Part shown: positions 1-64,000 of the stretch, in pieces | How the letters are laid out: every line of letters starts with the position of its first letter | Position numbering within the stretch: position 1 is the stretch's first letter | Origin: Gemmatimonadota bacterium | GTDB lineage: Bacteria; Gemmatimonadota; Gemmatimonadetes; Gemmatimonadales; GWC2-71-9 | DNA length: 64,000 nt | Assembly (NCBI GenBank): GCA_040388535.1 | Contig: JAZKBR010000002.1 | Coordinates: 376,630 to 440,629, forward strand | Reading direction: 5' to 3' | Notes under the pieces: model-generated | The model's input: the letters and a program-made list of their open reading frames with translations, nothing else | Told to the model about the DNA's origin: nothing | Databases searched by the model: none | Position numbers and translations under genes: made by a program

Positions 1-1077
1 CCAGTCATCAAGCGATCTTGCCTTGGGAATGTCCTTCCAGGGCGTTCCCGGCAACGGATCGTCCACCGTGGGCCGGTCCCGATACGGCGCCATGCCATCG
101 ACGAACACGACGGCGGTAATCGCTCCGAGTTCGCCGACGTTCAACAGGTCGTGACGAATCTCCGCTCCCGCCAGGTACCCTCCACGTCCGCTCACCTGGC
201 CGATACCGAGCCCGCGATGCGACGTCGGTCCGCCGAAGGTCGTGACCGGCGATTCCCATGCCGGCATTTCATTCATGATGCCGATGGCGTCAGTTTCGGA
301 GACGCCCATCGCAGCAACGCGCGCCGTGAGTCGTGTCCCGCGGCGTGGTGAGTACCAGCCACGCGCCATGCCGTAGACACCATGATATCCCTGCTCGCCA
401 CCGCCGCTGCCCGCGAAGAACCCTGCTTCGAAGAGAGCGCCCTGGCGCGTGTCAAACTCGCGATCACGCAGGTCGACTACGAACGCCGCGCGGGCGTTGA
501 CATCAGTCTGCGAGGTACTGAGTTCGGTCGTCGATGCGCACAACATCTCCGGCGGGCATCCGGGTGAGGAGAAGGTTGTCCGTGGGTAGCGGTAGTACAA
601 GTTGACGTCGCCGGACACTCGTTGATGATCTACACCACCACGCACTGCGAACTGCAGCGGCCCCTTGAGTCTGCGCGTCACATCGACCCAGCCGACCGAG
701 CGCGTGCGCGAGAGGGAGCCACCGGGAACCCCGAAATTCGGCTGCTTCCCCGTTTCGACACTCGCCGCCAACCGCCAGCCATCACGCAGCTTCGGCATAT
801 CCACGCGTCCGCGCAGCAGCCAGGCATCCTTGGTGGAGTAGCCGCCTTCGAGTGCAATTGCATCCCGCAACGACACCCGATCGTCGTAGTTGGCCTGACG
901 GAAGAAGAGGACGCGCCCGATCCCCATCAACCCGTCATTGGGCGAGACCGTGACATACGGGAAGTACGAGGTGCGCCACGGCACGTCCGGTGCGGACGCC
1001 GGCGTGGACGTGGAATCCTGGGCCGCGAGAGCGCTCGCGAGCAGCGTCAGGGAGAGCGCCGCGCGAAGCACTTTCAT
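1..1077 (-). CDS. Omp85/BamA-like outer-membrane barrel protein, 3' end cut by window
   Basis: An open frame runs from the ATG at 1077 to the window edge without a stop, so about 359 residues are visible and the C-terminus is missing. It opens with a clear signal peptide ending ASALAAQ. The rest alternates polar and aromatic residues like a beta-barrel. Two stretches resemble the C-terminal surface-antigen barrel of Omp85 proteins: DLRDREFDTRQGALFEAG and a GGPTSHRGLGIGQVSGRGG segment followed by AGAEIRHDL. No POTRA domains are evident in the visible part, so it is probably a short barrel-only member. Its ATG overlaps the stop of the upstream asparaginase gene (ATGA), so the two are probably translated together. 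The barrel call is inferred from pattern, not from a search. Confidence 0.7.
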   Translation of the reverse strand, partial: MKVLRAALSLTLLASALAAQDSTSTPASAPDVPWRTSYFPYVTVSPNDGLMGIGRVLFFRQANYDDRVSLRDAIALEGGYSTKDAWLLRGRVDMPKLRDGWRLAASVETGKQPNFGVPGGSLSRTRSVGWVDVTRRLKGPLQFAVRGGVDHQRVSGDVNLYYRYPRTTFSSPGCPPEMLCASTTELSTSQTDVNARAAFVVDLRDREFDTRQGALFEAGFFAGSGGGEQGYHGVYGMARGWYSPRRGTRLTARVAAMGVSETDAIGIMNEMPAWESPVTTFGGPTSHRGLGIGQVSGRGGYLAGAEIRHDLLNVGELGAITAVVFVDGMAPYRDRPTVDDPLPGTPWKDIPKARSLDDW

Positions 1078-2126
1078 GACGTGAACATCGTCGCGCAATC
1101 TTCAAGGCGCGCGCCCTTCTCGTCGCACACGGCGAACTTCGATTCGGTAAGTGCCGCCGCACCGTACTGACCCTTCTTGTTCACGGCGTAGAACTGGAGC
1201 TGGAACTTCGGCCGCCCGTTCGCCTCGATCAGCCGCTTCGGGGCGACCATCATCACGCGCTTGAGAGTCGCGAGCGCCGCATCCTTCGGCGCCATCCCCT
1301 GCCGCATATGCTCCACCGTCAGGAAGCCACCGCAGACCATGATGTTCAACTCGCCGAGCCCGGTCGATCCGGCCGCACCGACGTCATTGTCGGTGTACTG
1401 GCCGGCGCCAATGATCGGCGAATCACCTACTCGCCCCGGGATCTTCCAGGAGAGTCCGCTCGTGGTGGTACACGATGAGATGTCACCATTCGGCGCCACC
1501 ACATCCATGTTGATGGTGCCGGTGGTGTAGGCCATCTTCACGGTCGACGCCTGGTCGGCCCAGTTGTCGTCGGAGCCGCGATTGGCACGCCAGTGCAACC
1601 ACGCCTCGCGTGACGCCGGCGTGAGCAGATCCTCGATCGGATAACCGTACGACGTCGCGAAGCGCTGCGCGTCCTTCCCGACCAGCATGATGTGGTTGGT
1701 GTACTTGAGAATGAGCCGGGCGATCTCGCTCGGCGTCTTGATCCCCTCGAGCGCACCGACCGACCCCGCGCGCCGGGTCGGGCCGTGCATGCAGGAGGCG
1801 TCGAGCTGCACCACTCCCTCCTCATTCGGGAGACCGCCGTAGCCCACCGACTGGTCGTTCGGGTCGAGCTCCTGGATCTTGACCCCCTCCACCGCCGCAT
1901 CGAGCGTATCAGCCCCCTTCATCACCAGCTCCACCGCCCGGGCGACCCCCCGCAGGCCGTTCGCGCTGGCGACGGCAACCGGGGCCGCAAAGGAACGCCG
2001 GAGCACCCTTGGCGCCGTGGCAGCCGTGAGCTGCCCTGGCACCAGTGAGGCGCCGGCCACAGCGGCGCTGGCCGCGCCAAGAAAGGAACGCCGGGAAACG
2101 GTGGAGTCGGACACGACCTGCTCCAT
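1074..2126 (-). CDS. Tat-exported N4-(beta-N-acetylglucosaminyl)-L-asparaginase / isoaspartyl peptidase family
   Basis: A 350-residue Ntn-hydrolase of the aspartylglucosaminidase family, which hydrolyses glycosyl- or isoaspartyl-asparagine bonds and matures by autocleavage before a threonine. The N-terminus carries a twin-arginine signal (SRRSFLGAAS, residues 11-20), so it should act in the periplasm. The expected nucleophile is the Thr of TTGTINMD near residue 204. The substrate-loop signature GRVGDSPIIGAGQY follows about 30 residues later, and STGLGE and CGGFL also match the family. Length fits family members. It overlaps the downstream barrel gene by 4 bp. Native substrate is unknown. Confidence 0.88.
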   Translation of the reverse strand: MEQVVSDSTVSRRSFLGAASAAVAGASLVPGQLTAATAPRVLRRSFAAPVAVASANGLRGVARAVELVMKGADTLDAAVEGVKIQELDPNDQSVGYGGLPNEEGVVQLDASCMHGPTRRAGSVGALEGIKTPSEIARLILKYTNHIMLVGKDAQRFATSYGYPIEDLLTPASREAWLHWRANRGSDDNWADQASTVKMAYTTGTINMDVVAPNGDISSCTTTSGLSWKIPGRVGDSPIIGAGQYTDNDVGAAGSTGLGELNIMVCGGFLTVEHMRQGMAPKDAALATLKRVMMVAPKRLIEANGRPKFQLQFYAVNKKGQYGAAALTESKFAVCDEKGARLEDCATMFTS

Positions 2127-2197
2127 GGGTTGGTGAAGCCCGAATTATACGCATTTCGGGATGACAGGCGCCCCGCGAGAGGACAGATTAGGGTCCC

Positions 2198-3262
2198 ATG
2201 TCCACATCCCGACGGAACCGCCTCGACCCTGCGATCTTCAATCTCCCTGTCGAGAAGATGCGCGCGGGTTACTACTCCGATAAGTACTTCGTCCGGGCCC
2301 GCGACATCCTCCGTCAGGACGGACACGCTCCCCAGGTCACTGTCCAGGTCTTCAGCAAGGCCGATGCACTCCTGGGCGGCATCGACGAAGCCATCGCGAT
2401 CCTCAAGCTCTGCAGCGACCACTACCCCTCCCTCGTCGTCCGCGCGCTCCACGACGGCGATACCATCGCTCCCTGGGAGGTCGTGCTCGAAATCGAAGGG
2501 CCCTACGATCACTTCGCCCACCTTGAGACGCTGTACCTCGGCGTGCTGGCACGGCGCACTCGGGTCGGTACCAACACCCGACGCGTCGTGGACGCCGCCC
2601 GGCCCAAGGACATCATGTTCTTCCCCGCCCGCCACGATCACTGGCTGGTGCAGACCGGCGATGGCTATGCCGCGCACATTGCCGGCGCCATCGGTGTCTC
2701 GACCGATGCGCAGGCTTCGTGGTGGGGGAGTGAAGGCGTCGGCACCGTGCCCCACGGCCTGATCGCGGCCTACGGCGGCGACACGGTGAAGGCGGCGCAG
2801 AAATTCCTCGCCCATATGCCCGTCGACATCCGCCTGGTCACGCTGGTCGATTTCGAGAATGATTGCGTCCGCACCTCGCTCGAGCTCGCCGACACGCTCG
2901 GTCCTGCGCTCTACGGTGTCCGGATCGACACCAGCGAGATGATGGTCGATCGCTCGGTGATCCCCGAGATGGGATCCTTCAAGCCCACCGGTGTCAATCC
3001 GCAACTGGTACACAATGTCCGCAATGCGCTCGACCGCGCCGGACATCAGCACGTGCGTATCGTCGTCTCGGGTGGCTTCACCGTCGAGAAGATTCGCGAA
3101 TTCGAATCGCTCGGCGTCCCGGTCGACGCGTACGGCGTCGGTTCATCGCTCTTTCAGGGACGCTTCGACTTTACCGCCGACATCGTCCGGCTCGACGGCC
3201 GGCCCTGCGCCAAGGTTGGTCGAGAGTATCGTCCCAACCCGCGACTGGAGATCGTCGCATGA
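2198..3262 (+). CDS. pncB: nicotinate phosphoribosyltransferase
   Basis: A 354-residue cytoplasmic enzyme that makes nicotinate mononucleotide from nicotinate and PRPP in the Preiss-Handler NAD salvage pathway. The N-terminus (MRAGYYSDKYFVRAR) and the centre (GSEGVGTVPHGLIAAYGGD) look like the shorter NAPRTase type found in Thermoplasma and many bacteria. The C-terminal FDFTADIVRLDG and GVGSSLF match the end of the phosphoribosyltransferase barrel. The ATG at 2198 follows a 71-bp gap from the divergent asparaginase. Its stop overlaps the ATG of the nicotinamidase gene, which supports a salvage operon. Confidence 0.88.
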   Translation: MSTSRRNRLDPAIFNLPVEKMRAGYYSDKYFVRARDILRQDGHAPQVTVQVFSKADALLGGIDEAIAILKLCSDHYPSLVVRALHDGDTIAPWEVVLEIEGPYDHFAHLETLYLGVLARRTRVGTNTRRVVDAARPKDIMFFPARHDHWLVQTGDGYAAHIAGAIGVSTDAQASWWGSEGVGTVPHGLIAAYGGDTVKAAQKFLAHMPVDIRLVTLVDFENDCVRTSLELADTLGPALYGVRIDTSEMMVDRSVIPEMGSFKPTGVNPQLVHNVRNALDRAGHQHVRIVVSGGFTVEKIREFESLGVPVDAYGVGSSLFQGRFDFTADIVRLDGRPCAKVGREYRPNPRLEIVA

Positions 3263-3888
3263 CCACGATCTGCTGGGATGTCGACACCCAGGTCGATTTT
3301 GTGCATCACGACGGCTTGCTCGCGGTCCCCGATGCCGAAACCATCATTCCGAACCTGCGCGCGCTGACCCACTGGGCCCGCAGCAACAACCTACGCATCG
3401 TGGCCACCGCCGACGACCACGATATCGGGCACGCCGAAATCACCGACGCCCCAGACTGGACCACGACCTTCCCGCCGCACTGCATGCGCGGCACACCGGG
3501 ACAGCTCAAGATCGAGGCAACCCGCTTGCACGACCCGCTCGTGATTCAGCCGGTGCCGCTCGATGCCGCAGCAGTCACCGCGTCGGTGCAGGCACACCGC
3601 AGCGAGCTGCTGATCAACAAGCCGGGCACCGATGTCTTTCGCTGGAATCCCAATGCCGCCACCGTGCTCGCAGCGCTGGCACCAGCGCGCGTGGTGGTCT
3701 ACGGTGTCGCCACCGATTTCTGTGTCCGCGCCGCCGTGGCCGGGCTCGCGCAGCATGCTCCGCAGGCCGAGCTGGTGATTGTGCGCGATGCAGTCCGGGC
3801 CATCAACGCTGGTGCGAGTGCCGACCTCTTCGCCGCGTGGAGCGCCGCCGGCCATCGCATCGTGTCGACGCGCGAGATGATCGGATGA
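3259..3888 (+). CDS. pncA: nicotinamidase (isochorismatase-fold cysteine hydrolase)
   Basis: A 209-residue isochorismatase-family hydrolase, most likely nicotinamidase converting nicotinamide to nicotinate for the upstream PncB. The family triad is visible: Asp9 (WDVDTQVDF), Lys121 (LLINKPGTDVF) and nucleophile Cys155 (GVATDFCVRA). The metal-binding region matches ADDHDIGH (51-58) and FPPHCMRGTPGQ (71-82). The start ATG overlaps the pncB stop and the stop overlaps the next ATG, so it is the middle gene of a translationally coupled set. Confidence 0.87.
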   Translation: MTTICWDVDTQVDFVHHDGLLAVPDAETIIPNLRALTHWARSNNLRIVATADDHDIGHAEITDAPDWTTTFPPHCMRGTPGQLKIEATRLHDPLVIQPVPLDAAAVTASVQAHRSELLINKPGTDVFRWNPNAATVLAALAPARVVVYGVATDFCVRAAVAGLAQHAPQAELVIVRDAVRAINAGASADLFAAWSAAGHRIVSTREMIG

Positions 3889-4955
3889 CGCTTTCGGGGC
3901 GCTACTTCATTCCGGGACCGGTGGAGGTGGCGCCTGAGGTGATGCAGGCGATGCTGCGACCAATGATCGCCCACCGCAGCAGCGAAGGGCAGGCACTCGT
4001 CGCCGCCCTGCAGCCCGGCCTGCGCGCGCTCTTCCGCACGGAGCGACCGGTGATCCTTTCGACCGGATCGGCGACGTCGCTGATGGAAGCCGCGATTCGC
4101 AGCGGCGTGCGTGACCGTCTCCTCGCCGTGGTCAATGGCACCTTCGGCGAACGCTTTGCGTTCACCGCGGAGCAATGCGGCAAGGAAGTCGTCCGGCTTC
4201 ACGTCCCGCGCGGCGCCGTGCTTGAGCCCGAGTTGCTCAGCCGCATGCTCGATGGCCCCCCAGTCGACGCCGTCTCGATCGTGCATTGCGAGACCTCGAC
4301 CGGCGCACTGACGCCGATCGAACTGCTGCTGCCGATCCTGCAACGAAATCCCGAGATCATCACCATCGTCGATGCGGTCACATCCGTCGGAGGGTCACCG
4401 GTCGAAACCGATCTGTGGCGACCCGACTTCATTCTCGCCGGCTCGCAGAAGGCGATGGGACTCCCGCCGGGGTTGGCATTCGCGGTGGCGAGCGAACGCT
4501 TTCTCGCCCGTGCCGCAGAACTCGACGACCGCGGCTTCTATCTCGACGTGGTCGCCTTGCACCGCGCGGCCCTCGAGTCGCGCTTCCCGCAGACACCAGC
4601 GCTTCCCGTCGTCTTCGCCCTCGCAGCACAGCTCGAGCGCATCAGCGCCGAAGGGCTCGAGGCGCGCTGGAGCCGCCATCGTGCAATGCGCGAGCGAGTG
4701 GAATCCTGGGTCGCGAGCCACGGCAAATGCACCTTCTTTGCACCCGCCGGTCGTCGAGCCGATACCATCTCTGCACTGCGACTCACCCCCGGGCGCTCCG
4801 CCCGTGCCATCGCCGCTGAACTCGCGGCCGGCGGGTGGCAAGTCGCCTTCGGCCTCGACGAAGAGGAAGATCAGCTCATCCGCATCGGCCATATGGGCGA
4901 CCTCCTTCCTGCCCAGCTCGACCCGCTCTTCGACGCGCTCGAACCGAGGCTCTGA
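3885..4955 (+). CDS. class V aminotransferase, alanine-glyoxylate/serine-pyruvate type
   Basis: A 356-residue PLP enzyme of the class V (AGXT/SPT) family. It begins with the family's typical FIPGPVEVAPEVMQAM. The pyridoxal lysine is Lys189 in LAGSQKAMGLPPG, preceded by the cofactor Asp in IVDAVTSVGG. It probably transfers the amino group of serine or alanine to glyoxylate or pyruvate; phosphoserine aminotransferase or an aspartate-using member cannot be excluded. The ATG overlaps the pncA stop by 4 bp, so it is co-translated with NAD salvage genes. Why this enzyme sits there is not explained by the sequence. Confidence 0.82.
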   Translation: MTLSGRYFIPGPVEVAPEVMQAMLRPMIAHRSSEGQALVAALQPGLRALFRTERPVILSTGSATSLMEAAIRSGVRDRLLAVVNGTFGERFAFTAEQCGKEVVRLHVPRGAVLEPELLSRMLDGPPVDAVSIVHCETSTGALTPIELLLPILQRNPEIITIVDAVTSVGGSPVETDLWRPDFILAGSQKAMGLPPGLAFAVASERFLARAAELDDRGFYLDVVALHRAALESRFPQTPALPVVFALAAQLERISAEGLEARWSRHRAMRERVESWVASHGKCTFFAPAGRRADTISALRLTPGRSARAIAAELAAGGWQVAFGLDEEEDQLIRIGHMGDLLPAQLDPLFDALEPRL

Positions 4956-4957
4956 CC

Positions 4958-5545
4958 ATGGACAGTTCGCGGCTGGGTGAACTTCTCGGATTCGCGGCGC
5001 GCAACTTCGTCCGCGGCCTCGCGATCACGGCGCCGGTCGCCTTCACCATCTACATCGCCTACCGCGCCATCGCCGGCGTCGATGGCTGGCTCGGCCTGAC
5101 CATTCCCGGCGCCGGACTGCTGATCGTCGTCGCCAGCGTCACGATCATCGGAGCGCTCGCGACCAACGTCGTCACCAAGGCCGCCCTCGCCACGCTTGAC
5201 CAGATCCTTGAGCGTCTCCCCTTCGTCCGCCTGCTGTACACTGCGGCCAAGGATCTGATGCACGCCTTCGTCGGCGAGAAGCGTCGCTTCACCAGGGCCG
5301 TACGGGTCCAACCCGACCCGGGCATCGACGTCTGGTCGCTCGGGTTCATCACCGCTGACGATATGACGCGCCTCGGCCTCCCTGGGTACGTCGCAGTCTA
5401 TCTGCCGTTCTCATATGCGTTTACGGGACGACTCATCCTGCTACCTGCAGAACGCGTCATCCCGGTTGATGGCGATAGTGGCGACATGATGGCCTTCATC
5501 GTCTCCGGTGGTGTTGCGGGGAGGGATCGGGCGCCCCGGCCTTAA
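4958..5545 (+). CDS. DUF502 family membrane protein
   Basis: A 195-residue integral membrane protein with two hydrophobic helices, about residues 19-38 (RGLAITAPVAFTIYIAYRAI) and 48-68 (GLLIVVASVTIIGALATNVV). A soluble C-terminal half follows, with FVRLLYTAAKDLMHAF and GYVAVYLPFSYAFTGRLILLP, which are typical of DUF502. Homologues are widespread, including plant COV1-like proteins, but the biochemical role is not known. The ATG at 4958 was chosen because it lies 2 bases after the aminotransferase stop and starts just ahead of the first helix. It is probably the last gene of the pncB operon. Confidence 0.8.
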   Translation: MDSSRLGELLGFAARNFVRGLAITAPVAFTIYIAYRAIAGVDGWLGLTIPGAGLLIVVASVTIIGALATNVVTKAALATLDQILERLPFVRLLYTAAKDLMHAFVGEKRRFTRAVRVQPDPGIDVWSLGFITADDMTRLGLPGYVAVYLPFSYAFTGRLILLPAERVIPVDGDSGDMMAFIVSGGVAGRDRAPRP

Positions 5546-5554
5546 CGCCCGGCT

Positions 5555-5584
5555 CCCCCGTCCGTCACTCAAGGCGTACGGGGG
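5555..5584 (+). terminator. possible weak hairpin after the pncB operon
   Basis: CCCCCGT at 5555-5561 pairs with ACGGGGG at 5578-5584 across a 16-base loop. No T tract follows, so termination is only a suggestion from position. Confidence 0.3.
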
Positions 5585-5625
5585 ATCACTCCCCGCAGAT
5601 ATCTCCTAATCACAGGCAGGATCCG

Positions 5626-6456
5626 ATGCTTCGCACCAGACTCGCCGCCACAGGACTCCTCGTGCTCGCCGCCGCGTGCGGCAGCAATCCGACCGACTCC
5701 TCAACGCTCACCGCCTCGATTAGCCAGGATGCCGCAACTCTCGCCGCCGACGGCACGGCCGAGGACGTCGACGTCATGACCGGGATGGATGGCGGAATCG
5801 GCTATCTCACGACCTCGCCGCTTTCGAGCGGAGCGTCGCTCTGGACGCCGCCGACCGGTCGCCCAGGTCTCACGGGCTGCAACTTCGCCGCCGGCCGCTT
5901 CGGCTGCCCGCCCGAGAATCGCAACGGACTCACGGTGAACCGCACCGTGACTCTGCTCGACGCCCTCGGCGCAACGCAGACGGCCTATGATGAGCTCACC
6001 ACCGCCTCGATCCATCTCGTCGCCTCTGTCGCCGGTGACGTGACTCACGGCCCGTGGACCGCCACTGTGACGCGGAATCGCGACTTCACCATCACTGGCC
6101 TCGCCGGCACCGAGACGAGCCGCACCGTCAACGGCACCGGCACCGAGAACATCTCGCGCTCGCGTCTCACCGAAGGCGGCGACACCCGTTCGTACACGGT
6201 CGCCGGCACCAGCGCCCTCGTGAACGTGGTCTACCCGGTTCGCACCCCGGGCGTCGACCCGTGGCCGCTCTCGGGCACGGTGACCCGTACCATGGTGATG
6301 ACGCGCACCTCCGGCCCCAATGCCGGCGAATCGGTTACCCGCACCGTGGTGATCACCTTCAATGGCACCGCGACACCAACCGCGACGGTGAACGGCCTCG
6401 CCTTCACCCTCGATCTGGCGGCACGGCACGGCGAGCGGCACCCGGAACGCGACTGA
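5626..6456 (+). CDS. secreted lipoprotein of unknown function
   Basis: A 276-residue protein with a lipoprotein signal: MLRTRLAATGLLVLAAACGS, with the lipobox cysteine at residue 19. The mature part is rich in Thr, Gly and Asn (for example TVTRNRDFTITGLAGTE), with low charge. This pattern suggests beta-strands at the cell surface or in the periplasm. No catalytic motif or named domain was recognised. It stands alone between two putative hairpins and is not obviously part of an operon. Confidence 0.7.
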   Translation: MLRTRLAATGLLVLAAACGSNPTDSSTLTASISQDAATLAADGTAEDVDVMTGMDGGIGYLTTSPLSSGASLWTPPTGRPGLTGCNFAAGRFGCPPENRNGLTVNRTVTLLDALGATQTAYDELTTASIHLVASVAGDVTHGPWTATVTRNRDFTITGLAGTETSRTVNGTGTENISRSRLTEGGDTRSYTVAGTSALVNVVYPVRTPGVDPWPLSGTVTRTMVMTRTSGPNAGESVTRTVVITFNGTATPTATVNGLAFTLDLAARHGERHPERD

Positions 6457-6484
6457 GCACGCCCGCTTCACCGCTTCCCCTGCA

Positions 6485-6519
6485 CGGGCAGGCTCTCCGG
6501 AGCCTGCCCGTCCGTTTTT
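6485..6519 (+). terminator. Rho-independent terminator
   Basis: A perfect 11-bp stem, CGGGCAGGCTC (6485-6495) with GAGCCTGCCCG (6500-6510) around a TCCG loop, is followed by TCCGTTTTT. It ends the lipoprotein transcript 22 bp before leuS. Confidence 0.85.
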
Positions 6520-6541
6520 GGCCCCCGGTTACTTTTGGACC

Positions 6542-9004
6542 ATGACTGCTCATCAACCTGACCCCGCCGAATACTCACCGCACGACGTCGAAGCCAAGTG
6601 GCGCGACCGCTGGCGCGAGCGCCGCACCAACGAGCCCGACCTCGACGGCGCGACCCGTCCGTTCTACAACCTGATGATGTTCCCGTACCCCTCTGCCGAG
6701 GGGCTGCATGTGGGCAACCTCTTCGCATTCACGGGCGCCGATGTCTTCGGGCGGTACAAGCGGCTGCAGGGGTTTCAGGTCTTCGAACCGATCGGCTTCG
6801 ATGCCTTCGGCATCCATTCCGAGAACTTCGCGCTGAAGGTCGGCAAGCACCCGGCCCAGCTGATTCCCAGCAACATCGCGAACTTCACCCGGCAGCTCAC
6901 CCGGATGGGCGGGATGTTCGCGTGGGAGCACGTCCTCTCCACCACCGACCCGACCTACTACAAGTGGACGCAGTGGCTCTTCCTGCAGCTGCTCAAGCGC
7001 GGGCTCGCCTACAAGAAGAAGGGCGCCGTCAACTGGTGCCCCAACGACAAGACCGTACTCTCGAACGAGCAAGTGGTCGGCGGCCATTGTGAGCGCTGCG
7101 GCGCGCTGGTCGAGCAGCGCGTGCTGGAGCAGTGGTATTTCCGGATTACCGATTTCGCCGATCGCCTGCTCGCGAATCTCGATGATCCCACGCGGATGGA
7201 CTGGTCGCCAAGCACTGTGCTCGCCCAGAAGAACTGGCTCGGCCGTTCGGAAGGCGCCGAGGTCCGCTTCGCCGCTGACGGTCACGCCGGCGTCGAGATT
7301 CCGGTGTACACCACCCGGCCCGACACGCTCTTCGGCGCGACCTTCCTCGTGCTCGCGCCGGAGCATCCACTGGTCCAGCAACTCACCACGCCTGCGCAGC
7401 AGGCGATGGTCGAGGCCTATCGCACCGAAGCCGGCGCGAAGGATCTGGTCTCCCGCAAGGTCGGCGACAAGGAGAAGTCCGGCGTCGCCCTCGGCAGCTT
7501 CGCGACCAACCCGGCCACGAATCAGCCGATCCCGATCTGGATTGCCGACTATGTCCTGATGGAATACGGCACCGGCGCCATCATGGCCGTGCCCGGACAC
7601 GACGAGCGCGACTTCGCCTTCGCGACGAAATATGCCCTGCCGATCACACGCGTCGTGGCGAACGCCACAAGCGGTCCCGATACCCCGCTGACCGAAGCGT
7701 TCGTCGATGTCGATAGCGGGACGATGGTGAATTCAGGCAACTTCAGCGGCATGGCCGCACTCGAAGCCAAGGCGGCGATTACCCGTTGGCTCGAGTCGGT
7801 GAATCGTGGCAAGGGGACCGTTCAGTACCGGCTCTACGACTGGTGCATCTCGCGCCAGCGCTACTGGGGTCCGCCCATTCCGATCATCTATTGCGATGAT
7901 TGCGGCGCGGTGCCGGTGCCCGAAGACCAGCTGCCAGTAGTGCTGCCCGAGATCGAAGACTTCCGTCCCGACGATTCCGGAATCTCGCCGCTGGCGCGCC
8001 ACAGCGAGTGGTACCACGTCCCTTGCCCCAGGTGCGGCAAGCAGGGCCGACGCGAGACCGACGTGTCCGACACCTTCCTCGACTCGGCGTGGTACTTCCT
8101 GCGCTATCCGAGCAGCGAGTTCAACGACCGCCCCTTCGATGCGGCACGCACGAAGACCTGGCTCCCCGTCACCAGTTACATCGGTGGCAATGAACACGCC
8201 GTGCTGCACCTGCTCTACTCGCGCTTCATCACCATGGTGCTGCATGACGCGGGCATGCTCCATTTCGACGAGCCCTTCCGCACCTTCCGCGCGCACGGGC
8301 TGATCGTGAAGGACGGCTCCAAGATGTCGAAGTCGAAGGGCAATGTGGTTGTCCCCGACGACTATATCGACAAGTGGGGCGCCGACACCTTCCGCACCTA
8401 TCTGATGTTCCTGGGCCCGTTCCAGGACGGCGGCGACTTCCGCGATTCGGGCATCAGCGGGCCGCGTCGATTCCTCGACAAGGTCTGGGATTTGGTTGCC
8501 GCGAGCGGCCACCCCGACTGCCGCGACGCCGAGATCCGGCGCGAAGTGCTGGTGAAGTGGCACCAGACCAAGAAGAAGGTCGGTGAAGAGCTCGAGCAGC
8601 TGCGCTACAACACCGCCATCGCCGCGCTGATGGAGCTGATGAATGTGCTGCGCGAGCAGAATTGTGCCGAGCCCGGCCTCGTCGGCGAAGTGGTGCAGAT
8701 GCTGGCGCCGTTCGCGCCGCACTTCGCCGAGGAGTGCTGGGAGCGCCTCGGCCACCAGGGTTCCATCTTCGACTCGGCCTGGCCGAGCTACGATCCGGCG
8801 CTTACGGTCGAGGACTCTGTCACCGTGGCCGTGCAGGTCAATGGCAAGACGCGCGGCACCGTGACACTCGCGCGTGACGCCGGCGAAGAGAGCGCACGTG
8901 CCGCAGCCCTCGCCGATGAAAGCATCGCGAAGCATCTCGAAGGCAAGGAGATCCGCAAGGTGATCTGGGTGCCGGGACGATTGCTGAACCTGGTGGTGGG
9001 GTGA
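6542..9004 (+). CDS. leuS: leucyl-tRNA synthetase
   Basis: An 820-residue class Ia synthetase that charges tRNA-Leu. The HIGH-type motif is in PYPSAEGLHVGNL, and the KMSKS loop is exact (KDGSKMSKSKGN). A zinc-like knuckle CPNDKTVLSNEQ...HCERC lies in the catalytic insertion, and the CP1 editing domain shows TTRPDTLFGATF and MAVPGHDERDFAF. The anticodon-binding and C-terminal domains are complete. The start is the ATG at 6542, directly ahead of the conserved YSPHDVEAKWRDRW; the frame stays open upstream into the terminator. The stop overlaps the csaA start by 3 bp. Confidence 0.97.
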   Translation: MTAHQPDPAEYSPHDVEAKWRDRWRERRTNEPDLDGATRPFYNLMMFPYPSAEGLHVGNLFAFTGADVFGRYKRLQGFQVFEPIGFDAFGIHSENFALKVGKHPAQLIPSNIANFTRQLTRMGGMFAWEHVLSTTDPTYYKWTQWLFLQLLKRGLAYKKKGAVNWCPNDKTVLSNEQVVGGHCERCGALVEQRVLEQWYFRITDFADRLLANLDDPTRMDWSPSTVLAQKNWLGRSEGAEVRFAADGHAGVEIPVYTTRPDTLFGATFLVLAPEHPLVQQLTTPAQQAMVEAYRTEAGAKDLVSRKVGDKEKSGVALGSFATNPATNQPIPIWIADYVLMEYGTGAIMAVPGHDERDFAFATKYALPITRVVANATSGPDTPLTEAFVDVDSGTMVNSGNFSGMAALEAKAAITRWLESVNRGKGTVQYRLYDWCISRQRYWGPPIPIIYCDDCGAVPVPEDQLPVVLPEIEDFRPDDSGISPLARHSEWYHVPCPRCGKQGRRETDVSDTFLDSAWYFLRYPSSEFNDRPFDAARTKTWLPVTSYIGGNEHAVLHLLYSRFITMVLHDAGMLHFDEPFRTFRAHGLIVKDGSKMSKSKGNVVVPDDYIDKWGADTFRTYLMFLGPFQDGGDFRDSGISGPRRFLDKVWDLVAASGHPDCRDAEIRREVLVKWHQTKKKVGEELEQLRYNTAIAALMELMNVLREQNCAEPGLVGEVVQMLAPFAPHFAEECWERLGHQGSIFDSAWPSYDPALTVEDSVTVAVQVNGKTRGTVTLARDAGEESARAAALADESIAKHLEGKEIRKVIWVPGRLLNLVVG

Positions 9005-9342
9005 GCGAGACGATCGACTTCGCCGACTTCCTGCGCGTCGATGTCCGCGTGGGAAGAATTCTCGAGGCACGCTTCAACCCGAAGGCGATCAAGCCGGCGT
9101 ATCATCTCGTGCTCGATTTCGGCCCCGAAATCGGCCGCAAGGAATCCAGTGCCCAGCTGACCGTGCACTACACTGCCGAGGAACTGGTGGGGCGCGAGGT
9201 GGTGGCGGTGGTGAACTTCGCGCCGAAGCGCGTAGCGGGCGTCAAGAGTGAAGTGCTCGTCCTGGGGGTACCCGATGCCGAGGGAGCGGTGGTGCTGCTG
9301 CAACCCACCACCGCAGTCCCGCTCGGCGGGCGATTGTACTAG
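9001..9342 (+). CDS. csaA: CsaA-type tRNA-binding domain protein
   Basis: A 113-residue single-domain protein with the OB-fold found in CsaA and in the C-terminus of MetRS. Family features include FADFLRVDVRVGRIL, the YHLVLDFG strand, SSAQLT and VVNFAPKRVAGVKSEVLVLG. CsaA proteins bind tRNA and have been reported to have chaperone activity. The GTG start overlaps the leuS stop. Its last 157 bp recur, still in frame, at 12222-12378. The stop TAG shares a CTAG with the stop of the convergent thioredoxin-like gene. Confidence 0.88.
   Translation: MSETIDFADFLRVDVRVGRILEARFNPKAIKPAYHLVLDFGPEIGRKESSAQLTVHYTAEELVGREVVAVVNFAPKRVAGVKSEVLVLGVPDAEGAVVLLQPTTAVPLGGRLY
9186..9342 (+). repeat. csaA 3'-end direct repeat, copy 1 (intact gene)
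   Basis: The final 157 bp of csaA match 12222-12378 at about 149 positions (8 mismatches by eye, half of them in the last 7 bases before the stop). The repeat ends exactly at the csaA stop. The two copies bound the 9343-12221 cassette. Confidence 0.93.
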
Positions 9343-9950
9343 AGCTCCGAGGTTGGCATCTTCAGGGTCTGCACGGCGCGTATTCGCCCCCCTAAGCCAC
9401 TCCAGAAATCGATCACTCCTGAAAGCATGCACCCTCCGATGGCTCCCAGCCTGCAATTGATCGCTTGTGTGAGACCGTTCGCGCTCCATCGGAGTTTCCC
9501 CTGCCATGCAGCTACAATCGTATCCCCACGAATAACCATCAGGACCGGCACACCTCGAATTTTCATAGCGGCGGCGGCCTCTTGGGACACGGAAACCAGT
9601 GTGTCCGGTGCACTTGCCCGATCGACGCCCCAATAGGAAAGGCCGCTCACCTCGCTACCCACCCGCAAGGCGACGAAGCGAGCTTTCCCATCCGCGACCC
9701 CTCGCCCAACTTCGCGGACCCACGAGTGGTCCATTCTGCAGTAAGGGCACCCGGTACTGTAGACATACACAAGAGACACCGAACCGGGATTGCTCAACCC
9801 CGGAGGGAAGCTATCCACTGACGGTGTCAACTGGCGCACGAGCGGAATCAACTCGGATCCATGAGTTCCTTCCGCGCGTACCACCGCGACTCGCCAGCCA
9901 ACAATCGCCAGAGCTCCGGCTCCAAGCAGCAGTCGCCCTCGACGGGTCAT
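9339..9950 (-). CDS. membrane-anchored thioredoxin-fold protein (CPYC)
   Basis: A 203-residue protein with an N-terminal membrane anchor or uncleaved signal (about residues 4-22) and an extracytoplasmic thioredoxin fold. The redox site is C68-P-Y-C71 in VYVYSTGCPYCRMD, like glutaredoxin/DsbA-type sites. A cis-proline region (RGVPVLMVIRGD) follows. After the fold there is an extra tail with two more cysteines (NCRLGAIGGCM). It is the last gene of the minus-strand cassette operon; its start overlaps the propeller stop (TGATG), with a TTG one codon upstream as an alternative. It may oxidise, reduce or isomerise the cysteines of the peptides encoded upstream; that is inference. Confidence 0.78.
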   Translation of the reverse strand: MTRRGRLLLGAGALAIVGWRVAVVRAEGTHGSELIPLVRQLTPSVDSFPPGLSNPGSVSLVYVYSTGCPYCRMDHSWVREVGRGVADGKARFVALRVGSEVSGLSYWGVDRASAPDTLVSVSQEAAAAMKIRGVPVLMVIRGDTIVAAWQGKLRWSANGLTQAINCRLGAIGGCMLSGVIDFWSGLGGRIRAVQTLKMPTSEL

Positions 9951-10966
9951 CAACGGCGGGAACCCTCTGCCGGCATTCCGAACGAGAGTACAATCGGAAG
10001 ATCGTCTCGCATTCCGAGAATGACCAACTCACCGTTGGCCACAATCACATCCATGGGTCGGACACCCAGCTTCCCCCTCAGTCTGTAGGTCTGAAGGTAT
10101 CGAAGATCCGCGGCGTCATATACGTCCACGCAGAGAAAGGAGCACGAAGTCGAACCTCCGAAATAGACGTAGATCTTCCCCGCATCCGCGCTTACATCAA
10201 GCGCGAAGGGAATAGGGAGGTCGGAAGTGTCCTTGGCTTCCATCGCTGGGCGATACTTACGCTGTTCCAGCGCCTCGATGTATTTGACCTGTTTCGGTGT
10301 ACCCGTCGGGGAGAATACTGCGAGGCCGTTGGCAGTCTTCCTGGCGGCGACACACTTCGGTGACCCGGCGGATGGCAAGGACGTCAGGTCGAGCGCCCTG
10401 TCCGTCATGCTTGGACCACCAATTGCGAACGGGTATGCGACCTTCGGCAGCGCCCTGGACTTGGAACGAATGACCCCTAAACCCGAACCGACCGGATCTG
10501 GATAGTGGACAATCACTTCCCCCGTCCGAAGCGAGCAGATCCCTGCGATGAACAAACCATTGGGAATGCTTCGCTCCTCCAGCAGCTTCCCGCTGGTGGC
10601 AATGAAATAGAGGCGGCGAGTTCCGTTGTCGACGATGACGGTCCCATCCGGGTGCCAGGATGCGAGCACGGGCTGAATCATCTCGCCAGGCCCACGCCCC
10701 TTCTTCCCGTATCTCCACAGTTCCTTGCCAGTACGACTGTCGAGCGCGACGACTCCAGGCGCACCTGGGTCCGTGATGAGGACCAGCGACCCGGACGCCA
10801 TGATTCTGTTTGGGTTGACGAGGGGACCCGACGAATCGCCACCGACAACCCACCGAGCGTCGGAGTATTTGAGTTGTAGCTCAATCACCTTGCGGCCGCC
10901 CTGTCCGGCGGCCGACGCGGCTAGGATGAGTGCCCACACACCCGCGAGGCGTGCCACTCGAGTCAT
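9950..10966 (-). CDS. secreted six-bladed beta-propeller protein
   Basis: A 338-residue exported protein: signal peptide MTRVARLAGVWALILAASAAG, then repeating blade-like segments. The sequence GKKGRGPGEM near residue 90 is the loop motif shared with the other two propellers of this window (35651-36817 and 62782-63996). Other blade cores are LVLITDPGAPGVVALD, GTVIVDNGTRRLYF and KIYVYFGG. No catalytic residues were recognised; such propellers often act as binding scaffolds. The ATG at 10966 was chosen over an upstream in-frame start because it begins the signal peptide. It lies between two cysteine peptides and the thioredoxin-like gene in one transcript direction. Confidence 0.75.
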   Translation of the reverse strand: MTRVARLAGVWALILAASAAGQGGRKVIELQLKYSDARWVVGGDSSGPLVNPNRIMASGSLVLITDPGAPGVVALDSRTGKELWRYGKKGRGPGEMIQPVLASWHPDGTVIVDNGTRRLYFIATSGKLLEERSIPNGLFIAGICSLRTGEVIVHYPDPVGSGLGVIRSKSRALPKVAYPFAIGGPSMTDRALDLTSLPSAGSPKCVAARKTANGLAVFSPTGTPKQVKYIEALEQRKYRPAMEAKDTSDLPIPFALDVSADAGKIYVYFGGSTSCSFLCVDVYDAADLRYLQTYRLRGKLGVRPMDVIVANGELVILGMRDDLPIVLSFGMPAEGSRR

Positions 10967-11032
10967 TCGGAATCCTCGCTCACTAGCGATGTATGGAAAT
11001 GCCACCCTTGCCGCGCCCCGAGTCACTGATCT

Positions 11033-11260
11033 TCAGATCCCACCAGCAGGACCTTCCCACTTGTACACCTGAATCGTGCGACACATCCGGACTCCCTGCT
11101 CATTAATGAAACAATCACCTGGATCGAAGACGTAGCCACAACTGGTACTTGAGACCGTCGCGAGACAGAGAGGGATCTCCTGCTGCGCTGCCCCGGCTCG
11201 AGGGCCGAGTGCGATAGCGGCTACAAGGAACACCGTCAGAACAAGAAACTTGCGAAACAT
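11033..11260 (-). CDS. small secreted four-cysteine peptide, paralogue 1
   Basis: A 75-residue precursor with a signal peptide (MFRKFLVLTVFLVAAIALGP, cleavage probably after AGA) and a mature part of about 50 residues. Its four mature cysteines have the spacing C-x8-C-x8-C-x9-C, with CGY at the second cysteine and DC at the third. A strong SD, GGAGGT, lies 6 bases before the ATG. It is clearly related to the neighbouring 11279-11503 product. Two disulfides are likely. No known family was recognised. Possible roles include a secreted signal, antimicrobial peptide or propeller ligand. Confidence 0.68.
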   Translation of the reverse strand: MFRKFLVLTVFLVAAIALGPRAGAAQQEIPLCLATVSSTSCGYVFDPGDCFINEQGVRMCRTIQVYKWEGPAGGI

Positions 11261-11278
11261 CAGAGTACCTCCGGATGA

Positions 11279-11503
11279 CTAGCTGATGATGGGACCGGAA
11301 CCGGTTGGGCGATACTTGTTGAGAATGGGGCAGTAGGCTTTGCCATCCTGGGTCACACAATGATCGAGATCGATCTCGTATCCGCAAAGCACTGCCGCAG
11401 GCGCTGTCGAACACGCCTGTTCCTGTTCCCTCGCGTCTGACCGCCCCGGGAGGAGCAGGAGCGCCGCGACCGCGAAGAATCCGGTCTTGAGTATGCGAGA
11501 CAT
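11279..11503 (-). CDS. small secreted four-cysteine peptide, paralogue 2
   Basis: A 74-residue precursor with signal peptide MSRILKTGFFAVAALLLLPG and a mature cysteine pattern C-x8-C-x8-C-x8-C, again with CGY and a D-x-D-x-C segment. The tail KYRPTGSGPIIS parallels KWEGPAGGI of paralogue 1. The ATG at 11503 was chosen because the preceding GGAGGT (10 bases upstream) acts as SD; an ATG six codons earlier contains that SD within its own first codons. It is the first gene of the minus-strand cassette operon. The two peptides share spacing but little sequence, so the duplication is not recent. Confidence 0.66.
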   Translation of the reverse strand: MSRILKTGFFAVAALLLLPGRSDAREQEQACSTAPAAVLCGYEIDLDHCVTQDGKAYCPILNKYRPTGSGPIIS

Positions 11504-11590
11504 CTTCAAACTGACCTCCATGTTGTTGAGTGCTTATGCTGGCAGGAGAAGAACTCCTCCAAGGTCTCGACCCCTGGATTATCCGTCAAT

Positions 11591-11606
11591 AGTGCAATCT
11601 TGCACT
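11591..11606. promoter_or_regulatory. perfect palindrome in the divergent cassette promoter region
   Basis: AGTGCAATCTTGCACT has 7-bp arms around a TC spacer. It lies in the unusually AT-rich 247-bp gap between the peptide operon (start 11503, minus) and the HTH gene (start 11769, plus), at a place where an operator would act. A TTGACA at 11637-11642 could be a -35 element for the HTH gene. Binding by the neighbouring regulator is inferred. Confidence 0.45.
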
Positions 11607-11650
11607 AGCATTGGGTCAAAGAAATCCTATTCCCGCTTGACACGGTCAAT

Positions 11651-11857
11651 TCATTCGTAAGAATCGCACAGGCTCCTTGCGTTGCACGCTGTCAATCGCT
11701 TACCGTTTTGCTTAACCAATACGAATTCACTACAGCACAACTGATATACCTCACCCCCAGAGGCCAGTTTGTCGCAACCCTGCATCGCGCCCCCGGCGCA
11801 GTCACCGCGAATTCCGTTCGTACTCACAGCACAACAGTTTGAGCTGGTCTGCGACAC
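11651..11857 (-). CDS. possible cysteine-rich small protein (doubtful)
   Basis: A 68-codon frame from a GTG start encodes eight cysteines (positions 8, 9, 20, 28, 41, 42, 58, 64), including two CC pairs. It has no signal peptide, no good SD, and overlaps the 5' part of the plus-strand HTH gene by 89 bp. The frame stays open upstream without an ATG. It could be a chance frame or a remnant of a third cassette peptide. Confidence 0.2.
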   Translation of the reverse strand: MSQTSSNCCAVSTNGIRGDCAGGAMQGCDKLASGGEVYQLCCSEFVLVKQNGKRLTACNARSLCDSYE

Positions 11858-12068
11858 TTGGCGCCTCTCCCCGCAAGAGCGGCAGTGCTTTGCCTTGCTT
11901 TTGGCTTGGAAGGTTCCGAAGGAAATTGCTCGGACGATGGGGCTCGAGGTCTCAACCGTCCGGACGATGATTGGTCGGATTTACCGGGAGAGGGCGCGGG
12001 TCTGGGGCGGTGTCCTACCTTTGCTTTCAGCCGCGGCGGAACTGCTCGCTCAGGCACCTATCGCCTAA
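11769..12068 (+). CDS. small LuxR-type helix-turn-helix regulator
   Basis: A 99-residue protein whose centre is a GerE/LuxR-type HTH: LSPQERQCFALLLAWKVPKEIARTMGLEVSTVRTMIGRIY, in two recognisable helices, with EIARTMGL and the recognition helix STVRTMIGRIYRE. There is no receiver or autoinducer domain, so it is a stand-alone DNA-binding protein. No ATG is available ahead of the domain; a TTG at 11769 preceded by AGAGG at a 5-base spacing is the likely start. It is transcribed divergently from the peptide/propeller/thioredoxin operon and is the obvious candidate regulator of it. Confidence 0.66.
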   Translation: MSQPCIAPPAQSPRIPFVLTAQQFELVCDTWRLSPQERQCFALLLAWKVPKEIARTMGLEVSTVRTMIGRIYRERARVWGGVLPLLSAAAELLAQAPIA

Positions 12069-12175
12069 TCCTGCGCCACCGAAACCGGAGGTGCGGTCGA
12101 AGTATCACAAGCGGAATCGCCCGCTAAATACGATGTCCATCGGAAATAGGGCGGCGTCTCGGGGCGAGGGCAATT

Positions 12176-12378
12176 TGCAAGTGAGCTGGGTACCGGGACG
12201 CAGTTCGCCGTCCATTAGACCGGTGGGGCGCGAGGTGGTAGCGGTGGTGAACTTCGAACCGAAGCGCGTAGCGGGCGTCAAGAGTGAAGTGCTCGTCCTG
12301 GGGGTACCCGATGCCGAGGGAGCGGTGGTGCTGCTGCAACCCACCACCGCAGTCCCCCTCGGCGGGCGTCTCTTCTAG
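12176..12378 (+). pseudogene. leuS-csaA remnant: csaA 3' end, direct repeat copy 2
   Basis: Positions 12222-12378 repeat the last 157 bp of csaA and keep its frame and TAG stop. Differences from copy 1 are mainly silent or conservative (NFEPKR for NFAPKR, final Phe for Tyr), as if the copy had evolved as a working gene before truncation. The first 60 or so codons are missing. Just upstream, 12176-12200 resembles the end of leuS: the translated WVPGR and about 22 of 25 bases match leuS near 8956-8980, so this is a shrunken leuS-csaA junction with an internal deletion. An ATG at 12133 is in frame but has no SD. It ends on a CTAG shared with the convergent permease stop. Confidence 0.82.
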
Positions 12379-14996
12379 CGTTCCTCCCGCATGGCAAGCT
12401 GCGGCGAGACTCGGGCCGCGCGCAGTGCCGGCAGCAGCGTCGCCAGGAACGCCACGACCAGCAACACTCCCGCGATCCCCACGAATGCCACCGGATCAGT
12501 CGGTGTGATCCCGAACAGGATGGCACGCATCGCTCGGGTGACCAGCAGCGCCACGACGGTACCGATCCCCAGACCAAGCAACGCATTCCCCAAGCCGTAG
12601 CGCAGCACCAGCGCAGTGATCCCCACGGGCTCGGCGCCAAGCGCAAGGCGGATACCGAGTTCACGCTGCCGTTCCTGAACGTCCCCGGCACACATCCCGT
12701 GAATGCCAACCGCCGCAAGCATCATCGCACAGAGCCCGAAGGCCGCGAGGATGAAAGCGGTGAATCGCTCGCTCGCCACGGCGTCGCCGATCACGGCATT
12801 GAGCGATGCGACCCGGAACAACGGCACATCGGGATCGATCGATGCCAGTGCCTGACGTATCACCGGTACGATGCTCTCGTTGCCGCGTACCATGAGGTCG
12901 ATGCTGTTGCCCGTCGATTGCCCGATTGCCAGGTATGCCGTGGGATTCGGGGGCTGGCGCACTCCGGCGATCCGGGCATCCGCAACCACACCGATCACCT
13001 CGGCCGTGATCCCGCCGTTCAGCTGAATCACTGCACGCTTTCCGATGGGGGATCCGCCGGGCCAGAGATGGTCCGCCAGACCGCGAGTGATCACCACCAC
13101 CGGAGGTGCGTCGGCGCGATCGGTAGCGCTCATCAGCCGCCCTGCGAGCAGCGGCATCTGCAATGCCCGAAAATAGTCGCGGTCGGCCCATCGAATATCG
13201 ACCGGCGGCGGCTCCATTCCGGCCACGATCGCAGCTCCCTCCGCGAGCACCGTCGTGCGTGGTCCGCCGCCACCGAACGGTCGCAGACTCACGGCGCCTG
13301 CCGCAGTCACTCCGGGTTGCGCACGCGCGGTTCCGACAATTGCGTCGAAGACGGCCAGACGCCGACCGGCGTCAGGGTACCGCTCCGTGGGCAACATGAT
13401 CCGCATTGTGGTGACGGTATGCGGATCGAAGCCGAGATCCACCGCCTGCAACGCGACGAAACTGCGGACGGCGAGCCCGGCCGCGACGCTGAGCACTAGC
13501 GCAAGAGCCACCTCGGCCACAACGAGCGCCCGGCCGCTGCGTCGCGTGATCCGCACGCTGGCGTGTTCTCGCAGGGTCGATGCGGCGTTGCCCCTGGTGG
13601 CGCGCCAGGCCGGAAGAATGCCACACACGAGCGCGGTGGCAATCGAGATCACTGCCGAGGCAATCACCACAGGCGCATCCACGCCTGGAATTGCAGGCTT
13701 CGCGATCTCGGCCGGCAAGAGCCGGTAGAGGATTCGCACACCCCACGCGGCCGCCAGCGTTCCCGCCACACCACCGACCAGGGCGAGCAGGGAACTTTGC
13801 GCCAGCAGTTGTCGCACGACCCGACCTCGTGAGGCCCCCAGCGAAACGCGGAGTGCCAACTCACCCTCGCGCCGTCGCAGGTGTGCCAGGGTCAGCGTGG
13901 CCACGTTCACGATTCCCATCACCAGTAGCAGTCCTACCGCCCCGAGCAGCACCAGGAGCGGCGTGCGTGCATCGCCCGTAATTTCGCGCCGCAAGTCGAC
14001 TATCGCCGTCGACCACCCGGCCGCCTCCGGCACCGACTCCGCATGTTGGGCGGCCAGCCGATCGAGGGCGGTGACGGCAACCTCCTTCGTCACGCCTGCA
14101 TGCATCCGGCCGATAACCGCGAACGCCCGACCCCAGGCCCGGAGGTCTGCAGCTGGTATCAGCGGGATCCACAGATCCTGGTCGGCCATCCACCCGAGTC
14201 TCGGAGGCTCGAAGGACGGCGGCATGACACCGATCACGGTATACGGCACGTTGTCGAGCGCGATGGTCTTGCCCACAACAGCGCGATCAGCAGCGAGCTG
14301 ATTCGACCAGAAGGCGTGCGACAACACGACCAGTCGCGTCCCCGCGACTTCGTCGGAGGGCAGCAGCGTCCTGCCGAGCATCGCCCGGCTCCCGAGCAAC
14401 GTGAAGTAACCCGGTGAGACCTGTGCCCCGGCCACACGCGATGCGGCGCCGGCGCCGGTGAGCGTGCTTGGCGCAGGCACCAGCGCTGCCATCCCGTCGA
14501 AGAGCGCCTGCTCCGCTCGCCAGGCTTCGAATGACGCCATCGACGCCGGCGTGTGTTCGAGCTGCCGCTGGGCGTTGCGCTCCCAGATCGCGACCAGGCG
14601 ATGCGGTTCGACATAGGGCAGGTCGCGCAACACGACGCCGTGCACCACCGTGTAGAGCGCCGCGGTCGCTCCAATGCCGAGGGCGAGCGTGAGCACCACG
14701 GCGAGCGTAAACGTCGGTGCTCGGAGCAGCACGCGCGTCGCGTGCCGCAGGTCGGCCGTCAAGTCTTCGAGGCGACGAACGCCGCGACTGTCCCGCGACT
14801 CTTCCTTGAAGCGCTCGACTCCCCCGAAGCGCAGCAATGCTTCGCGACGCGCCGCCGCGGGAGCTGTCCCCCGCGCGACCAGCTCGGCGGTCTCGCACTC
14901 GATGTGGTACTGCATCTCAGCGCTCATCTGTTGTTCGTGCGACGACCGGCTCAACCAGAGCCGCACGCGCCGCAGTCTGACGAAGATCCAGTTCAT
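12375..14996 (-). CDS. ADOP-type ABC transporter permease
   Basis: An 873-residue FtsX/MacB-like permease of the acidobacterial duplicated orphan permease (ADOP) type. The cytoplasmic N-terminus (about 80 residues, ending RRLEDLTADLRHATRVLLRAP) is followed by TM1 (FTLAVVLTLALGIGATAALY). Then come a MacB-like periplasmic domain, three TM helices, a second periplasmic domain and three final TM helices. No ATPase is encoded next to it, hence orphan. The ATG at 14996 has SD GAGGT 6 bases upstream. It lies 7 bases after the stop of its PadR gene, so the pair is co-transcribed. Transport substrate is unknown. Confidence 0.87.
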   Translation of the reverse strand: MNWIFVRLRRVRLWLSRSSHEQQMSAEMQYHIECETAELVARGTAPAAARREALLRFGGVERFKEESRDSRGVRRLEDLTADLRHATRVLLRAPTFTLAVVLTLALGIGATAALYTVVHGVVLRDLPYVEPHRLVAIWERNAQRQLEHTPASMASFEAWRAEQALFDGMAALVPAPSTLTGAGAASRVAGAQVSPGYFTLLGSRAMLGRTLLPSDEVAGTRLVVLSHAFWSNQLAADRAVVGKTIALDNVPYTVIGVMPPSFEPPRLGWMADQDLWIPLIPAADLRAWGRAFAVIGRMHAGVTKEVAVTALDRLAAQHAESVPEAAGWSTAIVDLRREITGDARTPLLVLLGAVGLLLVMGIVNVATLTLAHLRRREGELALRVSLGASRGRVVRQLLAQSSLLALVGGVAGTLAAAWGVRILYRLLPAEIAKPAIPGVDAPVVIASAVISIATALVCGILPAWRATRGNAASTLREHASVRITRRSGRALVVAEVALALVLSVAAGLAVRSFVALQAVDLGFDPHTVTTMRIMLPTERYPDAGRRLAVFDAIVGTARAQPGVTAAGAVSLRPFGGGGPRTTVLAEGAAIVAGMEPPPVDIRWADRDYFRALQMPLLAGRLMSATDRADAPPVVVITRGLADHLWPGGSPIGKRAVIQLNGGITAEVIGVVADARIAGVRQPPNPTAYLAIGQSTGNSIDLMVRGNESIVPVIRQALASIDPDVPLFRVASLNAVIGDAVASERFTAFILAAFGLCAMMLAAVGIHGMCAGDVQERQRELGIRLALGAEPVGITALVLRYGLGNALLGLGIGTVVALLVTRAMRAILFGITPTDPVAFVGIAGVLLVVAFLATLLPALRAARVSPQLAMREER

Positions 14997-15003
14997 CGCG
15001 ACC

Positions 15004-15363
15004 TCACGTTGCACGCAGCACGTGATTCACTGCTAGCGAAAAGACCCGCCACGACTGCACCGCCTCGGTCATCTGTTGCTGACCAGCCAGCGTCAGGCGA
15101 TAGACCTTGATGCGCCGCCCCTCGGGCGAACTCTCCTCGGAGCCAACGATCCAGCCGCGGTCCTCCAACCGGTACAGCGCGGGGTAGAGTGACCCCTGGT
15201 TGACGGAGAGCACGTCACGGGAGGTCTGCTGGATCCGCTTCGAAATGGCCCAGCCATGGAGCGGAGTGTTGCCCAGCGCCTTCAGGATCAGCAGATCAAG
15301 CGTTCCCTGGAGCAGGTCGGCCTTGCCGTCGCGCATTCGCACCCCGAGCGTTGCAGAGGTCAT
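15004..15363 (-). CDS. PadR family transcriptional regulator
   Basis: A 119-residue winged-helix PadR repressor. The core shows LLQGTLDLLILKALGNTPLHGWAISKRI, the NQGSLYPALYRLEDRGWI recognition/wing region and the RRIKVYRLTLAGQ wing, all standard for PadR proteins found next to ADOP permeases. Start choice is uncertain: ATG at 15363 gives a short extra N-terminus, and an ATG at 15336 with GGGGTG upstream is also possible. It is transcribed with the permease at 12375-14996 and divergently from a second PadR gene. Confidence 0.88.
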   Translation of the reverse strand: MTSATLGVRMRDGKADLLQGTLDLLILKALGNTPLHGWAISKRIQQTSRDVLSVNQGSLYPALYRLEDRGWIVGSEESSPEGRRIKVYRLTLAGQQQMTEAVQSWRVFSLAVNHVLRAT

Positions 15364-15372
15364 ACTATGCCG

Positions 15373-15404
15373 TTCGACATAAGCCTGCGTCATCGGTTGT
15401 CGAA
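15373..15404. promoter_or_regulatory. inverted repeat upstream of the minus-strand PadR gene
   Basis: TTCGACA (15373-15379) and TGTCGAA (15398-15404) form perfect 7-bp arms 18 bp apart, starting 10 bp upstream of the ATG at 15363. Position and symmetry suit an autoregulatory operator; this is inference. Confidence 0.4.
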
Positions 15405-15455
15405 TGTCAATGTATCCGTGGGCTACTTGTCTGCGTGGCACTGCGGCAGTAGCTT

Positions 15456-15474
15456 CCCCGTGTACTACACGGGG
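15456..15474. promoter_or_regulatory. perfect 19-bp palindrome, candidate PadR operator
   Basis: CCCCGTGTACTACACGGGG has 9-bp perfect arms around one base. Its right arm runs into the GGGGAGA that serves as SD for the PadR gene starting at 15486, so a bound dimer would block both transcription and ribosome loading. PadR proteins usually autorepress at palindromes near their own start. Confidence 0.6.
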
Positions 15475-15485
15475 AGAACAACCAG

Positions 15486-15842
15486 ATGAAAGAAGCCACC
15501 TCGAATCTTCCGATTCTCAAAGGGACCCTCGACATGCTGGTCCTCAAGGCGTTGAGTGGCGGACCCATGCACGGCTTCGGAATCGCCCTCTGGTTGGAGC
15601 AGCATTCAACGGGGCAACTCGAACTCGACGACAGCCTCACCTATCAGGTGCTTCATCGCCTCGAGGGACGCGGCCTCATCGACGCCGAATGGCGCGTGAC
15701 CAGCAAGAACCGACGCGCCCGTCTGTATACCCTGAATCGCGCGGGTCATGACCACCTTGGGGCGGAATTCCAGCAGTGGCTCCGCTTCAGCAGTGTCGTC
15801 ACCGGCATCATGACGCAGACCCTCCACCCTCACCCGGGATAG
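15486..15842 (+). CDS. PadR family transcriptional regulator (second copy)
   Basis: A 118-residue PadR winged-helix protein: LPILKGTLDMLVLKALSGGPMHGFGIALWLE, then SLTYQVLHRLEGRGLIDAEW and the RRARLYTLNRAGHDHL wing. It differs clearly from the divergent copy at 15004-15363, so the two probably recognise different operators. SD GGAG lies 9 bases before the ATG. Its stop is 6 bp before the ATG of the plus-strand ADOP permease. Confidence 0.9.
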   Translation: MKEATSNLPILKGTLDMLVLKALSGGPMHGFGIALWLEQHSTGQLELDDSLTYQVLHRLEGRGLIDAEWRVTSKNRRARLYTLNRAGHDHLGAEFQQWLRFSSVVTGIMTQTLHPHPG

Positions 15843-15848
15843 CAGGCG

Positions 15849-18548
15849 ATGCCTGACAGTTCGGGCAAGCTTCCGCCAGGGGCACGATGGTTTCGTCTGC
15901 GACCGAGAGGACGCGCGGCGATCGAGGCGCAGATGCGTGAAGAACTCGACGCGCATCTCGCCCTTGCCACCGAGTATCTGGTGTCGCGTGGCGTCCCGCC
16001 TCAGCAGGCCGAGGACCAGGCGCGGGCACGCTTTCGTGATTTCGAGACCGCACGGCAGAACCTCTACCGCACCGCCAGACAGCGTGAGGCAGAAATGGCA
16101 CGTCACCAGGCCCTCGGGGAAGTCCGCACCGACATTCGATTCACGATCGAAGGAATCGCTCGCGACCTCCGCCTCGCGGCCCGCGGATTTCGTCGCGTGC
16201 CGGCCTTTGCCGCCGCGGCACTCATGACGCTGGCGCTCGGGATTGGTGCCACCACGACGGTGCTCTCACTCGCGTACAACATCTGGCTCAGACCACTGCC
16301 GTACGCCGATCCAGCTCGACTCGTCACGCTGCGGGACGCCTATCGCGGGCAAGGCGTGGGCGGGGTCTCGTCAGCGGAGATCGAGGATTTCCGTACCAAT
16401 CCGTTCCTGGGCGGCGTCGCCGGATTCTCCTACGGTGCGGCCATCACCAAGGTCGCCGGGGAACCGGTACGGCTGGTCTGCTATCGTGTCACCAGCAATC
16501 TCTTCGAAGTGCTTGGCGTCAGACCGATCCTTGGGCGTGGCTTTGTGGCCGAAGAGGGCATCCAGGGTCGGGGCGCGGTCGTAGTGATCAGCCACCGGTT
16601 CTGGAACCAGCGACTCGGAAGCGACCCGGCGGCCGTTGGAAAATCGCTGGAACTCTTCGGTTCGACCTTCACGATCATCGGTGTCATGCCGAAGGAGTTC
16701 CAGATTCCTTCGGGCGTTCGAAGTGACCTGTGGATTCCCAGCGAGAATGTCGGCGTCGCAGCGAATCGCGGCCAGCGATACGCCGGCGCAGTGGCCCGCC
16801 TCAAACCCGCAGCGAGCCTTCAACAGGCGCAGGCGGGAATGGCTCCTATCAATAGTCGCCTGGCGCAGGACTACCCCGACACCCATCGGGAATGGACAAC
16901 CATTCTGACTTCGATCAGCGACGAGACGCTCGGAAGCTACCGCGCAGCGTTCACATTCCTGTTGGGGACCGTCGGCCTGCTGCTCTTGATTGCCTGCGCG
17001 AACATCGCAAGCCTCTTTCTCGCACGAAACAGCGCGCGTCACGGCGAGCTGGCGGTACGGGTGGCCTTGGGGGCGACTCGCGGCCGGCTCACCAGACAAC
17101 TCTTCATTGAGAGTCTTCTGCTTTCCGCTGCTGGTGGTGTGCTGGGAATACTCGCGGCGCGACTCGGCACCCCCTTGCTGGTCAGGATGTTGCCGCCAGG
17201 CACGCCCCGGCTTGACGAGGTCGCTGTCAACTTGCCGGTGCTGGGATTCGCCGTGCTGCTCTCGGGACTCGCCGGGATACTCTGCGCCATCGCTCCAGCC
17301 TGGCACTTGAGCACGAACGCGCCTCACGAGTGGATCAAGGGAATGAGTCGCACCGTCGTGCAAGGCCGGCACGCACTGCAACAGACGCTGGTGATCGCGC
17401 AGGTTGCGCTGTCGCTGATGCTGATGGTGGGCGCCGGATTGATGCTCAAGAGCTTCTTCCACCTGACAGCCCGCGACCACGGATACGATCCACAAGGGTT
17501 GCTGACAATGAGCGTCACCGTTCCATTCGATCGCTACGGGAGCGAGTCGGCACGCGCCCAGGTCTATCAGCAGATCACTGGCCACATCGCCCGACTGCCG
17601 ACGGTAGAATCGGTGGGTGAGGTCAACGGATTCCCGGGGAGCGGGCTCGGTACGCTTGGTTTTGGCTCCGTCGGAACCAAGCCGGGTTCGCCATCCGTAC
17701 AGGTCACCCTGCATGCGAACGGGCCGGACTACTTCCGGACGATGAGGACGCCGCTCATCTCAGGGAGAGCGTTCACCGGGCAGGATCGGGGCGGGACACC
17801 GCACGTCCTCATCGTCAATCAGGCGTTGGCGGCGAAATTGTGGCCCGGCGAAAGTCCCATCGGCAAATCGCTCGTACTCCCGGCAGCGATGATGGCGATG
17901 GCCGGGGGCGACAAGGAAACCGCGTTCGAGGTGGTTGGTGTCGCAGGCGACATGCGACTCCGTGCACTCCAGGCCCCGCCGGAAATCTTCATACCCACGT
18001 CGCAGGCGACCCCGTTCTGGACCAACCTCGTCATTCGAACTCGTGACAATCCGTCAGCGGCCATCGAGGGCATCCGGCATGCCATCACGTCGGTCGAGCC
18101 GGACATGCTCATCGAGAACGTCGTTCCGATGGACGAGATTGTGTCGGGTTCGGTCGCGATGCAGCGTGCTCAGAGCACGATCGTCACTGTCTTCGGCGCC
18201 CTCGCCGCCCTCCTGTCCTCGGTTGGCCTCTACGGGCTGCTCTCGCACCTTGTGAGTCAACGGCTGCGAGAAATAGGAGTGCGGCTGGCACTGGGGGCGC
18301 GCCGCGCCGACGTTTTCAAGTCGGTCGTCTCGCGCGGGATGGTGTTGGCCTCGATCGGGATTGCTGCCGGAAGCGGCGCTGCGTACGCCTTGGTGCGGGC
18401 CATGCGCACGCAGGTCTTCGGACTCGCCACGGTCGAGCCGGGTGTGTTTGTCGGCGCTATCGCCGTATTGCTCGTCGTCTCCCTGGCTGGCTGCTACTTC
18501 CCCGCCTGGCGCGCGACACGAATCGATCCACTCACGGCGCTGCGCTGA
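15849..18548 (+). CDS. ADOP-type ABC transporter permease (second copy)
   Basis: An 899-residue orphan duplicated permease. The N-terminal cytoplasmic region has the ADOP-type MREELDAHLALATEYLVSRG and IRFTIEGIARDLRLAARGFRR, followed by TM1 (ALMTLALGIGATTTVLSLAY). Two MacB-like periplasmic domains alternate with FtsX-type three-helix bundles; the last bundle ends PAWRATRIDPLTALR, the usual FtsX terminus. It is co-transcribed with the PadR gene 6 bp upstream. It shares architecture with the minus-strand permease but the sequences are well diverged, so this is not a recent duplication. Partner ATPase and substrate are unknown. Confidence 0.88.
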   Translation: MPDSSGKLPPGARWFRLRPRGRAAIEAQMREELDAHLALATEYLVSRGVPPQQAEDQARARFRDFETARQNLYRTARQREAEMARHQALGEVRTDIRFTIEGIARDLRLAARGFRRVPAFAAAALMTLALGIGATTTVLSLAYNIWLRPLPYADPARLVTLRDAYRGQGVGGVSSAEIEDFRTNPFLGGVAGFSYGAAITKVAGEPVRLVCYRVTSNLFEVLGVRPILGRGFVAEEGIQGRGAVVVISHRFWNQRLGSDPAAVGKSLELFGSTFTIIGVMPKEFQIPSGVRSDLWIPSENVGVAANRGQRYAGAVARLKPAASLQQAQAGMAPINSRLAQDYPDTHREWTTILTSISDETLGSYRAAFTFLLGTVGLLLLIACANIASLFLARNSARHGELAVRVALGATRGRLTRQLFIESLLLSAAGGVLGILAARLGTPLLVRMLPPGTPRLDEVAVNLPVLGFAVLLSGLAGILCAIAPAWHLSTNAPHEWIKGMSRTVVQGRHALQQTLVIAQVALSLMLMVGAGLMLKSFFHLTARDHGYDPQGLLTMSVTVPFDRYGSESARAQVYQQITGHIARLPTVESVGEVNGFPGSGLGTLGFGSVGTKPGSPSVQVTLHANGPDYFRTMRTPLISGRAFTGQDRGGTPHVLIVNQALAAKLWPGESPIGKSLVLPAAMMAMAGGDKETAFEVVGVAGDMRLRALQAPPEIFIPTSQATPFWTNLVIRTRDNPSAAIEGIRHAITSVEPDMLIENVVPMDEIVSGSVAMQRAQSTIVTVFGALAALLSSVGLYGLLSHLVSQRLREIGVRLALGARRADVFKSVVSRGMVLASIGIAAGSGAAYALVRAMRTQVFGLATVEPGVFVGAIAVLLVVSLAGCYFPAWRATRIDPLTALR

Positions 18549-18566
18549 AGGGGAAGTGTGGGCGCA

Positions 18567-19163
18567 TCAGGGCGTCGGGGTCCCTTCGATCCGCGCCTTG
18601 AGTCGCTTGAGGTCCGACTCATAGATCAGTCGCAGCGCACCCACCATCACCTTGCTGGCGCCCGAAACAATCGCGCCGCCCATCTTGCTGCTGTCCTTGG
18701 TCGCCGTCCCTACCGAATCCATGAATGGCGCCGAGAAAGTGCTGATCAGGACGGTGGAATCGCCCTGTGCCACCAGCGAATCGCGCCGCATCATCAACGT
18801 GCTTTTCACCTTCCCGGTGTCGGGGCGCATCTCGAGCACCAGCAACCGCGGTGCCGAAATTTCCTTGACGACCCAGTCCATGTTCTGGCGGTTGCCACCG
18901 ATCTCGCGACCCGGATCATCGAGCACCAGCGTGTCGCCTGCGACCAGCATCCCCTTGCCGATCGGCCGCGTGACCTTGGCCGACGCGACCCACGCCGACA
19001 TCGAGTCCGGCGTTGCGAGCGACGCGAAGATCCGCTCCGGCGAGCCGGCAATTGTCATGGTGAGGGTATCACCCGCAGCGGTCATCTTCTTGTAGCCGAA
19101 GTACGCCCCGCCGATGACCACGATCGCCAGCACCGCCAGGATGCCCAGGATCCATTTCCACAT
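18567..19163 (-). CDS. membrane-anchored SRPBCC/START-like protein
   Basis: A 198-residue protein with one N-terminal TM helix (WILGILAVLAIVVIGGAYFGY). The single following domain reads like the SRPBCC ligand-binding fold: TMTIAGSPERIFASLATPDSMSAWV at its start, matrix-like strands, and a long C-terminal helix (VMVGALRLIYESDLKRLKARI). The ligand is unknown. Its ATG lies 3 bp after the ferritin stop, so it is co-transcribed with ferritin. Confidence 0.68.
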   Translation of the reverse strand: MWKWILGILAVLAIVVIGGAYFGYKKMTAAGDTLTMTIAGSPERIFASLATPDSMSAWVASAKVTRPIGKGMLVAGDTLVLDDPGREIGGNRQNMDWVVKEISAPRLLVLEMRPDTGKVKSTLMMRRDSLVAQGDSTVLISTFSAPFMDSVGTATKDSSKMGGAIVSGASKVMVGALRLIYESDLKRLKARIEGTPTP

Positions 19164-19166
19164 GAC

Positions 19167-19679
19167 TTACTCTCCGCCTCTGGTGGGGGCCGCAGTGCGC
19201 GCGCCGAACATCTGATCGAGCATCAGCAAGGCCGATGGGTCCTTGCCAGCCATCTTGAGCTGTTCGATGGCGGTCTGGGCACTCTTCTCTTCCTCGACCT
19301 GCTCGTTGATGAACCACTGCAGCATCACCTGTGAGGCGTAATCATTTTCCTTGTTCGCGAGCGAGTAGAGCGCATTGATTGCCTTGGTCACTTTCTGCTC
19401 GTGACCGAGGGCCGCCTCGAAGACCGAAATCGGCGTGGCATAATTGAGCTTGGGCTGCGCAATCGAGGCCAGCTCGACCGCGCCACCCCGGTCGATCATA
19501 TGGTCAAAGAGCTTCATCGCGTGGACCCGCTCTTCCTCGCTCTGGAGCCGCATCCAGTTCGCCATCCCCGGAAGGGCAGCGGACTCGAAATGGGCGGCCA
19601 TCGCCAGGTAGGAATAGAAGGAGGCCATCTCAAGGTTGATCTGGGCGTTGAGGGCGTCCTGGACCTTCGTGGAGAGCAT
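19167..19679 (-). CDS. ftnA: non-haem ferritin
   Basis: A 170-residue ferritin that oxidises and stores iron in the cytoplasm. It has the four-helix pattern of bacterial ferritins: LSTKVQDALNAQINLEMASFYSYLAMA, the ferroxidase-site EEERVHAMKLFDHM, and a later EQKVTKAINALYSLA and WFINEQVEEEKSA. Length is normal. The ATG at 19679 is preferred over an upstream TTG because it starts exactly at the conserved N-terminus. It is followed immediately by the SRPBCC gene. Confidence 0.92.
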   Translation of the reverse strand: MLSTKVQDALNAQINLEMASFYSYLAMAAHFESAALPGMANWMRLQSEEERVHAMKLFDHMIDRGGAVELASIAQPKLNYATPISVFEAALGHEQKVTKAINALYSLANKENDYASQVMLQWFINEQVEEEKSAQTAIEQLKMAGKDPSALLMLDQMFGARTAAPTRGGE

Positions 19680-19789
19680 CGGGGAATCATCCGGTTTGAG
19701 GTGCAACTTGAATCTACCTTATCCGGAAGCCCGTCCAGTCTCCCCCAGGCTGCGACCCTATGCGGGGGTACCGCATCCTAGTATGTGCC

Positions 19790-20344
19790 ATGACTAGAGC
19801 GCTGACGATGGACATCATGTCCCTGCCGAATGCCGAAGCCGTGGTCGCCCGCGCCAAGCTGGGCGACCCCGTAGCCCTCGAGGCGCTGTACACCGCCTAC
19901 AGCACGCCGGCTTACAATCTGGCCCGGCGAATCTGCCGGACCACGGAAGACGCCGAAGATGTGCTGCAAGAGACCTTCTTCGAGGTGTGTCGTAGTATTC
20001 GCAACTACCGTGGCGATGGCTCCATCTGGGGCTGGATTCGGACGGTGACCTCCAGCAAGGCGCTCATGCGCCTCCGCCGCAACAAGTACCGCGATACCGA
20101 CGACCTGACCGATGAACTGGCACCCTCGAGGGCCGGTTCGCACGCGCTCCGGATGGACCTCGAGAGTGCCCTCGCGCGGCTCTCCGAGACCGCCCGCGCC
20201 GTGGTCTGGTTGCATGACGTCGAGGGGTACACCCACGAAGAGATCGCTTCCCAGATGGGAAAGACCGTCTCCTTCTCGAAGTCGCAGCTGGCCCGGGCGC
20301 ACCAGCGCCTCCGCCTCTGGCTCGGCGAGGAGGCCTTCGCATGA
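19790..20344 (+). CDS. ECF-type RNA polymerase sigma factor
   Basis: A sigma-70 group 4 factor of about 184 residues. Region 2 shows ALYTAYSTPAYNLARRICRTTEDAEDVLQETF and FEVCRSIRNYRGDGSIWGWI; region 4 shows ALARLSETARAVVWLHDVEGYTHEEIASQMGKTVSFSKSQLARAHQRL. ATGs at 19790, 19808 and 19817 are all possible starts, none with a convincing SD. Its stop overlaps the ATG of the anti-sigma gene, so the two are coupled. Target promoters are unknown; the PDZ gene downstream is a likely one. Confidence 0.88.
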   Translation: MTRALTMDIMSLPNAEAVVARAKLGDPVALEALYTAYSTPAYNLARRICRTTEDAEDVLQETFFEVCRSIRNYRGDGSIWGWIRTVTSSKALMRLRRNKYRDTDDLTDELAPSRAGSHALRMDLESALARLSETARAVVWLHDVEGYTHEEIASQMGKTVSFSKSQLARAHQRLRLWLGEEAFA

Positions 20345-20952
20345 GCAGCGCACATCTCTCGATGGAGCAATTGGTCGCCGTCCGTGATGGCGACCGCAGC
20401 GAGCCGTCGTACGCCGAAGGGCACCAGCACGTCGCCGCCTGCGTCCAGTGCACCGCCGAACTCGAGCGGTTGCATCAGCGCACCGCGCGGCTGCGGGCAC
20501 TTCCCACGCTCTCGCCGGCGCAGAACCAGTACCCCGCGATCCGCACCCGAGTGATCTGGGATCGCAAACAGTCACGTCTCCGTCGGGTCGCGGGGATCGC
20601 GCTCGCGGCCGCGGCAATGCTGGTGGTCACGGTCATCGGCCGCGATCTCCTCACCCCGACCCGGCTCGATGCGGAGCAGCAGATCGCGAGTGCGATGACC
20701 TCGTCGCAGCAGCTCGAGCGCGCCCTCGTTCGCATCAACCCCGATGAACGGGTGATCGACGGTCGCACGGCCGAGCTGGTGATTCAACTCGAAGACCGGA
20801 TCGCCGATCTCGACGACCAACTCGCTCAGGCCGCCACCTTGCAGCGCGAAGCGCGCTTGCGGCGGATGGTGGCACTCTGGCAGGAACGAGTCGGCCTCAT
20901 GAACGCCCTGGTGGACGTCCACGTCACCAAGGCCAGCAACGTGGACCTCTAA
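20341..20952 (+). CDS. zinc-type anti-sigma factor, single TM
   Basis: A 203-residue membrane protein. The cytoplasmic N-terminus holds a ZAS-type zinc motif: His30, Cys34 and Cys37 in GHQHVAACVQC. One TM helix follows (about 82-98, VAGIALAAAAMLVVTVIG). The periplasmic part is a charged helical segment (QLEDRIADLDDQLAQAATLQREARLRR) likely to form a coiled coil. It overlaps the sigma gene by 4 bp, as expected for a co-expressed antagonist. Confidence 0.82.
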   Translation: MSSAHLSMEQLVAVRDGDRSEPSYAEGHQHVAACVQCTAELERLHQRTARLRALPTLSPAQNQYPAIRTRVIWDRKQSRLRRVAGIALAAAAMLVVTVIGRDLLTPTRLDAEQQIASAMTSSQQLERALVRINPDERVIDGRTAELVIQLEDRIADLDDQLAQAATLQREARLRRMVALWQERVGLMNALVDVHVTKASNVDL

Positions 20953-20982
20953 CTGGTCCATCTCTCGATTGGAGTGTGTCGT

Positions 20983-22263
20983 ATGCGTGTGATTGGAATA
21001 CTCGGGCTCGCGCTCTCCCTCGCCGTGCCGGCGATGGCGCAGGATACATCGATTGTGATTCGCGGCTCGAGTCGGGATGGTGCCGGATCGGCTGACACGA
21101 CCATCACGATCCATCGACGTGGCCAGCCCGATCAGGTGGTCCGCGTCACCGGTAAGCTCAGCACGGAGCTGCGCGCCAACCTCGAGCGGCAGGTCGATGA
21201 GTCGCGCCGTGCCATGGCCAACGTTCGTGAGTCGAGCCGGATGGTGGAAGGACAGCAGCTCGAAGCCCGCCGCGCGCTCGGCGCGATGCGCGAGAGCAAT
21301 CGCGTGCTGGAATCCCGGCAGCTCGACCTCGCCCGCCGACAGGCCGAAGCCGCCGGCGAGATGGGAAGCGTGATGCTGGCCCGCCCCTCGCGCGACCTCG
21401 CCGGCCGTACCATGCAGGTCTTCGCAGCCAAGCCGCGCATCGGCATCACGGTCGACATCCGCGCCCGCGACTCCGACAAGTACGGGGCTTACGTGAGCGC
21501 CGTGACCCCTGGTGGCCCGGCCGCCAAGGCGGGGATTCGCGCGGGCGACGTCATCACCCGGCTGGCCGGGAAGTCGCTGACCACCAATGACGACACCCCG
21601 CGTGAGGAAGGCTCCTCCGCCCCCGGGCTCCGCCTGCTGCAGGTCGCTTCGAAGCTCGAGGCAGGCAAGAGTGTCGACCTCGAATACCGCCGTGGCAACG
21701 ACACCCGGAAGACCTCGATTCTTCCGGCCGACGATGACGGCTGGGTCTATGCCATCGATGGCGTTCCCAGCGCCGGGACGATCATGGCACGCCCGGGCGT
21801 GCCATCGGGCGGCACCTTCGGGTTCATGCAGGGGGCCCCGTCGACCGGTCGCAACACGATGGTTCCACGCTCGGGTGGAGGTGCCGGCGCAGGCGCAGTC
21901 GCGACTCCAGGCGAGCCATTCGAGGCGCGCTTCTTCGAAAACTTCGCCCGCGGTGCCGGTGGCAATCGGGTAGCTATGATCTCCAACTTCGGTGGCCCCC
22001 TCGCCGACCTCGAGCTCGCCCCGATCAACGAGAAGCTCGGCAGCTATTTCGGTGTCACCGAGGGGGTCCTGGTGATTGATGTGCCGGCCAAGGACAACCT
22101 CGGACTCACCCCGGGCGATGTCATTACCTCGATTGATGGCCGCAAGGTTGGCACCCCGTCGCAGCTCTTCCGGGTCCTCGGCACCTACGACCGCGGCGAG
22201 GAGTTCAAGATTCAGGTCACCCGCCAGCGCCGCACCGAGACCATCGTCTCCAAGGCTCCGTAG
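20983..22263 (+). CDS. secreted protein with two PDZ domains and coiled-coil linker
   Basis: A 426-residue exported protein with signal peptide MRVIGILGLALSLAVPAMAQ. Residues about 45-115 form a charged, repetitive helix (three ESR/ESN-type repeats). A first PDZ domain follows (IGITVDIRARDSDKYGAYV, GGPAAKAGIRAGDVITRLAG), then a Gly/Pro-rich stretch and a second PDZ domain at the end (YFGVTEGVLVIDVPAKDNLGLTPGDVITSIDG). No protease domain is present, so it is not a DegP/DegS enzyme. It is the third gene of the sigma/anti-sigma operon, 30 bp behind the anti-sigma stop, with SD GGAG. It may sense or present envelope substrates. Confidence 0.8.
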   Translation: MRVIGILGLALSLAVPAMAQDTSIVIRGSSRDGAGSADTTITIHRRGQPDQVVRVTGKLSTELRANLERQVDESRRAMANVRESSRMVEGQQLEARRALGAMRESNRVLESRQLDLARRQAEAAGEMGSVMLARPSRDLAGRTMQVFAAKPRIGITVDIRARDSDKYGAYVSAVTPGGPAAKAGIRAGDVITRLAGKSLTTNDDTPREEGSSAPGLRLLQVASKLEAGKSVDLEYRRGNDTRKTSILPADDDGWVYAIDGVPSAGTIMARPGVPSGGTFGFMQGAPSTGRNTMVPRSGGGAGAGAVATPGEPFEARFFENFARGAGGNRVAMISNFGGPLADLELAPINEKLGSYFGVTEGVLVIDVPAKDNLGLTPGDVITSIDGRKVGTPSQLFRVLGTYDRGEEFKIQVTRQRRTETIVSKAP

Positions 22264-22331
22264 GCGTCGCGCTCGAGCGTCGAGAGTAGGCGTCGTGTTT
22301 ACGCGACGCTCGATGGCGACGCCCGAATAAA

Positions 22332-22363
22332 CGAAGCCCCGCGGCCTCTCCCGCGGGGCTTCG
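22332..22363 (+). terminator. strong hairpin after the sigma/anti-sigma/PDZ operon
   Basis: CGAAGCCCCGCGG (22332-22344) pairs perfectly with CCGCGGGGCTTCG (22351-22363) around CCTCTC. Only a short mixed pyrimidine run follows, so it may act as a terminator or 3'-end stabiliser. Confidence 0.65.
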
Positions 22364-22382
22364 TCGTCTCAGGTCCACCCAA

Positions 22383-22398
22383 TGATCGCTTGCGATCA
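22383..22398. promoter_or_regulatory. palindrome upstream of the TetR gene, candidate operator
   Basis: TGATCGCTTGCGATCA has 7-bp perfect arms around TT and ends 26 bp before the TetR-family ATG. TetR repressors commonly bind such 15-20 bp palindromes in their own promoters. Confidence 0.5.
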
Positions 22399-22424
22399 GA
22401 GTAAGCGAATCCTACCTTAATTAC

Positions 22425-23168
22425 ATGCCCAAGTTCCTGCGCCGCCCTGAATCACGCCCCGACGAGCTCCTCATCGCGGCCCTCGCCCGGTTTACCGAGG
22501 TGGGGTACACCGACGCACGAGTCGAAGATGTCGCGGCGATGGCCGGCGTGACCGTCGGCACAGTGTACCGCTACTTCCCTGGTAAAGAGGCGCTCTTCCA
22601 GGCGCTCATCGAGCGCTACCTTGACGCCGGCTGGAGCCGGGGGAAAGAGATCACCGAGGCGTACGGCACCACGACCCCGCGCGAAGTGCTGACCCTGCTG
22701 CTCAATCGTCTCGCCGCGTCGCTGCAGGAGCCGGCCGCTCGAGATGTCCTCCTGCTCGTAGTCAGGGAGGCGGCGAGATTTCAGGCTGCCGTCGAAGCGT
22801 ATGTGGAGCAACTACTCAAGAAAGGATGCATCGCTGTCGAACGCGCCCTGCGGCACGGAATCGATCGCGGCGAGTTCCCGCTACTGCCAGTCGAGCTGAC
22901 CGCTCGAGCCCTCGTCGCCGGCGTCCTCCAACAGGTCATCTGGGAGGCCACCTTCGCCGAGCGGATGGGTGCCCCGCGCGATCCGATGGCCCAGACCGAA
23001 CTCGCGATCGCCATGATGATCCGCGGCCTTCCGAACCCCGACAGCAATCCCCGGCCAACTCTCCCAACCATGCGCGCGGCAACCGCACCAGCCCCTGGGC
23101 ACACCGGGGAGATCCCCATTCCAGGCAAGGTGCGCATCGTGACGCTTCGCCCGCCCTCAGCCGACTAG
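22425..23168 (+). CDS. TetR family transcriptional regulator
   Basis: A 247-residue TetR protein. The N-terminal HTH is clear: LLIAALARFTEVGYTDARVEDVAAMAGVTVGTVYRYFPGKEALFQALIERY. The C-terminal ligand domain is helical and ends in a long Pro-rich tail of about 45 residues (NPRPTLPTMRAATAPAPGHTGEIPIPGK), longer than usual. The candidate operator at 22383-22398 suggests autorepression. The DUF983 gene starts 8 bp downstream, so both are probably one transcript. The ligand is unknown. Confidence 0.87.
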   Translation: MPKFLRRPESRPDELLIAALARFTEVGYTDARVEDVAAMAGVTVGTVYRYFPGKEALFQALIERYLDAGWSRGKEITEAYGTTTPREVLTLLLNRLAASLQEPAARDVLLLVVREAARFQAAVEAYVEQLLKKGCIAVERALRHGIDRGEFPLLPVELTARALVAGVLQQVIWEATFAERMGAPRDPMAQTELAIAMMIRGLPNPDSNPRPTLPTMRAATAPAPGHTGEIPIPGKVRIVTLRPPSAD

Positions 23169-23176
23169 CTTTGACG

Positions 23177-23569
23177 ATGGCCAATCGCGGATCACTACTC
23201 GCCCGGGCAATCACTCTTCGCTGCCCCCACTGCGGCGGACGGGGGCTCTTTCGTCACTGGTTCGCGATGAAGGACGCCTGCCCCACCTGTGGCCTCTCCC
23301 TCACCATCAGCAACTCGGTCGGGGCCAACCTCCTCAACCTCGTGACCGCCGAGTTTGTGTTGTTGATCACCCTGGCAGTGATCCTCGTCCGCACCTGGCC
23401 CGATCCACCCTGGAATCTCCTTCAGTATGGCGCCCCACTCCTGATGGTCGTCGCGCCACTGACGCTCTATCCGATCTCGAAGATCGTCTTCGTCGCCTTC
23501 GACTTGTCGCTCCATCCCGCGGCCACACCCGACATCCGGGTGCATGGCATCGGTGACCCACCGGCCTGA
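23177..23569 (+). CDS. DUF983 family membrane protein
   Basis: A 130-residue protein with an N-terminal zinc ribbon (LRCPHCGGRGLFRHWFAMKDACPTCGLS, two CxxC pairs) followed by two TM helices (EFVLLITLAVILVRTW and YGAPLLMVVAPLTLYPISKIVFVAFDL). This is the standard DUF983 layout; function in the family is unknown. The ATG at 23177 lies 8 bp after the TetR stop, although the frame is open far upstream. Its stop overlaps the GTG of the next gene. Confidence 0.85.
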   Translation: MANRGSLLARAITLRCPHCGGRGLFRHWFAMKDACPTCGLSLTISNSVGANLLNLVTAEFVLLITLAVILVRTWPDPPWNLLQYGAPLLMVVAPLTLYPISKIVFVAFDLSLHPAATPDIRVHGIGDPPA

Positions 23570-24466
23570 GTGGCTCGCTGGCAAAAGCCACCCCGTCGAA
23601 AGCGACGTGCGCAATGGTGGCCTCGGCTCTTCGCTGTCATCATTGTAACTGCTTGTTGTTACGCATTTTACCAGTGGTGGTTGCATAGACTACCACCTGA
23701 TACTTCAGGCCCTGGTGCTCCGCGGTCGGACAAGCCAGTAGTTTCTGGTAAGACTACGCCTGAATTCTATGGTACCACATCCTCCCTCATCCCGATTGGC
23801 GACAACCTTTCCGCGAGACTGGTCGACAAGCCTGACTCGGCCGCCCCGCTCATCCTGATCATTGCCGGGCCCGGCGACGAACCAGCGAGCTGGGCTGGCG
23901 TGCAGTCGACCCTCGAACAGTTCGGCGTCGGGAGCCTGGTCGTCTCGGCCACGGCAGGGGAGGCACCGGTTCATCGTGCCGCCGAGTTTGTCGTCGGGGC
24001 GGCGAAGCGCAGGTCGCAACCCGTGGGCTTCCTCGCCGCCGGGGGAGCCATCGATGTGGCGCTTGGCCTCGGGGCCGAGTCGCCGCTCGCCGACCGGCCG
24101 CTGGCGCTGCTCTCGCCACCACTCCCTAGACGCGCGGCGCTCGACGGGCTCCTGACTCGCGCCCCTGCCTGGCTCCGTCACGGCCTCAGCTCGAGCAACG
24201 ACAGCCGGCTCTCGGATTGGCGCGGAAAGGTGCTGGTCGTCCGCGCGAAGGAGGAGCGGCGCTTCGACGCAGTGGCCGCGAATGCCCTCGCGGCGGGGTC
24301 TCGTCGCGCCACCGCACTGGTGGTTCCGGGGAATGGCTTCGAGCACGCCCCGCTCCATCCCGATCAGGAGAGCTGGCGCGCCATCGCAGACTTCTTTCGC
24401 GGGGTTGTTCGCAAGCAACAGGAAATCATCGTCCCGCAGGACACGACCGCGCCACCACCACCGTAG
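23570..24466 (+). CDS. membrane-anchored protein with degenerate alpha/beta-hydrolase-like domain
   Basis: A 298-residue protein. A basic N-terminus (RWQKPPRRKRRAQWWPR) precedes one TM helix (LFAVIIVTACCYAFYQWWL), giving a cytoplasm-in topology. The rest has alternating strand/helix blocks (LILIIAGPGDEPASWAG, GVGSLVVSA, GFLAAGGAIDVAL, GKVLVVRAKEE, ATALVVPGNGFEHAP) that resemble an alpha/beta-hydrolase, but the nucleophile elbow reads GFLAAGGA without a Ser. It is therefore probably not an active hydrolase. Its GTG start sits next to the DUF983 stop. Codons in 23636-23790 are strikingly AT-rich compared with the rest. Confidence 0.6.
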   Translation: MARWQKPPRRKRRAQWWPRLFAVIIVTACCYAFYQWWLHRLPPDTSGPGAPRSDKPVVSGKTTPEFYGTTSSLIPIGDNLSARLVDKPDSAAPLILIIAGPGDEPASWAGVQSTLEQFGVGSLVVSATAGEAPVHRAAEFVVGAAKRRSQPVGFLAAGGAIDVALGLGAESPLADRPLALLSPPLPRRAALDGLLTRAPAWLRHGLSSSNDSRLSDWRGKVLVVRAKEERRFDAVAANALAAGSRRATALVVPGNGFEHAPLHPDQESWRAIADFFRGVVRKQQEIIVPQDTTAPPPP

Positions 24467-24478
24467 TGGACGCGGGCT

Positions 24479-25060
24479 TCACGCCGGCGACGTCACTCCA
24501 TTGCCCCATTTCGACCAGGCCCACGCCACCAGCAGCCAGGCTGCGACCGCTGCCACGGTCACGTCGGAGAGGAAGTGTGCCTGCGCCTGCACCCGCGTCA
24601 CGGCGCACCCCGCTGCCAGCACCAGCCAGACCGGCCAGGCGCGAGGGTACATCCGGCTGAGCAGCCACGCGCCACTGAATGCCACCAGCGCGTGGCTGCT
24701 CGGCAAGCCGATGTCTTTGGTGGCGATCAACTGATCGGCGAATGGCCGGAAGTAGTAGGCCCCGTCGTGCAGCCCCGGTCGCTCGCGCCGCAACCCGATC
24801 TTCATCACCTCGGCCAGCAATCCACCTGCCGTCGGGACCAGGGCCAGCAGGAGTGCCCGGCGCCGGTCCCGCGTGGCAAGCCAGAGCGCCAGTGCGAGCA
24901 GCAGCCAGACCGGCAGGAATCCCACGGTGCGGAACATCCGGCCGAAGTCGTGGTCGTACACGCTGGGCGATATCAGGTGATGCCAGGCCCAGCTATCGCC
25001 AAGGTGGGCCGCGATGATCGCTACGACGAATACCACGATGATTCGGGGAGTGAGTCGCAT
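24479..25060 (-). CDS. PAP2 superfamily phosphatase
   Basis: A 193-residue integral membrane phosphatase of the PAP2/lipid phosphatase family, with about five TM helices. All three signature motifs are present: KIGLRRERP, PSSHALVAFSG and TRVQAQAHFLSDV (motif 3, with His and Asp). It may act on phosphatidic acid, phosphatidylglycerol phosphate or undecaprenyl pyrophosphate; substrate cannot be told from sequence. It is convergent with the hydrolase-like gene and 35 bp from the divergent DUF3187 gene. Confidence 0.88.
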   Translation of the reverse strand: MRLTPRIIVVFVVAIIAAHLGDSWAWHHLISPSVYDHDFGRMFRTVGFLPVWLLLALALWLATRDRRRALLLALVPTAGGLLAEVMKIGLRRERPGLHDGAYYFRPFADQLIATKDIGLPSSHALVAFSGAWLLSRMYPRAWPVWLVLAAGCAVTRVQAQAHFLSDVTVAAVAAWLLVAWAWSKWGNGVTSPA

Positions 25061-25095
25061 GGTCCTGTAAGCTAGTGTCTCACTACTTTTCCGCG

Positions 25096-26043
25096 ATGCG
25101 AATCCTCCTCGGGCCGGCCCTCCTCACCGTGGCGACTTCACTCGCCGCACAGGAGCTGCCGCCGTACGTCCCATCGAATCCTGCCCTGACCTCGCGCAGT
25201 GCGCTCTACGCGCAGCCAATGGTGCGGCCGTCGAAGGGGTGGCAACTGCGAACCGTGGCCGACTACGCCAATGCGGTTGAGGTCACCGTCGCACCGAGCG
25301 GCCGCACCTACAACTTCGACGCCGAAACGCTCTCTGGCGACATCTGGCTCACCCACGATCTCTCGCCGCGGCTCTTCGTGGTTGGCAACGTGGCAATCCG
25401 TGGTGGCTATGCCGGCTTCATGGATGGCTTCCTGAACTGGTATCACGATTTCGTCGGCCTCAAGGTCCCGGCGCGCAACAGGCGCACTGAGAATCGCTTT
25501 ACCTGGGAGTACGATCTCCCCGACGGACAGCACCTTGTTTACGAACGACCGGGCACCTTCATCGGTGACGCGCGTGTCGGGGCAGGGCTTCGCTTCGGGA
25601 AGAGTCAGCTCGTCGCAGCGGTCACCTTGCCGACGGCTGGCGCCGAAGGTTGGGGTCGCGACGTGATCGGGACGGCACTGCAACTCACATCACGCTGGGT
25701 CGACAACTCGCGCTTTGTGGTAGAAGCCGGTGCTGCAGCGGGGTGGACGCCAACCCACGGCAGCCAGGCGGCCTTTCAGCGCGCGACCTTCCTGGGTGCG
25801 CAGCTCGCGTCGCGGTGGCGCTTCTCGGGTCGTCAGGCGCTCTTCGCGACCCTCTGGATGCAGTCACCCAACTGGAAGAACACCGGCTTCAACGCCCTCG
25901 ACAACGCCGAAGTCACTCTCGACTTCGGCGGCCTCGTGAAGTTCGGCAAGCACTGGCCCGAGCTGCAGATCGGCATGACTGAAGACCTGATGCCCGCCGG
26001 CCCCGCTGTCGATGCGGGCTTCAAGCTCGGAGTGCGCTGGTAG
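25096..26043 (+). CDS. DUF3187-like outer-membrane protein
   Basis: A 315-residue secreted protein: signal peptide MRILLGPALLTVATSLAAQ, then amphipathic beta-strands ending in LGVRW with a C-terminal aromatic residue, as in outer-membrane barrels. The stretches NFDAETLSGDIWLTHDLSPRLFV and GFMDGFLNWYHDFVGLKVPARN resemble DUF3187. The ATG at 25096 was preferred to an upstream frame start because it begins the signal peptide. Function is unknown. Confidence 0.7.
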   Translation: MRILLGPALLTVATSLAAQELPPYVPSNPALTSRSALYAQPMVRPSKGWQLRTVADYANAVEVTVAPSGRTYNFDAETLSGDIWLTHDLSPRLFVVGNVAIRGGYAGFMDGFLNWYHDFVGLKVPARNRRTENRFTWEYDLPDGQHLVYERPGTFIGDARVGAGLRFGKSQLVAAVTLPTAGAEGWGRDVIGTALQLTSRWVDNSRFVVEAGAAAGWTPTHGSQAAFQRATFLGAQLASRWRFSGRQALFATLWMQSPNWKNTGFNALDNAEVTLDFGGLVKFGKHWPELQIGMTEDLMPAGPAVDAGFKLGVRW

Positions 26044-26049
26044 AAAGCA

Positions 26050-26114
26050 GAAGGGTGAAGGGTGAAGGGTGAAGGGCGATGGGATGACATCCCCCCTTCT
26101 CCCTTCTCCCTTCT
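26050..26114. repeat. heptamer tandem repeats in inverted arms, between convergent genes
   Basis: GAAGGGT is repeated three times (26050-26070) plus one variant unit. CCCTTCT is repeated three times on the same strand (26094-26114). The arms can fold into a long hairpin with regular mismatches, placed between the convergent ends of the DUF3187 gene and the gene at 26117, so it could also terminate both transcripts. Confidence 0.85.
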
Positions 26115-26116
26115 CG

Positions 26117-26644
26117 TTAGGCGTGATCCGCCGCGCCAAGCGGTGACCCCGCAAACGCGCGCCCGATCGCCGGGTGCCGCCGCCAGAGCCACGAACACAT
26201 CACCACTGCTGCGAGCGTGTTGGCCGCGAGCACACTCCAGAGCGGAAACATTCCGGCAGCCGTTTCCGCGCCGATCTGCACCAGCCCGTAGAAGAACAAC
26301 TCGAACACCACCAGCAACTGCACGATGGCGTAGCGCATCAGCCCGCTCGCTTCGGCACGCCGCGCGAGTGCGGTGAGGAAGAGTCCGAACGCGGTGAAGG
26401 CGATGAGATGGACGATGGTATAGAGCACGATCGCGAGCATGTCGGGGGATGTCGCAATCGGTGTGGCCTGGCGCATCACGAAGACTTCGCCGAGCACCGT
26501 TGGTGTCATCAGCGGTCTGCCCCGCGCGATGTCGACCGCGAGGTAGAAGGCGGCGACCACTGCCGCGCCAAGCAATCCGGTAATCACGCCCTCACGGCGT
26601 GCTGCGGCATCGTCCATCATCGTCGCGCTTGAGCTGCTGACCAT
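26117..26644 (-). CDS. four-helix membrane protein of unknown function
   Basis: A 175-residue hydrophobic protein with four predicted TM helices: about residues 18-38, 68-92, 103-124 and 130-152. Conserved-looking polar residues are few, and no family was recognised. It is the last gene of the run 28352 to 26117 on the minus strand, 27 bp after the iron-trafficking gene. Confidence 0.6.
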   Translation of the reverse strand: MVSSSSATMMDDAAARREGVITGLLGAAVVAAFYLAVDIARGRPLMTPTVLGEVFVMRQATPIATSPDMLAIVLYTIVHLIAFTAFGLFLTALARRAEASGLMRYAIVQLLVVFELFFYGLVQIGAETAAGMFPLWSVLAANTLAAVVMCSWLWRRHPAIGRAFAGSPLGAADHA

Positions 26645-26671
26645 GATCTTGCCCCCGGTGAAAATGCGGAG

Positions 26672-26923
26672 TTACGGCACGGCGTCTGCCGCGCCGGTGC
26701 CGAAGAGGAACTGCTCGAGATTGCGGAGAAGGAATTCCTTCGCCTTGGGCTGATGCGGCACCAGGGCGTAGTGATTGATGAGCTGCTGCTGGGTCTTGAG
26801 CCAGTCGGCCCAGCAGTCACGGCAGATGGTATCGAAGATCCGCTGGCCGAGGTCGTTGTTGAACGGCTTGAAGGCCTGCCGTTCGGCATCGCGGCCGCAG
26901 CGCACGCAGTGAATGGATGTCAT
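26672..26923 (-). CDS. YggX-like iron-trafficking protein with two CxxC pairs
   Basis: An 83-residue protein resembling Fe(II)-trafficking protein YggX: RDAERQAFKPFNNDLGQRIFDTICRDCWADWLKTQQQLINHYAL and the C-terminal LEQFLFG align along its whole length. YggX protects Fe-S enzymes from oxidative damage. Here the N-terminus has CVRC and the middle CRDC, so four cysteines could hold zinc or iron; classical YggX has only one conserved N-terminal cysteine. The ATG at 26923 is the only sensible start; the open frame continues upstream in unrelated sequence. Confidence 0.78.
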   Translation of the reverse strand: MTSIHCVRCGRDAERQAFKPFNNDLGQRIFDTICRDCWADWLKTQQQLINHYALVPHQPKAKEFLLRNLEQFLFGTGAADAVP

Positions 26924-26958
26924 GGGGGAGAAAGTAACTCCCGCCCAGTCGACCTGCT

Positions 26959-26979
26959 GGCGCCCCGCGATGGGGCGCC
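26959..26979. repeat. short GGCGCCCC palindrome
   Basis: GGCGCCCC and GGGGCGCC arms surround GCGAT, just downstream of the small membrane gene at 26983. It is similar in style to the palindromes at 33445 and 37014 but not the same sequence. Confidence 0.5.
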
Positions 26980-26982
26980 GCC

Positions 26983-27264
26983 CTACTCGCCGCGCTTGAG
27001 CGCCTTCACTCCGCTGGCGGTGCCGAGACCGGCCGCGAGTCCGGCGATCGCGGCGGTAAAGCCGGTCACCAGCGGCAGCAGGGCGGCAATCGGCGAGGCC
27101 ACCAGCAGCACCGCGAAGCCTGCCAGCCACGGGGCGATCGGGTTCTTCACGGCATCGACGAAGCGGAGCTTGTTGCGAACGAACTCGCGGGCCAGGCCGA
27201 ACATGAAGAGGCCGGCGGCCGCGGTGATCACCAGCGAGACCAGGCCAAACATTGCTGCGAACAC
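26983..27264 (-). CDS. small membrane protein, three TM segments
   Basis: A 93-residue hydrophobic protein with TM segments near residues 5-24, 43-63 and 66-85, an amphipathic REFVRNKLRFVDAVKNP between the first two, and a basic end (KALKRGE). The GTG at 27264 is favoured over an ATG four codons later because GGAGG lies 8 bases upstream of it. No family was recognised. Confidence 0.62.
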   Translation of the reverse strand: MFAAMFGLVSLVITAAAGLFMFGLAREFVRNKLRFVDAVKNPIAPWLAGFAVLLVASPIAALLPLVTGFTAAIAGLAAGLGTASGVKALKRGE

Positions 27265-27356
27265 GGGAAGTCCTCCGAACGAGACATGTTTCAGTACGCA
27301 ACAGCCGTGATTCCGGTTTCATCCCCAGCCTCCCCAGTGTCTGAGGAGGAGACTCC

Positions 27357-28352
27357 TTACCAGCGAATGACCGCACTCCCCCACAAGAATCCCGACCCGA
27401 ACGCCGTCACCGCCAGCAGGTCACCGCGCTTGAGCCGCCCGGCCCGGACGCACTCGTCGAGCGCAATCGGAATGGTTGCCGCCGTGGTATTCCCGAAGCG
27501 CTGGATGTTGTTGTAGACCTGGTCGTCGCGCAACTCGAGCGAGCGCTGTACCAGCTCCGAGATCCGCAGGTTGGCCTGATGGGGAATGAGCAGGGTGAGA
27601 TCGCTCGTGGCGACGTTCGCCTTGGCCAGCGCCGCGCGCACCGATTCCGGCATCCGGGTGGTCGCGTGGCGGAATACTTCACGACCATTCATCTGCAGGA
27701 ACGCCTTCGCCCCGACGTGCTCATGCTGCACCCGCGGATGGTAGATCGCCCCCGGTGCGTCGACCCAGAGTTCATGGGCATAGCCGCCGTCGCCGTGCAG
27801 ATCGATCGCGAGCACCGCCGACGCGTCGTCCCCCTCGACCGCACCCACGATGACCGCCCCGGCGCCGTCGGCGAAAATCACCGCCGAGTCGCGGCCGGCC
27901 GAGGAGACGTCGAGTGCCGTCGACTGGATCTCCTGCCCGACGATCAAGATGGTGCGAAAGGTCCCCGCCTTGATGAAGGCGTCGGCCATCGACAGCGAAT
28001 AGACGAACCCCGAGCATTGCGCCCGCAGATCGAACGCCGGAATGTTGCCGAACCCCATCGCGTGCTGCAGCAGCACGCCGTTGCCGGGAGCAAAGTGATC
28101 GGCGGTCGAGGTCGCGTAGATGATTGCGTCGATGTCGGCGACGGTGAGCCCGGCCATCTCGAGCGCCTTGTTTGCCGCGCCAGTGGCGAGCTCGATTCCC
28201 GTCTCTCCCTCACGGATCCAGCGCCGCTCCCTGATGCCGGTCCGCTGGGAGATCCACTCGTCGGAGGTATCCATGATGGCCGCGAGGTCGTCGTTGGTCA
28301 CGACGCGCTCGGGCACCAGATGTCCGGTACCGATGATCTGCAAATTGGGCAT
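27357..28352 (-). CDS. fabH: 3-oxoacyl-ACP synthase III
   Basis: A 331-residue thiolase-fold condensing enzyme that starts fatty acid synthesis by joining acetyl-CoA (or a related primer) to malonyl-ACP. The catalytic triad is visible: Cys113 in RAQCSGF, His in LIPHQANLRI and Asn in RFGNTTAATIP. The C-terminal GSGFLWGSAVIRW is typical. The ATG at 28352 begins the conserved MPNLQIIGTGHLVPERVVTNDDL; the frame is open upstream but without family sequence. No other fab gene is nearby, so a specialised KAS III role (secondary lipid or long-chain primer) remains possible. Confidence 0.92.
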   Translation of the reverse strand: MPNLQIIGTGHLVPERVVTNDDLAAIMDTSDEWISQRTGIRERRWIREGETGIELATGAANKALEMAGLTVADIDAIIYATSTADHFAPGNGVLLQHAMGFGNIPAFDLRAQCSGFVYSLSMADAFIKAGTFRTILIVGQEIQSTALDVSSAGRDSAVIFADGAGAVIVGAVEGDDASAVLAIDLHGDGGYAHELWVDAPGAIYHPRVQHEHVGAKAFLQMNGREVFRHATTRMPESVRAALAKANVATSDLTLLIPHQANLRISELVQRSLELRDDQVYNNIQRFGNTTAATIPIALDECVRAGRLKRGDLLAVTAFGSGFLWGSAVIRW

Positions 28353-28605
28353 CACGAAAGGTAAGGCGGAACCGAAGCGAGGGGAGGGGAACGGGCGGCC
28401 CCCGCCTGACAGGACAATCACACTGCCGACTTGATCACCCCGGCGCTCCGCGGTATCGTGAAGCACAACTGAGTGCAACGCGTCGAGCGTAGGGGCCCCT
28501 CCCGGGGTGCATGGTCGACGTTGTCAACACGGACTCCCTGGCCGGTTACGGGGTAGTTCGTGGTCTTGCGTCTACCCCCCAGGCAACACGCAACGGAGGT
28601 ACGAC

Positions 28606-29727
28606 ATGAGGCAGGTTCTTCGGTTGTTGGGGATCGGCATTGTCGCCGGCGCAGGCCCCGCGATGGCCCAGACCATCGACGTCCCGCTCGCTGCCGCCCA
28701 ATGGCAGGCCAGCGACAGCATCCGCTTCGAGCAGTGGCAAGGCCGACCGGCCCTCTGGATCAACAAGGGCTTCGCCTGGGCGACTGGCGTGAGCGCCGCC
28801 AACGGTAGTTTCGAGGCCGATATCTGGACCGGCGCCTCGGCCCAGAACATCGGCATCACCTTCCACACCCGCGACCGCAATGCCTCAGAAGTCATCTTCG
28901 TCCGGCCTGGCCTCAGCGGGACACCGGAATCCGTCCAATATGGTCCGGCCCTCAACGGTACCGGCGTCGCGTGGCAGATCTATCACGGCGATGGCGCCAA
29001 CGCGGTCGCCAACATCGCTCGCGAGACGTGGGTCCATCTCGAAGTGCGCGTCGCTGGCGACACGGCCCGATTCTACCTCGAGCACGCTGCCGAGCCGATT
29101 CTCACGGTGCCGCACCTCGTACTCGGGCCCGATGCCGGCGGCAGTATCGGCGTCTGGACCGGCGCGTTCGGGCGCGGTGCCTGGTTCTCGAACGTGCGCT
29201 ACACTGCCGACAACGGCAGCCACCCTGTTCCATCGCCGCCGCTTCCGATCGGCACCATTACCGATTGGGAGATTTCGCAGGCATTCGAGGCCGCGACCCA
29301 GACGCCAGGGTCATTGCCAGCACCAGCTTCGCTGAAGTGGGAGAGAGTGCGCGCCGAGGCGCCTGGGCTGGTGTTGCTGAATCGCTACCGTGTGGCGCCA
29401 GCGCGCGGTGCGCCGGGAGCATTTCCTGACAGCATTCTGGGTGGGCAGGTCAACGGATCACGCGTGGTGTACGCCCGCACCGTGATCACGGCAGCCAAGG
29501 CCGGCATCCGCCGCATTCACGTCGGCTTCAGCGACGCCGCAGTGCTCTACAGCAACGGTGTGCCGCTCTTCGCCGGCTTTCGACCGGCGTACCTCAACGA
29601 TCTTGGCTACATGAATCTGCTGGGCGATGCGGTCTATCTGCCGCTCAAGGCCGGGCGCAACGAAATCGTGCTTGCGGTCACCGAATACTTCGGCGGGTGG
29701 GCCTTCTCGGCCCGGCTCGATCCGTAG
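28606..29727 (+). CDS. secreted protein with concanavalin/LamG-like domain
   Basis: A 373-residue exported protein: MRQVLRLLGIGIVAGAGPAMAQ is the signal peptide. Residues about 30-210 read like a jelly-roll sugar-binding or DUF1080-like fold (SFEADIWTGASAQNIGITFHTRD, WQIYHGDGANAV, GSIGVWTGAFGRGAWFSNVRYT). The C-terminal third (IHVGFSDAAVLYSNGVPLFAG, VYLPLKAGRNEIVLAVTEYFGGWAF) looks like a second beta domain. SD GGAGGT lies 6 bases ahead of the ATG. A 253-bp gap separates it from the divergent fabH, with nothing else recognised in it. Ligand unknown. Confidence 0.72.
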   Translation: MRQVLRLLGIGIVAGAGPAMAQTIDVPLAAAQWQASDSIRFEQWQGRPALWINKGFAWATGVSAANGSFEADIWTGASAQNIGITFHTRDRNASEVIFVRPGLSGTPESVQYGPALNGTGVAWQIYHGDGANAVANIARETWVHLEVRVAGDTARFYLEHAAEPILTVPHLVLGPDAGGSIGVWTGAFGRGAWFSNVRYTADNGSHPVPSPPLPIGTITDWEISQAFEAATQTPGSLPAPASLKWERVRAEAPGLVLLNRYRVAPARGAPGAFPDSILGGQVNGSRVVYARTVITAAKAGIRRIHVGFSDAAVLYSNGVPLFAGFRPAYLNDLGYMNLLGDAVYLPLKAGRNEIVLAVTEYFGGWAFSARLDP

Positions 29728-29751
29728 TTGAACGAATGGGGTGCGGCTCCC

Positions 29752-30645
29752 TCAGTTGGGGAACCGCACCCCGCGCGCCGCGAGGGTGTCATCGTCGTAA
29801 CGAACTTCGAATGTCGCCGGCCGACCAGCCACACGCTTGAACGTGAAAAGCATGTCAGGACGTAACACTTCGTAGATCTCCCCGCTCTTGTCATACAGGC
29901 CGGGCGCAAAGATTTCCGGCGCAACCCGGATCATCGCGAACTTTCCCATCCAGTTGTCGTTCGGCTCGAACTGCGCCTTCAGCGTGCCGTTCTCGTGGGT
30001 AAGGATCAGCTCCTTGGTCTTGCCGCTGTCTCTTCCCTCCATCTCGGTGTAGCGGAACTTCCCGAGGTACGGCCGCGCCTCAGACTCGGCCAGCTCCACC
30101 TTCAATGATGGTTGCACCACCAGCTTCATCGTGGCCCGGGTGGTGCCCCACTGCATCGCAATGGTGCCACCACCCACGCTGAGTTCCGGTATCGACCAGG
30201 TCAGTACATCAACGAACTGCGCCTGATCGATCGTGACCGGAAAGCGGATCTGCCTGGCAGCGGAATCAGGTGGATCCATATGGAAGCGGTGCGAATCCGG
30301 ATCGAGCACCATCGTCCAGTCGCCCTGTTCCTTGAGGATCATCCAGACGGCGTACTTCCCTTTCGGCACCGGACGGCCGCCAATCGTCACATCCTTGCTC
30401 ACTTCCAGCGTCGTGGCCCAGTTGGCGCCGGGCGTCCACGTTTCGCCCCAGTGCGCGGCCGGCGTGCCGAACAGTTTCGTCCTCCCCCGCGTACGCGGAC
30501 GCGAGTAGGTGATCGTGAGCTTCGTGCCATCAATCATCTGAGTGATCGAGCCGAGCTCACTGGCGCGGATCTGTGCCGGCGAAGCGACGGGGAGTGCGCA
30601 GATCATCATGGCAGCAACAATCGCGGCGCGGAGACCAGCGGTCAT
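29752..30645 (-). CDS. DUF2911 family secreted protein
   Basis: A 297-residue exported protein with signal peptide ending ALPVASPAQ. The first half matches DUF2911: ITYSRPRTRGRTKLFG, GETWTPGANWATTLEVSKDVTIGGRPVPKGKYAVWMI. The second half is a separate beta-rich region (GKFRYTEMEGRDSGKTKELILTHENG) like lipocalin-type add-ons. Function of DUF2911 is unknown. The ATG at 30645 starts the signal peptide. It is 47 bp downstream of the PCYCGC-like gene on the same strand. Confidence 0.78.
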   Translation of the reverse strand: MTAGLRAAIVAAMMICALPVASPAQIRASELGSITQMIDGTKLTITYSRPRTRGRTKLFGTPAAHWGETWTPGANWATTLEVSKDVTIGGRPVPKGKYAVWMILKEQGDWTMVLDPDSHRFHMDPPDSAARQIRFPVTIDQAQFVDVLTWSIPELSVGGGTIAMQWGTTRATMKLVVQPSLKVELAESEARPYLGKFRYTEMEGRDSGKTKELILTHENGTLKAQFEPNDNWMGKFAMIRVAPEIFAPGLYDKSGEIYEVLRPDMLFTFKRVAGRPATFEVRYDDDTLAARGVRFPN

Positions 30646-30692
30646 GGCAGGATGCCTCGGTTGGGGCAGGCGAGCAGTCTCAAGGGTCTGCG

Positions 30693-31127
30693 TCAATCAC
30701 CAAACTGCGCGTCGACCGCGACACGAATCTCGTCGAGCGTCTTTCCTTCCTTGTGTAGGCGGGCCGCGAGCCGCCCCTGTCCCTGGCAGATGGGACAGTG
30801 CTGCGCCATCGCGTCGCCTTCGTAACAGGTGAGCAGGGAATAGAATCCGGGTGATGCGGCACAGCCGCAGTTGCAGCGGATGCCATCGATCACGCCGGGA
30901 ATCGCACGAATGGAGTCGAACAGCGGCGCGAGCTTGGGATTGTGCGTGAGCTGTTCCTTGGTGAGCACCTTGGCCGCAGTGATACCGACGCGCGGGGTCG
31001 GGTGCGGCCCGAGCACGGCGCCGGGACGACAGCGATGCACCATCGCGGCGGCGTGCGGTGGCGGAGCGATCACTAACCCCGCCACCACGGCACTGCACGA
31101 CTGCAGAAAGGCCCGGCGATCGATCAT
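30693..31127 (-). CDS. Tat-exported PCYCGC-motif-like protein
   Basis: A 144-residue protein with a twin-arginine signal (DRRAFLQS). Six cysteines lie in the mature half: CNCGC (85-89), C101, and CPIC (111-114). The pattern GIRCNCGCAASPGFYSLLTCY, then CPICQGQGRLAARLHKEGKTLDEIRVAVDAQFG resembles proteins with the PCYCGC motif, whose function is unknown. Export through Tat suggests it folds or binds a cofactor in the cytoplasm first. It lies 12 bp after the DUF5916 gene stop, so they are probably one transcript. Confidence 0.75.
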   Translation of the reverse strand: MIDRRAFLQSCSAVVAGLVIAPPPHAAAMVHRCRPGAVLGPHPTPRVGITAAKVLTKEQLTHNPKLAPLFDSIRAIPGVIDGIRCNCGCAASPGFYSLLTCYEGDAMAQHCPICQGQGRLAARLHKEGKTLDEIRVAVDAQFGD

Positions 31128-31139
31128 CTCACCCTCCGC

Positions 31140-33428
31140 TTACCGTCGGAAGAGGTACGCCACCTTCAGGAAGAAGCCATCATCGAGGCGCCGCAGGTTC
31201 TGCAACGTGAGCGTCTGGTCGCCATCGAGCGTGGAGCCGTAGCCGAGGAAGGCCACGGTGCCCGGCGTCGGCTCATACGACGCGAGCCAGTCCATGCGAA
31301 GGCGATTCCGCTTGGTCGCACCGGCCGGCGTGCCATCCACGAGAATCGCATAGCCCGTGGCCGGGTCGCGCAGGGCTGCCTGCCGCTCGGAACGATACTC
31401 CCCAACCAGCCGGAAGAAGAGGGCACGATTCGGTTGCACTTCGACTTTCACGCGGGGAATCACCGTTCTCGCAAATTCACTCCCATCCGCCGCGCGCGCC
31501 AGCTTGGTCCACGTCACCGTTCCCGACAGCCGGGTGCTCGGCGTCGGCCGCAGGTTCACCGACCCGCGGAGCGTGGTGACTTCACCCTGTGCCGCCTCGG
31601 GGAAGATCGGTGTGCGACCAAGGTTGGTCGAGATCGAGGCATCGAACTGCTTGTAGAGCGGCGTCGAGATGCTCGCATTGCCGCTCCACTGATCGAAGAC
31701 ACCGCTCGCGAGGGCGAACGGGAGCGTCGAGGTCGGCCCGGCCACGGTGTAGTTGGTGTAGTTGTTCCGCTCGAAACGGGCGAACCCTTCGGAGAACTGT
31801 CCGCTCACGTTCCAGCCGCCACGGAAGCGGAAGCTCCAGTTGAGCTGCGCAGCGCCCTCGATCGACTTGTCGGTGATGAAGTCGCCGTACTTCCAGATCT
31901 GGTTCGATCCGCCGAAGAGGGTGAACTGCTCGATGAACGCGCCGCGGGCGCCGTAGATCGACCACCGGTTGAACGCGCGCCCCTGCAGGATCCCCACGCG
32001 ATTCACGAAACCGCTGCGCGCCTCGAACTCCTTGTCGAACGCCGTGAGGTGGTAGTTGAAACCGAAGGCGCGGCCAGTCCGGTCGACCTCCATATCCCAG
32101 AGCGGCGCCGAGCGCGTGTCGCCGGTGCGCGAATCGCGGGTCCATGAGTTCGCGAGCTGGGTCTGGAAGTAGTAGAGCTTCTTGAACACGAGGCGGGCAT
32201 CGGCCGAGACGACGCGATTGAAGGCGCCGTCCTGCTCGCGATCGGTGAGCGTGAGGCCGGCGACCGAGTTGGCGCCGACATCACGGCGCACACGCGTCAT
32301 GTTCACGAAAGCATTGGGTGCATCGCGCACTTCGTCGATCGAGTTGAGTTGCGCTACCGTGTAGTGCCCGAACTTGCCGGTGAGCTTGGCGCCCGCCAAC
32401 GGATTCGCGATGCTGCGGGTGTAGACGAGGTTGTTTGGCGCAGCGAAGAGTTCGATCCCCTCGAGGAAGAACGGTCGCCGCTCCGGAAAGAAGAGCGCGA
32501 AGCGTTCGTTGATCGTCACCAACCCGGCATCCGACTCGACCTGCGAAAAGTCGGGATTGATGGTGCCGTCGAGGGTGACATTGGTGAAGCCGAAGCGCAA
32601 GTTACCGCCGACATCAGTCTTGAGGTCGCCGCGATCGAAATTGCCGCTGGCATCGCGCACGCCCGGCAGGTTCGCGGTGATCGTCGGCTGGATCTCGGTG
32701 ACGACGCCGCGCTTGATGTCGTGGATCCCTTCGATGGTGCCGGCCTGTGCCAGGAAGGAGGCGCTCGCACGGCGCACGTCGGTCCAGGTGTCTTCGTAAC
32801 CGGTGCGTTGTGTCGTCCGCGCGACGTTGATGCCCCAGGTCTGCTGCGCGCCACCAGCATAACGCAGCGACTTGAACGGGATCCGCATCTCGATGGCGTA
32901 ACCGAACGAGGTGCGCTGTCCCTTGCTCTGCCAGAGGAAATCGGGGTTCCGGTCGATGGTGCCGGAGATCATCCCGGCGCTTGCCGCAAAACCGCCCTCG
33001 CTGCGCACGCCATCGTCCTGCACGCCGTAGGCATTGCTGCCGAAGAAGTAGGCGCGGCGCCGGTCGTTGAAGGTGTCGAGATAGACACTCACCTGGTCGT
33101 CGCTGGCGATGTTATCGCGCTTGGCGAGCGTGGCGCGCACCGACGACGGGTCGCGATCGTAGGCGAGGATCCCAAAGTGGATCGCCGTGGGCGAATACCA
33201 GACCAGCACCACGGTGGAGTCTTCGGCCGGACGGCCATCGACGGGCCGGGTCTGGTAGAAATGATCCAGCCGCGCTGCCTGCCGCCACACCGGCTCGTCG
33301 AGCACGCCATCGAGCACGATCTCGGCCTCGACCCTGGGCGGCTTCACCGCTGGAGCCGGGGCAACGGTCTGGGCGACGAGAGCCGCCGGAAGGGCGACCA
33401 GGAGCAACAACGACAAAGTGGGTTTCAT
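31140..33428 (-). CDS. DUF5916-type outer-membrane protein with CBM9-like domain
   Basis: A 762-residue outer-membrane protein. After signal peptide MKPTLSLLLLVALPAALVAQ comes a carbohydrate-binding-module-9-like domain (VLDGVLDEPVWRQAARLDHF, VYLDTFNDRRRAYFF, AIEMRIPFKSLRY). The remaining roughly 550 residues form a large barrel typical of DUF5916, with NPDFSQVESDAGLVTINERFALFFPERRPFFLEG as its signature, ending KVAYLFRR. Exact substrate is unknown; such proteins are common in polymer-degrading and predatory bacteria. The ATG at 33428 starts the signal peptide. Confidence 0.85.
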   Translation of the reverse strand: MKPTLSLLLLVALPAALVAQTVAPAPAVKPPRVEAEIVLDGVLDEPVWRQAARLDHFYQTRPVDGRPAEDSTVVLVWYSPTAIHFGILAYDRDPSSVRATLAKRDNIASDDQVSVYLDTFNDRRRAYFFGSNAYGVQDDGVRSEGGFAASAGMISGTIDRNPDFLWQSKGQRTSFGYAIEMRIPFKSLRYAGGAQQTWGINVARTTQRTGYEDTWTDVRRASASFLAQAGTIEGIHDIKRGVVTEIQPTITANLPGVRDASGNFDRGDLKTDVGGNLRFGFTNVTLDGTINPDFSQVESDAGLVTINERFALFFPERRPFFLEGIELFAAPNNLVYTRSIANPLAGAKLTGKFGHYTVAQLNSIDEVRDAPNAFVNMTRVRRDVGANSVAGLTLTDREQDGAFNRVVSADARLVFKKLYYFQTQLANSWTRDSRTGDTRSAPLWDMEVDRTGRAFGFNYHLTAFDKEFEARSGFVNRVGILQGRAFNRWSIYGARGAFIEQFTLFGGSNQIWKYGDFITDKSIEGAAQLNWSFRFRGGWNVSGQFSEGFARFERNNYTNYTVAGPTSTLPFALASGVFDQWSGNASISTPLYKQFDASISTNLGRTPIFPEAAQGEVTTLRGSVNLRPTPSTRLSGTVTWTKLARAADGSEFARTVIPRVKVEVQPNRALFFRLVGEYRSERQAALRDPATGYAILVDGTPAGATKRNRLRMDWLASYEPTPGTVAFLGYGSTLDGDQTLTLQNLRRLDDGFFLKVAYLFRR

Positions 33429-33444
33429 AGGGGCGATAAGATAA

Positions 33445-33466
33445 GGGGCGCAGCATGCTGGGCCCA
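33445..33466. repeat. GCAGCATGCTGC palindromic repeat, degenerate copy
   Basis: GGGGCGCAGCATGCTGGGCC followed by CATAC matches the palindrome at 37014-37035 except for a one-base loss in the right arm. It lies between the DUF5916 gene and the kinase gene. Confidence 0.7.
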
Positions 33467-33482
33467 TACTGCGAACGTCCCC

Positions 33483-34919
33483 TTACACCATCAGGGCGCG
33501 GGTGGATCCCGGCAAAGGGAGCTCTACCCAGAAGGTCGACCCCCGCCCCGCTTCCGAAACCACGCCGACACGCCCGCCCTGCGCCGCCGCGAGCCGGCTC
33601 ACCAGCGCCAGGCCAAGCCCCATTCCCCCCGTGCTCTTGGCGCGCGAGCCATCGACCCGGTAGAACCGTTCCCAGACGTGCGGCAGGTGCTCGGGCGCGA
33701 TGCCGATACCCGTATCGGCCACGGCAAGCCGCACCATCTCACCGACCCGTGATGCCGACAGCGTCACCGTGCCCCCATCAGGAGAATAGCGCCGGGCGTT
33801 CTGGACCAGGTTCCGGAGGATCTGCCCCAACCGTCGACGATCGGCGCGCACGGTCAGGCCGTCTTCGCCCACGGAGACCTCGATCGTGGCCTCGCCCGGC
33901 ACTGGGGGAAAAGCCGCAGCGGTCCGCCGCAATTCTTCCGCGGCAGAGAGCGCCTCGAGGCTGAGCGGCAACTCGCCCGCATCGGCGAGCGAGAGGTCGC
34001 GCAGGTCATCGACCAGCTGGTTGAGGAGCCCGGCCTCTTCCTGCAGGGCGAGCATCAGGGAGTCATCCGGGGCGCGCAGTCCATCGCGCACCGCCTCGAC
34101 CAGCCCGATGATGTTGGTGAGCGGCGTCCGCAGTTCGTGCGCAACATCGGTCACCATCTGTCGCCGTTGTGCCTCCGATGCGCCGAGCTCTTCGGCCAGC
34201 GCGTTGAACGACCGACCGAGCTCGGCCACTTCATCATCCCCACGCACTTCCACTCGCGAGTCCAGCTTCCCTTCGCGAAGCGCAGCCGTGGCACGCGAGA
34301 GTGCCCCGACTCGACCGAGGAGCGGACGCGCGATCAGCGCCGTCACGAGGGCCGAGAGTAACGAACCCACGAGCACCGCAATCGCGATCCGGCGACTCAG
34401 CTCCTCCGAGGGGCTGCGTCCTGACAGCCGGCTCGAACTCACCGAACGCTTGAGCGCCGGAATCAGCACCAGCGTCTTCGGCGCCGAGGCGGTGCCGAAC
34501 GGGTGCCCCGAAATGGCGACCATGATCCGCTGCGTCGCCGAGCCCTTGGTGACCGACTGGGCGTAGCTCACCATCCCGCCACCGCGAAGCTGCAGGGCAT
34601 CCGCGGCGAGATCGGGGATCGAGGTGCCGAGCACGCGCCCATCGCGATCGAGCACGGCGCCGCCAAGCAACATGCTGTCTGCGGCGGTAATACGACCAAG
34701 CGCCGCCGAGACGCCAACCGAATCGCCCGGTGTGACGGCCTCCACTGCGCCGATGAGGGACCGGGTGAGCGAGTCGAGCCGGCGATCGATCCGCGTCTCG
34801 ACCGAGACCCGTTCGAGTTCGGTGATCGACCACCGACCGACCAGTAACGCGAGGGCGACCATCGCCGCAACCACGAAGAGCCAGACCACGACGAAGAATC
34901 GTAGTTGCAGCGATTTCAC
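33483..34919 (-). CDS. sensor histidine kinase, two TM segments
   Basis: A 478-residue membrane kinase. TM1 lies at about 7-27, a periplasmic sensor of about 150 residues follows, then TM2 (IAIAVLVGSLLSALVTALIA), a HAMP domain (LGRVGALSRATAALREGKLDSRVE) and the H-box with the phosphorylated His (VTDVAHELRTPLTNI). The ATPase has the N-box QNARRY, G1 DTGIGIAPEHLPHVWERF and G2 GGMGLGLAL. The GTG start overlaps the regulator stop (GTGA), so the pair is co-translated. The signal is unknown. Confidence 0.92.
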   Translation of the reverse strand: MKSLQLRFFVVVWLFVVAAMVALALLVGRWSITELERVSVETRIDRRLDSLTRSLIGAVEAVTPGDSVGVSAALGRITAADSMLLGGAVLDRDGRVLGTSIPDLAADALQLRGGGMVSYAQSVTKGSATQRIMVAISGHPFGTASAPKTLVLIPALKRSVSSSRLSGRSPSEELSRRIAIAVLVGSLLSALVTALIARPLLGRVGALSRATAALREGKLDSRVEVRGDDEVAELGRSFNALAEELGASEAQRRQMVTDVAHELRTPLTNIIGLVEAVRDGLRAPDDSLMLALQEEAGLLNQLVDDLRDLSLADAGELPLSLEALSAAEELRRTAAAFPPVPGEATIEVSVGEDGLTVRADRRRLGQILRNLVQNARRYSPDGGTVTLSASRVGEMVRLAVADTGIGIAPEHLPHVWERFYRVDGSRAKSTGGMGLGLALVSRLAAAQGGRVGVVSEAGRGSTFWVELPLPGSTRALMV

Positions 34920-35623
34920 GTGACGGCCTCCGCGCCGAGTCGATAGCCCTGGCCAAAGGAGGTCTCGATGAAGGCGTCGGGTGCCGTCACCAGTGGCTCG
35001 AGTTTCCGACGGAGGTTGCGGACGTGCACATCGACCGTCCGGTCGAGCGCTTCGCGCGAGCGGCCCGGCAGCCGGTTCAGCAATGCCGCCCGTGAACAGA
35101 CACGCCCAGGATGTTCGGCGAGTGCGTGCAGGATTTCGAATTCGCTCGGAGTCACCTCGAGGAGCGCATCGCCCACCCTCACCTCGCGACGCTCGAGATC
35201 GAGTTGCAGGATGCCGGCGCGAACCAGGTCGCGCTGCCCCGGTGGCGTCCGCCGCAGGATCGCGTTGGCGCGCGCCACCAGTTCACGCGGCGAGAAGGGC
35301 TTGGTGATGTAGTCGTCGGCGCCCCCCTCGAACCCCTCGAGTCGCTCCTCTTCGAGGGTGCGCGCCGTGACCATCATGACCGGCACGCCGCTCTCGGCGG
35401 TGAGCTGCCGGCACAGGGTCAGTCCATCGACGCCGGGAAGCATCCGGTCGAGGATCAGTAGGTCGAAGGTGCTGGCCCGTGCACGCTCGAGCGCGCGCGT
35501 GCCATCCCCCTCGACCCACACCTGGTGTCCGGCGTGTCGCAGGTACAGCGCAATCACTTCAGCCGTCCGGGCATCATCTTCGACGACCAGGATCCGACCG
35601 GCCTGCGGCACCATTGCTCCCAC
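34916..35623 (-). CDS. OmpR/PhoB-type response regulator
   Basis: A 235-residue regulator: receiver domain (ILVVEDDARTAEV, phosphoacceptor Asp in LLILDRMLPGVDG, Lys in YITKPFSP) and a winged-helix DNA-binding domain (LLEVTPSEFEILHALAEHPGRVCSRAALL, TVDVHVRNLRRKLE). The GTG at 35623 is preferred to an ATG three codons later because GGGGAGA lies 6 bases before it. It is partnered with the kinase at 33483-34919. Confidence 0.94.
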   Translation of the reverse strand: MGAMVPQAGRILVVEDDARTAEVIALYLRHAGHQVWVEGDGTRALERARASTFDLLILDRMLPGVDGLTLCRQLTAESGVPVMMVTARTLEEERLEGFEGGADDYITKPFSPRELVARANAILRRTPPGQRDLVRAGILQLDLERREVRVGDALLEVTPSEFEILHALAEHPGRVCSRAALLNRLPGRSREALDRTVDVHVRNLRRKLEPLVTAPDAFIETSFGQGYRLGAEAVT

Positions 35624-35650
35624 GGCGATCTCCCCTCGTTCGCTACTGGA

Positions 35651-36817
35651 TCATAGTGGGAGCGGGTAGCGCTCAAGCAGCTGCAGGTCATCGCTGTTGA
35701 TATGCGCCACGTAGACCGAGGCCGCACCCATCCCTACCACGATCCGGTCGGCGGGAAGGCGGACGCTCGTCACGAGAGCCCCCTGATCGTTGAAGACATC
35801 ATAGAGCGCCGTCTTGCCAGCCGGTTGATAGCGCCGGGCCCAGAGGCGTTCCTTGCCATCGACAAAGAGCTGGCTCGGATCGAACGGGGGCTTGGTGGCC
35901 GGGAACGACGAGGCCGCCGGCCCATCATCACCACGAGGCCGACCGCGCGACAGCGAGAAGGTCTGTTCGCCGTTGCGATTCTCGACGCCAATGTTGATCT
36001 GCCCGCTCCGACCCAGATCCTCCGAATACTCCTTCCGCTCTGCCTCGCCGATCTTCACCGGCGTGTAGGCCACCGGGGCCCCGACGCGCCGGGCACCGCC
36101 ACGAGGAATCACCTCGACGCGATAGGTTCCGCTCCGGACCAGGAACACCGTACCCGCCTGGCTCACCGCCCAGCCATCGGCGGCCGCAAGCGGCACCGGC
36201 GACATCCGCTGCTGTCGCGAGTTGGCGCTTCCCGACTCGGTCCGCTTCATCTCGGCGGCCTTGAGACTCGCAATGCGCGTGGTCTTCTGGGTTGCGCGGT
36301 CAAAGCGGTTGAGGGCAACCGAGTCGCTCCCCGGTCCGCCGCGGAAGTAGATCCCGCCGGTGCGATCGACGCCGCCCGGAATCATCACCGTAACGCCACC
36401 ACCAGGCCCGCCGGCGCCACCGCCTTCGCCCCCCATGATCGGTGTCGTGTTCCCGAGCTTGCCATTGGGCGCCACCAGCGTGAGCCGGTTGTTGCCGAGA
36501 TCTACCAGCAGCGAGGAATCAGCAGCGAGTGGCCAGATGCCATCGGGCTGGAGATACTCGCCTGGTCCGCGGCCCTTGTGGCCGAGGGTATCAGTGCGCT
36601 TGAAGGCCTGGTCGATTCGCATCAACACGCCGTCGAGTGAGGCGGCAGCGAGAATGCTGCCATTGGCCTGTTCGCGCACGCCGCGGATGAGAGAGAACTC
36701 GAATGGATGCGACGCGTTCGGAGCGCCGAGGGGAATCTCGCGCACCTGCGCCGCGAGGGGGCCGGTCGCCACGAGAACCGCAAACAGGGCGAACCGGATG
36801 GATGATGCGCTACGCAT
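35651..36817 (-). CDS. secreted six-bladed beta-propeller protein
   Basis: A 388-residue exported protein with signal peptide ending GPLAAQ. The propeller motif GHKGRGPGEYLQPDGIWPLA is shared with the cassette propeller (9950) and the one at 62782. A Gly-rich loop (GGEGGGAGGPGGG) interrupts the first half. Blade cores such as SLLVDLGNNRLTLVAPNG and TVFLVRSGTYRVEVIPRGG repeat. The ATG at 36817 begins the signal peptide. It lies 27 bp upstream of the response regulator on the same strand, so it may share its transcript or be regulated by it. Confidence 0.75.
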   Translation of the reverse strand: MRSASSIRFALFAVLVATGPLAAQVREIPLGAPNASHPFEFSLIRGVREQANGSILAAASLDGVLMRIDQAFKRTDTLGHKGRGPGEYLQPDGIWPLAADSSLLVDLGNNRLTLVAPNGKLGNTTPIMGGEGGGAGGPGGGVTVMIPGGVDRTGGIYFRGGPGSDSVALNRFDRATQKTTRIASLKAAEMKRTESGSANSRQQRMSPVPLAAADGWAVSQAGTVFLVRSGTYRVEVIPRGGARRVGAPVAYTPVKIGEAERKEYSEDLGRSGQINIGVENRNGEQTFSLSRGRPRGDDGPAASSFPATKPPFDPSQLFVDGKERLWARRYQPAGKTALYDVFNDQGALVTSVRLPADRIVVGMGAASVYVAHINSDDLQLLERYPLPL

Positions 36818-36897
36818 GAGCCTGCTCTCCACGAGAGGGTGTATGCGGGCATTCTACGAGCGCCGTGTTAAGACCGTGTGAAGGGGGGCGAAACGAA

Positions 36898-36922
36898 AAC
36901 CGCCCCTGGGGTAGGGGCGGTT
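36898..36922 (-). terminator. terminator of the efflux operon
   Basis: AACCGCCCCT (36898-36907) pairs with AGGGGCGGTT (36913-36922). Read on the minus strand, the stem is followed by TTCG and TTTC runs, and it lies downstream of the MacB-type permease gene. It may work in both directions. Confidence 0.65.
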
Positions 36923-37013
36923 CGTTGGGATCATTCCAGTCGCGCATCGGGGCGCCGCGTGGGGGGCGCAGCCGTCCGCGATCCTACCAATCGCACACCA
37001 AAGCGCCGCCGCA

Positions 37014-37035
37014 GGGGCGCAGCATGCTGCGCCCC
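37014..37035. repeat. perfect 22-bp palindrome (GCAGCATGCTGC family)
   Basis: GGGGCGCAGCA and its exact complement meet at 37024/37025, followed by CATAC. A degenerate copy with the same flank lies at 33445-33466. It is just beyond the stop of the MacB-type permease gene. Confidence 0.75.
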
Positions 37036-37048
37036 ATACGACGGAATT

Positions 37049-38260
37049 CTACTCGTACCTTAAGGCCTGAATAGGGTCCAGCGACGCCGCGCGCCGTGCC
37101 GGCCAGAGTCCGAAGAACAACCCGACCAGTGCCGAGAACATGAAGGCCACGATGATGGCCGTCGGCGAGATCAGCGTGGTCGATCCGTACTGCTTGCTCA
37201 CGAACACCGACATCCCGATGCCGAGGGCAATGCCGAGGACGCCACCGGAGACGCAGAGCACCAGGGCCTCGATCAGGAACTGGCTCAGGATCGTCAGCTT
37301 GGTAGCGCCGAGCGCCTTCCGGATGCCGATCTCCTTGGTGCGCTCGGTAACCGAGACCAGCATGATGTTCATGATGCCGATGCCGCCGACGAGCAGCGAT
37401 ACCGCGGCAATCGAGAGCAACAGCGTCGAGAAGGTCTCGGCGTTCTGTGCCGACGTCGCCAGGAACTCCTTGGGCGAACGGATCTGGAAATTGTTGGGGC
37501 CGCCCGGGCGGATCTTGTGCTCGCGCCGCATGATCCGCTCGACGTCGACCATTCCCTGTTCCATCGGCAGCTTCTCGTTCACGATCACCGAAATGGAGCG
37601 GAGACGGTCGGTGCCGAAGACACGGTAACGCGCGGTGCTGAGCGGAATCAGGATCTGTTCATCCGGATTCTGAAAGCCCTGCGAGCCCTTGGCGCTGAGA
37701 ATGCCGATGATCTCGAACGGAATCCCGCGGATCGCGAGCGTCTGGCCGATGATCGCGGGACCGTTGGCGTCGAGCAGCTTGGGTACATCGGCGCCAATCA
37801 CGGCGTAGCGCTGCTGCGCCGCGTCATCACCGTCGCTGAACATCCGGCCCGCGGTGATGGTGTAGTTGCGCGCACCGGCATAGTTCGCCGAGGTGCCCAC
37901 GATGCTGGTGTTGATGTTCTTGTTGCCGAACACCACCTGCTGATTGCGCCCCATCTCGGGCACAACCGCCGTGAGCGTCGTCGCGTCACGCTTCAGCATT
38001 TCCGCGTCCTTGACGTACATCGGGGCGCCGTCGCCGCGCGCGGCGCCCATCGAGAATCCCTGACCCGGGTTGATGGTCACCAGGTTGGCGCCGAGCGAGT
38101 TGATCCGGTCCTGCACCGCCTTCTGGGCGCCACTGCCCATCGCCACCACGGTGATCACGGCGGCTACGCCGATGATCACGCCGAGCATGGTGAGCATCGC
38201 GCGCAACTTGTTCGAGCGAATGCTCTGGAATGCCACACGAACAGTTTCGCCGATGAGCAT
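37049..38260 (-). CDS. MacB-type ABC transporter permease
   Basis: A 403-residue permease: TM1 near the N-terminus (LRAMLTMLGVIIGVAAVITVVAMG), a MacB periplasmic core domain, and the FtsX bundle (SLLVGGIGIMNIMLVSVTERTKEIGIRKALGATK). The end, PARRAASLDPIQALRYE, is the family's usual terminus. It is last in an operon with a MacA-like adaptor (3 bp upstream), an ATPase and a TolC protein, so it should form an ATP-driven tripartite exporter. The substrate may be a peptide, lipid or antibiotic. Confidence 0.92.
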   Translation of the reverse strand: MLIGETVRVAFQSIRSNKLRAMLTMLGVIIGVAAVITVVAMGSGAQKAVQDRINSLGANLVTINPGQGFSMGAARGDGAPMYVKDAEMLKRDATTLTAVVPEMGRNQQVVFGNKNINTSIVGTSANYAGARNYTITAGRMFSDGDDAAQQRYAVIGADVPKLLDANGPAIIGQTLAIRGIPFEIIGILSAKGSQGFQNPDEQILIPLSTARYRVFGTDRLRSISVIVNEKLPMEQGMVDVERIMRREHKIRPGGPNNFQIRSPKEFLATSAQNAETFSTLLLSIAAVSLLVGGIGIMNIMLVSVTERTKEIGIRKALGATKLTILSQFLIEALVLCVSGGVLGIALGIGMSVFVSKQYGSTTLISPTAIIVAFMFSALVGLFFGLWPARRAASLDPIQALRYE

Positions 38261-38263
38261 CTA

Positions 38264-39772
38264 CTACCTCCCGCCCGGAGCTTTGCCACCGCCGGCCGGT
38301 GCTGCACCGCCAGCCGGCCGGGCACCTGCGGCAGGAGGCGTGGTCGACTGGCCCGGAAGCCCGCCGGCGGCGCCCTTCATCCGCGTCTGCAGATCCTGCT
38401 GCGACTGCACGAACGAGGCGCTCGGCAGCATCAGCACCGAATCCTTCTCGGTGAGACCCGACTTCACTTCGGAGTAGTCGAGGTCGGTAAGGCCAGTCTT
38501 CACGTAGACGGGCACCGGCTTTCCAGCGCGCTGCACGAAGACGATGTAGGTGCCGCCGAACTCGGCGTTGCCACCACCGCCGCCCCGACGCATCCCGCCG
38601 CCGCGATTGCCGCCACCCGTCCCCGCGCCAGCCGGGTTGCCACCACCGTTCCCACCTCCATTACCCCCGGCCGCGGGCGCGCCCGCGCCCTGCTTCGCGC
38701 CGCCCTGCCTGGCCGCCGCATCACCCTTCGGCGCTGCAGCCGACGGGTCGCCGGCCGGAAGCACTTCCTTCTTGGCGCTATCGCCGGCCGTGGGAGCCGG
38801 CTCGACGGCGGCCTTCGCCTCGGCGAGCATCCGCGTCAGGTCGGCATCGGCGATGCCGAGCACGGTACCCGCGCTCTTCACGTCACGCTCGGTGCGGAGC
38901 GCGGCGTTTGGCACGGCCAGCACATTCTTCCGCTCGCCGACCTGCATCTTCACTTCGGCGTTCATTCCCGGCTTGAGCAGCCCGTCCTTGTTGTCGATGC
39001 GGATCAGCACCGGGAACATCGTGACGTTCTGGATCGTGTCGGCCTGCGGCTCGATCTTGAGCACTTCGCCGCGAAACGGACGATTCGGGAACGCATTCAC
39101 GGTGACGTTGGCCGGCAGGCCCGCACGCAGCTTGCCGATGTCGGTTTCGTCGACGTAGGTCTTGATCTGCACCAGCGAGAGGTCGGCCATTGTCAGCAGC
39201 ACCGTGCCGCCGCTCGCCGTGTTCGGCGAGGAGATCACGTTGCCGCGCTGCACCTGCTGCTCGATCACGGTACCGGAGATCGGCGCGAGCACTCGGGTGT
39301 CGCCGAGGGTGATCTTGGCATTCTCGAGGGCGATGGTCTGGCGCACCACATCGGCCTTGGAATTCGCCACCGCGAGCGTCGCGGTCTCCAGCTCCTGCTG
39401 GGTGATCGCCTTGGCGGTGAAGAGTTCCTTCGCGCGGTTGAGCTGACCCTGCGCGTTCGCCAGCTGCGCCTTGGCCACTTCCTGATTGGCCTGGGCGGTC
39501 TGCATGTCGTTCTGCGGGATCCGCTGGTCGACCTGCACCATCAGGGTGCCGCGCTTTACGAAATCGCCGGTCTGGACCTTCACATCGAGAATTTCGCCCG
39601 AGGCCTTCGACTTCACCTGGACGACCGTGTCGGGGTTCACGGCACCGGCGGCCTGCGCGGTGACGATGATATCACGCCGCTCGACGGCCACGGCCTGATA
39701 GACCGGGAGCGGAGCGGGCTTGCTGCAGGCACCAACAAGAGCGACGAGGGGCAACACACGAGCGAGCTTCAC
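38264..39772 (-). CDS. MacA-like periplasmic adaptor lipoprotein with Gly-rich insert
   Basis: A 502-residue membrane fusion protein anchored as a lipoprotein ([13 protein letters not shown]). It has the two half-lipoyl pieces ([23 protein letters not shown] and [22 protein letters not shown]) around a helical hairpin, then a beta-barrel domain. Residues about 325-405 are an insert of Gly, Ala, Asn and Pro, which splits the membrane-proximal domain and is not seen in classical MacA. The C-terminus is again Pro/Ala/Gly-rich. The GTG start overlaps the ATPase stop (GTGA). It should link the permease to TolC. Confidence 0.9.
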
Positions 39773-40527
39773 GCGACAGCCTCCACACTACTGCCGTCGC
39801 TGGACACCTTGCCGTCCCGGAGGACGATCTGGCGCTTGGCGTGTGCGGCAATATCAGGTTCATGAGTAACGAGAATGATGGTCTGACCCTGACGATGCAG
39901 TGTCTCGAACAGGGCCATGATTTCCTCGGAGGTCGCCGAGTCGAGGTTACCGGTCGGTTCGTCGGCGAGCAGGATCGACGGCCGGTTCACCAGCGCCCGG
40001 GCAATCGCCACACGCTGGCGCTGACCACCCGACAGTTCGTTCGGCTTGTGATCCATGCGGTTGCCGAGACCAACCTGCGAGAGCGCTTCCTTCGCGCGCT
40101 CGCGGCGTTCCTTGCCGGAGGCGCCGGCATACACCATGGGCAGCTCGACGTTCGCGAGCGCCGAGGCGCGCGGGAGCAGGTTGAACGTCTGGAAGACGAA
40201 GCCGATCTCCTTGTTCCGGATCCGGGCCAGCGCATCGTCATCCAGCTCGCTCACGCGATAGCCGTTGAGCCAGTATTCGCCTTCCGAGGGCGTGTCGAGG
40301 CAGCCGATGAGATTCATCATCGTCGACTTGCCGGAGCCGGACGGCCCCATGATCGCCACGAACTCGTTGCGCCGGATCGTGATGTCGACACCCTGCAGCG
40401 CGCGGACCCGTTCGGTCCCCATCAGGTATTCGCGCTGCAGGTTCCGGGTCACGATCACGGCATCGCGCGGCACGTCGGCCGGGAGTGCTGCCATCCGTTC
40501 GGCAGTGTCGCGCAGATCCTTTTTCAT
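39769..40527 (-). CDS. MacB/LolD-type ABC transporter ATPase
   Basis: A 252-residue ATPase with all motifs: Walker [11 protein letters not shown]-loop [11 protein letters not shown], signature [15 protein letters not shown], Walker [13 protein letters not shown] and H-loop LVTHEPDIA. It matches the MacB/LolD class that powers type VII ABC mechanotransmission exporters. Its N-terminus has about 25 extra residues ([20 protein letters not shown]). The start overlaps the TolC stop by 1 base (TAATG). Confidence 0.94.
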
Positions 40528-41894
40528 TACGGCAGACTCCGCCCGAGAATACTCTCGATCTGGACCTTGGCGCGGAGGTAGGCGTAACGCGCCTGCACCG
40601 CATTGACTTGCGCCTGCGTCAGGTTGGTCTGGGCCTGCAACAGTTCAGTGATGGTGGCCACACCCTGGCCATACCGCGCCGTCACGACCCGCAGGTTCGT
40701 CTCGGCCGCCGTGGCCGACGTTTCCGACAGCTGGATCTGCGCCTGTGCGTTCGAGATCGCGGCGAACTGCGCCGTCAGGTTCGCGTCGATCTGGTGCTGC
40801 TGATCGAGGAGCGACGCCTGCTGGTTCTCGACCTGGATCTGGGCGTTCTCGATCTGGGTCTCACGCGCGAAGTTGGTCCACGGCGTGATCGTGAGGCCGA
40901 GGTTGAGCGACTTGCGCCCCTTGAGGGAGTAGTCGCTCTGCTTGTTCGCCGTGAAGTTGTCGCCGACGCTGATGCTGAGGTTCGGAAAGTACTGCGCCTT
41001 GTTCGACTTGGTCGCCTGTCGCAGCGCCTCGAGGGTCGCCTGCGCCGCGCGGAGCTGGGGCGACGACGCGCGCGCATCGCGACGGAGCGAGAGCGTGTCG
41101 ATGGCCGCCGGCAGCTGATAGTACGCGGGATCATCGACCGCGCCCACGCGGCCATCAGCGCCGATCGCGCGGCCGAGCTGGGCCTCGTCGGTGGCCAGCG
41201 TGTTCTGGTGGCCGAGCATCGTGAACTTGGCGTTGTTGAGCGAGACCAGCGCGGAGAGCGAGTCGGAGATGCTTCCCGAGCCGGCCCGCAGCTTGGCCAC
41301 TGCAACGTTGTACTGCTGCTCGGCGCTGAGCACGGCCGTCGAATCGACGGCGAGCAGGCGCTTGTCGGCCAGCACCGTGAGGAAGGTGTTGGTGACGTTG
41401 AGCGTGTTGGTGAACTTGGTCGACACCAGCGTCGACGTCGCCGCATCCTCGCGTGCCCGCGCGGCCTTCAGATCGTAGTTCCGGATGAAGCCGTCGAAAA
41501 TCGGCAGCGTCGCGGTCACGTTGAAGCCGTAGTTCGGATTCGAGCTGTTGCCGCTGATCACTTCGCCCGTGACCGGATCGAGGCGCGAGTCACCCGAGCT
41601 CATCAGCAGCGAGGCCTGCGGCGTGAAGCTCAGCTGCGGGACGAAGCGCCACTTGGCCGTGCGCACCTGCAGCTCGGCGCTGCGAATGCTGTTCGCCGAT
41701 TGCACCACCGTCGGTGACACCTGCTCGGAGCGCTGGAGCGCCTGCGCCAGCGTCACCGACTGCGGTGCCGGGGCCATCGGCGGAAGGCTCTGCAATGCCT
41801 GCGAGGGCTGATTGCCCTGAGCCTGCGCCATGCCGGGAAGTGCGAGGAGCGCTGCAACGAGTGCGAAACGCAGCGGACGGTTAGCGCGGACCAC
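40527..41894 (-). CDS. TolC family outer-membrane efflux protein
   Basis: A 455-residue TolC-like protein: signal peptide ([18 protein letters not shown]), then the two long coiled-coil repeats ([26 protein letters not shown] and [74 protein letters not shown]). It is the outer-membrane duct of the exporter encoded downstream. The GTG at 41894 is chosen because GGAGG lies 5 bases before it, inside the end of the Spy-like gene, giving a 14-bp overlap. Confidence 0.9.
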
Positions 41895-42357
41895 GCGGAC
41901 CTCCGCGGGGCGACTGTTCGCGCTGCTTCTTGCGGTTCTCATCCATAGCCGTGTTCATAGAGTCGTACCTTACCTGTTGCGGGGGAGTCAGGAGTGCGCG
42001 GACCTCGGTACGGGACTGCTGCCGGACGGTTTCGACGCTCGGCCGGATCGACTCGAAGAGCGAATCGACCTGGGGACCGATGCTCCGCCGGATGGTATCC
42101 ATGGCGGCGGTACCCCGCTTGAAAATGGCAGCAATGCTGTCCCGTTGTACCGCGCTGGCGTCGAGCTCCTTGGCAACCCACGCCGCATAACCACCGGGCA
42201 CCCCTCCGGGACCCCGGCTTCCTCCCTGACCACGCCAGATGAAATCGGCTTTGCCGGCACGGAAGGCCGCCGTGAGCCCCACCACACCGACCACCGTTCC
42301 AGCCACAAAGGCAACGATCAGCAGCACCATCGCCCGTGTGCGAGTCGCGCTGCTCAC
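41881..42357 (-). CDS. Spy/CpxP-like periplasmic protein, membrane anchored
   Basis: A 158-residue protein with one N-terminal TM helix (MVLLIVAFVAGTVVGVVGLTA) and a helical periplasmic part. The segment ELDASAVQRDSIAAIFKRG, followed by RTEVRALLTPPQQVRYDSMNTAMDENRKKQ, resembles the heavy-metal-sensor/Spy family, where an LTPxQ-like motif is typical. The tail is Arg/Gly/Pro-rich. It sits between the anti-sigma-like and TolC genes, so it may sense envelope stress for this export operon. The GTG start overlaps the anti-sigma stop by 4 bp. Confidence 0.72.
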   Translation of the reverse strand: MSSATRTRAMVLLIVAFVAGTVVGVVGLTAAFRAGKADFIWRGQGGSRGPGGVPGGYAAWVAKELDASAVQRDSIAAIFKRGTAAMDTIRRSIGPQVDSLFESIRPSVETVRQQSRTEVRALLTPPQQVRYDSMNTAMDENRKKQREQSPRGGPRGPR

Positions 42358-42677
42358 CGCGACTCCGACGTCATCGCGACGAGGAGGATGTCCGCACCGG
42401 GGCGTGAGCCTTCAAGGAGCTCACTGGCCACCGATGCCTCAGTCGTCGCGGTGGTCGCAACCCTGGACCATCCCCACCCCGCCAGCACCGTCGCCAGCGA
42501 TGCTGCGACCAGCCCCTGCCAGAACCAGCCCGCCAGCTCGTCTTCCCACGCCGGCTTGCCGAGCCGGGCGCGCACCCGAGCCACGAACGCGCCGTCGTGC
42601 GGCAACGTCAGGGCATCGCGAATCGCTGCCCCAAGCTTCAGGTCAGGTGCGTCATTGAACGGCGACAGATCACTCAT
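42354..42677 (-). CDS. probable anti-sigma factor, single TM
   Basis: A 107-residue membrane protein: short cytoplasmic part (LPHDGAFVARVRARLGKPAWEDELA), one TM (FWQGLVAASLATVLAGWGW) and a small periplasmic end. It has no zinc motif. The call rests on gene order: it overlaps the sigma gene by 8 bp and precedes the Spy-like gene, as anti-sigma proteins do. Confidence 0.6.
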   Translation of the reverse strand: MSDLSPFNDAPDLKLGAAIRDALTLPHDGAFVARVRARLGKPAWEDELAGWFWQGLVAASLATVLAGWGWSRVATTATTEASVASELLEGSRPGADILLVAMTSESR

Positions 42678-43224
42678 CCCACTCCTCCTTCACGGATCCA
42701 AGCACTTTCCTGAGCGCCCTTCTTCCGTGGAAAACATCAGACTTCACGGTTCCTTCGGGGATCCCCAGCAGGGTGGCAATCTCCGCCTGCGAATACCCTT
42801 CAGCATCAAACAGCACCACGGCCAATCGTTGCCGCTCCGGCAGGGTCGCGAGCGCGCTCTTGAGCCGCTCTCCCAGGTCCATCGCGCCGACTTCCCGGGC
42901 CGGGTCGTCGCGCGAGGCCGCCGCCACATGGTCGAGCGGGTCGGCGGCGCGGACCCTTCGCCTTCGTCGGAGATCCTTGGCCGCGTTGACCACGATCTGC
43001 ATCAGCCAGGGACGGAACGCCCGCTTGGGGTCGTACCGGCCGATCGCCTGCCAGGCCGAGAGAAACCCTTCCTGGGCGGCATCATCGGCATCTTCACTGT
43101 CTTCCAGTACCGCATAGGCAACACGGCGGGCCATCGGCGCGTGGAGGGCCACCAGCCCTCCGAAAGCCTCTGCATCGCCCCTCGCAGCCCGAGCGGCGAG
43201 CTCGGCTTCATCCACGCCGGTCAT
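42670..43224 (-). CDS. ECF-type RNA polymerase sigma factor
   Basis: A 184-residue ECF sigma factor. Region 2: FGGLVALHAPMARRVAYAVLEDSEDADDAAQEGFLSAWQAIGRYDPKRAFRPWLMQIVVNAAKDLRRR. Region 4: LKSALATLPERQRLAVVLFDAEGYSQAEIATLLGIPEGTVKSDVFHGRRALRK. The ATG at 43224 starts directly ahead of region 2; the open frame extends upstream. It heads the operon for anti-sigma, Spy-like protein and exporter, and probably controls it. Confidence 0.9.
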   Translation of the reverse strand: MTGVDEAELAARAARGDAEAFGGLVALHAPMARRVAYAVLEDSEDADDAAQEGFLSAWQAIGRYDPKRAFRPWLMQIVVNAAKDLRRRRRVRAADPLDHVAAASRDDPAREVGAMDLGERLKSALATLPERQRLAVVLFDAEGYSQAEIATLLGIPEGTVKSDVFHGRRALRKVLGSVKEEWDE

Positions 43225-43252
43225 ACGCGGGAAACCCTGGGTCCGTTGAGCT

Positions 43253-44665
43253 TCAAGTCCGCCCCCGGTGGCCCAGTGCCCTGACAATCAAGGCCGCGGC
43301 AGTAAGGGTTGCCAGCCCTGCCGCCACGTAGGCCGCAGGCACCGGAAAGAGGACAAAGAGGGCAGCGGCCGCCAGCAACACCAGCGCGAGGGGGCCGAAC
43401 AGGGTCGCCCGGGCGCCTCGGATCAACCCGCCAGCCGTGACAATCGCCTGCCGACGCCGTTCGCGGAAGGTCCGTTGGTGGGTCGGGTGCCCGTGAACCG
43501 GCCGCTTCTCGTGGGCCAGGGCCGGCGGGATCTCCCGACCGAAGAGCGTGGCGATCCGGCGCGGTCGGCGGACGACCTCACTGGCGAGGGTCAGGTCCTC
43601 GTGGAATTGCTTCTCCATCTCCTTGGCCAGGGCGGGATCCTCGATGAAGACGTCGAGCTCCCAGTTCGCGAGCAGCGAGGAGGCGTTCATGTTGCTCGAC
43701 CCGACCCGAACCCAGCGACCATCCGCGACGATTGTCTTGGCGTGGAGCATCGGCCCCTGCCATTCATAGAGCCGGACCCCGGCCTTGAGCAGTCCGCGAT
43801 AGCCCACCCGGGTCAGGTTCCGCACCATCCGGATATCGCTCGCGCCGGGGAGGAGAATCCGGACATCGGCCCCATCCCTCGCAGCATCGATGAAGGCCTG
43901 GTAGAGCCGCTGCGGCGCCGCCAGATACGCCTCGGTGACCCACACCTTCGACGCGCTGACGCCGAGGAGCAGGTCAATGGTGCGATAGGCACGCTCACGA
44001 CCCGGTTCCGTGGCGACGACGCGCACCGCGATGTCGCCCATCGGGGGCACATTGCCGTTGATCTCGTCGGAGGGAATCGCGCTGCCGCCGGCAAACTTCC
44101 AGGCGCTTTCGAAGGCGGCGTCGAGCAGCCGCGCGGCGGGACCCTCGATCGAGACGCCGGTGTCCCGCCACGGCTGGATCCCTTTCTCCGGATTGCCGAT
44201 CCACTCATCACCTATGCAGAGGCCACCGGTGACACCGCGACAGCCATCGACGACAAAGACTTTGCGATGGTCGCGCGACGCAAGCAGCAGCGGATCCCGC
44301 CATGACGGCGGACCGAAGGCACACACTTCCGCGCCCGCCTCGCGCAGTTCCCGCCAGAAGCGGCGCGGCGTACCGGCACAGCCGAGCCAGTCGTAGAGCA
44401 CCCTTACCTTGATGCCCTCGCGCGCGCGCGCCATCAGGGCATCGGCGAAGGCCTGCCCCGTGGCATCGGCGTGAATGATGTAATTCTCGAGATGAATCCG
44501 CGTCGTCGCGCTGGCAATCTGCGCGTGCATCACGGCGTAGTTCGCGGCGCCATCAATCAGCATCTCGACGCGGTTGCCGGCGATGGAGTGGGTGCCGGAC
44601 GCGCGACCCACGGCGCGATTCAACGCCTCGCCGGAGCTCTCACCCTCGGCAAGGATCGCGGTCAC
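43253..44665 (-). CDS. clsB: cardiolipin synthase-type phospholipase D
   Basis: A 470-residue PLD-superfamily enzyme with two HKD motifs: SRDHRKVFVVDGCRGVTGG and MLHAKTIVADGRWVRVGSSNMN. This layout fits ClsB-like cardiolipin synthases, which join two phosphatidylglycerols or PG and PE. Unusually, two TM helices are at the C-terminus (ATLFGPLALVLLAAAALFVLFPVPAAYVAAGLATLTAAALIV), not the N-terminus. The GTG start overlaps the HD gene stop (GTGA). Confidence 0.87.
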   Translation of the reverse strand: MTAILAEGESSGEALNRAVGRASGTHSIAGNRVEMLIDGAANYAVMHAQIASATTRIHLENYIIHADATGQAFADALMARAREGIKVRVLYDWLGCAGTPRRFWRELREAGAEVCAFGPPSWRDPLLLASRDHRKVFVVDGCRGVTGGLCIGDEWIGNPEKGIQPWRDTGVSIEGPAARLLDAAFESAWKFAGGSAIPSDEINGNVPPMGDIAVRVVATEPGRERAYRTIDLLLGVSASKVWVTEAYLAAPQRLYQAFIDAARDGADVRILLPGASDIRMVRNLTRVGYRGLLKAGVRLYEWQGPMLHAKTIVADGRWVRVGSSNMNASSLLANWELDVFIEDPALAKEMEKQFHEDLTLASEVVRRPRRIATLFGREIPPALAHEKRPVHGHPTHQRTFRERRRQAIVTAGGLIRGARATLFGPLALVLLAAAALFVLFPVPAAYVAAGLATLTAAALIVRALGHRGRT

Positions 44666-45255
44666 GGGCTGCCCAGGCCGAACTCCCGTTCGTGCGGACG
44701 CAAGGCAGTGAGCACGTCGGTCACCAGCGCATCGAGCGGCACGCCAAGCTGTTCGGCGCCGTTGCGCACGTCATCGCGATTGACGCCGCGCGCGAAGCCC
44801 TTGTCCTTCAGCTTCTTGAGTACCGACGGCGGCTCGAGATCCAGCAGCGACTTCGAGGGTCGCACCAGCCCGCACGCCACCACGAAACCCGTCAGTTCAT
44901 CGATCGCGAAGAGGACGCGCGCGAGGTCACTCACCCGCGCCGTATTGGTGAACTCTGCGTGCCCGAGAATCGCCTCGCAGCCATCCTCGGGAAATCCGTG
45001 CGACCGAAGGTAGCGTACGCCCTCGGTGGGATGTTCCTGGTCGGCGGCGCGATCGTTGTTGGGATAGCGTTCGTAGTCGAAGTCGTGCAGCAACCCGACC
45101 ACGCCCCACCATTCGGGGTCAGCGCCGTACCTTGGCGCCATATGCCGCATCACCACTTCCACCGCGCGCATATGTCCGCGCAGCGCCGCCGACGGCGTCC
45201 AGCTGCTCACCAGCTCCCAAGCCCGCTCCCGCGGCCAATCCGCGTGCGCGCTCAA
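44662..45255 (-). CDS. HD domain hydrolase
   Basis: A 197-residue protein with an HD domain: ALRGHMRAVEVVMRHMA, the HD pair in GLLHDFDYERYPN, then HPTEGVRYLRSHGFPEDGCEAILGH and the later metal Asp in LFAIDELTGFVVA. It matches stand-alone HD phosphohydrolases often annotated as HDIG proteins; substrate unknown. The start is a TTG that overlaps the upstream stop as TTGA; no ATG fits the conserved N-terminus. Confidence 0.82.
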   Translation of the reverse strand: MSAHADWPRERAWELVSSWTPSAALRGHMRAVEVVMRHMAPRYGADPEWWGVVGLLHDFDYERYPNNDRAADQEHPTEGVRYLRSHGFPEDGCEAILGHAEFTNTARVSDLARVLFAIDELTGFVVACGLVRPSKSLLDLEPPSVLKKLKDKGFARGVNRDDVRNGAEQLGVPLDALVTDVLTALRPHEREFGLGSP

Positions 45256-45668
45256 TGCATCCCCGTCGGCATCACGGCGACTCCCACGTGAAATGGCACC
45301 CGCGCCGCTTCGACGTGATCAAGCGAGACCAGAAAGACGTAGTCGCCGGCGAGCGGCAATGGCAGATCAAACACGAAGACGGCCGACGTCTCGACGTCGA
45401 CGACGCCGGCAGGCGGCTCGTTGACATCCATGACGCCGGCCTGCTCGAGCAACACTTCGCCCGAGGGGTCGACCAGACGCACCGCGAGCTCATGACTCCC
45501 GAGTTCGGTGCGCCTGCCGCGCAAGTGCAGCACCAGGTGCGCCCGTGGATGCATCGCGGGAACCTGGCCGACCACGACCTGTCGCCAGATCCCCAGCACG
45601 GAGAGCTTCCCCTGCTGGTCGACCAGGGCGTAATCGGCGAGAACCGCAAGATCGACGAGCGTACTCAG
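45252..45668 (-). CDS. DUF6941-like protein with apparent CTG start
   Basis: A 138-residue small protein beginning [28 protein letters not shown], which resembles DUF6941-type proteins that normally start Met-x-x-Leu-Val. The body is beta-rich ([46 protein letters not shown]). No ATG, GTG or TTG lies at the expected start in this frame. The CTG at 45668 overlaps the cyclophilin stop as CTGA, copying the coupling of the next two genes. An in-frame start 5' of this would run back through the whole cyclophilin gene. Function unknown. Confidence 0.65.
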
Positions 45669-46114
45669 CTCACGCGAATCGAGGTGATCACGTCGCCCTG
45701 ACGGATCGCGTTCACGACATCCATCCCGCTGGTCACCTGCCCGAAGACGGTGTGGACTCCGTCGAGGTGTGCCTGCGGCGAGTGCGCGATAAAGAACTGC
45801 GACCCACCGGTGTTCTTCCCGGCGTGGGCCATCGAGAGCGATCCGGCGCTGTGCTTGTGCTTGCTGGTGTCGGTCTCGCATTTGATGGTGTAGCCCGGCC
45901 CACCGGTCCCCACGCGCGGATTCTTGGGATCCTTCGAGAGCGGATCGCCCCCCTGGATCACGAAGTTGCTGATCACGCGGTGGAATCGGGTGCCGTCGTA
46001 GAACTCGCTGTTACCCAGCTTCTCGAAGTTCGCAACCGTGCCCGGGGCGTCCGCGTCGAACAGGTCGGCGGTGATGGTACCCTTCTCGGTTTCAATGATC
46101 GCAGTCTTAGCCAT
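45665..46114 (-). CDS. ppiB: cyclophilin-type peptidyl-prolyl isomerase
   Basis: A 149-residue cytoplasmic cyclophilin catalysing cis-trans isomerisation of prolyl bonds. Active-site residues are in [46 protein letters not shown] and the conserved LSMAHAG. The ATG at 46114 starts the family N-terminus ([19 protein letters not shown]). It is the first gene of a tightly coupled set ending with the cardiolipin synthase. Confidence 0.93.
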
Positions 46115-46150
46115 TCGATGGATCCTATTGGGGTTGAACTCAAATATACG

Positions 46151-46255
46151 ATGACGGATGATAGATGACAGATGACGGATAATGGCCAATCTCTTGAGGG
46201 GCACGGATTCGCCGCAAGCGGTCATCCGTCATCTGTCATCAGTCATCTGTCATCC
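46151..46255. repeat. heptamer tandem repeats in 35-bp inverted arms
   Basis: Five ATGACGG-type heptamers (46151-46185) are matched by five GTCATCC/GTCATCT-type heptamers (46221-46255) 35 bp away, forming a large hairpin between ppiB and nth. The right block supplies the last codons and stop of nth. Confidence 0.87.
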
Positions 46256-46911
46256 TGCCTGCTCGGGCAGATATCCGCGAGCACACACGCATCGCACCTC
46301 GGCCGGTTCGCAATGCAGACCCTCCGCCCATGCCAGATCAGCAGATGCGAGATCAGCGTCCAGTCATCCTTTGGAATCAGTACCATCAGGTCGCGCTCGA
46401 CCTTTTCGGCGTCGCTCTCGCGCGTGAGCTTCAGCAGGCGTGTCAGCCGCAGGACGTGGGTATCGACAGTGACCCCTTCCTGGCTGTCGTAGGCGTTGCC
46501 GAGCACCACATTGGCGGTCTTGCGGCCCACTCCAGGCAAGGGACGCAGTTCCGCCATCGAGCGGGGTACCACGCCGTCGTGGTCGGCGACCAGCGCGCGC
46601 GCCATCCCGAGCAGGCTCTTCGCCTTGTTGCGGAAGAAGCCGGTCGATCGGATCACTTCCTCGACCTCGGCCTGCTGCGCCGCGGCGAGCGCGAACGCGT
46701 CGGGCCAGCGGCGGAAGAGTTCAGGCGTCACCAAATTCACTCGGACGTCGGTGCACTGCGCCGAGAGAATCGTCGCGGCCAGCAACTCGAACGGCGTGGT
46801 GAAGGTCAGCTCGCAATGCGCGGCGGGATATTCCGCCTTGAGCCGCGCCAGGATCTCGAGGGCGCGCTCCTTTCGCAGCGCTGCCGATTCGCGCCCGCCC
46901 CGCTTCAGCAC
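46243..46911 (-). CDS. nth: endonuclease III
   Basis: A 222-residue DNA glycosylase/AP lyase for oxidised pyrimidines. The helix-hairpin-helix LPGVGRKTANVVLG with its catalytic Lys, the catalytic Asp in VDTHVLRL, and the 4Fe-4S loop C-x6-C-x2-C-x5-C (CIANRPRCDACVLADIC) are all present. The GTG at 46911 lies 10 bp after the polX stop; no ATG is available before the conserved core. The end QDDR-stop is encoded by the heptamer repeat. Confidence 0.93.
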   Translation of the reverse strand: MLKRGGRESAALRKERALEILARLKAEYPAAHCELTFTTPFELLAATILSAQCTDVRVNLVTPELFRRWPDAFALAAAQQAEVEEVIRSTGFFRNKAKSLLGMARALVADHDGVVPRSMAELRPLPGVGRKTANVVLGNAYDSQEGVTVDTHVLRLTRLLKLTRESDAEKVERDLMVLIPKDDWTLISHLLIWHGRRVCIANRPRCDACVLADICPSRQDDR

Positions 46912-46921
46912 GCGCCCTCGA

Positions 46922-48640
46922 TCAGGGCCGCCGCGCCGCGGCGAAGGCGAGGAAGCCGGCCGTGTCGCGACAGTTGAGGAGATCGGGCGGGCCGAGGCCG
47001 CCTTTGCGCGCGATGCCGACGCCGTACTCCACGTTCGCGAGCCCAGCGAGGTTGTGCGCGTCGGAGCCGATCGAGATCGCCACTCCTGCCGCACGCGCTC
47101 GACCCAGCACGCGCCAGTCGAGATCGAGACGGTGCGGATCGGCATTGATCTCGATGGCGACCTTGTTGCGAGCCGCGACCTCGAACACCCGGTCGAGATT
47201 GATGGGGTACGGTTCGCGCGCCAGCAACAGGCGCCCGGTAGGATGCCCGAGGATGGTCATGTAGGGCGACTCCATCGCGCGACAAACCCGGTCGGTCATC
47301 TCCTGTTCGCTGAGGTTGAAGCGCGAATGGATTGATGCGATGATGAAATCGAATCCCGCGAGAATGTCGTCGGGATAGTCAAGCAGCCCATCGACGAGGA
47401 TGTCACTTTCAATCCCCTTGAGCACCCGGATGCCGGGATTGGTCGCGTTGAGCGCGTCGATCTCATCCCATTGCCGGCGAAGATCATCGGGCGTCATTCC
47501 ACCAGCATACGCGGCCGCACGCGAGTGGTCGGTGATGCCGACATACTCGTACCCCTCGGCCCGGCACGCGGCCGCGAGCTCGGCCGCGCTGTTGCTGCCA
47601 TCGGAATACGTCGTGTGACAGTGGAGGAAGCCGCGCAGGTCACCCCGCGTGAGCAGCGCCGGCACCGGCAGCCCAAGCTCGGCACCGCTCTCGCGCAGCT
47701 CCGGCGGAATCCATGGCAATCCGAGTGCGGCGTAGAGCGCCTCTTCGGTGGGCGTCGGAATGAACTGGCTCCCCTTCCAGAGCGCAGTGCCCGCGAGGTT
47801 GTAACCCAGCTCCTTGCCACGCTGCGCGAGCGCCGCGAGATGGCCATCTGCGCCTGTGGCCTGGACCAGCACGGCGCCGAGATTCTGCGGCGGTGTCACG
47901 ATCACCTGCACACTGCTGCCGCCAGCGAGCCGGAGCGTCGCGCGTCGCTCATCCTGTCCGGCGATTTCGCTCGCACCGGGAAATGACGCGAGCTGCCGGA
48001 AGACTTCTTCCGCGGGCGCATCGGCCACCAGCACGATTTCCAGGTCGCGCACGACCTCGGCACGTCGCCGGACATCACCGGCAACGTGTACGGAGAGAAT
48101 GTGCGGCAGCTTGCCCAGCGCCTCCGCCACCGCGTGCGCTTCCTGCGCCGCGTGATGAGAGAGCCGCCACTGGCTCGCCGCACGCAGGAAGGTGATCCCA
48201 CGCAAAATGTTTTCGGCGGTGCGCTGGCCGAAGCGCGGGAGTGCCGCGAGGCGACCATCGCGCGCGGCAACCTCAAGCTCGGCAAGCGTCTCGATGCCGA
48301 GCGTGGTGTGCACTGTGCGGATCTTCGAGACACCAAGGCCGGAAATCGCGAGCATCTCGACCAGCCCCGGCGGAACATCTTCGCGCAATTCCTCGAGCAG
48401 TTCCGCGCGGCCAGTCTGCACCAGTTCGGTGATCACCTGCAGGATGGCGGGTCCGATCCCTTTCGCCTCGGCCAGCGAGCCGTCGGCGATCGCGGGGTCG
48501 AGTTCGCCCGGAAACCCTTCCACCGTCTTGGCCGCACCGGTGAAGGCCCGGACGCGAAAGGTGTTCTCCCCCTTGAGCTCGAGGTACGCGGCAATCTGTT
48601 CGAGTGCGCGCGCGACACCGGTCCGATCCATCACCGCCAT
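46922..48640 (-). CDS. polX: PolX-type protein: eroded polymerase site, intact PHP domain
   Basis: A 572-residue family X DNA polymerase fused to a PHP phosphoesterase. Helix-hairpin-helix DNA-binding regions occupy the first 150 residues (KGIGPAILQVI, ISGLGVSKI). The palm motif that should hold DxD reads RDLEIVLV (Asp199, Glu201), and the third catalytic Asp is replaced by Gln245 in SSVQVIVTP. The PHP metal ligands look complete: LHCHTTYSDGSN, GITDHS, KGIESDIL, ASIHS, GHPTGR, EINADPHRLD and GSDAH. It probably acts as a 3'-exonuclease/phosphoesterase in repair rather than as a polymerase. SD GGAGG precedes the ATG. It is followed by nth at 10 bp, which fits base excision repair. Confidence 0.87.
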   Translation of the reverse strand: MAVMDRTGVARALEQIAAYLELKGENTFRVRAFTGAAKTVEGFPGELDPAIADGSLAEAKGIGPAILQVITELVQTGRAELLEELREDVPPGLVEMLAISGLGVSKIRTVHTTLGIETLAELEVAARDGRLAALPRFGQRTAENILRGITFLRAASQWRLSHHAAQEAHAVAEALGKLPHILSVHVAGDVRRRAEVVRDLEIVLVADAPAEEVFRQLASFPGASEIAGQDERRATLRLAGGSSVQVIVTPPQNLGAVLVQATGADGHLAALAQRGKELGYNLAGTALWKGSQFIPTPTEEALYAALGLPWIPPELRESGAELGLPVPALLTRGDLRGFLHCHTTYSDGSNSAAELAAACRAEGYEYVGITDHSRAAAYAGGMTPDDLRRQWDEIDALNATNPGIRVLKGIESDILVDGLLDYPDDILAGFDFIIASIHSRFNLSEQEMTDRVCRAMESPYMTILGHPTGRLLLAREPYPINLDRVFEVAARNKVAIEINADPHRLDLDWRVLGRARAAGVAISIGSDAHNLAGLANVEYGVGIARKGGLGPPDLLNCRDTAGFLAFAAARRP

Positions 48641-48643
48641 GAC

Positions 48644-49291
48644 CTATTCCTCCGCTCGACCGGCGGCACGCCAGGCGAGCAATAGAAGTTCTTCCGGAGC
48701 AACCACCGCAAAGAGTCCCGCGGTATCGCCACCCGGCATCATCGGCGCAAAGAGCGCGCTGCCATCCTCGCGCTGTACCGGCCCCGGTGCGCCTCCTTCG
48801 ACCACCAGGAGCGAAAGCCCAGGGCGACCAGGATGCACGCCAAAGCAGGCCACGATGCGCAGGCCGCCGTTCACCGGTATCACGAACCAGCCATCGAGCG
48901 GTTCGAAGACGTCGCCGTCGTCGAGCTGGCCCCAGATCAGTCGCGGCGCCACCTGAATGTACGCCACGGTCGCCAACGGCAACGCGGCCGCGTCCACCGC
49001 GCTGCTGGTCGCACTGCACAGCGCGCGGGTCTCGGCCTCGTTCAGCGCCCGCAGTGGGCATCCCGCGTCCCAGAAGCGATACGCCGAGTGGACGAAGGCG
49101 ACGAACTCGTCGATGCCATCGCCGAGGCCTTCGTCGGGGCGCAGGTCGCGCAGCACTTCCACCGCTGGCCCCGACAGCAGAAAGGTGTCGAGATCAACCT
49201 CCGCTGGTACCGCCGCGCGGATGGCCGGGAAGCGCTCCTCGGCCAGAATGCCGAAGACGAGCTGGAACGGGTCGGAGGCAGGTGATGTCAT
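48644..49291 (-). CDS. uncharacterised soluble protein
   Basis: A 215-residue cytoplasmic protein with no signal or TM segment. It starts MTSPASDPFQLVFGILAEERFPAIRAAV and later has the hydrophobic strands YIQVAPRLIWGQLDDGDVFEPLDGWFVI and LRIVACFGVHPGRPGLSLLVV. No domain was recognised. The ATG at 49291 overlaps the upstream stop (ATGA), and its own stop is 3 bp from polX, so it is co-transcribed with both. Confidence 0.65.
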   Translation of the reverse strand: MTSPASDPFQLVFGILAEERFPAIRAAVPAEVDLDTFLLSGPAVEVLRDLRPDEGLGDGIDEFVAFVHSAYRFWDAGCPLRALNEAETRALCSATSSAVDAAALPLATVAYIQVAPRLIWGQLDDGDVFEPLDGWFVIPVNGGLRIVACFGVHPGRPGLSLLVVEGGAPGPVQREDGSALFAPMMPGGDTAGLFAVVAPEELLLLAWRAAGRAEE

Positions 49292-50136
49292 TCGCTGGGC
49301 AGGAAGGGATCGAGTGCGGCCACAAATTCCTCCTCGGCTTCGACGTACGGCACGTGACCGCACGCCGGAAGGACGATCAGGGGCGCTCGCAATGCCACAG
49401 CGGTCGCCTCCGCCGTCGACAGTGGAATCGGATCATCATCGCCGTGGACCACGAGCGCCGGCACCGTGAGCCGCTCGAGCGCCGGACGGATATCGAAATC
49501 GTCGCCAAGCGAATTCCAGACTTCCTGCTGGGTCCGGCCGGTGATCCGGAACGGCGTGAGTTCCCGCGAGCGCGCCGGGTCGTGGAAATATCCCGCCACG
49601 GCCAGTTCGAAGAGGCGCTGATTGTACGCCGCGAGGTCGCGAGAGCGGAGACCGCTCGCCTGCAACGCGGCGCGTTCGGCCTGCAGTGCCGGCGTGTTGT
49701 TGCGCGCCGCCAGCGCGGCTTCGTAGCCGAGTCGCTCGGCCTTGGCAGCGGGTGCGGGTGAGACCAGCGCGAGAGAGGCTACGCGTGCGGGATAGGTCAC
49801 CGCGTAGAGCATCGCCAGCAACGCGCCCCACGAATAGCCGACGAGATGGAGTTGCTCCAGCCCCCACACGTCGCGCAGCGCCTCAAGATCGTTGACCTGC
49901 TCGCGCCATCCCACCGGCACATCGCGCGCCACCGCGGACTGCCCGCCGCCGCGTTGATCGTAGTAGATGAGGGTGCGGCCGTGCGCGAGACGATCGAACC
50001 CGGGCAGCAGATAATCGTGATGCGCTCCGGGGCCGCCATGCAATACAACCACCTCGGGGCCACTGCCGATCCGCCGCTCGAAGATCGAGACGCCGCGCAC
50101 CTGGCGTGTGAATGTTGTTGCGTCCGTGGCGGCCAT
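49288..50136 (-). CDS. proline iminopeptidase-like alpha/beta hydrolase
   Basis: A 282-residue alpha/beta hydrolase of the S33 prolyl aminopeptidase type. The oxyanion HGGPG (VVLHGGPGAHHDY), YYDQRGGGQS, the Ser elbow GYSWG, the acid in VHGDDDPIP and the His in CGHVPYVEAEEEF form a complete catalytic set. It likely removes N-terminal proline from peptides, though related esterases share these motifs. Its ATG overlaps the GAF gene stop by one base (TGATG). Confidence 0.86.
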   Translation of the reverse strand: MAATDATTFTRQVRGVSIFERRIGSGPEVVVLHGGPGAHHDYLLPGFDRLAHGRTLIYYDQRGGGQSAVARDVPVGWREQVNDLEALRDVWGLEQLHLVGYSWGALLAMLYAVTYPARVASLALVSPAPAAKAERLGYEAALAARNNTPALQAERAALQASGLRSRDLAAYNQRLFELAVAGYFHDPARSRELTPFRITGRTQQEVWNSLGDDFDIRPALERLTVPALVVHGDDDPIPLSTAEATAVALRAPLIVLPACGHVPYVEAEEEFVAALDPFLPSE

Positions 50137-50594
50137 CAGAGCAGGACCGCGAGTGCCTCGGCCACCTGACGCACGGCGTGGACTTCATCCTCGGTGAACG
50201 GATCGAGCACGTCGGAGTCGACGTCGATCTGGCCCAGGATATGAGTGCCGCGCCGGATCAGGACGACGAGCTCCGATCGGGTAAAGAGATTGCAGGCGAT
50301 GTAGTTCTCGCGTCCCTGCACGTCGCCGACATTCTGGTCTTCGCCAGTGGCCACGGCCGTGCCGCACACGCCTTTCCCCACGGGAATGCGATCGTGCTCG
50401 GTGTCACGGCCGCTCCACGCCTCGAGCACCAGCTCCGAGCCGTGCAGCATGTAGAGGTACACCGACGTATAGGGCGCCCCCGACTCGCGAATGAGTTCGG
50501 CGGCGAGGGTGAGCATCTCCCGCCGCGGCGTCTCCTTGCTGAAGGCGGAATGGAGACGCTTGACGACGTGAGCGGCATCGAGGACTGCTGGCAT
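50136..50594 (-). CDS. GAF domain protein, free Met-R-sulfoxide reductase-like
   Basis: A 152-residue single GAF domain. IPVGKGVCGTAVATGEDQNVGDVQGRENYIACN and LGQIDVDSDVLDPFTEDE resemble free methionine-(R)-sulfoxide reductase. The two Cys of GVCG and YIAC correspond to the enzyme's Cys94 and Cys118; the third (Cys84 in E. coli) is absent. Activity with one resolving Cys is possible but unproven. It is first in a coupled minus-strand operon and divergent from the ECF transporter. Confidence 0.72.
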   Translation of the reverse strand: MPAVLDAAHVVKRLHSAFSKETPRREMLTLAAELIRESGAPYTSVYLYMLHGSELVLEAWSGRDTEHDRIPVGKGVCGTAVATGEDQNVGDVQGRENYIACNLFTRSELVVLIRRGTHILGQIDVDSDVLDPFTEDEVHAVRQVAEALAVLL

Positions 50595-50660
50595 ATCAGG
50601 CTTTCCCGGGGTCAGACCGTCTAGATTCTACCAATCTTCACCTCGGGCTCCCACCCCCGC

Positions 50661-51230
50661 ATGTCACCTCGCCTCTTTGCGCTCGTGCCGGCCGCCGTCG
50701 CCATCAACCTGGTGGTGGGCCGGATTGCAGCAGAGCTCTCCCTCCCGGTGTACCTCGACACGCTGGGAACGATGCTTGTGGCCGTCCTCACGGGGCTGCC
50801 CGGCGGCGCGCTCGTTGGCACCGTGAGCCAGCTCTTCGCGGGGATGCTGTCGGGGTACATCTGGCTCCCGTTCGTGGCGGTGCAGTGGGCCATCGCCCTG
50901 CTGGCGGCGCTGGCGGCACACCGCGGCGGTTTCGCGACGCCGTTCCGGAGCGCGGCATGGGGGGCCGCGTGCGGAGTCGGCTGTGGCCTGATCTCGGCCG
51001 CGATCTCCTACCTGCTCTTTCGCGGGGTCACGGTCGGCGGCGTCACCGCCATCGGCGCCCTGCTCCGCGGCCTGGGCCTGCCACTCTCCACGGCCGTGGT
51101 GGTGGCCTCGCTGATCACCGACATCCTCGACAAGACGATCGCCTTCCTGGTCGTCGGGGCGCTCCTCCGCGCGATGCCCAAGCGCATCCTTGGCCGATTC
51201 CCGATCGCCGCTCGAGCGGTGGGACGGTGA
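50661..51230 (+). CDS. ECF transporter S (substrate-binding) component
   Basis: A 189-residue, six-helix membrane protein typical of ECF S components: LSLPVYLDTLGTMLVAVLTGLPGGALVGTVSQLFAGMLSGYIWLP is close to the riboflavin/HmpT-like S family. It captures the vitamin, precursor or metal and passes it to the T/A module. The ligand cannot be told: no riboswitch or biosynthetic gene is visible next to it. Its stop overlaps the T-component GTG (GTGA). Confidence 0.8.
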   Translation: MSPRLFALVPAAVAINLVVGRIAAELSLPVYLDTLGTMLVAVLTGLPGGALVGTVSQLFAGMLSGYIWLPFVAVQWAIALLAALAAHRGGFATPFRSAAWGAACGVGCGLISAAISYLLFRGVTVGGVTAIGALLRGLGLPLSTAVVVASLITDILDKTIAFLVVGALLRAMPKRILGRFPIAARAVGR

Positions 51231-51949
51231 AGCGCGCACATCCGTTCACGGGTGGCGCGGTGGCGCTCGCGCTGATTGCCCTGGCGCTGATCCTGCCGGC
51301 ACCCCGCGCGACCATCGCCCTCTACCTCGCGATCTGCGCCGCGGCGGCGATTGTCGGCGCGAAGCGGGCGATCTGGCTCGGATTGCTCGTGATCGTGCCG
51401 CTCTGGATCCTGCTCTTCGTGATGCACGGCGTCCTCGGTGAAGCGCCGCGCATCGCGATGCCGTGGGGCGGCACACTGTCGCAAGCCGGGCTCGCCTGGA
51501 CGCTCGAACAGGGAAGCCGACTCGGCGCCATCGTGACCGCATCGATCGCCTTCGCCGAGCTCTTCGATCCGCATCGTTTCCTGCAGGCCGCCATCGAACG
51601 ACGCTGGCCGTGGAGCGCCGCCTTCCTGCTGGTGGCCACGCTCGATGCCGCCGATCGCTTCGGCGATCAGGCGCGTCGACTGCGCGAAGCCCAGCGCACC
51701 CGCGGCCTGCGCGTGCGCGGATCACTCGCCGTGCGTGCGCGCGCCGTGCCCGCGCTGGTCTTTCCGCTGCTGCTCGCCTCACTCACCGAAGCCGATGATC
51801 GCACCCTCGCGCTCGAATCGCGCGGACTGACGGCGCACACCGCGCGCACCGCGATCGACCCACCGCACGACTCCCTCCTCGATCGCACCATCCGCTGGGG
51901 GGCGCTCCTCGTGGTGCTCGCCACCGCATACTGGCGGCTGCGCGGCTGA
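51227..51949 (+). CDS. ecfT: ECF transporter T (energy-coupling transmembrane) component
   Basis: A 240-residue membrane protein with about five TM helices. The coupling segment includes DAADRFGDQARRLREAQRTRGLRVRG and the end of the second arm LTEADDRTLALESRGL, corresponding to the family's Ala-Arg-Gly and Glu-Ser-Arg-Gly coupling motifs that contact the ATPases. The GTG start overlaps the S-component stop; its stop overlaps the ATPase ATG (TGATG). Confidence 0.85.
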   Translation: MKRAHPFTGGAVALALIALALILPAPRATIALYLAICAAAAIVGAKRAIWLGLLVIVPLWILLFVMHGVLGEAPRIAMPWGGTLSQAGLAWTLEQGSRLGAIVTASIAFAELFDPHRFLQAAIERRWPWSAAFLLVATLDAADRFGDQARRLREAQRTRGLRVRGSLAVRARAVPALVFPLLLASLTEADDRTLALESRGLTAHTARTAIDPPHDSLLDRTIRWGALLVVLATAYWRLRG

Positions 51950-53604
51950 TGCGTCTCACGGCGACGCAGCTCTCGTTTCGATATCCGGCACAGGAACACC
52001 TCGCGCTGGAGCGCGTCGACATCGCCATCGAACCCGGCAAGGTGACCTGGCTCACTGGTGCACTCGGCAGCGGCACCAGCACCCTGTTGCTTACCCTGGC
52101 CGGCCTCGCACCGCGCATCACCGGCGGCGAGCGCAGTGGCGTGGTCACCTCGGATGGGCACGATCCGGCGGTGCGTCATCCGCTCAGTGACGGAGTCGCT
52201 TATCTCGGCCCGTCGCCGGGATTGCAGCTGAGTGGCGTCGCGAAGAGCGTGCGACACGAGGTCGCGGTTGGCCCGATGAATCTCGGCTGGCCGCGCGATC
52301 GCATCCTGGAGGCGGCAGACCGTGCGATGGAACGATTGCACGTCGCGCATCTCGCCGAGCGCGCTCCCGGTGCACTCTCCGGCGGCGAAACGCAGCGTGT
52401 ATTGATCGCCGCATTGCTGGCGGCCGCGCCGCGCGCGTGGTTGCTCGATGAACCCTTTTCGGCCCTCGATCGAGCGAGCCGGATTGCTGTCGGCTTCTTG
52501 CTTCGCGAACTCGCGCGTGATGGCGCGACGGTGGTCGTGAGCTGCGACGACGCCGATGCGATGCTCGATGTTGCCGATCGAGTGGTTGTGATGCGACGCG
52601 GCAGGGTTGCGCTCGATGGCGCCCCGCAAACGCTGCTCGCTGGCCCTGCATTGCCGGCCACTGGAGCGAGCACCACGGATGCCGCCACGATCGCAGCGGC
52701 GGCACAGTTCGACACGCCGTATCCGCTCACGACGCCGGCGCTTCTCGCGCTCGTCGGAAATTCCGAACCGAACCGGCCGACCGCTGACGTCGCCGTGCCC
52801 GCCATCGCTGGAGATCGACTCCTGCTTGAACAGGTCGAATTCGCGTACGCCGGTGGCGCGCCGGTGCTGCGGCAGACCTCGCTTCGCATCGGCGCCGGTG
52901 CAGCGGTGGGACTCTTCGGGCAGAATGGCGCAGGCAAATCGACACTACTCCGACTCGCGATGGCGCTGGAGCAACCGAGCGCCGGCAAGGTCGAGACGCT
53001 GGGCGAGAATACCCGCGGCCGGGGGCCAGAAGATCTGGCGCCACGAGTCGGCTTCCTCTTCCAGCAGCCAGAGCGCCAACTCTTTGCTTCGTCGGTCCGG
53101 GCCGAGTGTGCCGTGGCACCGACCCTCGCGGGATGGGATGCCGCCCGGATTCGCGCCGCGACCGACGCGGTGCTCGCCGAGCTCGAACTCCTCGACGTGG
53201 CGGCGGAACACCCCTACGACCTGCCGCTCCCCCGTCGCCGGCTGGTGGCGCTCGCGTCAATCCTGGTGACCGATCCGATACTCCTCTTGCTGGACGAGCC
53301 GACGGCCGGTCTCGATGGCGCGACTCGCGGCCGGGTGACAGCCGCAGTGCGGAGCCGGGTGGCACGAGGGGGGGCCGTCCTGGCCATCACCCACGACGCG
53401 ACTTTCGCTCACGAGGCGCTCGACCGCGGCCTCCACCTCGAGCAGGGGGCGATCACCTTCGATGGCCCGGTCCGCGATCTGTTGAATGACCGCGACCTGA
53501 CCCGGCCGGCGGCGCTCGCAGTCGCCCTCCAGCTGGGGCTGCCGATCGGTGCGGATCGGCGTAAATCAATCGTCAGCGTACTTACCTCAGCCCGGCGGAT
53601 GTAG
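51949..53604 (+). CDS. fused ECF transporter ATPase with one degenerate site
   Basis: A 551-residue protein with two ABC domains. NBD1 (1-230): Walker A is GALGSGTST (37-45), with Thr43 instead of Lys; signature LSGGE (143-147) and Walker B LLDEP are normal; the H-loop reads VSCDDAD with Cys instead of His. NBD2 (288-530): Walker A GQNGAGKST, Walker B LLLDEPTAGLD and H-loop ITHDA are normal, but the signature is LPLPR (425-429) in place of LSGGQ. Thus the composite site from NBD1 Walker A and NBD2 signature is degenerate, and the other is intact. It drives the S and T components encoded immediately upstream. Confidence 0.9.
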   Translation: MRLTATQLSFRYPAQEHLALERVDIAIEPGKVTWLTGALGSGTSTLLLTLAGLAPRITGGERSGVVTSDGHDPAVRHPLSDGVAYLGPSPGLQLSGVAKSVRHEVAVGPMNLGWPRDRILEAADRAMERLHVAHLAERAPGALSGGETQRVLIAALLAAAPRAWLLDEPFSALDRASRIAVGFLLRELARDGATVVVSCDDADAMLDVADRVVVMRRGRVALDGAPQTLLAGPALPATGASTTDAATIAAAAQFDTPYPLTTPALLALVGNSEPNRPTADVAVPAIAGDRLLLEQVEFAYAGGAPVLRQTSLRIGAGAAVGLFGQNGAGKSTLLRLAMALEQPSAGKVETLGENTRGRGPEDLAPRVGFLFQQPERQLFASSVRAECAVAPTLAGWDAARIRAATDAVLAELELLDVAAEHPYDLPLPRRRLVALASILVTDPILLLLDEPTAGLDGATRGRVTAAVRSRVARGGAVLAITHDATFAHEALDRGLHLEQGAITFDGPVRDLLNDRDLTRPAALAVALQLGLPIGADRRKSIVSVLTSARRM

Positions 53605-53613
53605 ACTTCCAGT

Positions 53614-54687
53614 ATGCCCGTCCCACTGACCGCACTCTTCGCATCGGCTCTGCATCAGGTCCGCGCCTCGGATGGCGATGCTGCCGCGATGGATCGCGCG
53701 CTGTCGCTGCTGGCCCGCGCCGCCGGTGGGACGCCGGTGACGTTCGAGGTGATGGGCGACCGCTTCATGGTCAACGATATGCCGGTCTCGATGGAGGCCC
53801 CGGGTGTGGTGCAGGTGGTCGAAACGTTCCGAGGCCACGATACCGCCCGGCTCTCGCTTCCGGGCGGGCTCGAGCCCCGGCACTGGCGCGAAGTCGCCGA
53901 GATCTTTGCCTCCGCCGCCGGGCTCTTCCCCGGACCGCTCCACCTCATCGAGGCGCTCCACGCCGCCATTCCTGGCGCCGAGATTGTGTCGGCCGGCCTT
54001 CGGGGCGGGGTGATCGATTCGAGCAGCGGTGACCAGATCACCGATCTCTTCGCCGCGATGTCCGCGCCTGGCGTGAATCTGGGTGGCGACGACCTGATGG
54101 GCGGGAGCGGCGATCGCGGGGAGCTTTCTCAGCGACTCGATCCGCTGCTCGCCGAAGGGCGCGCCGCCTCCGACGCCCACGACTACGAACGGCTCGCCGC
54201 CGCGCTGATCGACCTGCACGCGCTCGAACATTCGTGTGACGATGCGCATCGCTCCATCATTGTGCGCGAGCGGCGTCGGATGGTCTCAGGCGATGATCTC
54301 GAGACGATGGTGCGGATGCTGCCACGCGTCGGCGCCGACTCGATGGTGGCGCGGGCGATCATCAGCGCGGGTCGCGACGGTGTGGAAGCGATCATCGAAG
54401 TACTGAACAGCGCCGAAGGACGTCCCGAGCGCCGCGCCTACATCGAGGCGCTCGCCGCAGCCCCGCACGCCGAGGAGCAGATCCTCAAGGCCCTCGGCAG
54501 CCATCGCCCCGACCTCGTGGCGGCGGTCGCCGAAGCCGCAGCGCGCCGCCATATGGTGACGGCGGTCCCTGCGCTCGGTCATCTGCTCAAGCACAACGAT
54601 GCCAACGTGCGCACCGCCGCCTACCACGCGCTCGAGCGCATCGGCACGCACGAGGCGTTCGAGGCGCTCCACGGCCGGGGCCGTTAA
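53614..54687 (+). CDS. HEAT-repeat protein of unknown function
   Basis: A 357-residue cytoplasmic protein. Residues 1-150 form an unrecognised mixed domain (RAAGGTPVTFEVMGDRFMVNDMPVSME). A linker rich in Gly and Asp follows. The C-terminal 170 residues are alpha-helical pairs of the HEAT/PBS type (VEAIIEVLNSAEGRPERRAYIEAL, AEAAARRHMVTAVPALGHLLKHNDANVRTAAYHALERIG). Such repeats mediate protein contacts. It starts 9 bp after the ECF ATPase stop, and its stop adjoins the convergent M42 gene. Confidence 0.7.
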   Translation: MPVPLTALFASALHQVRASDGDAAAMDRALSLLARAAGGTPVTFEVMGDRFMVNDMPVSMEAPGVVQVVETFRGHDTARLSLPGGLEPRHWREVAEIFASAAGLFPGPLHLIEALHAAIPGAEIVSAGLRGGVIDSSSGDQITDLFAAMSAPGVNLGGDDLMGGSGDRGELSQRLDPLLAEGRAASDAHDYERLAAALIDLHALEHSCDDAHRSIIVRERRRMVSGDDLETMVRMLPRVGADSMVARAIISAGRDGVEAIIEVLNSAEGRPERRAYIEALAAAPHAEEQILKALGSHRPDLVAAVAEAAARRHMVTAVPALGHLLKHNDANVRTAAYHALERIGTHEAFEALHGRGR

Positions 54688-55764
54688 CTAGCGCGGCACG
54701 AAGTCAGTGCTGCTGTCGATCCGCCGGGCAAACGCCGCGAGCAGTTTCGCGGCGTTCGTCACATCTTCCAGCGCCACCAGTTCGTTCGGCGAATGCATGT
54801 AACGCAGCGGCACCGAGACCAGACCGGTGGCAACGCCGTGATGCGCCGTGAAGATGGCGTCGGCGTCGGTGCCGGTGTATTTGGCCGCGCCCTGAATGGT
54901 GTAGGGGATCTGTTCTTCTTCCGCAGTCGCCAGCAGCAACTCGAACACCACTTCGTTCACCGCCGCGCCGCGCGCGAGCACCGGCCCGCCACCAAGCTTC
55001 ACGTCACCGTGCCGCTTCTTCTCGATCCCGGGAGAATCAGTGGCGTGGGTGACATCGACCACGATCGCCGCGCGCGCCTCGAGCGACGTCGCCGACGTGC
55101 GGGCACCACCGCCGGTGTAGGCGATCTCCTCCTGGGTGGTGGCGACAGCGGTGACCGGGAGCTTCGGGCGATCGGCCGCGAGCAGGCGCAGCGCCTCGAG
55201 CACCACGAACGCTCCGATCCGGTTGTCGAGCGAGCGTGAGACGACGCGATCATTGGGGAGGCGTGTCACCGTCGCGCCGAGCACGCCGGCGGTGCCGATC
55301 CCGACATGGCTCAGCGCCTCCGCCCGGCTCTTCGCGCCGATGTCGATCCAGAGATCGTGCGGCTTCGAGAGCTTGTCGCGGTCGGCCTGATCCATCAGGT
55401 GAATCGCCTGCTTGCCGATCACCCCGGCCACCGCCCCGTTCCGGCCCAGCAGCGACACCCGCTGGCCGACGAAGACCTGCGAATCCCAGCCACCAATCGG
55501 CTCGAAGAAGCAGAAGCCGTCGTCATCGATGTGGATGATCATCACGCCGATCTCGTCGATGTGCCCGGCGAACATCAGCCGGGGGCCATCGCGACCGGCG
55601 GAGCCGGGAAAGATCGTGGCGAAGGAGTTGCCGCTGACATCGGCAGAGACCTCGTCGGCGAAGGCGGCGGCTTCGCGCCAGAGGCGAGCGGGTGCGCGCT
55701 CGAAGCCGGACGGGCCGGGGGCATCGAGCAGGCGGCTGAATACGGCGTATTGGTCGGGATGCAT
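54688..55764 (-). CDS. M42 family metallo-aminopeptidase
   Basis: A 358-residue dinuclear zinc aminopeptidase/glutamyl aminopeptidase of the M42 (tetrahedral peptidase, FrvX-like) family. Metal ligands and catalytic Glu are visible: His in FAGHIDEIG, Asp in SRSLDNRIG, Glu pair in TTQEEIAY, Asp in VVDVTHATD and His in YMHSPNELV. It trims peptides in the cytoplasm. The ATG at 55764 was preferred over one six codons upstream because it starts the family-like HPDQYAVFSRLLDAPGPSGFE. Confidence 0.9.
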   Translation of the reverse strand: MHPDQYAVFSRLLDAPGPSGFERAPARLWREAAAFADEVSADVSGNSFATIFPGSAGRDGPRLMFAGHIDEIGVMIIHIDDDGFCFFEPIGGWDSQVFVGQRVSLLGRNGAVAGVIGKQAIHLMDQADRDKLSKPHDLWIDIGAKSRAEALSHVGIGTAGVLGATVTRLPNDRVVSRSLDNRIGAFVVLEALRLLAADRPKLPVTAVATTQEEIAYTGGGARTSATSLEARAAIVVDVTHATDSPGIEKKRHGDVKLGGGPVLARGAAVNEVVFELLLATAEEEQIPYTIQGAAKYTGTDADAIFTAHHGVATGLVSVPLRYMHSPNELVALEDVTNAAKLLAAFARRIDSSTDFVPR

Positions 55765-55809
55765 GGGGGTAGAAGCTAACAACGGCGCTCCCTTTTACCT
55801 TTTGGCCCG

Positions 55810-56565
55810 ATGCCAACACCCGCCTCGCCCCTGCGCACTACGCTCGCGTCGATCTGGACCTGGTCGATGCTCGGCCTTTCCATCGCCGTGCTCTTCCCGG
55901 TGGTCTCCCTCTTCCGGATCCTGGGGTGGCCGTTCGACCGGGTGAATTACGCCGGCGGCAGGATCTTTCGCTGGGTCGGACTCTGGACCACGATGACGAC
56001 GCCGCGCTGGAAATTCTCGGTGCGCGGAGCACCACCCGCCGACCCGCGACGGCCGTACGTCGTGGTGGCCAATCACGAATCGTTCTCCGACATCCTGCTG
56101 CTCTGTCATCTCCCGTGGGAGATGAAGTGGCTCAGCAAGATCGAGATCATGAAGATCCCGGTGCTCGGCTGGGTGATGTGGATGGCCAACGACATTCCGG
56201 TCAAGCGCGGGCGGGCATCGAGCATTCGTGACGCGATGGCCGCGTGTCGCGAGCGACTCGCGCAGCGTTGTTCGGTAATGATGTTCCCCGAAGGGACTCG
56301 CTCCCTCGACGACAACCTGCTGCCGTTCAAGGACGGCGCCTTCCGCCTCGCGATCGATGCCGGCCTGCCGATCCTGCCGCTCGCTATTCACGGCACGCGC
56401 GACGCGATCGCCAAGCACGACTGGCGCATCAATCCGGCGGTGGCGGTGGTGGAGATCCTGGAGCCGATCGAGAGTGCGGGGAAGACCACCGCAGTGCTGC
56501 GGGAAGAGGCGCGCGCGCGGATCGAAGCTGCGCGCAACGCCTTGCGAATCGAGATGAAGGGCTAG
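55810..56565 (+). CDS. plsC: 1-acyl-sn-glycerol-3-phosphate acyltransferase
   Basis: A 251-residue membrane acyltransferase making phosphatidic acid from lysophosphatidic acid. The catalytic H-x4-D motif is in VVANHESFSDILLL, and the substrate motif is MMFPEGTRSLDD. An N-terminal TM (SMLGLSIAVLFPVVSLFRILGWP) anchors it. Its TAG stop shares a CTAG with the stop of the convergent small membrane gene. Confidence 0.9.
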   Translation: MPTPASPLRTTLASIWTWSMLGLSIAVLFPVVSLFRILGWPFDRVNYAGGRIFRWVGLWTTMTTPRWKFSVRGAPPADPRRPYVVVANHESFSDILLLCHLPWEMKWLSKIEIMKIPVLGWVMWMANDIPVKRGRASSIRDAMAACRERLAQRCSVMMFPEGTRSLDDNLLPFKDGAFRLAIDAGLPILPLAIHGTRDAIAKHDWRINPAVAVVEILEPIESAGKTTAVLREEARARIEAARNALRIEMKG

Positions 56566-56777
56566 CCGCGCCGGGCCTCGCGCAGCGCCCGCATGCTGGG
56601 CACCAGCACCGCCAGCGTCGCCAGTACCCAGAAGAGCCCCAGCGTCAGGCGTCCGTTGCTGGTATGAGCCAACGGGGTCAGGAAGTAGACTGCGAGACCG
56701 AACGCGTCCACCAGCAGGACGCCGAGCACCATCCGCACCATCGCCGCCTTCATCAGCGACAGCCGGTCACCACTCAT
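56562..56777 (-). CDS. small two-TM membrane protein
   Basis: A 71-residue protein with two hydrophobic helices (MVLGVLLVDAFGLAVYFLTPLA and LGLFWVLATLAVLVPSM) and a basic tail. The ATG overlaps the DUF411 stop (ATGA), so the two are expressed together. No family was recognised. Confidence 0.6.
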   Translation of the reverse strand: MSGDRLSLMKAAMVRMVLGVLLVDAFGLAVYFLTPLAHTSNGRLTLGLFWVLATLAVLVPSMRALREARRG

Positions 56778-57235
56778 CGAACAGCGTACCGCTTGGCGTG
56801 ACCGGTCGCGTCAAACGAGTAGATCGTGTACGGCTCCTTCCCCATATCCATTCCCGGCGACGCGCCCGGCATACCCGGCGCCGCGAGTCCCTTCACGCCA
56901 GCGGGCTTTTCCGCGAGCAGCTTCTTCACCAGGTCGGCGGGGACGTGGCCCTCGATCACATAGCCGTTGATGAATGCCGTGTGGCACGACTGCAGTTCGG
57001 CCGTGACACCATTCGCGCGCTTGAGCCTGGTGAACTCATCCTGGTTCTCCACCGTGACGGTGAAGCCGGCCTTCTGCATGTAGGTCACCCAGGCAGCGCA
57101 GCAACCACACGAGGCCGACTTCACCACGCGGAGGTTGAGCGGGGCGGGCGCGGGGCCGCGATGCCAGGCTGCGAGTGAGGTGGCGCCGGCGACGAGGAGC
57201 AGGGCGGTGAAGAGGAAGCGGAGTCTGCGGATCAC
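56774..57235 (-). CDS. DUF411 family metal-binding protein
   Basis: A protein of about 153 residues with an N-terminal signal or anchor (RRLRFLFTALLLVAGATSLAAW). The DUF411 core follows: VVKSASCGCCAAWVTYMQKAGFTVTV, SCHTAFINGYVIEGHVPADLVKKLL and GLAAPGMPGASPGMD. The CGCC and SCHT motifs suggest copper or other metal binding in the periplasm. The GTG at 57235 is the best start in front of the signal; the frame continues upstream into a palindromic repeat, which is not part of the gene. Confidence 0.85.
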   Translation of the reverse strand: MIRRLRFLFTALLLVAGATSLAAWHRGPAPAPLNLRVVKSASCGCCAAWVTYMQKAGFTVTVENQDEFTRLKRANGVTAELQSCHTAFINGYVIEGHVPADLVKKLLAEKPAGVKGLAAPGMPGASPGMDMGKEPYTIYSFDATGHAKRYAVR

Positions 57236-57283
57236 GGGAAGCTCGGGAAAGGAGACGTAGGGAAGATAAGCGAGGGACTCGTT

Positions 57284-57374
57284 GGTGGTGCCGCCCTTGG
57301 GCGGCACGGGTATCAGATTCGAACCAGACTCTGCTGGTCGGTAATACCGGTGCCGCGCAAGCGCGGCACCAGCG
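57284..57374. repeat. REPIN-like inverted doublet A
   Basis: A GGTGGTGCCGCCCTTGGGCG-type palindrome (57284-57309) is followed 40 bp later by an inverted relative, GGTGCCGCGCAAGCGCGGCA (57349-57368). It lies between the DUF411 and DUF486 genes. Two more doublets follow at 57796 and 61067. Confidence 0.82.
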
Positions 57375-57401
57375 GTCTCAGACCTGGCCTCCGCTCACCG
57401 T

Positions 57402-57767
57402 TCAAGCTCCCCGGAACGCGAAATACACCGCACCGACCAGGCAGGCCCCGGCATACAGATGATCCAGCTTGAACTGCTGCTTCATGAAGAGAATCGCAAA
57501 CGGCACGAAAACCACCAGAGTGATCACCTCCTGCATCACCTTGAGCTGCGGCAGGGAGAGCGCCGTGAAGCCGATCCGGTTCGCGGGCACCTGCAGCATG
57601 TACTCGAAGAGGGCGATCCCCCAGCTCACCAGCACCGCGATGTACCAGGGCTTGCTGCTGAGCGACTTGAGATGGCCGTACCAGGCGAACGTCATGAAGA
57701 GGTTCGAGCCGATCAGCAGGATGATGGTGCGGAGGATGACGCCGGAATAGGGATTTTCGAGGGGCAT
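57402..57767 (-). CDS. DUF486 family membrane protein
   Basis: A 121-residue, four-helix membrane protein. TIILLIGSNLFMTFAWYGHLK, WYIAVLVSWGIALFEYMLQVPANRIG and LKVMQEVITLVVFVPFAILFM match DUF486, a small DMT-like family. A transporter role is suspected in the family but not shown. The ATG at 57767 is right ahead of the first helix; the frame upstream runs into a repeat. Confidence 0.88.
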   Translation of the reverse strand: MPLENPYSGVILRTIILLIGSNLFMTFAWYGHLKSLSSKPWYIAVLVSWGIALFEYMLQVPANRIGFTALSLPQLKVMQEVITLVVFVPFAILFMKQQFKLDHLYAGACLVGAVYFAFRGA

Positions 57768-57795
57768 GGGGATGGTCGCGATAAGAGGAGGCCCA

Positions 57796-57913
57796 CCGGT
57801 GGTGCCGCCCTTGGGCGGCACCGGTCTTCGCGAAGCAGCGAAGCTCGATCTTACCGAAACGCGAAGCTTCGATCAATCGGTGAGACCCGTGCCGCGCTCG
57901 CGCGGCACCACCG
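57796..57913. repeat. REPIN-like inverted doublet B
   Basis: CCGGTGGTGCCGCCCTTGGG plus its right half (57796-57824) faces an inverted relative GTGCCGCG-CTCG-CGCGGCAC (57889-57908). The inner TGAGACC before the second unit is shared with doublet C. Confidence 0.82.
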
Positions 57914-57949
57914 AAGCGAAAGGGGCGCCCCGTTTCCGGAACGCCCCCT

Positions 57950-57977
57950 CCATCATCCATCATCCATCATCCATCAA
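57950..57977. repeat. CCATCAT heptamer tandem repeat
   Basis: Three exact CCATCAT units and one CCATCAA unit lie 10 bp beyond the stop of the lipoprotein gene at 57987. A GC-rich hairpin (GGGGCG...CGCCCC) directly precedes them. Confidence 0.85.
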
Positions 57978-57986
57978 CCTGCCGTA

Positions 57987-58880
57987 TCAGTCCCGGACGA
58001 GGATCAGGAACTTCCCCGCATCCCAGAAGGCCGGCGACGAGACGTGGAGATCGCCCTTCACGTGGCCGTCCGAGGTCACCGTGCTCGCGAGCAGCGACGG
58101 GCTCTGGCGGGTCACGATCTTGTACTCTTTGAGCGGCTCCGGCACCGTCAGCACGGTGTCCTTGCGACGATCGAGGCGCTGGAAGAGTTCCGGCTTCAGG
58201 TCGCGAGCTGCCGCGACAGTCTTGCCACCAAAGATCAGGAACTTGCTCCCTTCGCTCACCACGATGCCACGCTTGATGAGTTCGTCCTTGGTACCGACCG
58301 CGTAGTAGACGACGTTCGACTCATCGATGACGTGGGTCAGCGTGTCCTTGACCGCGACCTTCTCCACCGTCAGCTGATTCGTCTGGGTGGTGAGCGTGTC
58401 GACCCGCGACGTCAGCGTCTGGATCTGCACCTTCTGCTCGGTGATCAGCGCTTCCTGCGCCTGCGCCGCCGTCTTCAGGTCCTCGATTGTCTTCGAGAAG
58501 TTGTCGAGGTTCGCCATCAGCTTGACGCGCTCGCTGGACAGCCCGCCGATCTTCTTCTTCTGGGCGGCGACCTGCACTTCGGCCGCCTCGAGGCGGGCGA
58601 TCACTTCGCGGACCTTGCCGAGCAACACGGCGCGCTCTTCGGCCTTGCCGGCGAGCGGACGGTCACCGGTCGAGACCGGCGAGACGCCAAGCGCCTTGAC
58701 CCGGGCCAGATCGGCGTTGATCTCGGTGACCATCTGGGTCGCGGCGAGGACGTCGGCCACGAGCGAGTCCTTCTGCTCATTGACGCGGCGCTGTTCCAGC
58801 ACCGTCTCGTCATATCGCTTCTTGCTCACACAACCCGTGAGCGTCCCGGCGATGACCAAAGCCATCATGAACTTGCGCAT
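57987..58880 (-). CDS. coiled-coil lipoprotein
   Basis: A 297-residue lipoprotein with signal MRKFMMALVIAGTLTGCVS (lipobox LTGC). Residues about 25-170 form a long coiled coil (EERAVLLGKVREVIARLEAAEVQVAAQKKKIGGL, TLTSRVDTLTTQTNQLTVEK). A globular C-terminal part follows, containing VVYYAVGTKDELIKRGIVV and a KFLILVRD end. Its precise role is unknown; it may span or tether envelope layers. The ATG at 58880 starts the signal peptide. Confidence 0.75.
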   Translation of the reverse strand: MRKFMMALVIAGTLTGCVSKKRYDETVLEQRRVNEQKDSLVADVLAATQMVTEINADLARVKALGVSPVSTGDRPLAGKAEERAVLLGKVREVIARLEAAEVQVAAQKKKIGGLSSERVKLMANLDNFSKTIEDLKTAAQAQEALITEQKVQIQTLTSRVDTLTTQTNQLTVEKVAVKDTLTHVIDESNVVYYAVGTKDELIKRGIVVSEGSKFLIFGGKTVAAARDLKPELFQRLDRRKDTVLTVPEPLKEYKIVTRQSPSLLASTVTSDGHVKGDLHVSSPAFWDAGKFLILVRD

Positions 58881-59002
58881 GAATACATCCTTGGAAGTAG
58901 ACGTCTTTGGGACGACCTGAGGGGAGAACGATGCACAACTGGCGGCTGGCGGGCCACCCCCCGGCCCCCCAGATTCCGCCTGACCCCACTCCCGGACCGC
59001 CA

Positions 59003-60478
59003 ATGCGCCGCCCCGCCACACTGCTCACTTTCCTGCTCCAGGCCACGACTTTCGCGGCTTTGCGGGCGCAGGCCCCGGTCCGATCGGTCACTTTCCTCCA
59101 CTTCAACGACATCTACGAGATCACCCCGATGGGAGGGGGGGCCTCCGGCGGACTCGCCCGGCTGGCGACCCTCCGGGCCTCCCTCGCCCGGCGCACCCCG
59201 GCCCTGATCACCGATCTGGCGGGGGACTTCCTCTCCCCATCGGCGATGGGGCTGGCCCAGGTCGACGGTGCCCGGCTCGCCGGCCGGCAGATGGTCTCGA
59301 TCCTCAACGCCGTCGGGCTCCAGTGGGCGACCCTCGGCAACCACGAGTTCGACCTCCGGCTCGATGAGTTCCTCGACCGCCTCGGCGAGTCACGGTTCGG
59401 GTATGTCGTGAGCAACGTGACCGACTCGACCGGCAAGCTCTTTCCGCACACCCAGCGCCACGCGATCCTCCGCATCAAGAGCCCCGGCGGCCTCGTCCGC
59501 ATCGGCCTCATCGGGCTGGTGATCGACGACAACAAGCCGGCGTGGACCCGCTTCGAGGATCCGATCGTGGCGGCGAAGCGCGAGGTGGCCTTGATCAAGG
59601 ACTCCGTCGACGCGATCGTGGCGATCACCCATCTCACGCTCGCGAGCGATCAACGCGTCGTGGAACTCGTCCCCGAGATCGCTCTGCTCCTCGGCGGCCA
59701 CGAGCACGAGAACTACGAAATCCGCCGCGGCGCCGCCTTCACGCCGATCGTCAAGGCCGACGCCAACGTACGCACCGTCGCGGTGGTCACCCTGACCTTC
59801 GCGAAGAAGGGCGCGCGCCCGGCCGCGGCCGTCCGATTCATCCCGCTCGACATGAGCATTGCACTCGACCCGAAGGTGAGTCGCGAAGTGGCGACCTGGG
59901 TCGCGCGCTCCGATACGGCCTATATCGCGGCGGGCCTCGATCCGCACGCGCGCGTCACCGTGCTCCCCGAACCGCTCGATGGTCGTGAGGCCACCGTGCG
60001 AGTGCGTCAGGCGCCGCTGCCGATGCTGATTGCGGAGGCACTCCGCGCCGAAGTGCCGGGAGCCGAAGTGGGGATCATGAACGGCGGGTCGATCCGGATC
60101 GACGATGTGATTCCGGCAGGGCCGCTCACGCAGTACGACGTGATTCGAATCCTCCCCTTCGGGGGCAACGTCGTAGGGACCACGATGACTGGTTCGATGC
60201 TCCGCCGGGTGCTCGAACAGGGGGAGGCCAATCGCGGGAGCGGCGGCTATCTCCACCCGGCGGGGGCCGAGCGTCAGGGTGACCATTGGGTCGTCGGCGG
60301 GGTCCCTCTCGATCCGACCCGACGTTACCGTGTGGCGACCACCGATTTCCTCGTCACCGGACGCGAGAAGGGGCTCGCCTTTCTCGCCCCTGACAATCCC
60401 GAGCTCGGCCCCATCACACCTTTCAGGGACATCCGCAAGGCCCTGATCGATCGCTTCAAGGCGAAGTACGGTTCGTGA
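59003..60478 (+). CDS. secreted 5'-nucleotidase / metallophosphatase
   Basis: A 491-residue exported enzyme. After signal peptide MRRPATLLTFLLQATTFAALRAQ, the metallophosphatase domain has FLHFNDIYEI, DLAGDFLSPS, TLGNHEFDLRLDEF, AITHLTLASD and GGHEHENYE. The C-terminal substrate domain (EVGIMNGGSIRIDDVIPAGPLTQYDVIRILPFGGNVV) is complete. It should hydrolyse nucleotides or related phosphoesters in the periplasm. The ATG at 59003 begins the signal; the frame upstream is Pro-rich and not family-like. Confidence 0.9.
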   Translation: MRRPATLLTFLLQATTFAALRAQAPVRSVTFLHFNDIYEITPMGGGASGGLARLATLRASLARRTPALITDLAGDFLSPSAMGLAQVDGARLAGRQMVSILNAVGLQWATLGNHEFDLRLDEFLDRLGESRFGYVVSNVTDSTGKLFPHTQRHAILRIKSPGGLVRIGLIGLVIDDNKPAWTRFEDPIVAAKREVALIKDSVDAIVAITHLTLASDQRVVELVPEIALLLGGHEHENYEIRRGAAFTPIVKADANVRTVAVVTLTFAKKGARPAAAVRFIPLDMSIALDPKVSREVATWVARSDTAYIAAGLDPHARVTVLPEPLDGREATVRVRQAPLPMLIAEALRAEVPGAEVGIMNGGSIRIDDVIPAGPLTQYDVIRILPFGGNVVGTTMTGSMLRRVLEQGEANRGSGGYLHPAGAERQGDHWVVGGVPLDPTRRYRVATTDFLVTGREKGLAFLAPDNPELGPITPFRDIRKALIDRFKAKYGS

Positions 60479-60510
60479 TCACCCAACGCATTCCTCAGCC
60501 GGAGCTCTTC

Positions 60511-61059
60511 GTGACTCCCCGCCTTCTGCCCCTCGTGCTCGTCGGACTCGCCGCCTGTTCGCCCGCACCGGCGCGCACGCTACCCGGACCAATGGCTGGC
60601 ATCCCGGTCTCCTCGGCCCCAACGCGCATCACCGCACCGGGCGTTCCTTCGCTCGAAGGGATTCCCCAGGCCGTGCGCGTCGGCTTCACCGTCTATGTCT
60701 CGGGGATGGTCCCGGTCGACTCTGCCGGCAACATCATCGGCAGCGGTGACCTCGCTGCGCAGACGCGCCAACTGCTCGTGAACCTCGACGCCGTGGTACG
60801 CGCCGCACACGGCGTGCCGGGCGATGTCGTGAAGGTGACGCTCTATCTCAAGGATGCGACGCCCGAAACGATCTCGACCGCGCGCGCGGCACTCCTCGAT
60901 GGACTCGACAAGCTCACGCCACCGGCGCTCACCGTAGTCGGCGTCGCCGCGTTGCCGGAGCCGTCGATGCGCGTGATGCTCGACGCGACGGCGGTGTTGC
61001 GCTCCGAATATCCTGATCGTACCCGCCCGGGCGGGGCGGGGCGTTCGCGGGGGCGGTAG
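60511..61059 (+). CDS. RidA/YjgF-like lipoprotein
   Basis: A 182-residue protein with a RidA-fold domain behind a lipoprotein signal (RLLPLVLVGLAACSP). The fold is seen in YVSGMVPVDSAGNIIGSGDLAAQTRQLLVNLDAVVRAAHGVPGDVVKVTLYLKD and VVGVAALPEPSMRVMLDATAV. The catalytic Arg of true RidA (in the PxRSC-type segment) is replaced: the sequence reads PPALTVVG. It is therefore unlikely to be an imine deaminase. The GTG at 60511 has GGAG 8 bases upstream; another GTG overlaps the nucleotidase stop at 60475. Confidence 0.8.
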   Translation: MTPRLLPLVLVGLAACSPAPARTLPGPMAGIPVSSAPTRITAPGVPSLEGIPQAVRVGFTVYVSGMVPVDSAGNIIGSGDLAAQTRQLLVNLDAVVRAAHGVPGDVVKVTLYLKDATPETISTARAALLDGLDKLTPPALTVVGVAALPEPSMRVMLDATAVLRSEYPDRTRPGGAGRSRGR

Positions 61060-61066
61060 GGGATTC

Positions 61067-61167
61067 CCGGTGGTGCCGCCCTTGGGCGGCACCGGTTTCC
61101 GAAACGAGGGGGGGTTGGAGGTTTGCTCTAAGGTGAGACCGGTGCCGCCCAAGGGCGGCACCACCGG
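61067..61167. repeat. REPIN-like inverted doublet C
   Basis: CCGGTGGTGCCGCCCTTGGG plus its right half (61067-61095) and its inverted copy (61141-61167, GGTGCCGCCCAAGGGCGGCA plus CCACCGG) are nearly exact reverse complements over about 33 bp. They separate the RidA-like and VOC genes. Confidence 0.87.
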
Positions 61168-61179
61168 AAACTTCTCGGC

Positions 61180-61545
61180 TTACTCCGCGGGCTTCTGATA
61201 AAGCTCAATCCGGTTCCCTTCCGGATCTGACAGCCAGGCAAAATCTCCGGTCGCGGTTTCCTGCCGCTCATCCACGGTCAATCCCGATTCGCCCAGCTGC
61301 TCGATGAAGGCATCGAGATCGGGCACGACCCAGGTGACTTCGACCAGTCGCCGGTCGTGACCGAGCGGATGGTTCGTCTGATGAATGGCGAAGGCAGTGC
61401 CCGGCAACTCGACCCACCAGAAATGGCTGTCCGGCTCGCGAGTGAAGTGCAGGCCGAGGTGCTTCTCGTACCAGTGCGCCAATGAGTCGGCGTGATCGGC
61501 GAAGAGGACGATGCCACCAATTCCAGCCACGCTCTGCCGTTCCAT
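61180..61545 (-). CDS. VOC superfamily (glyoxalase-like) protein
   Basis: A 121-residue metalloprotein of the vicinal oxygen chelate fold: GIGGIVLFADHADSLAHWYEKHLGLHF, a middle VEVTWVVPDLDAFIEQLGESG and the end FAWLSDPEGNRIELYQKP. Such proteins include glyoxalases, dioxygenases and antibiotic-binding proteins; no specific activity can be assigned. Confidence 0.85.
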   Translation of the reverse strand: MERQSVAGIGGIVLFADHADSLAHWYEKHLGLHFTREPDSHFWWVELPGTAFAIHQTNHPLGHDRRLVEVTWVVPDLDAFIEQLGESGLTVDERQETATGDFAWLSDPEGNRIELYQKPAE

Positions 61546-61580
61546 GCATCAGCTCCGCTGTTGGGAAGATGGGGTGAGGC

Positions 61581-62114
61581 TCACCAGCCGCGCGCTGTGC
61601 GCAGCGTGGTGATGTGTGCCACGTGGTGTCGACAGTGCCACGCATACAGGCCGAGCGTCTGCCAGAGGGTGTTCGTCGTTCCGGTCTCTGGATGATAGAA
61701 GGTACGATCAAACTGGGCCGGTGTCATCGCCACCATCATTGCCGACCAGCGCGCGTGCAATCCGTCGAGCAGCTGCAGCGAGGGTGCGACCGGCAACGCG
61801 CGGGCCTCAGGCAGCTCGGCCCAGAGGGCTTCGATATACGGCTTGATGGTGGGCTGATCTTCGGTGAGAGCGAGCTTGAAGCGGCAGTAGGCGTTGAGGT
61901 GCGAGTCGGCGACATGATGCACCAGCTGCCGGACGGTCCAGCCCCCGTCACGATACGGGGTGTCGAGCTGGGCATCGTCGAGGTTCCAGATCGCCGAGCG
62001 GAGGAGGTCGGGGAAGTCCTCGATCTGGCGGAACCACTCGGAGCGAAGCGCATCATCGGGGGCGGTGGCGGGAGCCTGGTACTTGCCGATGGGATAGCGC
62101 GGGTCTGTCGTCAT
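61581..62114 (-). CDS. DinB/YfiT family putative metal-dependent hydrolase
   Basis: A 177-residue four-helix protein of the YfiT branch: DPRYPIGKYQAPA at the start is typical, and metal ligands are seen in WTVRQLVHHVADSHLNAY and in AWHCRHHVAHI. Some members are bacillithiol transferases; the thiol used here is unknown. Confidence 0.86.
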   Translation of the reverse strand: MTTDPRYPIGKYQAPATAPDDALRSEWFRQIEDFPDLLRSAIWNLDDAQLDTPYRDGGWTVRQLVHHVADSHLNAYCRFKLALTEDQPTIKPYIEALWAELPEARALPVAPSLQLLDGLHARWSAMMVAMTPAQFDRTFYHPETGTTNTLWQTLGLYAWHCRHHVAHITTLRTARGW

Positions 62115-62131
62115 CGTTGTTGTCCTGGGAG

Positions 62132-62743
62132 TCAGGTGATCCGGTATTTGGCTCCCGACCAGATCGCGTCGATGGCGATCAGGGAGAGCCGGGTGATCTC
62201 ATCACGTTCGGTAGACTCCCAACCGATGTCGCGATTGAGGGTGCTGACGTGGCCGGGTCGCTTCTTCGGGAACGCGACCCAGAGGGCGCCCCCGCTGACG
62301 CCCGCCTTGATCGCTGCCGGCAGCCGCTTGGCCAGCTTCGCGGCGCTGTCGGCGTAGAGCACCACGACATCGAAGCCGCCCTTCCCCGCCTCGGTCGCGA
62401 GCGTCGTCCCCTTCGGCAACTTCTTGTAAGTCGCCATCGCTTCGGCGTCAGCATCCAGCACCAGGAGGCGCTGACCCGGCTTGATCTTCATCTTGTCGAC
62501 GGTTGGCGCGGTGGAGATGGTATTGCTGAGCGAGGGGCGATCGCTCGCGAGCATTGCCAGCGTCTTCGCCAGACGCCGCTCGCGAGTCTCCGGTTTCTTC
62601 GCCTCGACGAGGGCCTGGATGTGTTCCTTGCGATGGGTGTAGGCGAGGGCATCGAACACCGCCTTCGCATTCGCATCGCGGGCGAGGGCGGCTTTCAGGT
62701 CGGGAGGGACGACGAGGGTGGGGCGCGTCTCTTTCTTGAGCAA
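62132..62743 (-). CDS. YdeI/OmdA-like domain fused to DUF3052-like domain
   Basis: A 203-residue cytoplasmic protein. Residues 8-70 match the YdeI/OmpD-associated module (VPPDLKAALARDANAKAVFDALAYTHRKEHIQALVEAKKPETRERRLAKTL). Residues 85-203 resemble DUF3052 (KMKIKPGQRLLVLDADAEA, FDVVVLYADSAAKLAKRLPAAI, GGALWVAFPKK). The two are usually separate proteins. Function unknown. Confidence 0.75.
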   Translation of the reverse strand: MLKKETRPTLVVPPDLKAALARDANAKAVFDALAYTHRKEHIQALVEAKKPETRERRLAKTLAMLASDRPSLSNTISTAPTVDKMKIKPGQRLLVLDADAEAMATYKKLPKGTTLATEAGKGGFDVVVLYADSAAKLAKRLPAAIKAGVSGGALWVAFPKKRPGHVSTLNRDIGWESTERDEITRLSLIAIDAIWSGAKYRIT

Positions 62744-62781
62744 CGGCGGATCCCTCCGAAGAGAATCGTTGGGCGGCGGGA

Positions 62782-63996
62782 CTACCGCTTCAGGCGGTAG
62801 ACCCGGACGTATTCGACATCGTTTTCATCGCGAATGACGCCGACCACCCGATCGGCAGTGATCTGATGCAACTCGAACCGGCGGGGCAAGGTGATCGCCC
62901 CGAGCCACCGCCCTTCCGCGTCGAGCACGGTCCAGCGCGGCGGGATCGAATCGCGCATGATCGGGCCGACATCGTCCCGCAGCCAGATTGCACCGGTCGC
63001 GTCGACCACCATCTGATAGGTCGCTGGAAGTGTGGCAGGGACACCGATCTCACTATAGAGTCGACGCAACTCGTTCGCGAAATCAGGCGGGAGCTGCCGC
63101 AGTTGCTCGCCCTGCTGGAAACCGAGTGCAGCAAGATCCGATTGCGGAATCAGCCGCCGGGCCCGATCAACGCGATAGCTCGAGACCATGCGGCCGATCG
63201 AATCGTAGACCATCACCCCGTCGATGTTGCCGGTCCCGACCAGCGTACTGGTGCCGCGGGTCGCAATCACCGTGCGGTTGCCGAACGGGCGCTCGATGAT
63301 CGAGACGAACTTCTTCGAGATCACCGCCAGGGCCTCACTCCCCGGCACGGTGACAATCGGCGCTCCGATGGTACCGAGCGCACTCGCCCGGCGCAACGGA
63401 ATCGTATCGCGGCGCCAGCCCGATTTGTCGCCGGTGGCCGCGCCCGAGCGACCCGAGAGGAGCAGCGTGCCGTCGCCGAAGATGCCAGCAGGGACAAAGC
63501 CGAATCGAGTCGCGGCGCTGGTGTCGCGACGCGCTAGTGCAAAACGACGGACGACCTTGCCATCGGGGCTGATCAGCGTCGCCCGATCGAGCTGGGCATC
63601 CCAGATCAGGAGCGAATCACTCGAGGTGCCGACGAGGTGCACACTGCGGAATTCACCTGGTCCACTCCCTGCGCGGCCGGTGCGGCCGACCTCGACGCCG
63701 CGCTTGTCGAAGAAGAGCACGCTCTTCTCGCCGCCGCTCGCGACCGCAATACCGCCATTCGAGAGCAACCGCACGCCGTTGACTTCCACCAGCAGCACGT
63801 GGTTCGGGCCGGTCGCCTCGCCGATCGAGAGCACGGCACTCGTGTCGAGCTGCCACTCGGCCTTGTCGCCCCACGCCGGCGATGTCGAGGTCACGATGCG
63901 CACGCCGGCGGAATCGGTGACGGTATTGCTCACCGGCTTCTTCTCGCCGCTGCAGGCCGAGACGAGGAGTGCGACTGCGAACAGCGAATGACGCAT
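62782..63996 (-). CDS. six-bladed beta-propeller lipoprotein
   Basis: A 404-residue lipoprotein (MRHSLFAVALLVSACSG) with a propeller body. The family loop reads GRAGSGPGEFRSVHLVG; blade cores include LLSNGGIAVASGGEKSVLFFD and SLLIWDAQLDRATLISPDG. It resembles the secreted propellers at 9950 and 35651 but is lipid-anchored. The start lies 4 bp from the window end, so its promoter and upstream neighbours are not visible. Confidence 0.77.
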   Translation of the reverse strand: MRHSLFAVALLVSACSGEKKPVSNTVTDSAGVRIVTSTSPAWGDKAEWQLDTSAVLSIGEATGPNHVLLVEVNGVRLLSNGGIAVASGGEKSVLFFDKRGVEVGRTGRAGSGPGEFRSVHLVGTSSDSLLIWDAQLDRATLISPDGKVVRRFALARRDTSAATRFGFVPAGIFGDGTLLLSGRSGAATGDKSGWRRDTIPLRRASALGTIGAPIVTVPGSEALAVISKKFVSIIERPFGNRTVIATRGTSTLVGTGNIDGVMVYDSIGRMVSSYRVDRARRLIPQSDLAALGFQQGEQLRQLPPDFANELRRLYSEIGVPATLPATYQMVVDATGAIWLRDDVGPIMRDSIPPRWTVLDAEGRWLGAITLPRRFELHQITADRVVGVIRDENDVEYVRVYRLKR

Positions 63997-64000
63997 CAGA

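Follow-up and report, generated by a model that had tools for sequence, protein, structure and literature searches.

Two small secreted peptides of a Gemmatimonadota bacterium, each with four cysteines in its mature part, are encoded at the head of a compact operon that continues with an exported protein predicted to fold as a six-bladed NHL-type propeller and with a thioredoxin-fold protein that harbors a CPYC site. With a probability of about 0.58, we consider the pair to be cargo within an exported cassette whose thioredoxin-fold protein sets the disulfides and whose propeller binds the folded peptide. The operon is found within the window, a term used here for the whole stretch of 64,000 nucleotides that was analyzed, and comparable sets of genes recur in other genera.

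The peptides and their operon

The operon and the divergent reading frame beside it comprise the following features.

11279..11503, minus strand: peptide A, 74 amino acids, with a predicted Sec signal, a mature part of about 50 amino acids and four cysteines
11033..11260, minus strand: peptide B, 75 amino acids, with a predicted Sec signal and a mature part of about 50 amino acids, paralogue of A
9950..10966, minus strand: exported propeller, predicted six-bladed and NHL-type, 338 amino acids including the predicted signal peptide
9339..9950, minus strand: thioredoxin-fold protein, exported or anchored, with an S-T-G-C-P-Y-C site and the cis-proline loop GVPV
11769..12068, plus strand: divergent HTH open reading frame, resembling sigma-70 region 4.2 and LuxR, inside the insertion described below

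Both peptide reading frames were found where the original prediction had placed them; they lie on the minus strand, and the secretion signals that the prediction ascribed to them are borne out by a predicted Sec signal in each. Peptide A starts at ATG 11503, with a GGAGG Shine-Dalgarno sequence upstream; a longer alternative, from ATG 11521, has no Shine-Dalgarno sequence. Peptide B starts at 11260, 18 nt past the end of A, and is likewise preceded by GGAGG. The propeller starts at ATG 10966 with GAGG upstream, GTG 11026 being a possible but less likely alternative, and the start of the thioredoxin-fold gene overlaps the propeller stop (TGATG). Because the intergenic gaps are 18, 66 and -1 nt, the four genes are read as one operon, in the order peptide A, peptide B, propeller and CPYC thioredoxin-fold protein. 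This context, with the propeller and CPYC genes downstream of the peptides, had been missed by the original prediction.

Just upstream of the operon, and antisense to the HTH reading frame, is a frame of 68 codons with eight cysteines (11651-11857, minus strand). As a candidate for a third peptide it was dismissed because it lacks a signal peptide, and it is probably not a gene.

Relationship between the two peptides

The cysteines of mature A are arranged as C-STAPAAVL-C-GYEIDLDH-C-VTQDGKAY-C (x8, x8, x8) and those of mature B as C-LATVSSTS-C-GYVFDPGD-C-FINEQGVRM-C (x8, x8, x9). The common framework is C-x8-CGY-x6-C-x8/9-C, and the columns shared by both peptides are C, C-G-Y, D, C, G, C, Y and G. 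The four-cysteine spacing is thus conserved as had been claimed, and the random placement of four cysteines in two 50-mers gives gaps as similar as these with P = 0.0006. The residues said to be shared hold for CGY, but an acidic residue before the third cysteine is only roughly right, since the position directly before it holds D in B but H in A; the acidic residue that does align is an Asp four positions before this cysteine.

The alignment of the mature parts has a score of 44. Shuffles that kept the cysteines in place reached it 11 times in 20,000, and shuffles of all residues once in 20,000. Tandem paralogy is upheld because the similarity beats 19,989 of the 20,000 cysteine-fixed shuffles, and a search with peptide A also retrieves B from its own genome at E = 0.0011. 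Judged by their sequences, A and B are paralogues, and old ones, with about 22% identity across the mature part, a pS of 0.74 and a pN of 0.53. As this pS is saturated, the dN/dS ratio to which the original prediction had looked is not measurable on the pair. Selection on a disulfide fold, which had been read from the spacing, is plausible.

Profile searches placed neither A nor B in a Pfam or NCBIfam family, and a sequence search of the PDB with peptide A gave no relative, in agreement with the earlier statement that no known family could be recognized. A pattern scan of the genome contigs with peptide A retrieved no relatives, and a search with A found no orthologues in 250 genomes of the order. 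In this order-wide search only peptide B was a genuine match, the others being unrelated fragments, and a secreted cysteine peptide was present at 0 of the 23 loci matched. The absence of same-spaced homologues from any genome had been named as counter-evidence and, taken literally, this is what the searched genomes returned, as the exact spacing was seen nowhere else in them. Across the wider system set out below, it is the partnership that is conserved and not the cysteine pattern. Structure prediction, which had also been proposed, gave a weak AlphaFold model of the peptide (pLDDT 55.7) in which only a hairpin at about residues 26-34 appears; this model was left out of the evidence.

The propeller and the thioredoxin-fold protein

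The AlphaFold model of the propeller has a pLDDT of 83.4 and a pTM of 0.81. Comparison of this model with solved folds by Foldseek gave 6d69, 1q7f and 7qrv as the best matches, with E values of about 4e-10 to 4e-11. These nearest solved folds are the six-bladed NHL propellers Thin, Brat and TRIM2, and by its predicted fold the window propeller belongs to the same class. Its sequence matches the TRIM2 NHL propeller at 5e-8 and gives weak matches to PQQ-like and NHL propellers.

The thioredoxin-fold protein has a weak match to Thioredoxin_2 (E = 2.9e-4), below the curated Pfam cut-off. Both cysteines of the CPYC site and the proline of GVPV are invariant in an alignment of four proteins, and the protein is 32% identical to its counterpart in L193, a propeller operon from another genus. 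With its CxxC site and cis-proline, it is a predicted oxidoreductase. The window operon thus contains the parts by which we define the cassette, namely a small secreted peptide that has four or more cysteines, a six-bladed propeller (here a predicted one) and the gene of an exported thioredoxin-fold protein.

A related combination is found in NHLRC2, where a thioredoxin-like domain is fused to a six-bladed NHL propeller and a conserved cleft has been proposed to bind a partner (PMC6107167). Its motif is CCINC, and its authors found no conserved bacterial operon (PMC6107167). NHLRC2 and SOQ1 resemble the cassette in that a thioredoxin-like fold works with a six-bladed NHL propeller, but they are fused proteins with no small peptide, whereas the proteins of the cassette are separate and exported, with peptide genes in front.

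Acquisition of the cassette

The cassette is flanked by two direct repeats.

9183..9348, plus strand: left direct repeat, the 3' end of an intact csaA-like gene (9001-9342)
12219..12384, plus strand: right direct repeat, apparently what is left of the ancestral csaA 3' end after its displacement, at the far edge of the insert

The repeats are 166 nt long and 93% identical. The intact csaA-like gene ends in GGRLY and the right-hand fragment in GGRLF, and the csaA proteins of six sister genomes end in GGRLF or GGRMF. Since it is the right fragment, and not the intact gene, that ends like the relatives, the insert appears to carry its own csaA 3' end, with the native one displaced, and the left repeat was probably brought in by the insertion. 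In six sister genomes, which lack the insertion, a homologue of window gene 18570-19163 comes after leuS-csaA. Compared with these genomes, the window has approximately 9 kb of extra DNA (9349-18548), the first ~3 kb of which is the peptide cassette; the rest (12375-18548) consists of two modules, in opposite orientation, of PadR and a MacB/FtsX-type permease. The comparison indicates that the cassette entered the 3' end of csaA as an insertion of ~3 kb. No integrase was seen at the csaA insertion, which looks like an integrase-free integration through which a protein gene receives a new 3' end.

Recurrence in related genomes

Relatives were sought with two probes, the propeller as a query and a profile built on the thioredoxin-fold protein. 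In a genome of another genus (G226; L223/L199), the gene order of the window is repeated, with two secreted cysteine peptides, then a propeller and then a thioredoxin-fold protein that has STGCPYC, and a close relative of this operon in G129 (L193) has the order peptide-propeller-thioredoxin. The arrangement in G070 (L187) is peptide-peptide-propeller-thioredoxin, with CGFC as the active site motif; its peptides comprise two near-identical copies and a third, divergent one. A sister species (L037) has peptide-propeller-thioredoxin with CQYC, and at three loci (L033, L034 and L035) peptides are paired with DsbA-like proteins. The window pair has weak similarity to the peptides encoded in the nearest operon (A with L199b, p = 0.003; B with L199a, p = 0.03; both uncorrected for 18 comparisons each), so that a shared ancestry is claimed for A and B only. 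The peptides may be replaced, or may diverge fast, while their partners stay.

In the genus g47, a profile search found a six-cysteine peptide, one per genome, in 24 genomes. At the g47 loci examined, this peptide is followed by a thioredoxin-like protein without CxxC and then by a propeller; catalysis by the thioredoxin-like partner therefore cannot be general. The secreted six-cysteine peptides of g47 and g65 (L072, L080, L098-L123) have 121-131 amino acids and the pattern STAC..GT..CG..P..C ... LYKD ... C. Their thioredoxin-like partner, in which CxxC is lost, has a conserved D-C-x-G-N-L, and in g65 a second, four-cysteine peptide copy is found past the propeller. Like the window pair, the g47/g65 peptides are secreted and are encoded upstream of a thioredoxin-like gene and of a propeller, the latter homologous to that of the window; their core, similar to that of the pair, is C-x7-CG-x6-C followed by C...YK. 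Unlike the pair, they are of the greater length just given and have a longer loop between the third and fourth cysteines as well as two more cysteines. Homology with the window pair is not claimed: the motif is alike, but the test with the g47 peptide profile was negative, with 2.1 and 6.0 bits on the window peptides and many shuffles scoring higher. Both window peptides match C-x6..9-CG-x5..8-C-...-C-x3..10-[YF][KR], and no other open reading frame in the loci then examined fits this motif, which was drawn up after viewing both groups.

The link between peptides and thioredoxin-fold genes was assessed with a fixed detector, a home-made signal-peptide heuristic that calls for an ATG, a Shine-Dalgarno sequence, a hydrophobic signal and at least four cysteines in the mature part. 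Of 23 related thioredoxin loci outside the query, 12 had a secreted peptide of this kind nearby. The same detector scored 0 of 30 at DPPIV control loci, which represent one family only, and 0 of 23 at noise loci (p = 5e-6 and 7e-5, respectively, against the thioredoxin loci). A phylum-wide search with an enlarged profile, itself partly built from peptide-linked thioredoxin proteins, gave 22 more loci, 12 of them with a peptide (p = 3e-6) and only one of the 22 with a propeller nearby. Because the wider loci are mostly free of propellers, the pairing of thioredoxin and peptide is the more general link, with the propeller as a frequent third member. Propellers also work without peptides, since such a peptide is found at only 4 of 28 loci of the window's own propeller family, and no such peptide accompanies the nearest paralogue of the propeller in this genome, which is 42% identical to it.

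Proposed mechanism and significance

From this arrangement we infer the following mechanism. The Sec pathway would export the peptides unfolded, and the cotranscribed CPYC protein would oxidize, isomerize or proofread their four cysteines to give two disulfides. The two cysteines that flank the DG/QG turn probably close a beta-hairpin. The propeller would bind the folded peptide, holding or presenting it in the periplasm or at the surface, and by analogy with the fused NHLRC2 the propeller and thioredoxin-fold protein may form one binding cleft; that NHLRC2 joins both folds, with a conserved cleft, supports the two as a unit (PMC6107167). Having two divergent paralogues could allow one propeller and one oxidoreductase to serve two ligands.

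A broader reading, which we offer tentatively as possible rather than probable, would extend this to a phylum-wide system. In it, thioredoxin-fold proteins devoted to the task, in many cases together with an NHL-type propeller, would fold and hold many rapidly diverging secreted disulfide-rich peptides, some of them with the defensin CS-alpha-beta fold by convergence or ancestry and others, the window pair among them, built on new cysteine frameworks, and the modules would move as small insertions.

A literature search for such a peptide-propeller-thioredoxin cassette found no description, and the team seems to be undescribed so far. If the proposal is true, these little-studied bacteria export disulfide-rich peptides in great variety, some of them defensin-like, and may be a bacterial source for the origin of defensins. 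Each peptide set would come with its own folding and binding partners, providing natural matched pairs of oxidoreductase and peptide, and the many exported NHL propellers annotated just as '6-bladed beta-propeller' would gain a first testable role. The cassette is small enough to be transferred as a single unit to E. coli for testing.

Defensins and a possible antimicrobial role

The pair could alternatively be antimicrobial, of a bacteriocin or defensin-like type, in which case the peptides would be secreted toxins matured by the thioredoxin-fold protein, with the propeller as an immunity protein or release aid. CS-alpha-beta spacing is found in 15 of 82 distinct small secreted cysteine peptides from all loci examined, compared with 0.13% of shuffles; several of the thioredoxin-paired peptides in the wider set have it (L222, L244, L245, L250 and L256). 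The secreted peptide at L250 (2313-2519), which adjoins a TlpA-like gene, falls at the exact cut-off of the Pfam arthropod family Defensin_2 (E 4.8e-4) and is a candidate bacterial defensin, probably outside the published phyla, and another related-locus peptide matches AtDEF-like at 3e-4. The published set comprises 74 bacterial defensins, from Proteobacteria with one from Acidobacteria and one from Actinobacteria, in five cis-defensin classes, and its description mentions neither thioredoxin nor Gemmatimonadota (PMC11561630). An antimicrobial role would also suit the tandem arrays, the sequence divergence and the location of the cassette within an insertion, and actifensin-type bacterial defensins do kill bacteria (PMC6989792).

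The window pair resembles the cis-defensins (PMC11561630; actifensins, PMC6989792) in being small, secreted and presumably disulfide-rich, but differs in having four cysteines at x8/x8/x8-9, with neither CxxxC nor CxC. A regular expression for the CS-alpha-beta framework, C-x(n)-C-x3-C ... C-x(n)-C-x-C, does not find it in either window peptide, and the Pfam defensin profiles gave no match to them at E <= 1; as cysteine framework and profiles do not fit, identification of the pair as cis-defensins was rejected. For xanthusin-1, which is a bacterial defensin, tests revealed no antimicrobial activity (PMC11561630). The window peptides are moreover acidic, with a net charge of about -2 by count, unlike membrane-active bacteriocins, and the operon has no immunity gene, bacteriocin exporter or protease. 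We regard an antimicrobial role for the pair as unlikely.

Other alternatives

In methylamine dehydrogenase, a propeller forms the large subunit and a cysteine-rich protein the small one, with the thioredoxin-like MauD for the disulfides. The Mau cluster (MauA/MauB/MauD) is therefore like the cassette in bringing together a cysteine-rich small exported protein, a propeller and a thioredoxin-like maturation protein. Peptide and propeller might accordingly be subunits of one extracytoplasmic enzyme, given that the window operon likewise unites these three kinds of gene and that the wheel fold suits a large subunit. This is improbable, however, as peptide A has no tryptophan and therefore offers no tryptophan-derived cofactor, its cysteines number four against twelve in MauA, no Mau family is among the NCBIfam matches at E <= 1, and the propeller is predicted to be of the six-bladed NHL type and not the seven-bladed amine dehydrogenase type. 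The unrelated peptides of related operons are also hard to square with one active site.

Equally doubtful is a role as peptide signals, in which pheromone-like ligands would be received or carried outside the cytoplasm by the propeller and the divergent HTH reading frame would respond. Divergent ligands with conserved partners would be expected of such a system, propellers are commonly ligand-binding wheels, and the HTH frame adjoins the operon. This frame might possibly encode a regulator, but its matches to Sigma70_r4_2 (E = 4e-5) and GerE (E = 6e-5) are both just below the curated cut-offs, any travel of it with the cassette is hypothetical, and no membrane sensor joins the exported propeller to it. 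That A and B are chance reading frames without function, as the lack of orthologues in the 250 genomes and the contig scan might suggest, is very improbable in view of two good Shine-Dalgarno sites, two signal peptides, a similarity that exceeds cysteine-fixed shuffles and an operon context that recurs.

The NVEALA peptides (PF14055) of Bacteroidetes are also small, exported and cysteine-containing, with little sequence conservation. The PF14055 profile matched neither the window peptides nor anything else in the window's genome, and membership of this family was rejected.

Other peptide loci

At L222 (G171:C1:42000-61000), an array of several near-identical eight-cysteine secreted peptides with CS-alpha-beta spacing adjoins genes of CQYC thioredoxin-fold proteins as well as repeated, divergent genes encoding an exported protein of ~440 amino acids with the motif CDTPGVTLIDPDV. 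The window's own genome has a further locus (L030; G000:C2:1186000-1197000), where two more secreted cysteine peptides, with four and eight cysteines, are found with propellers, a multi-pass membrane protein resembling the HTTM/gamma-carboxylase type and a DCC1-like thiol oxidoreductase; this is a different arrangement of the same parts.
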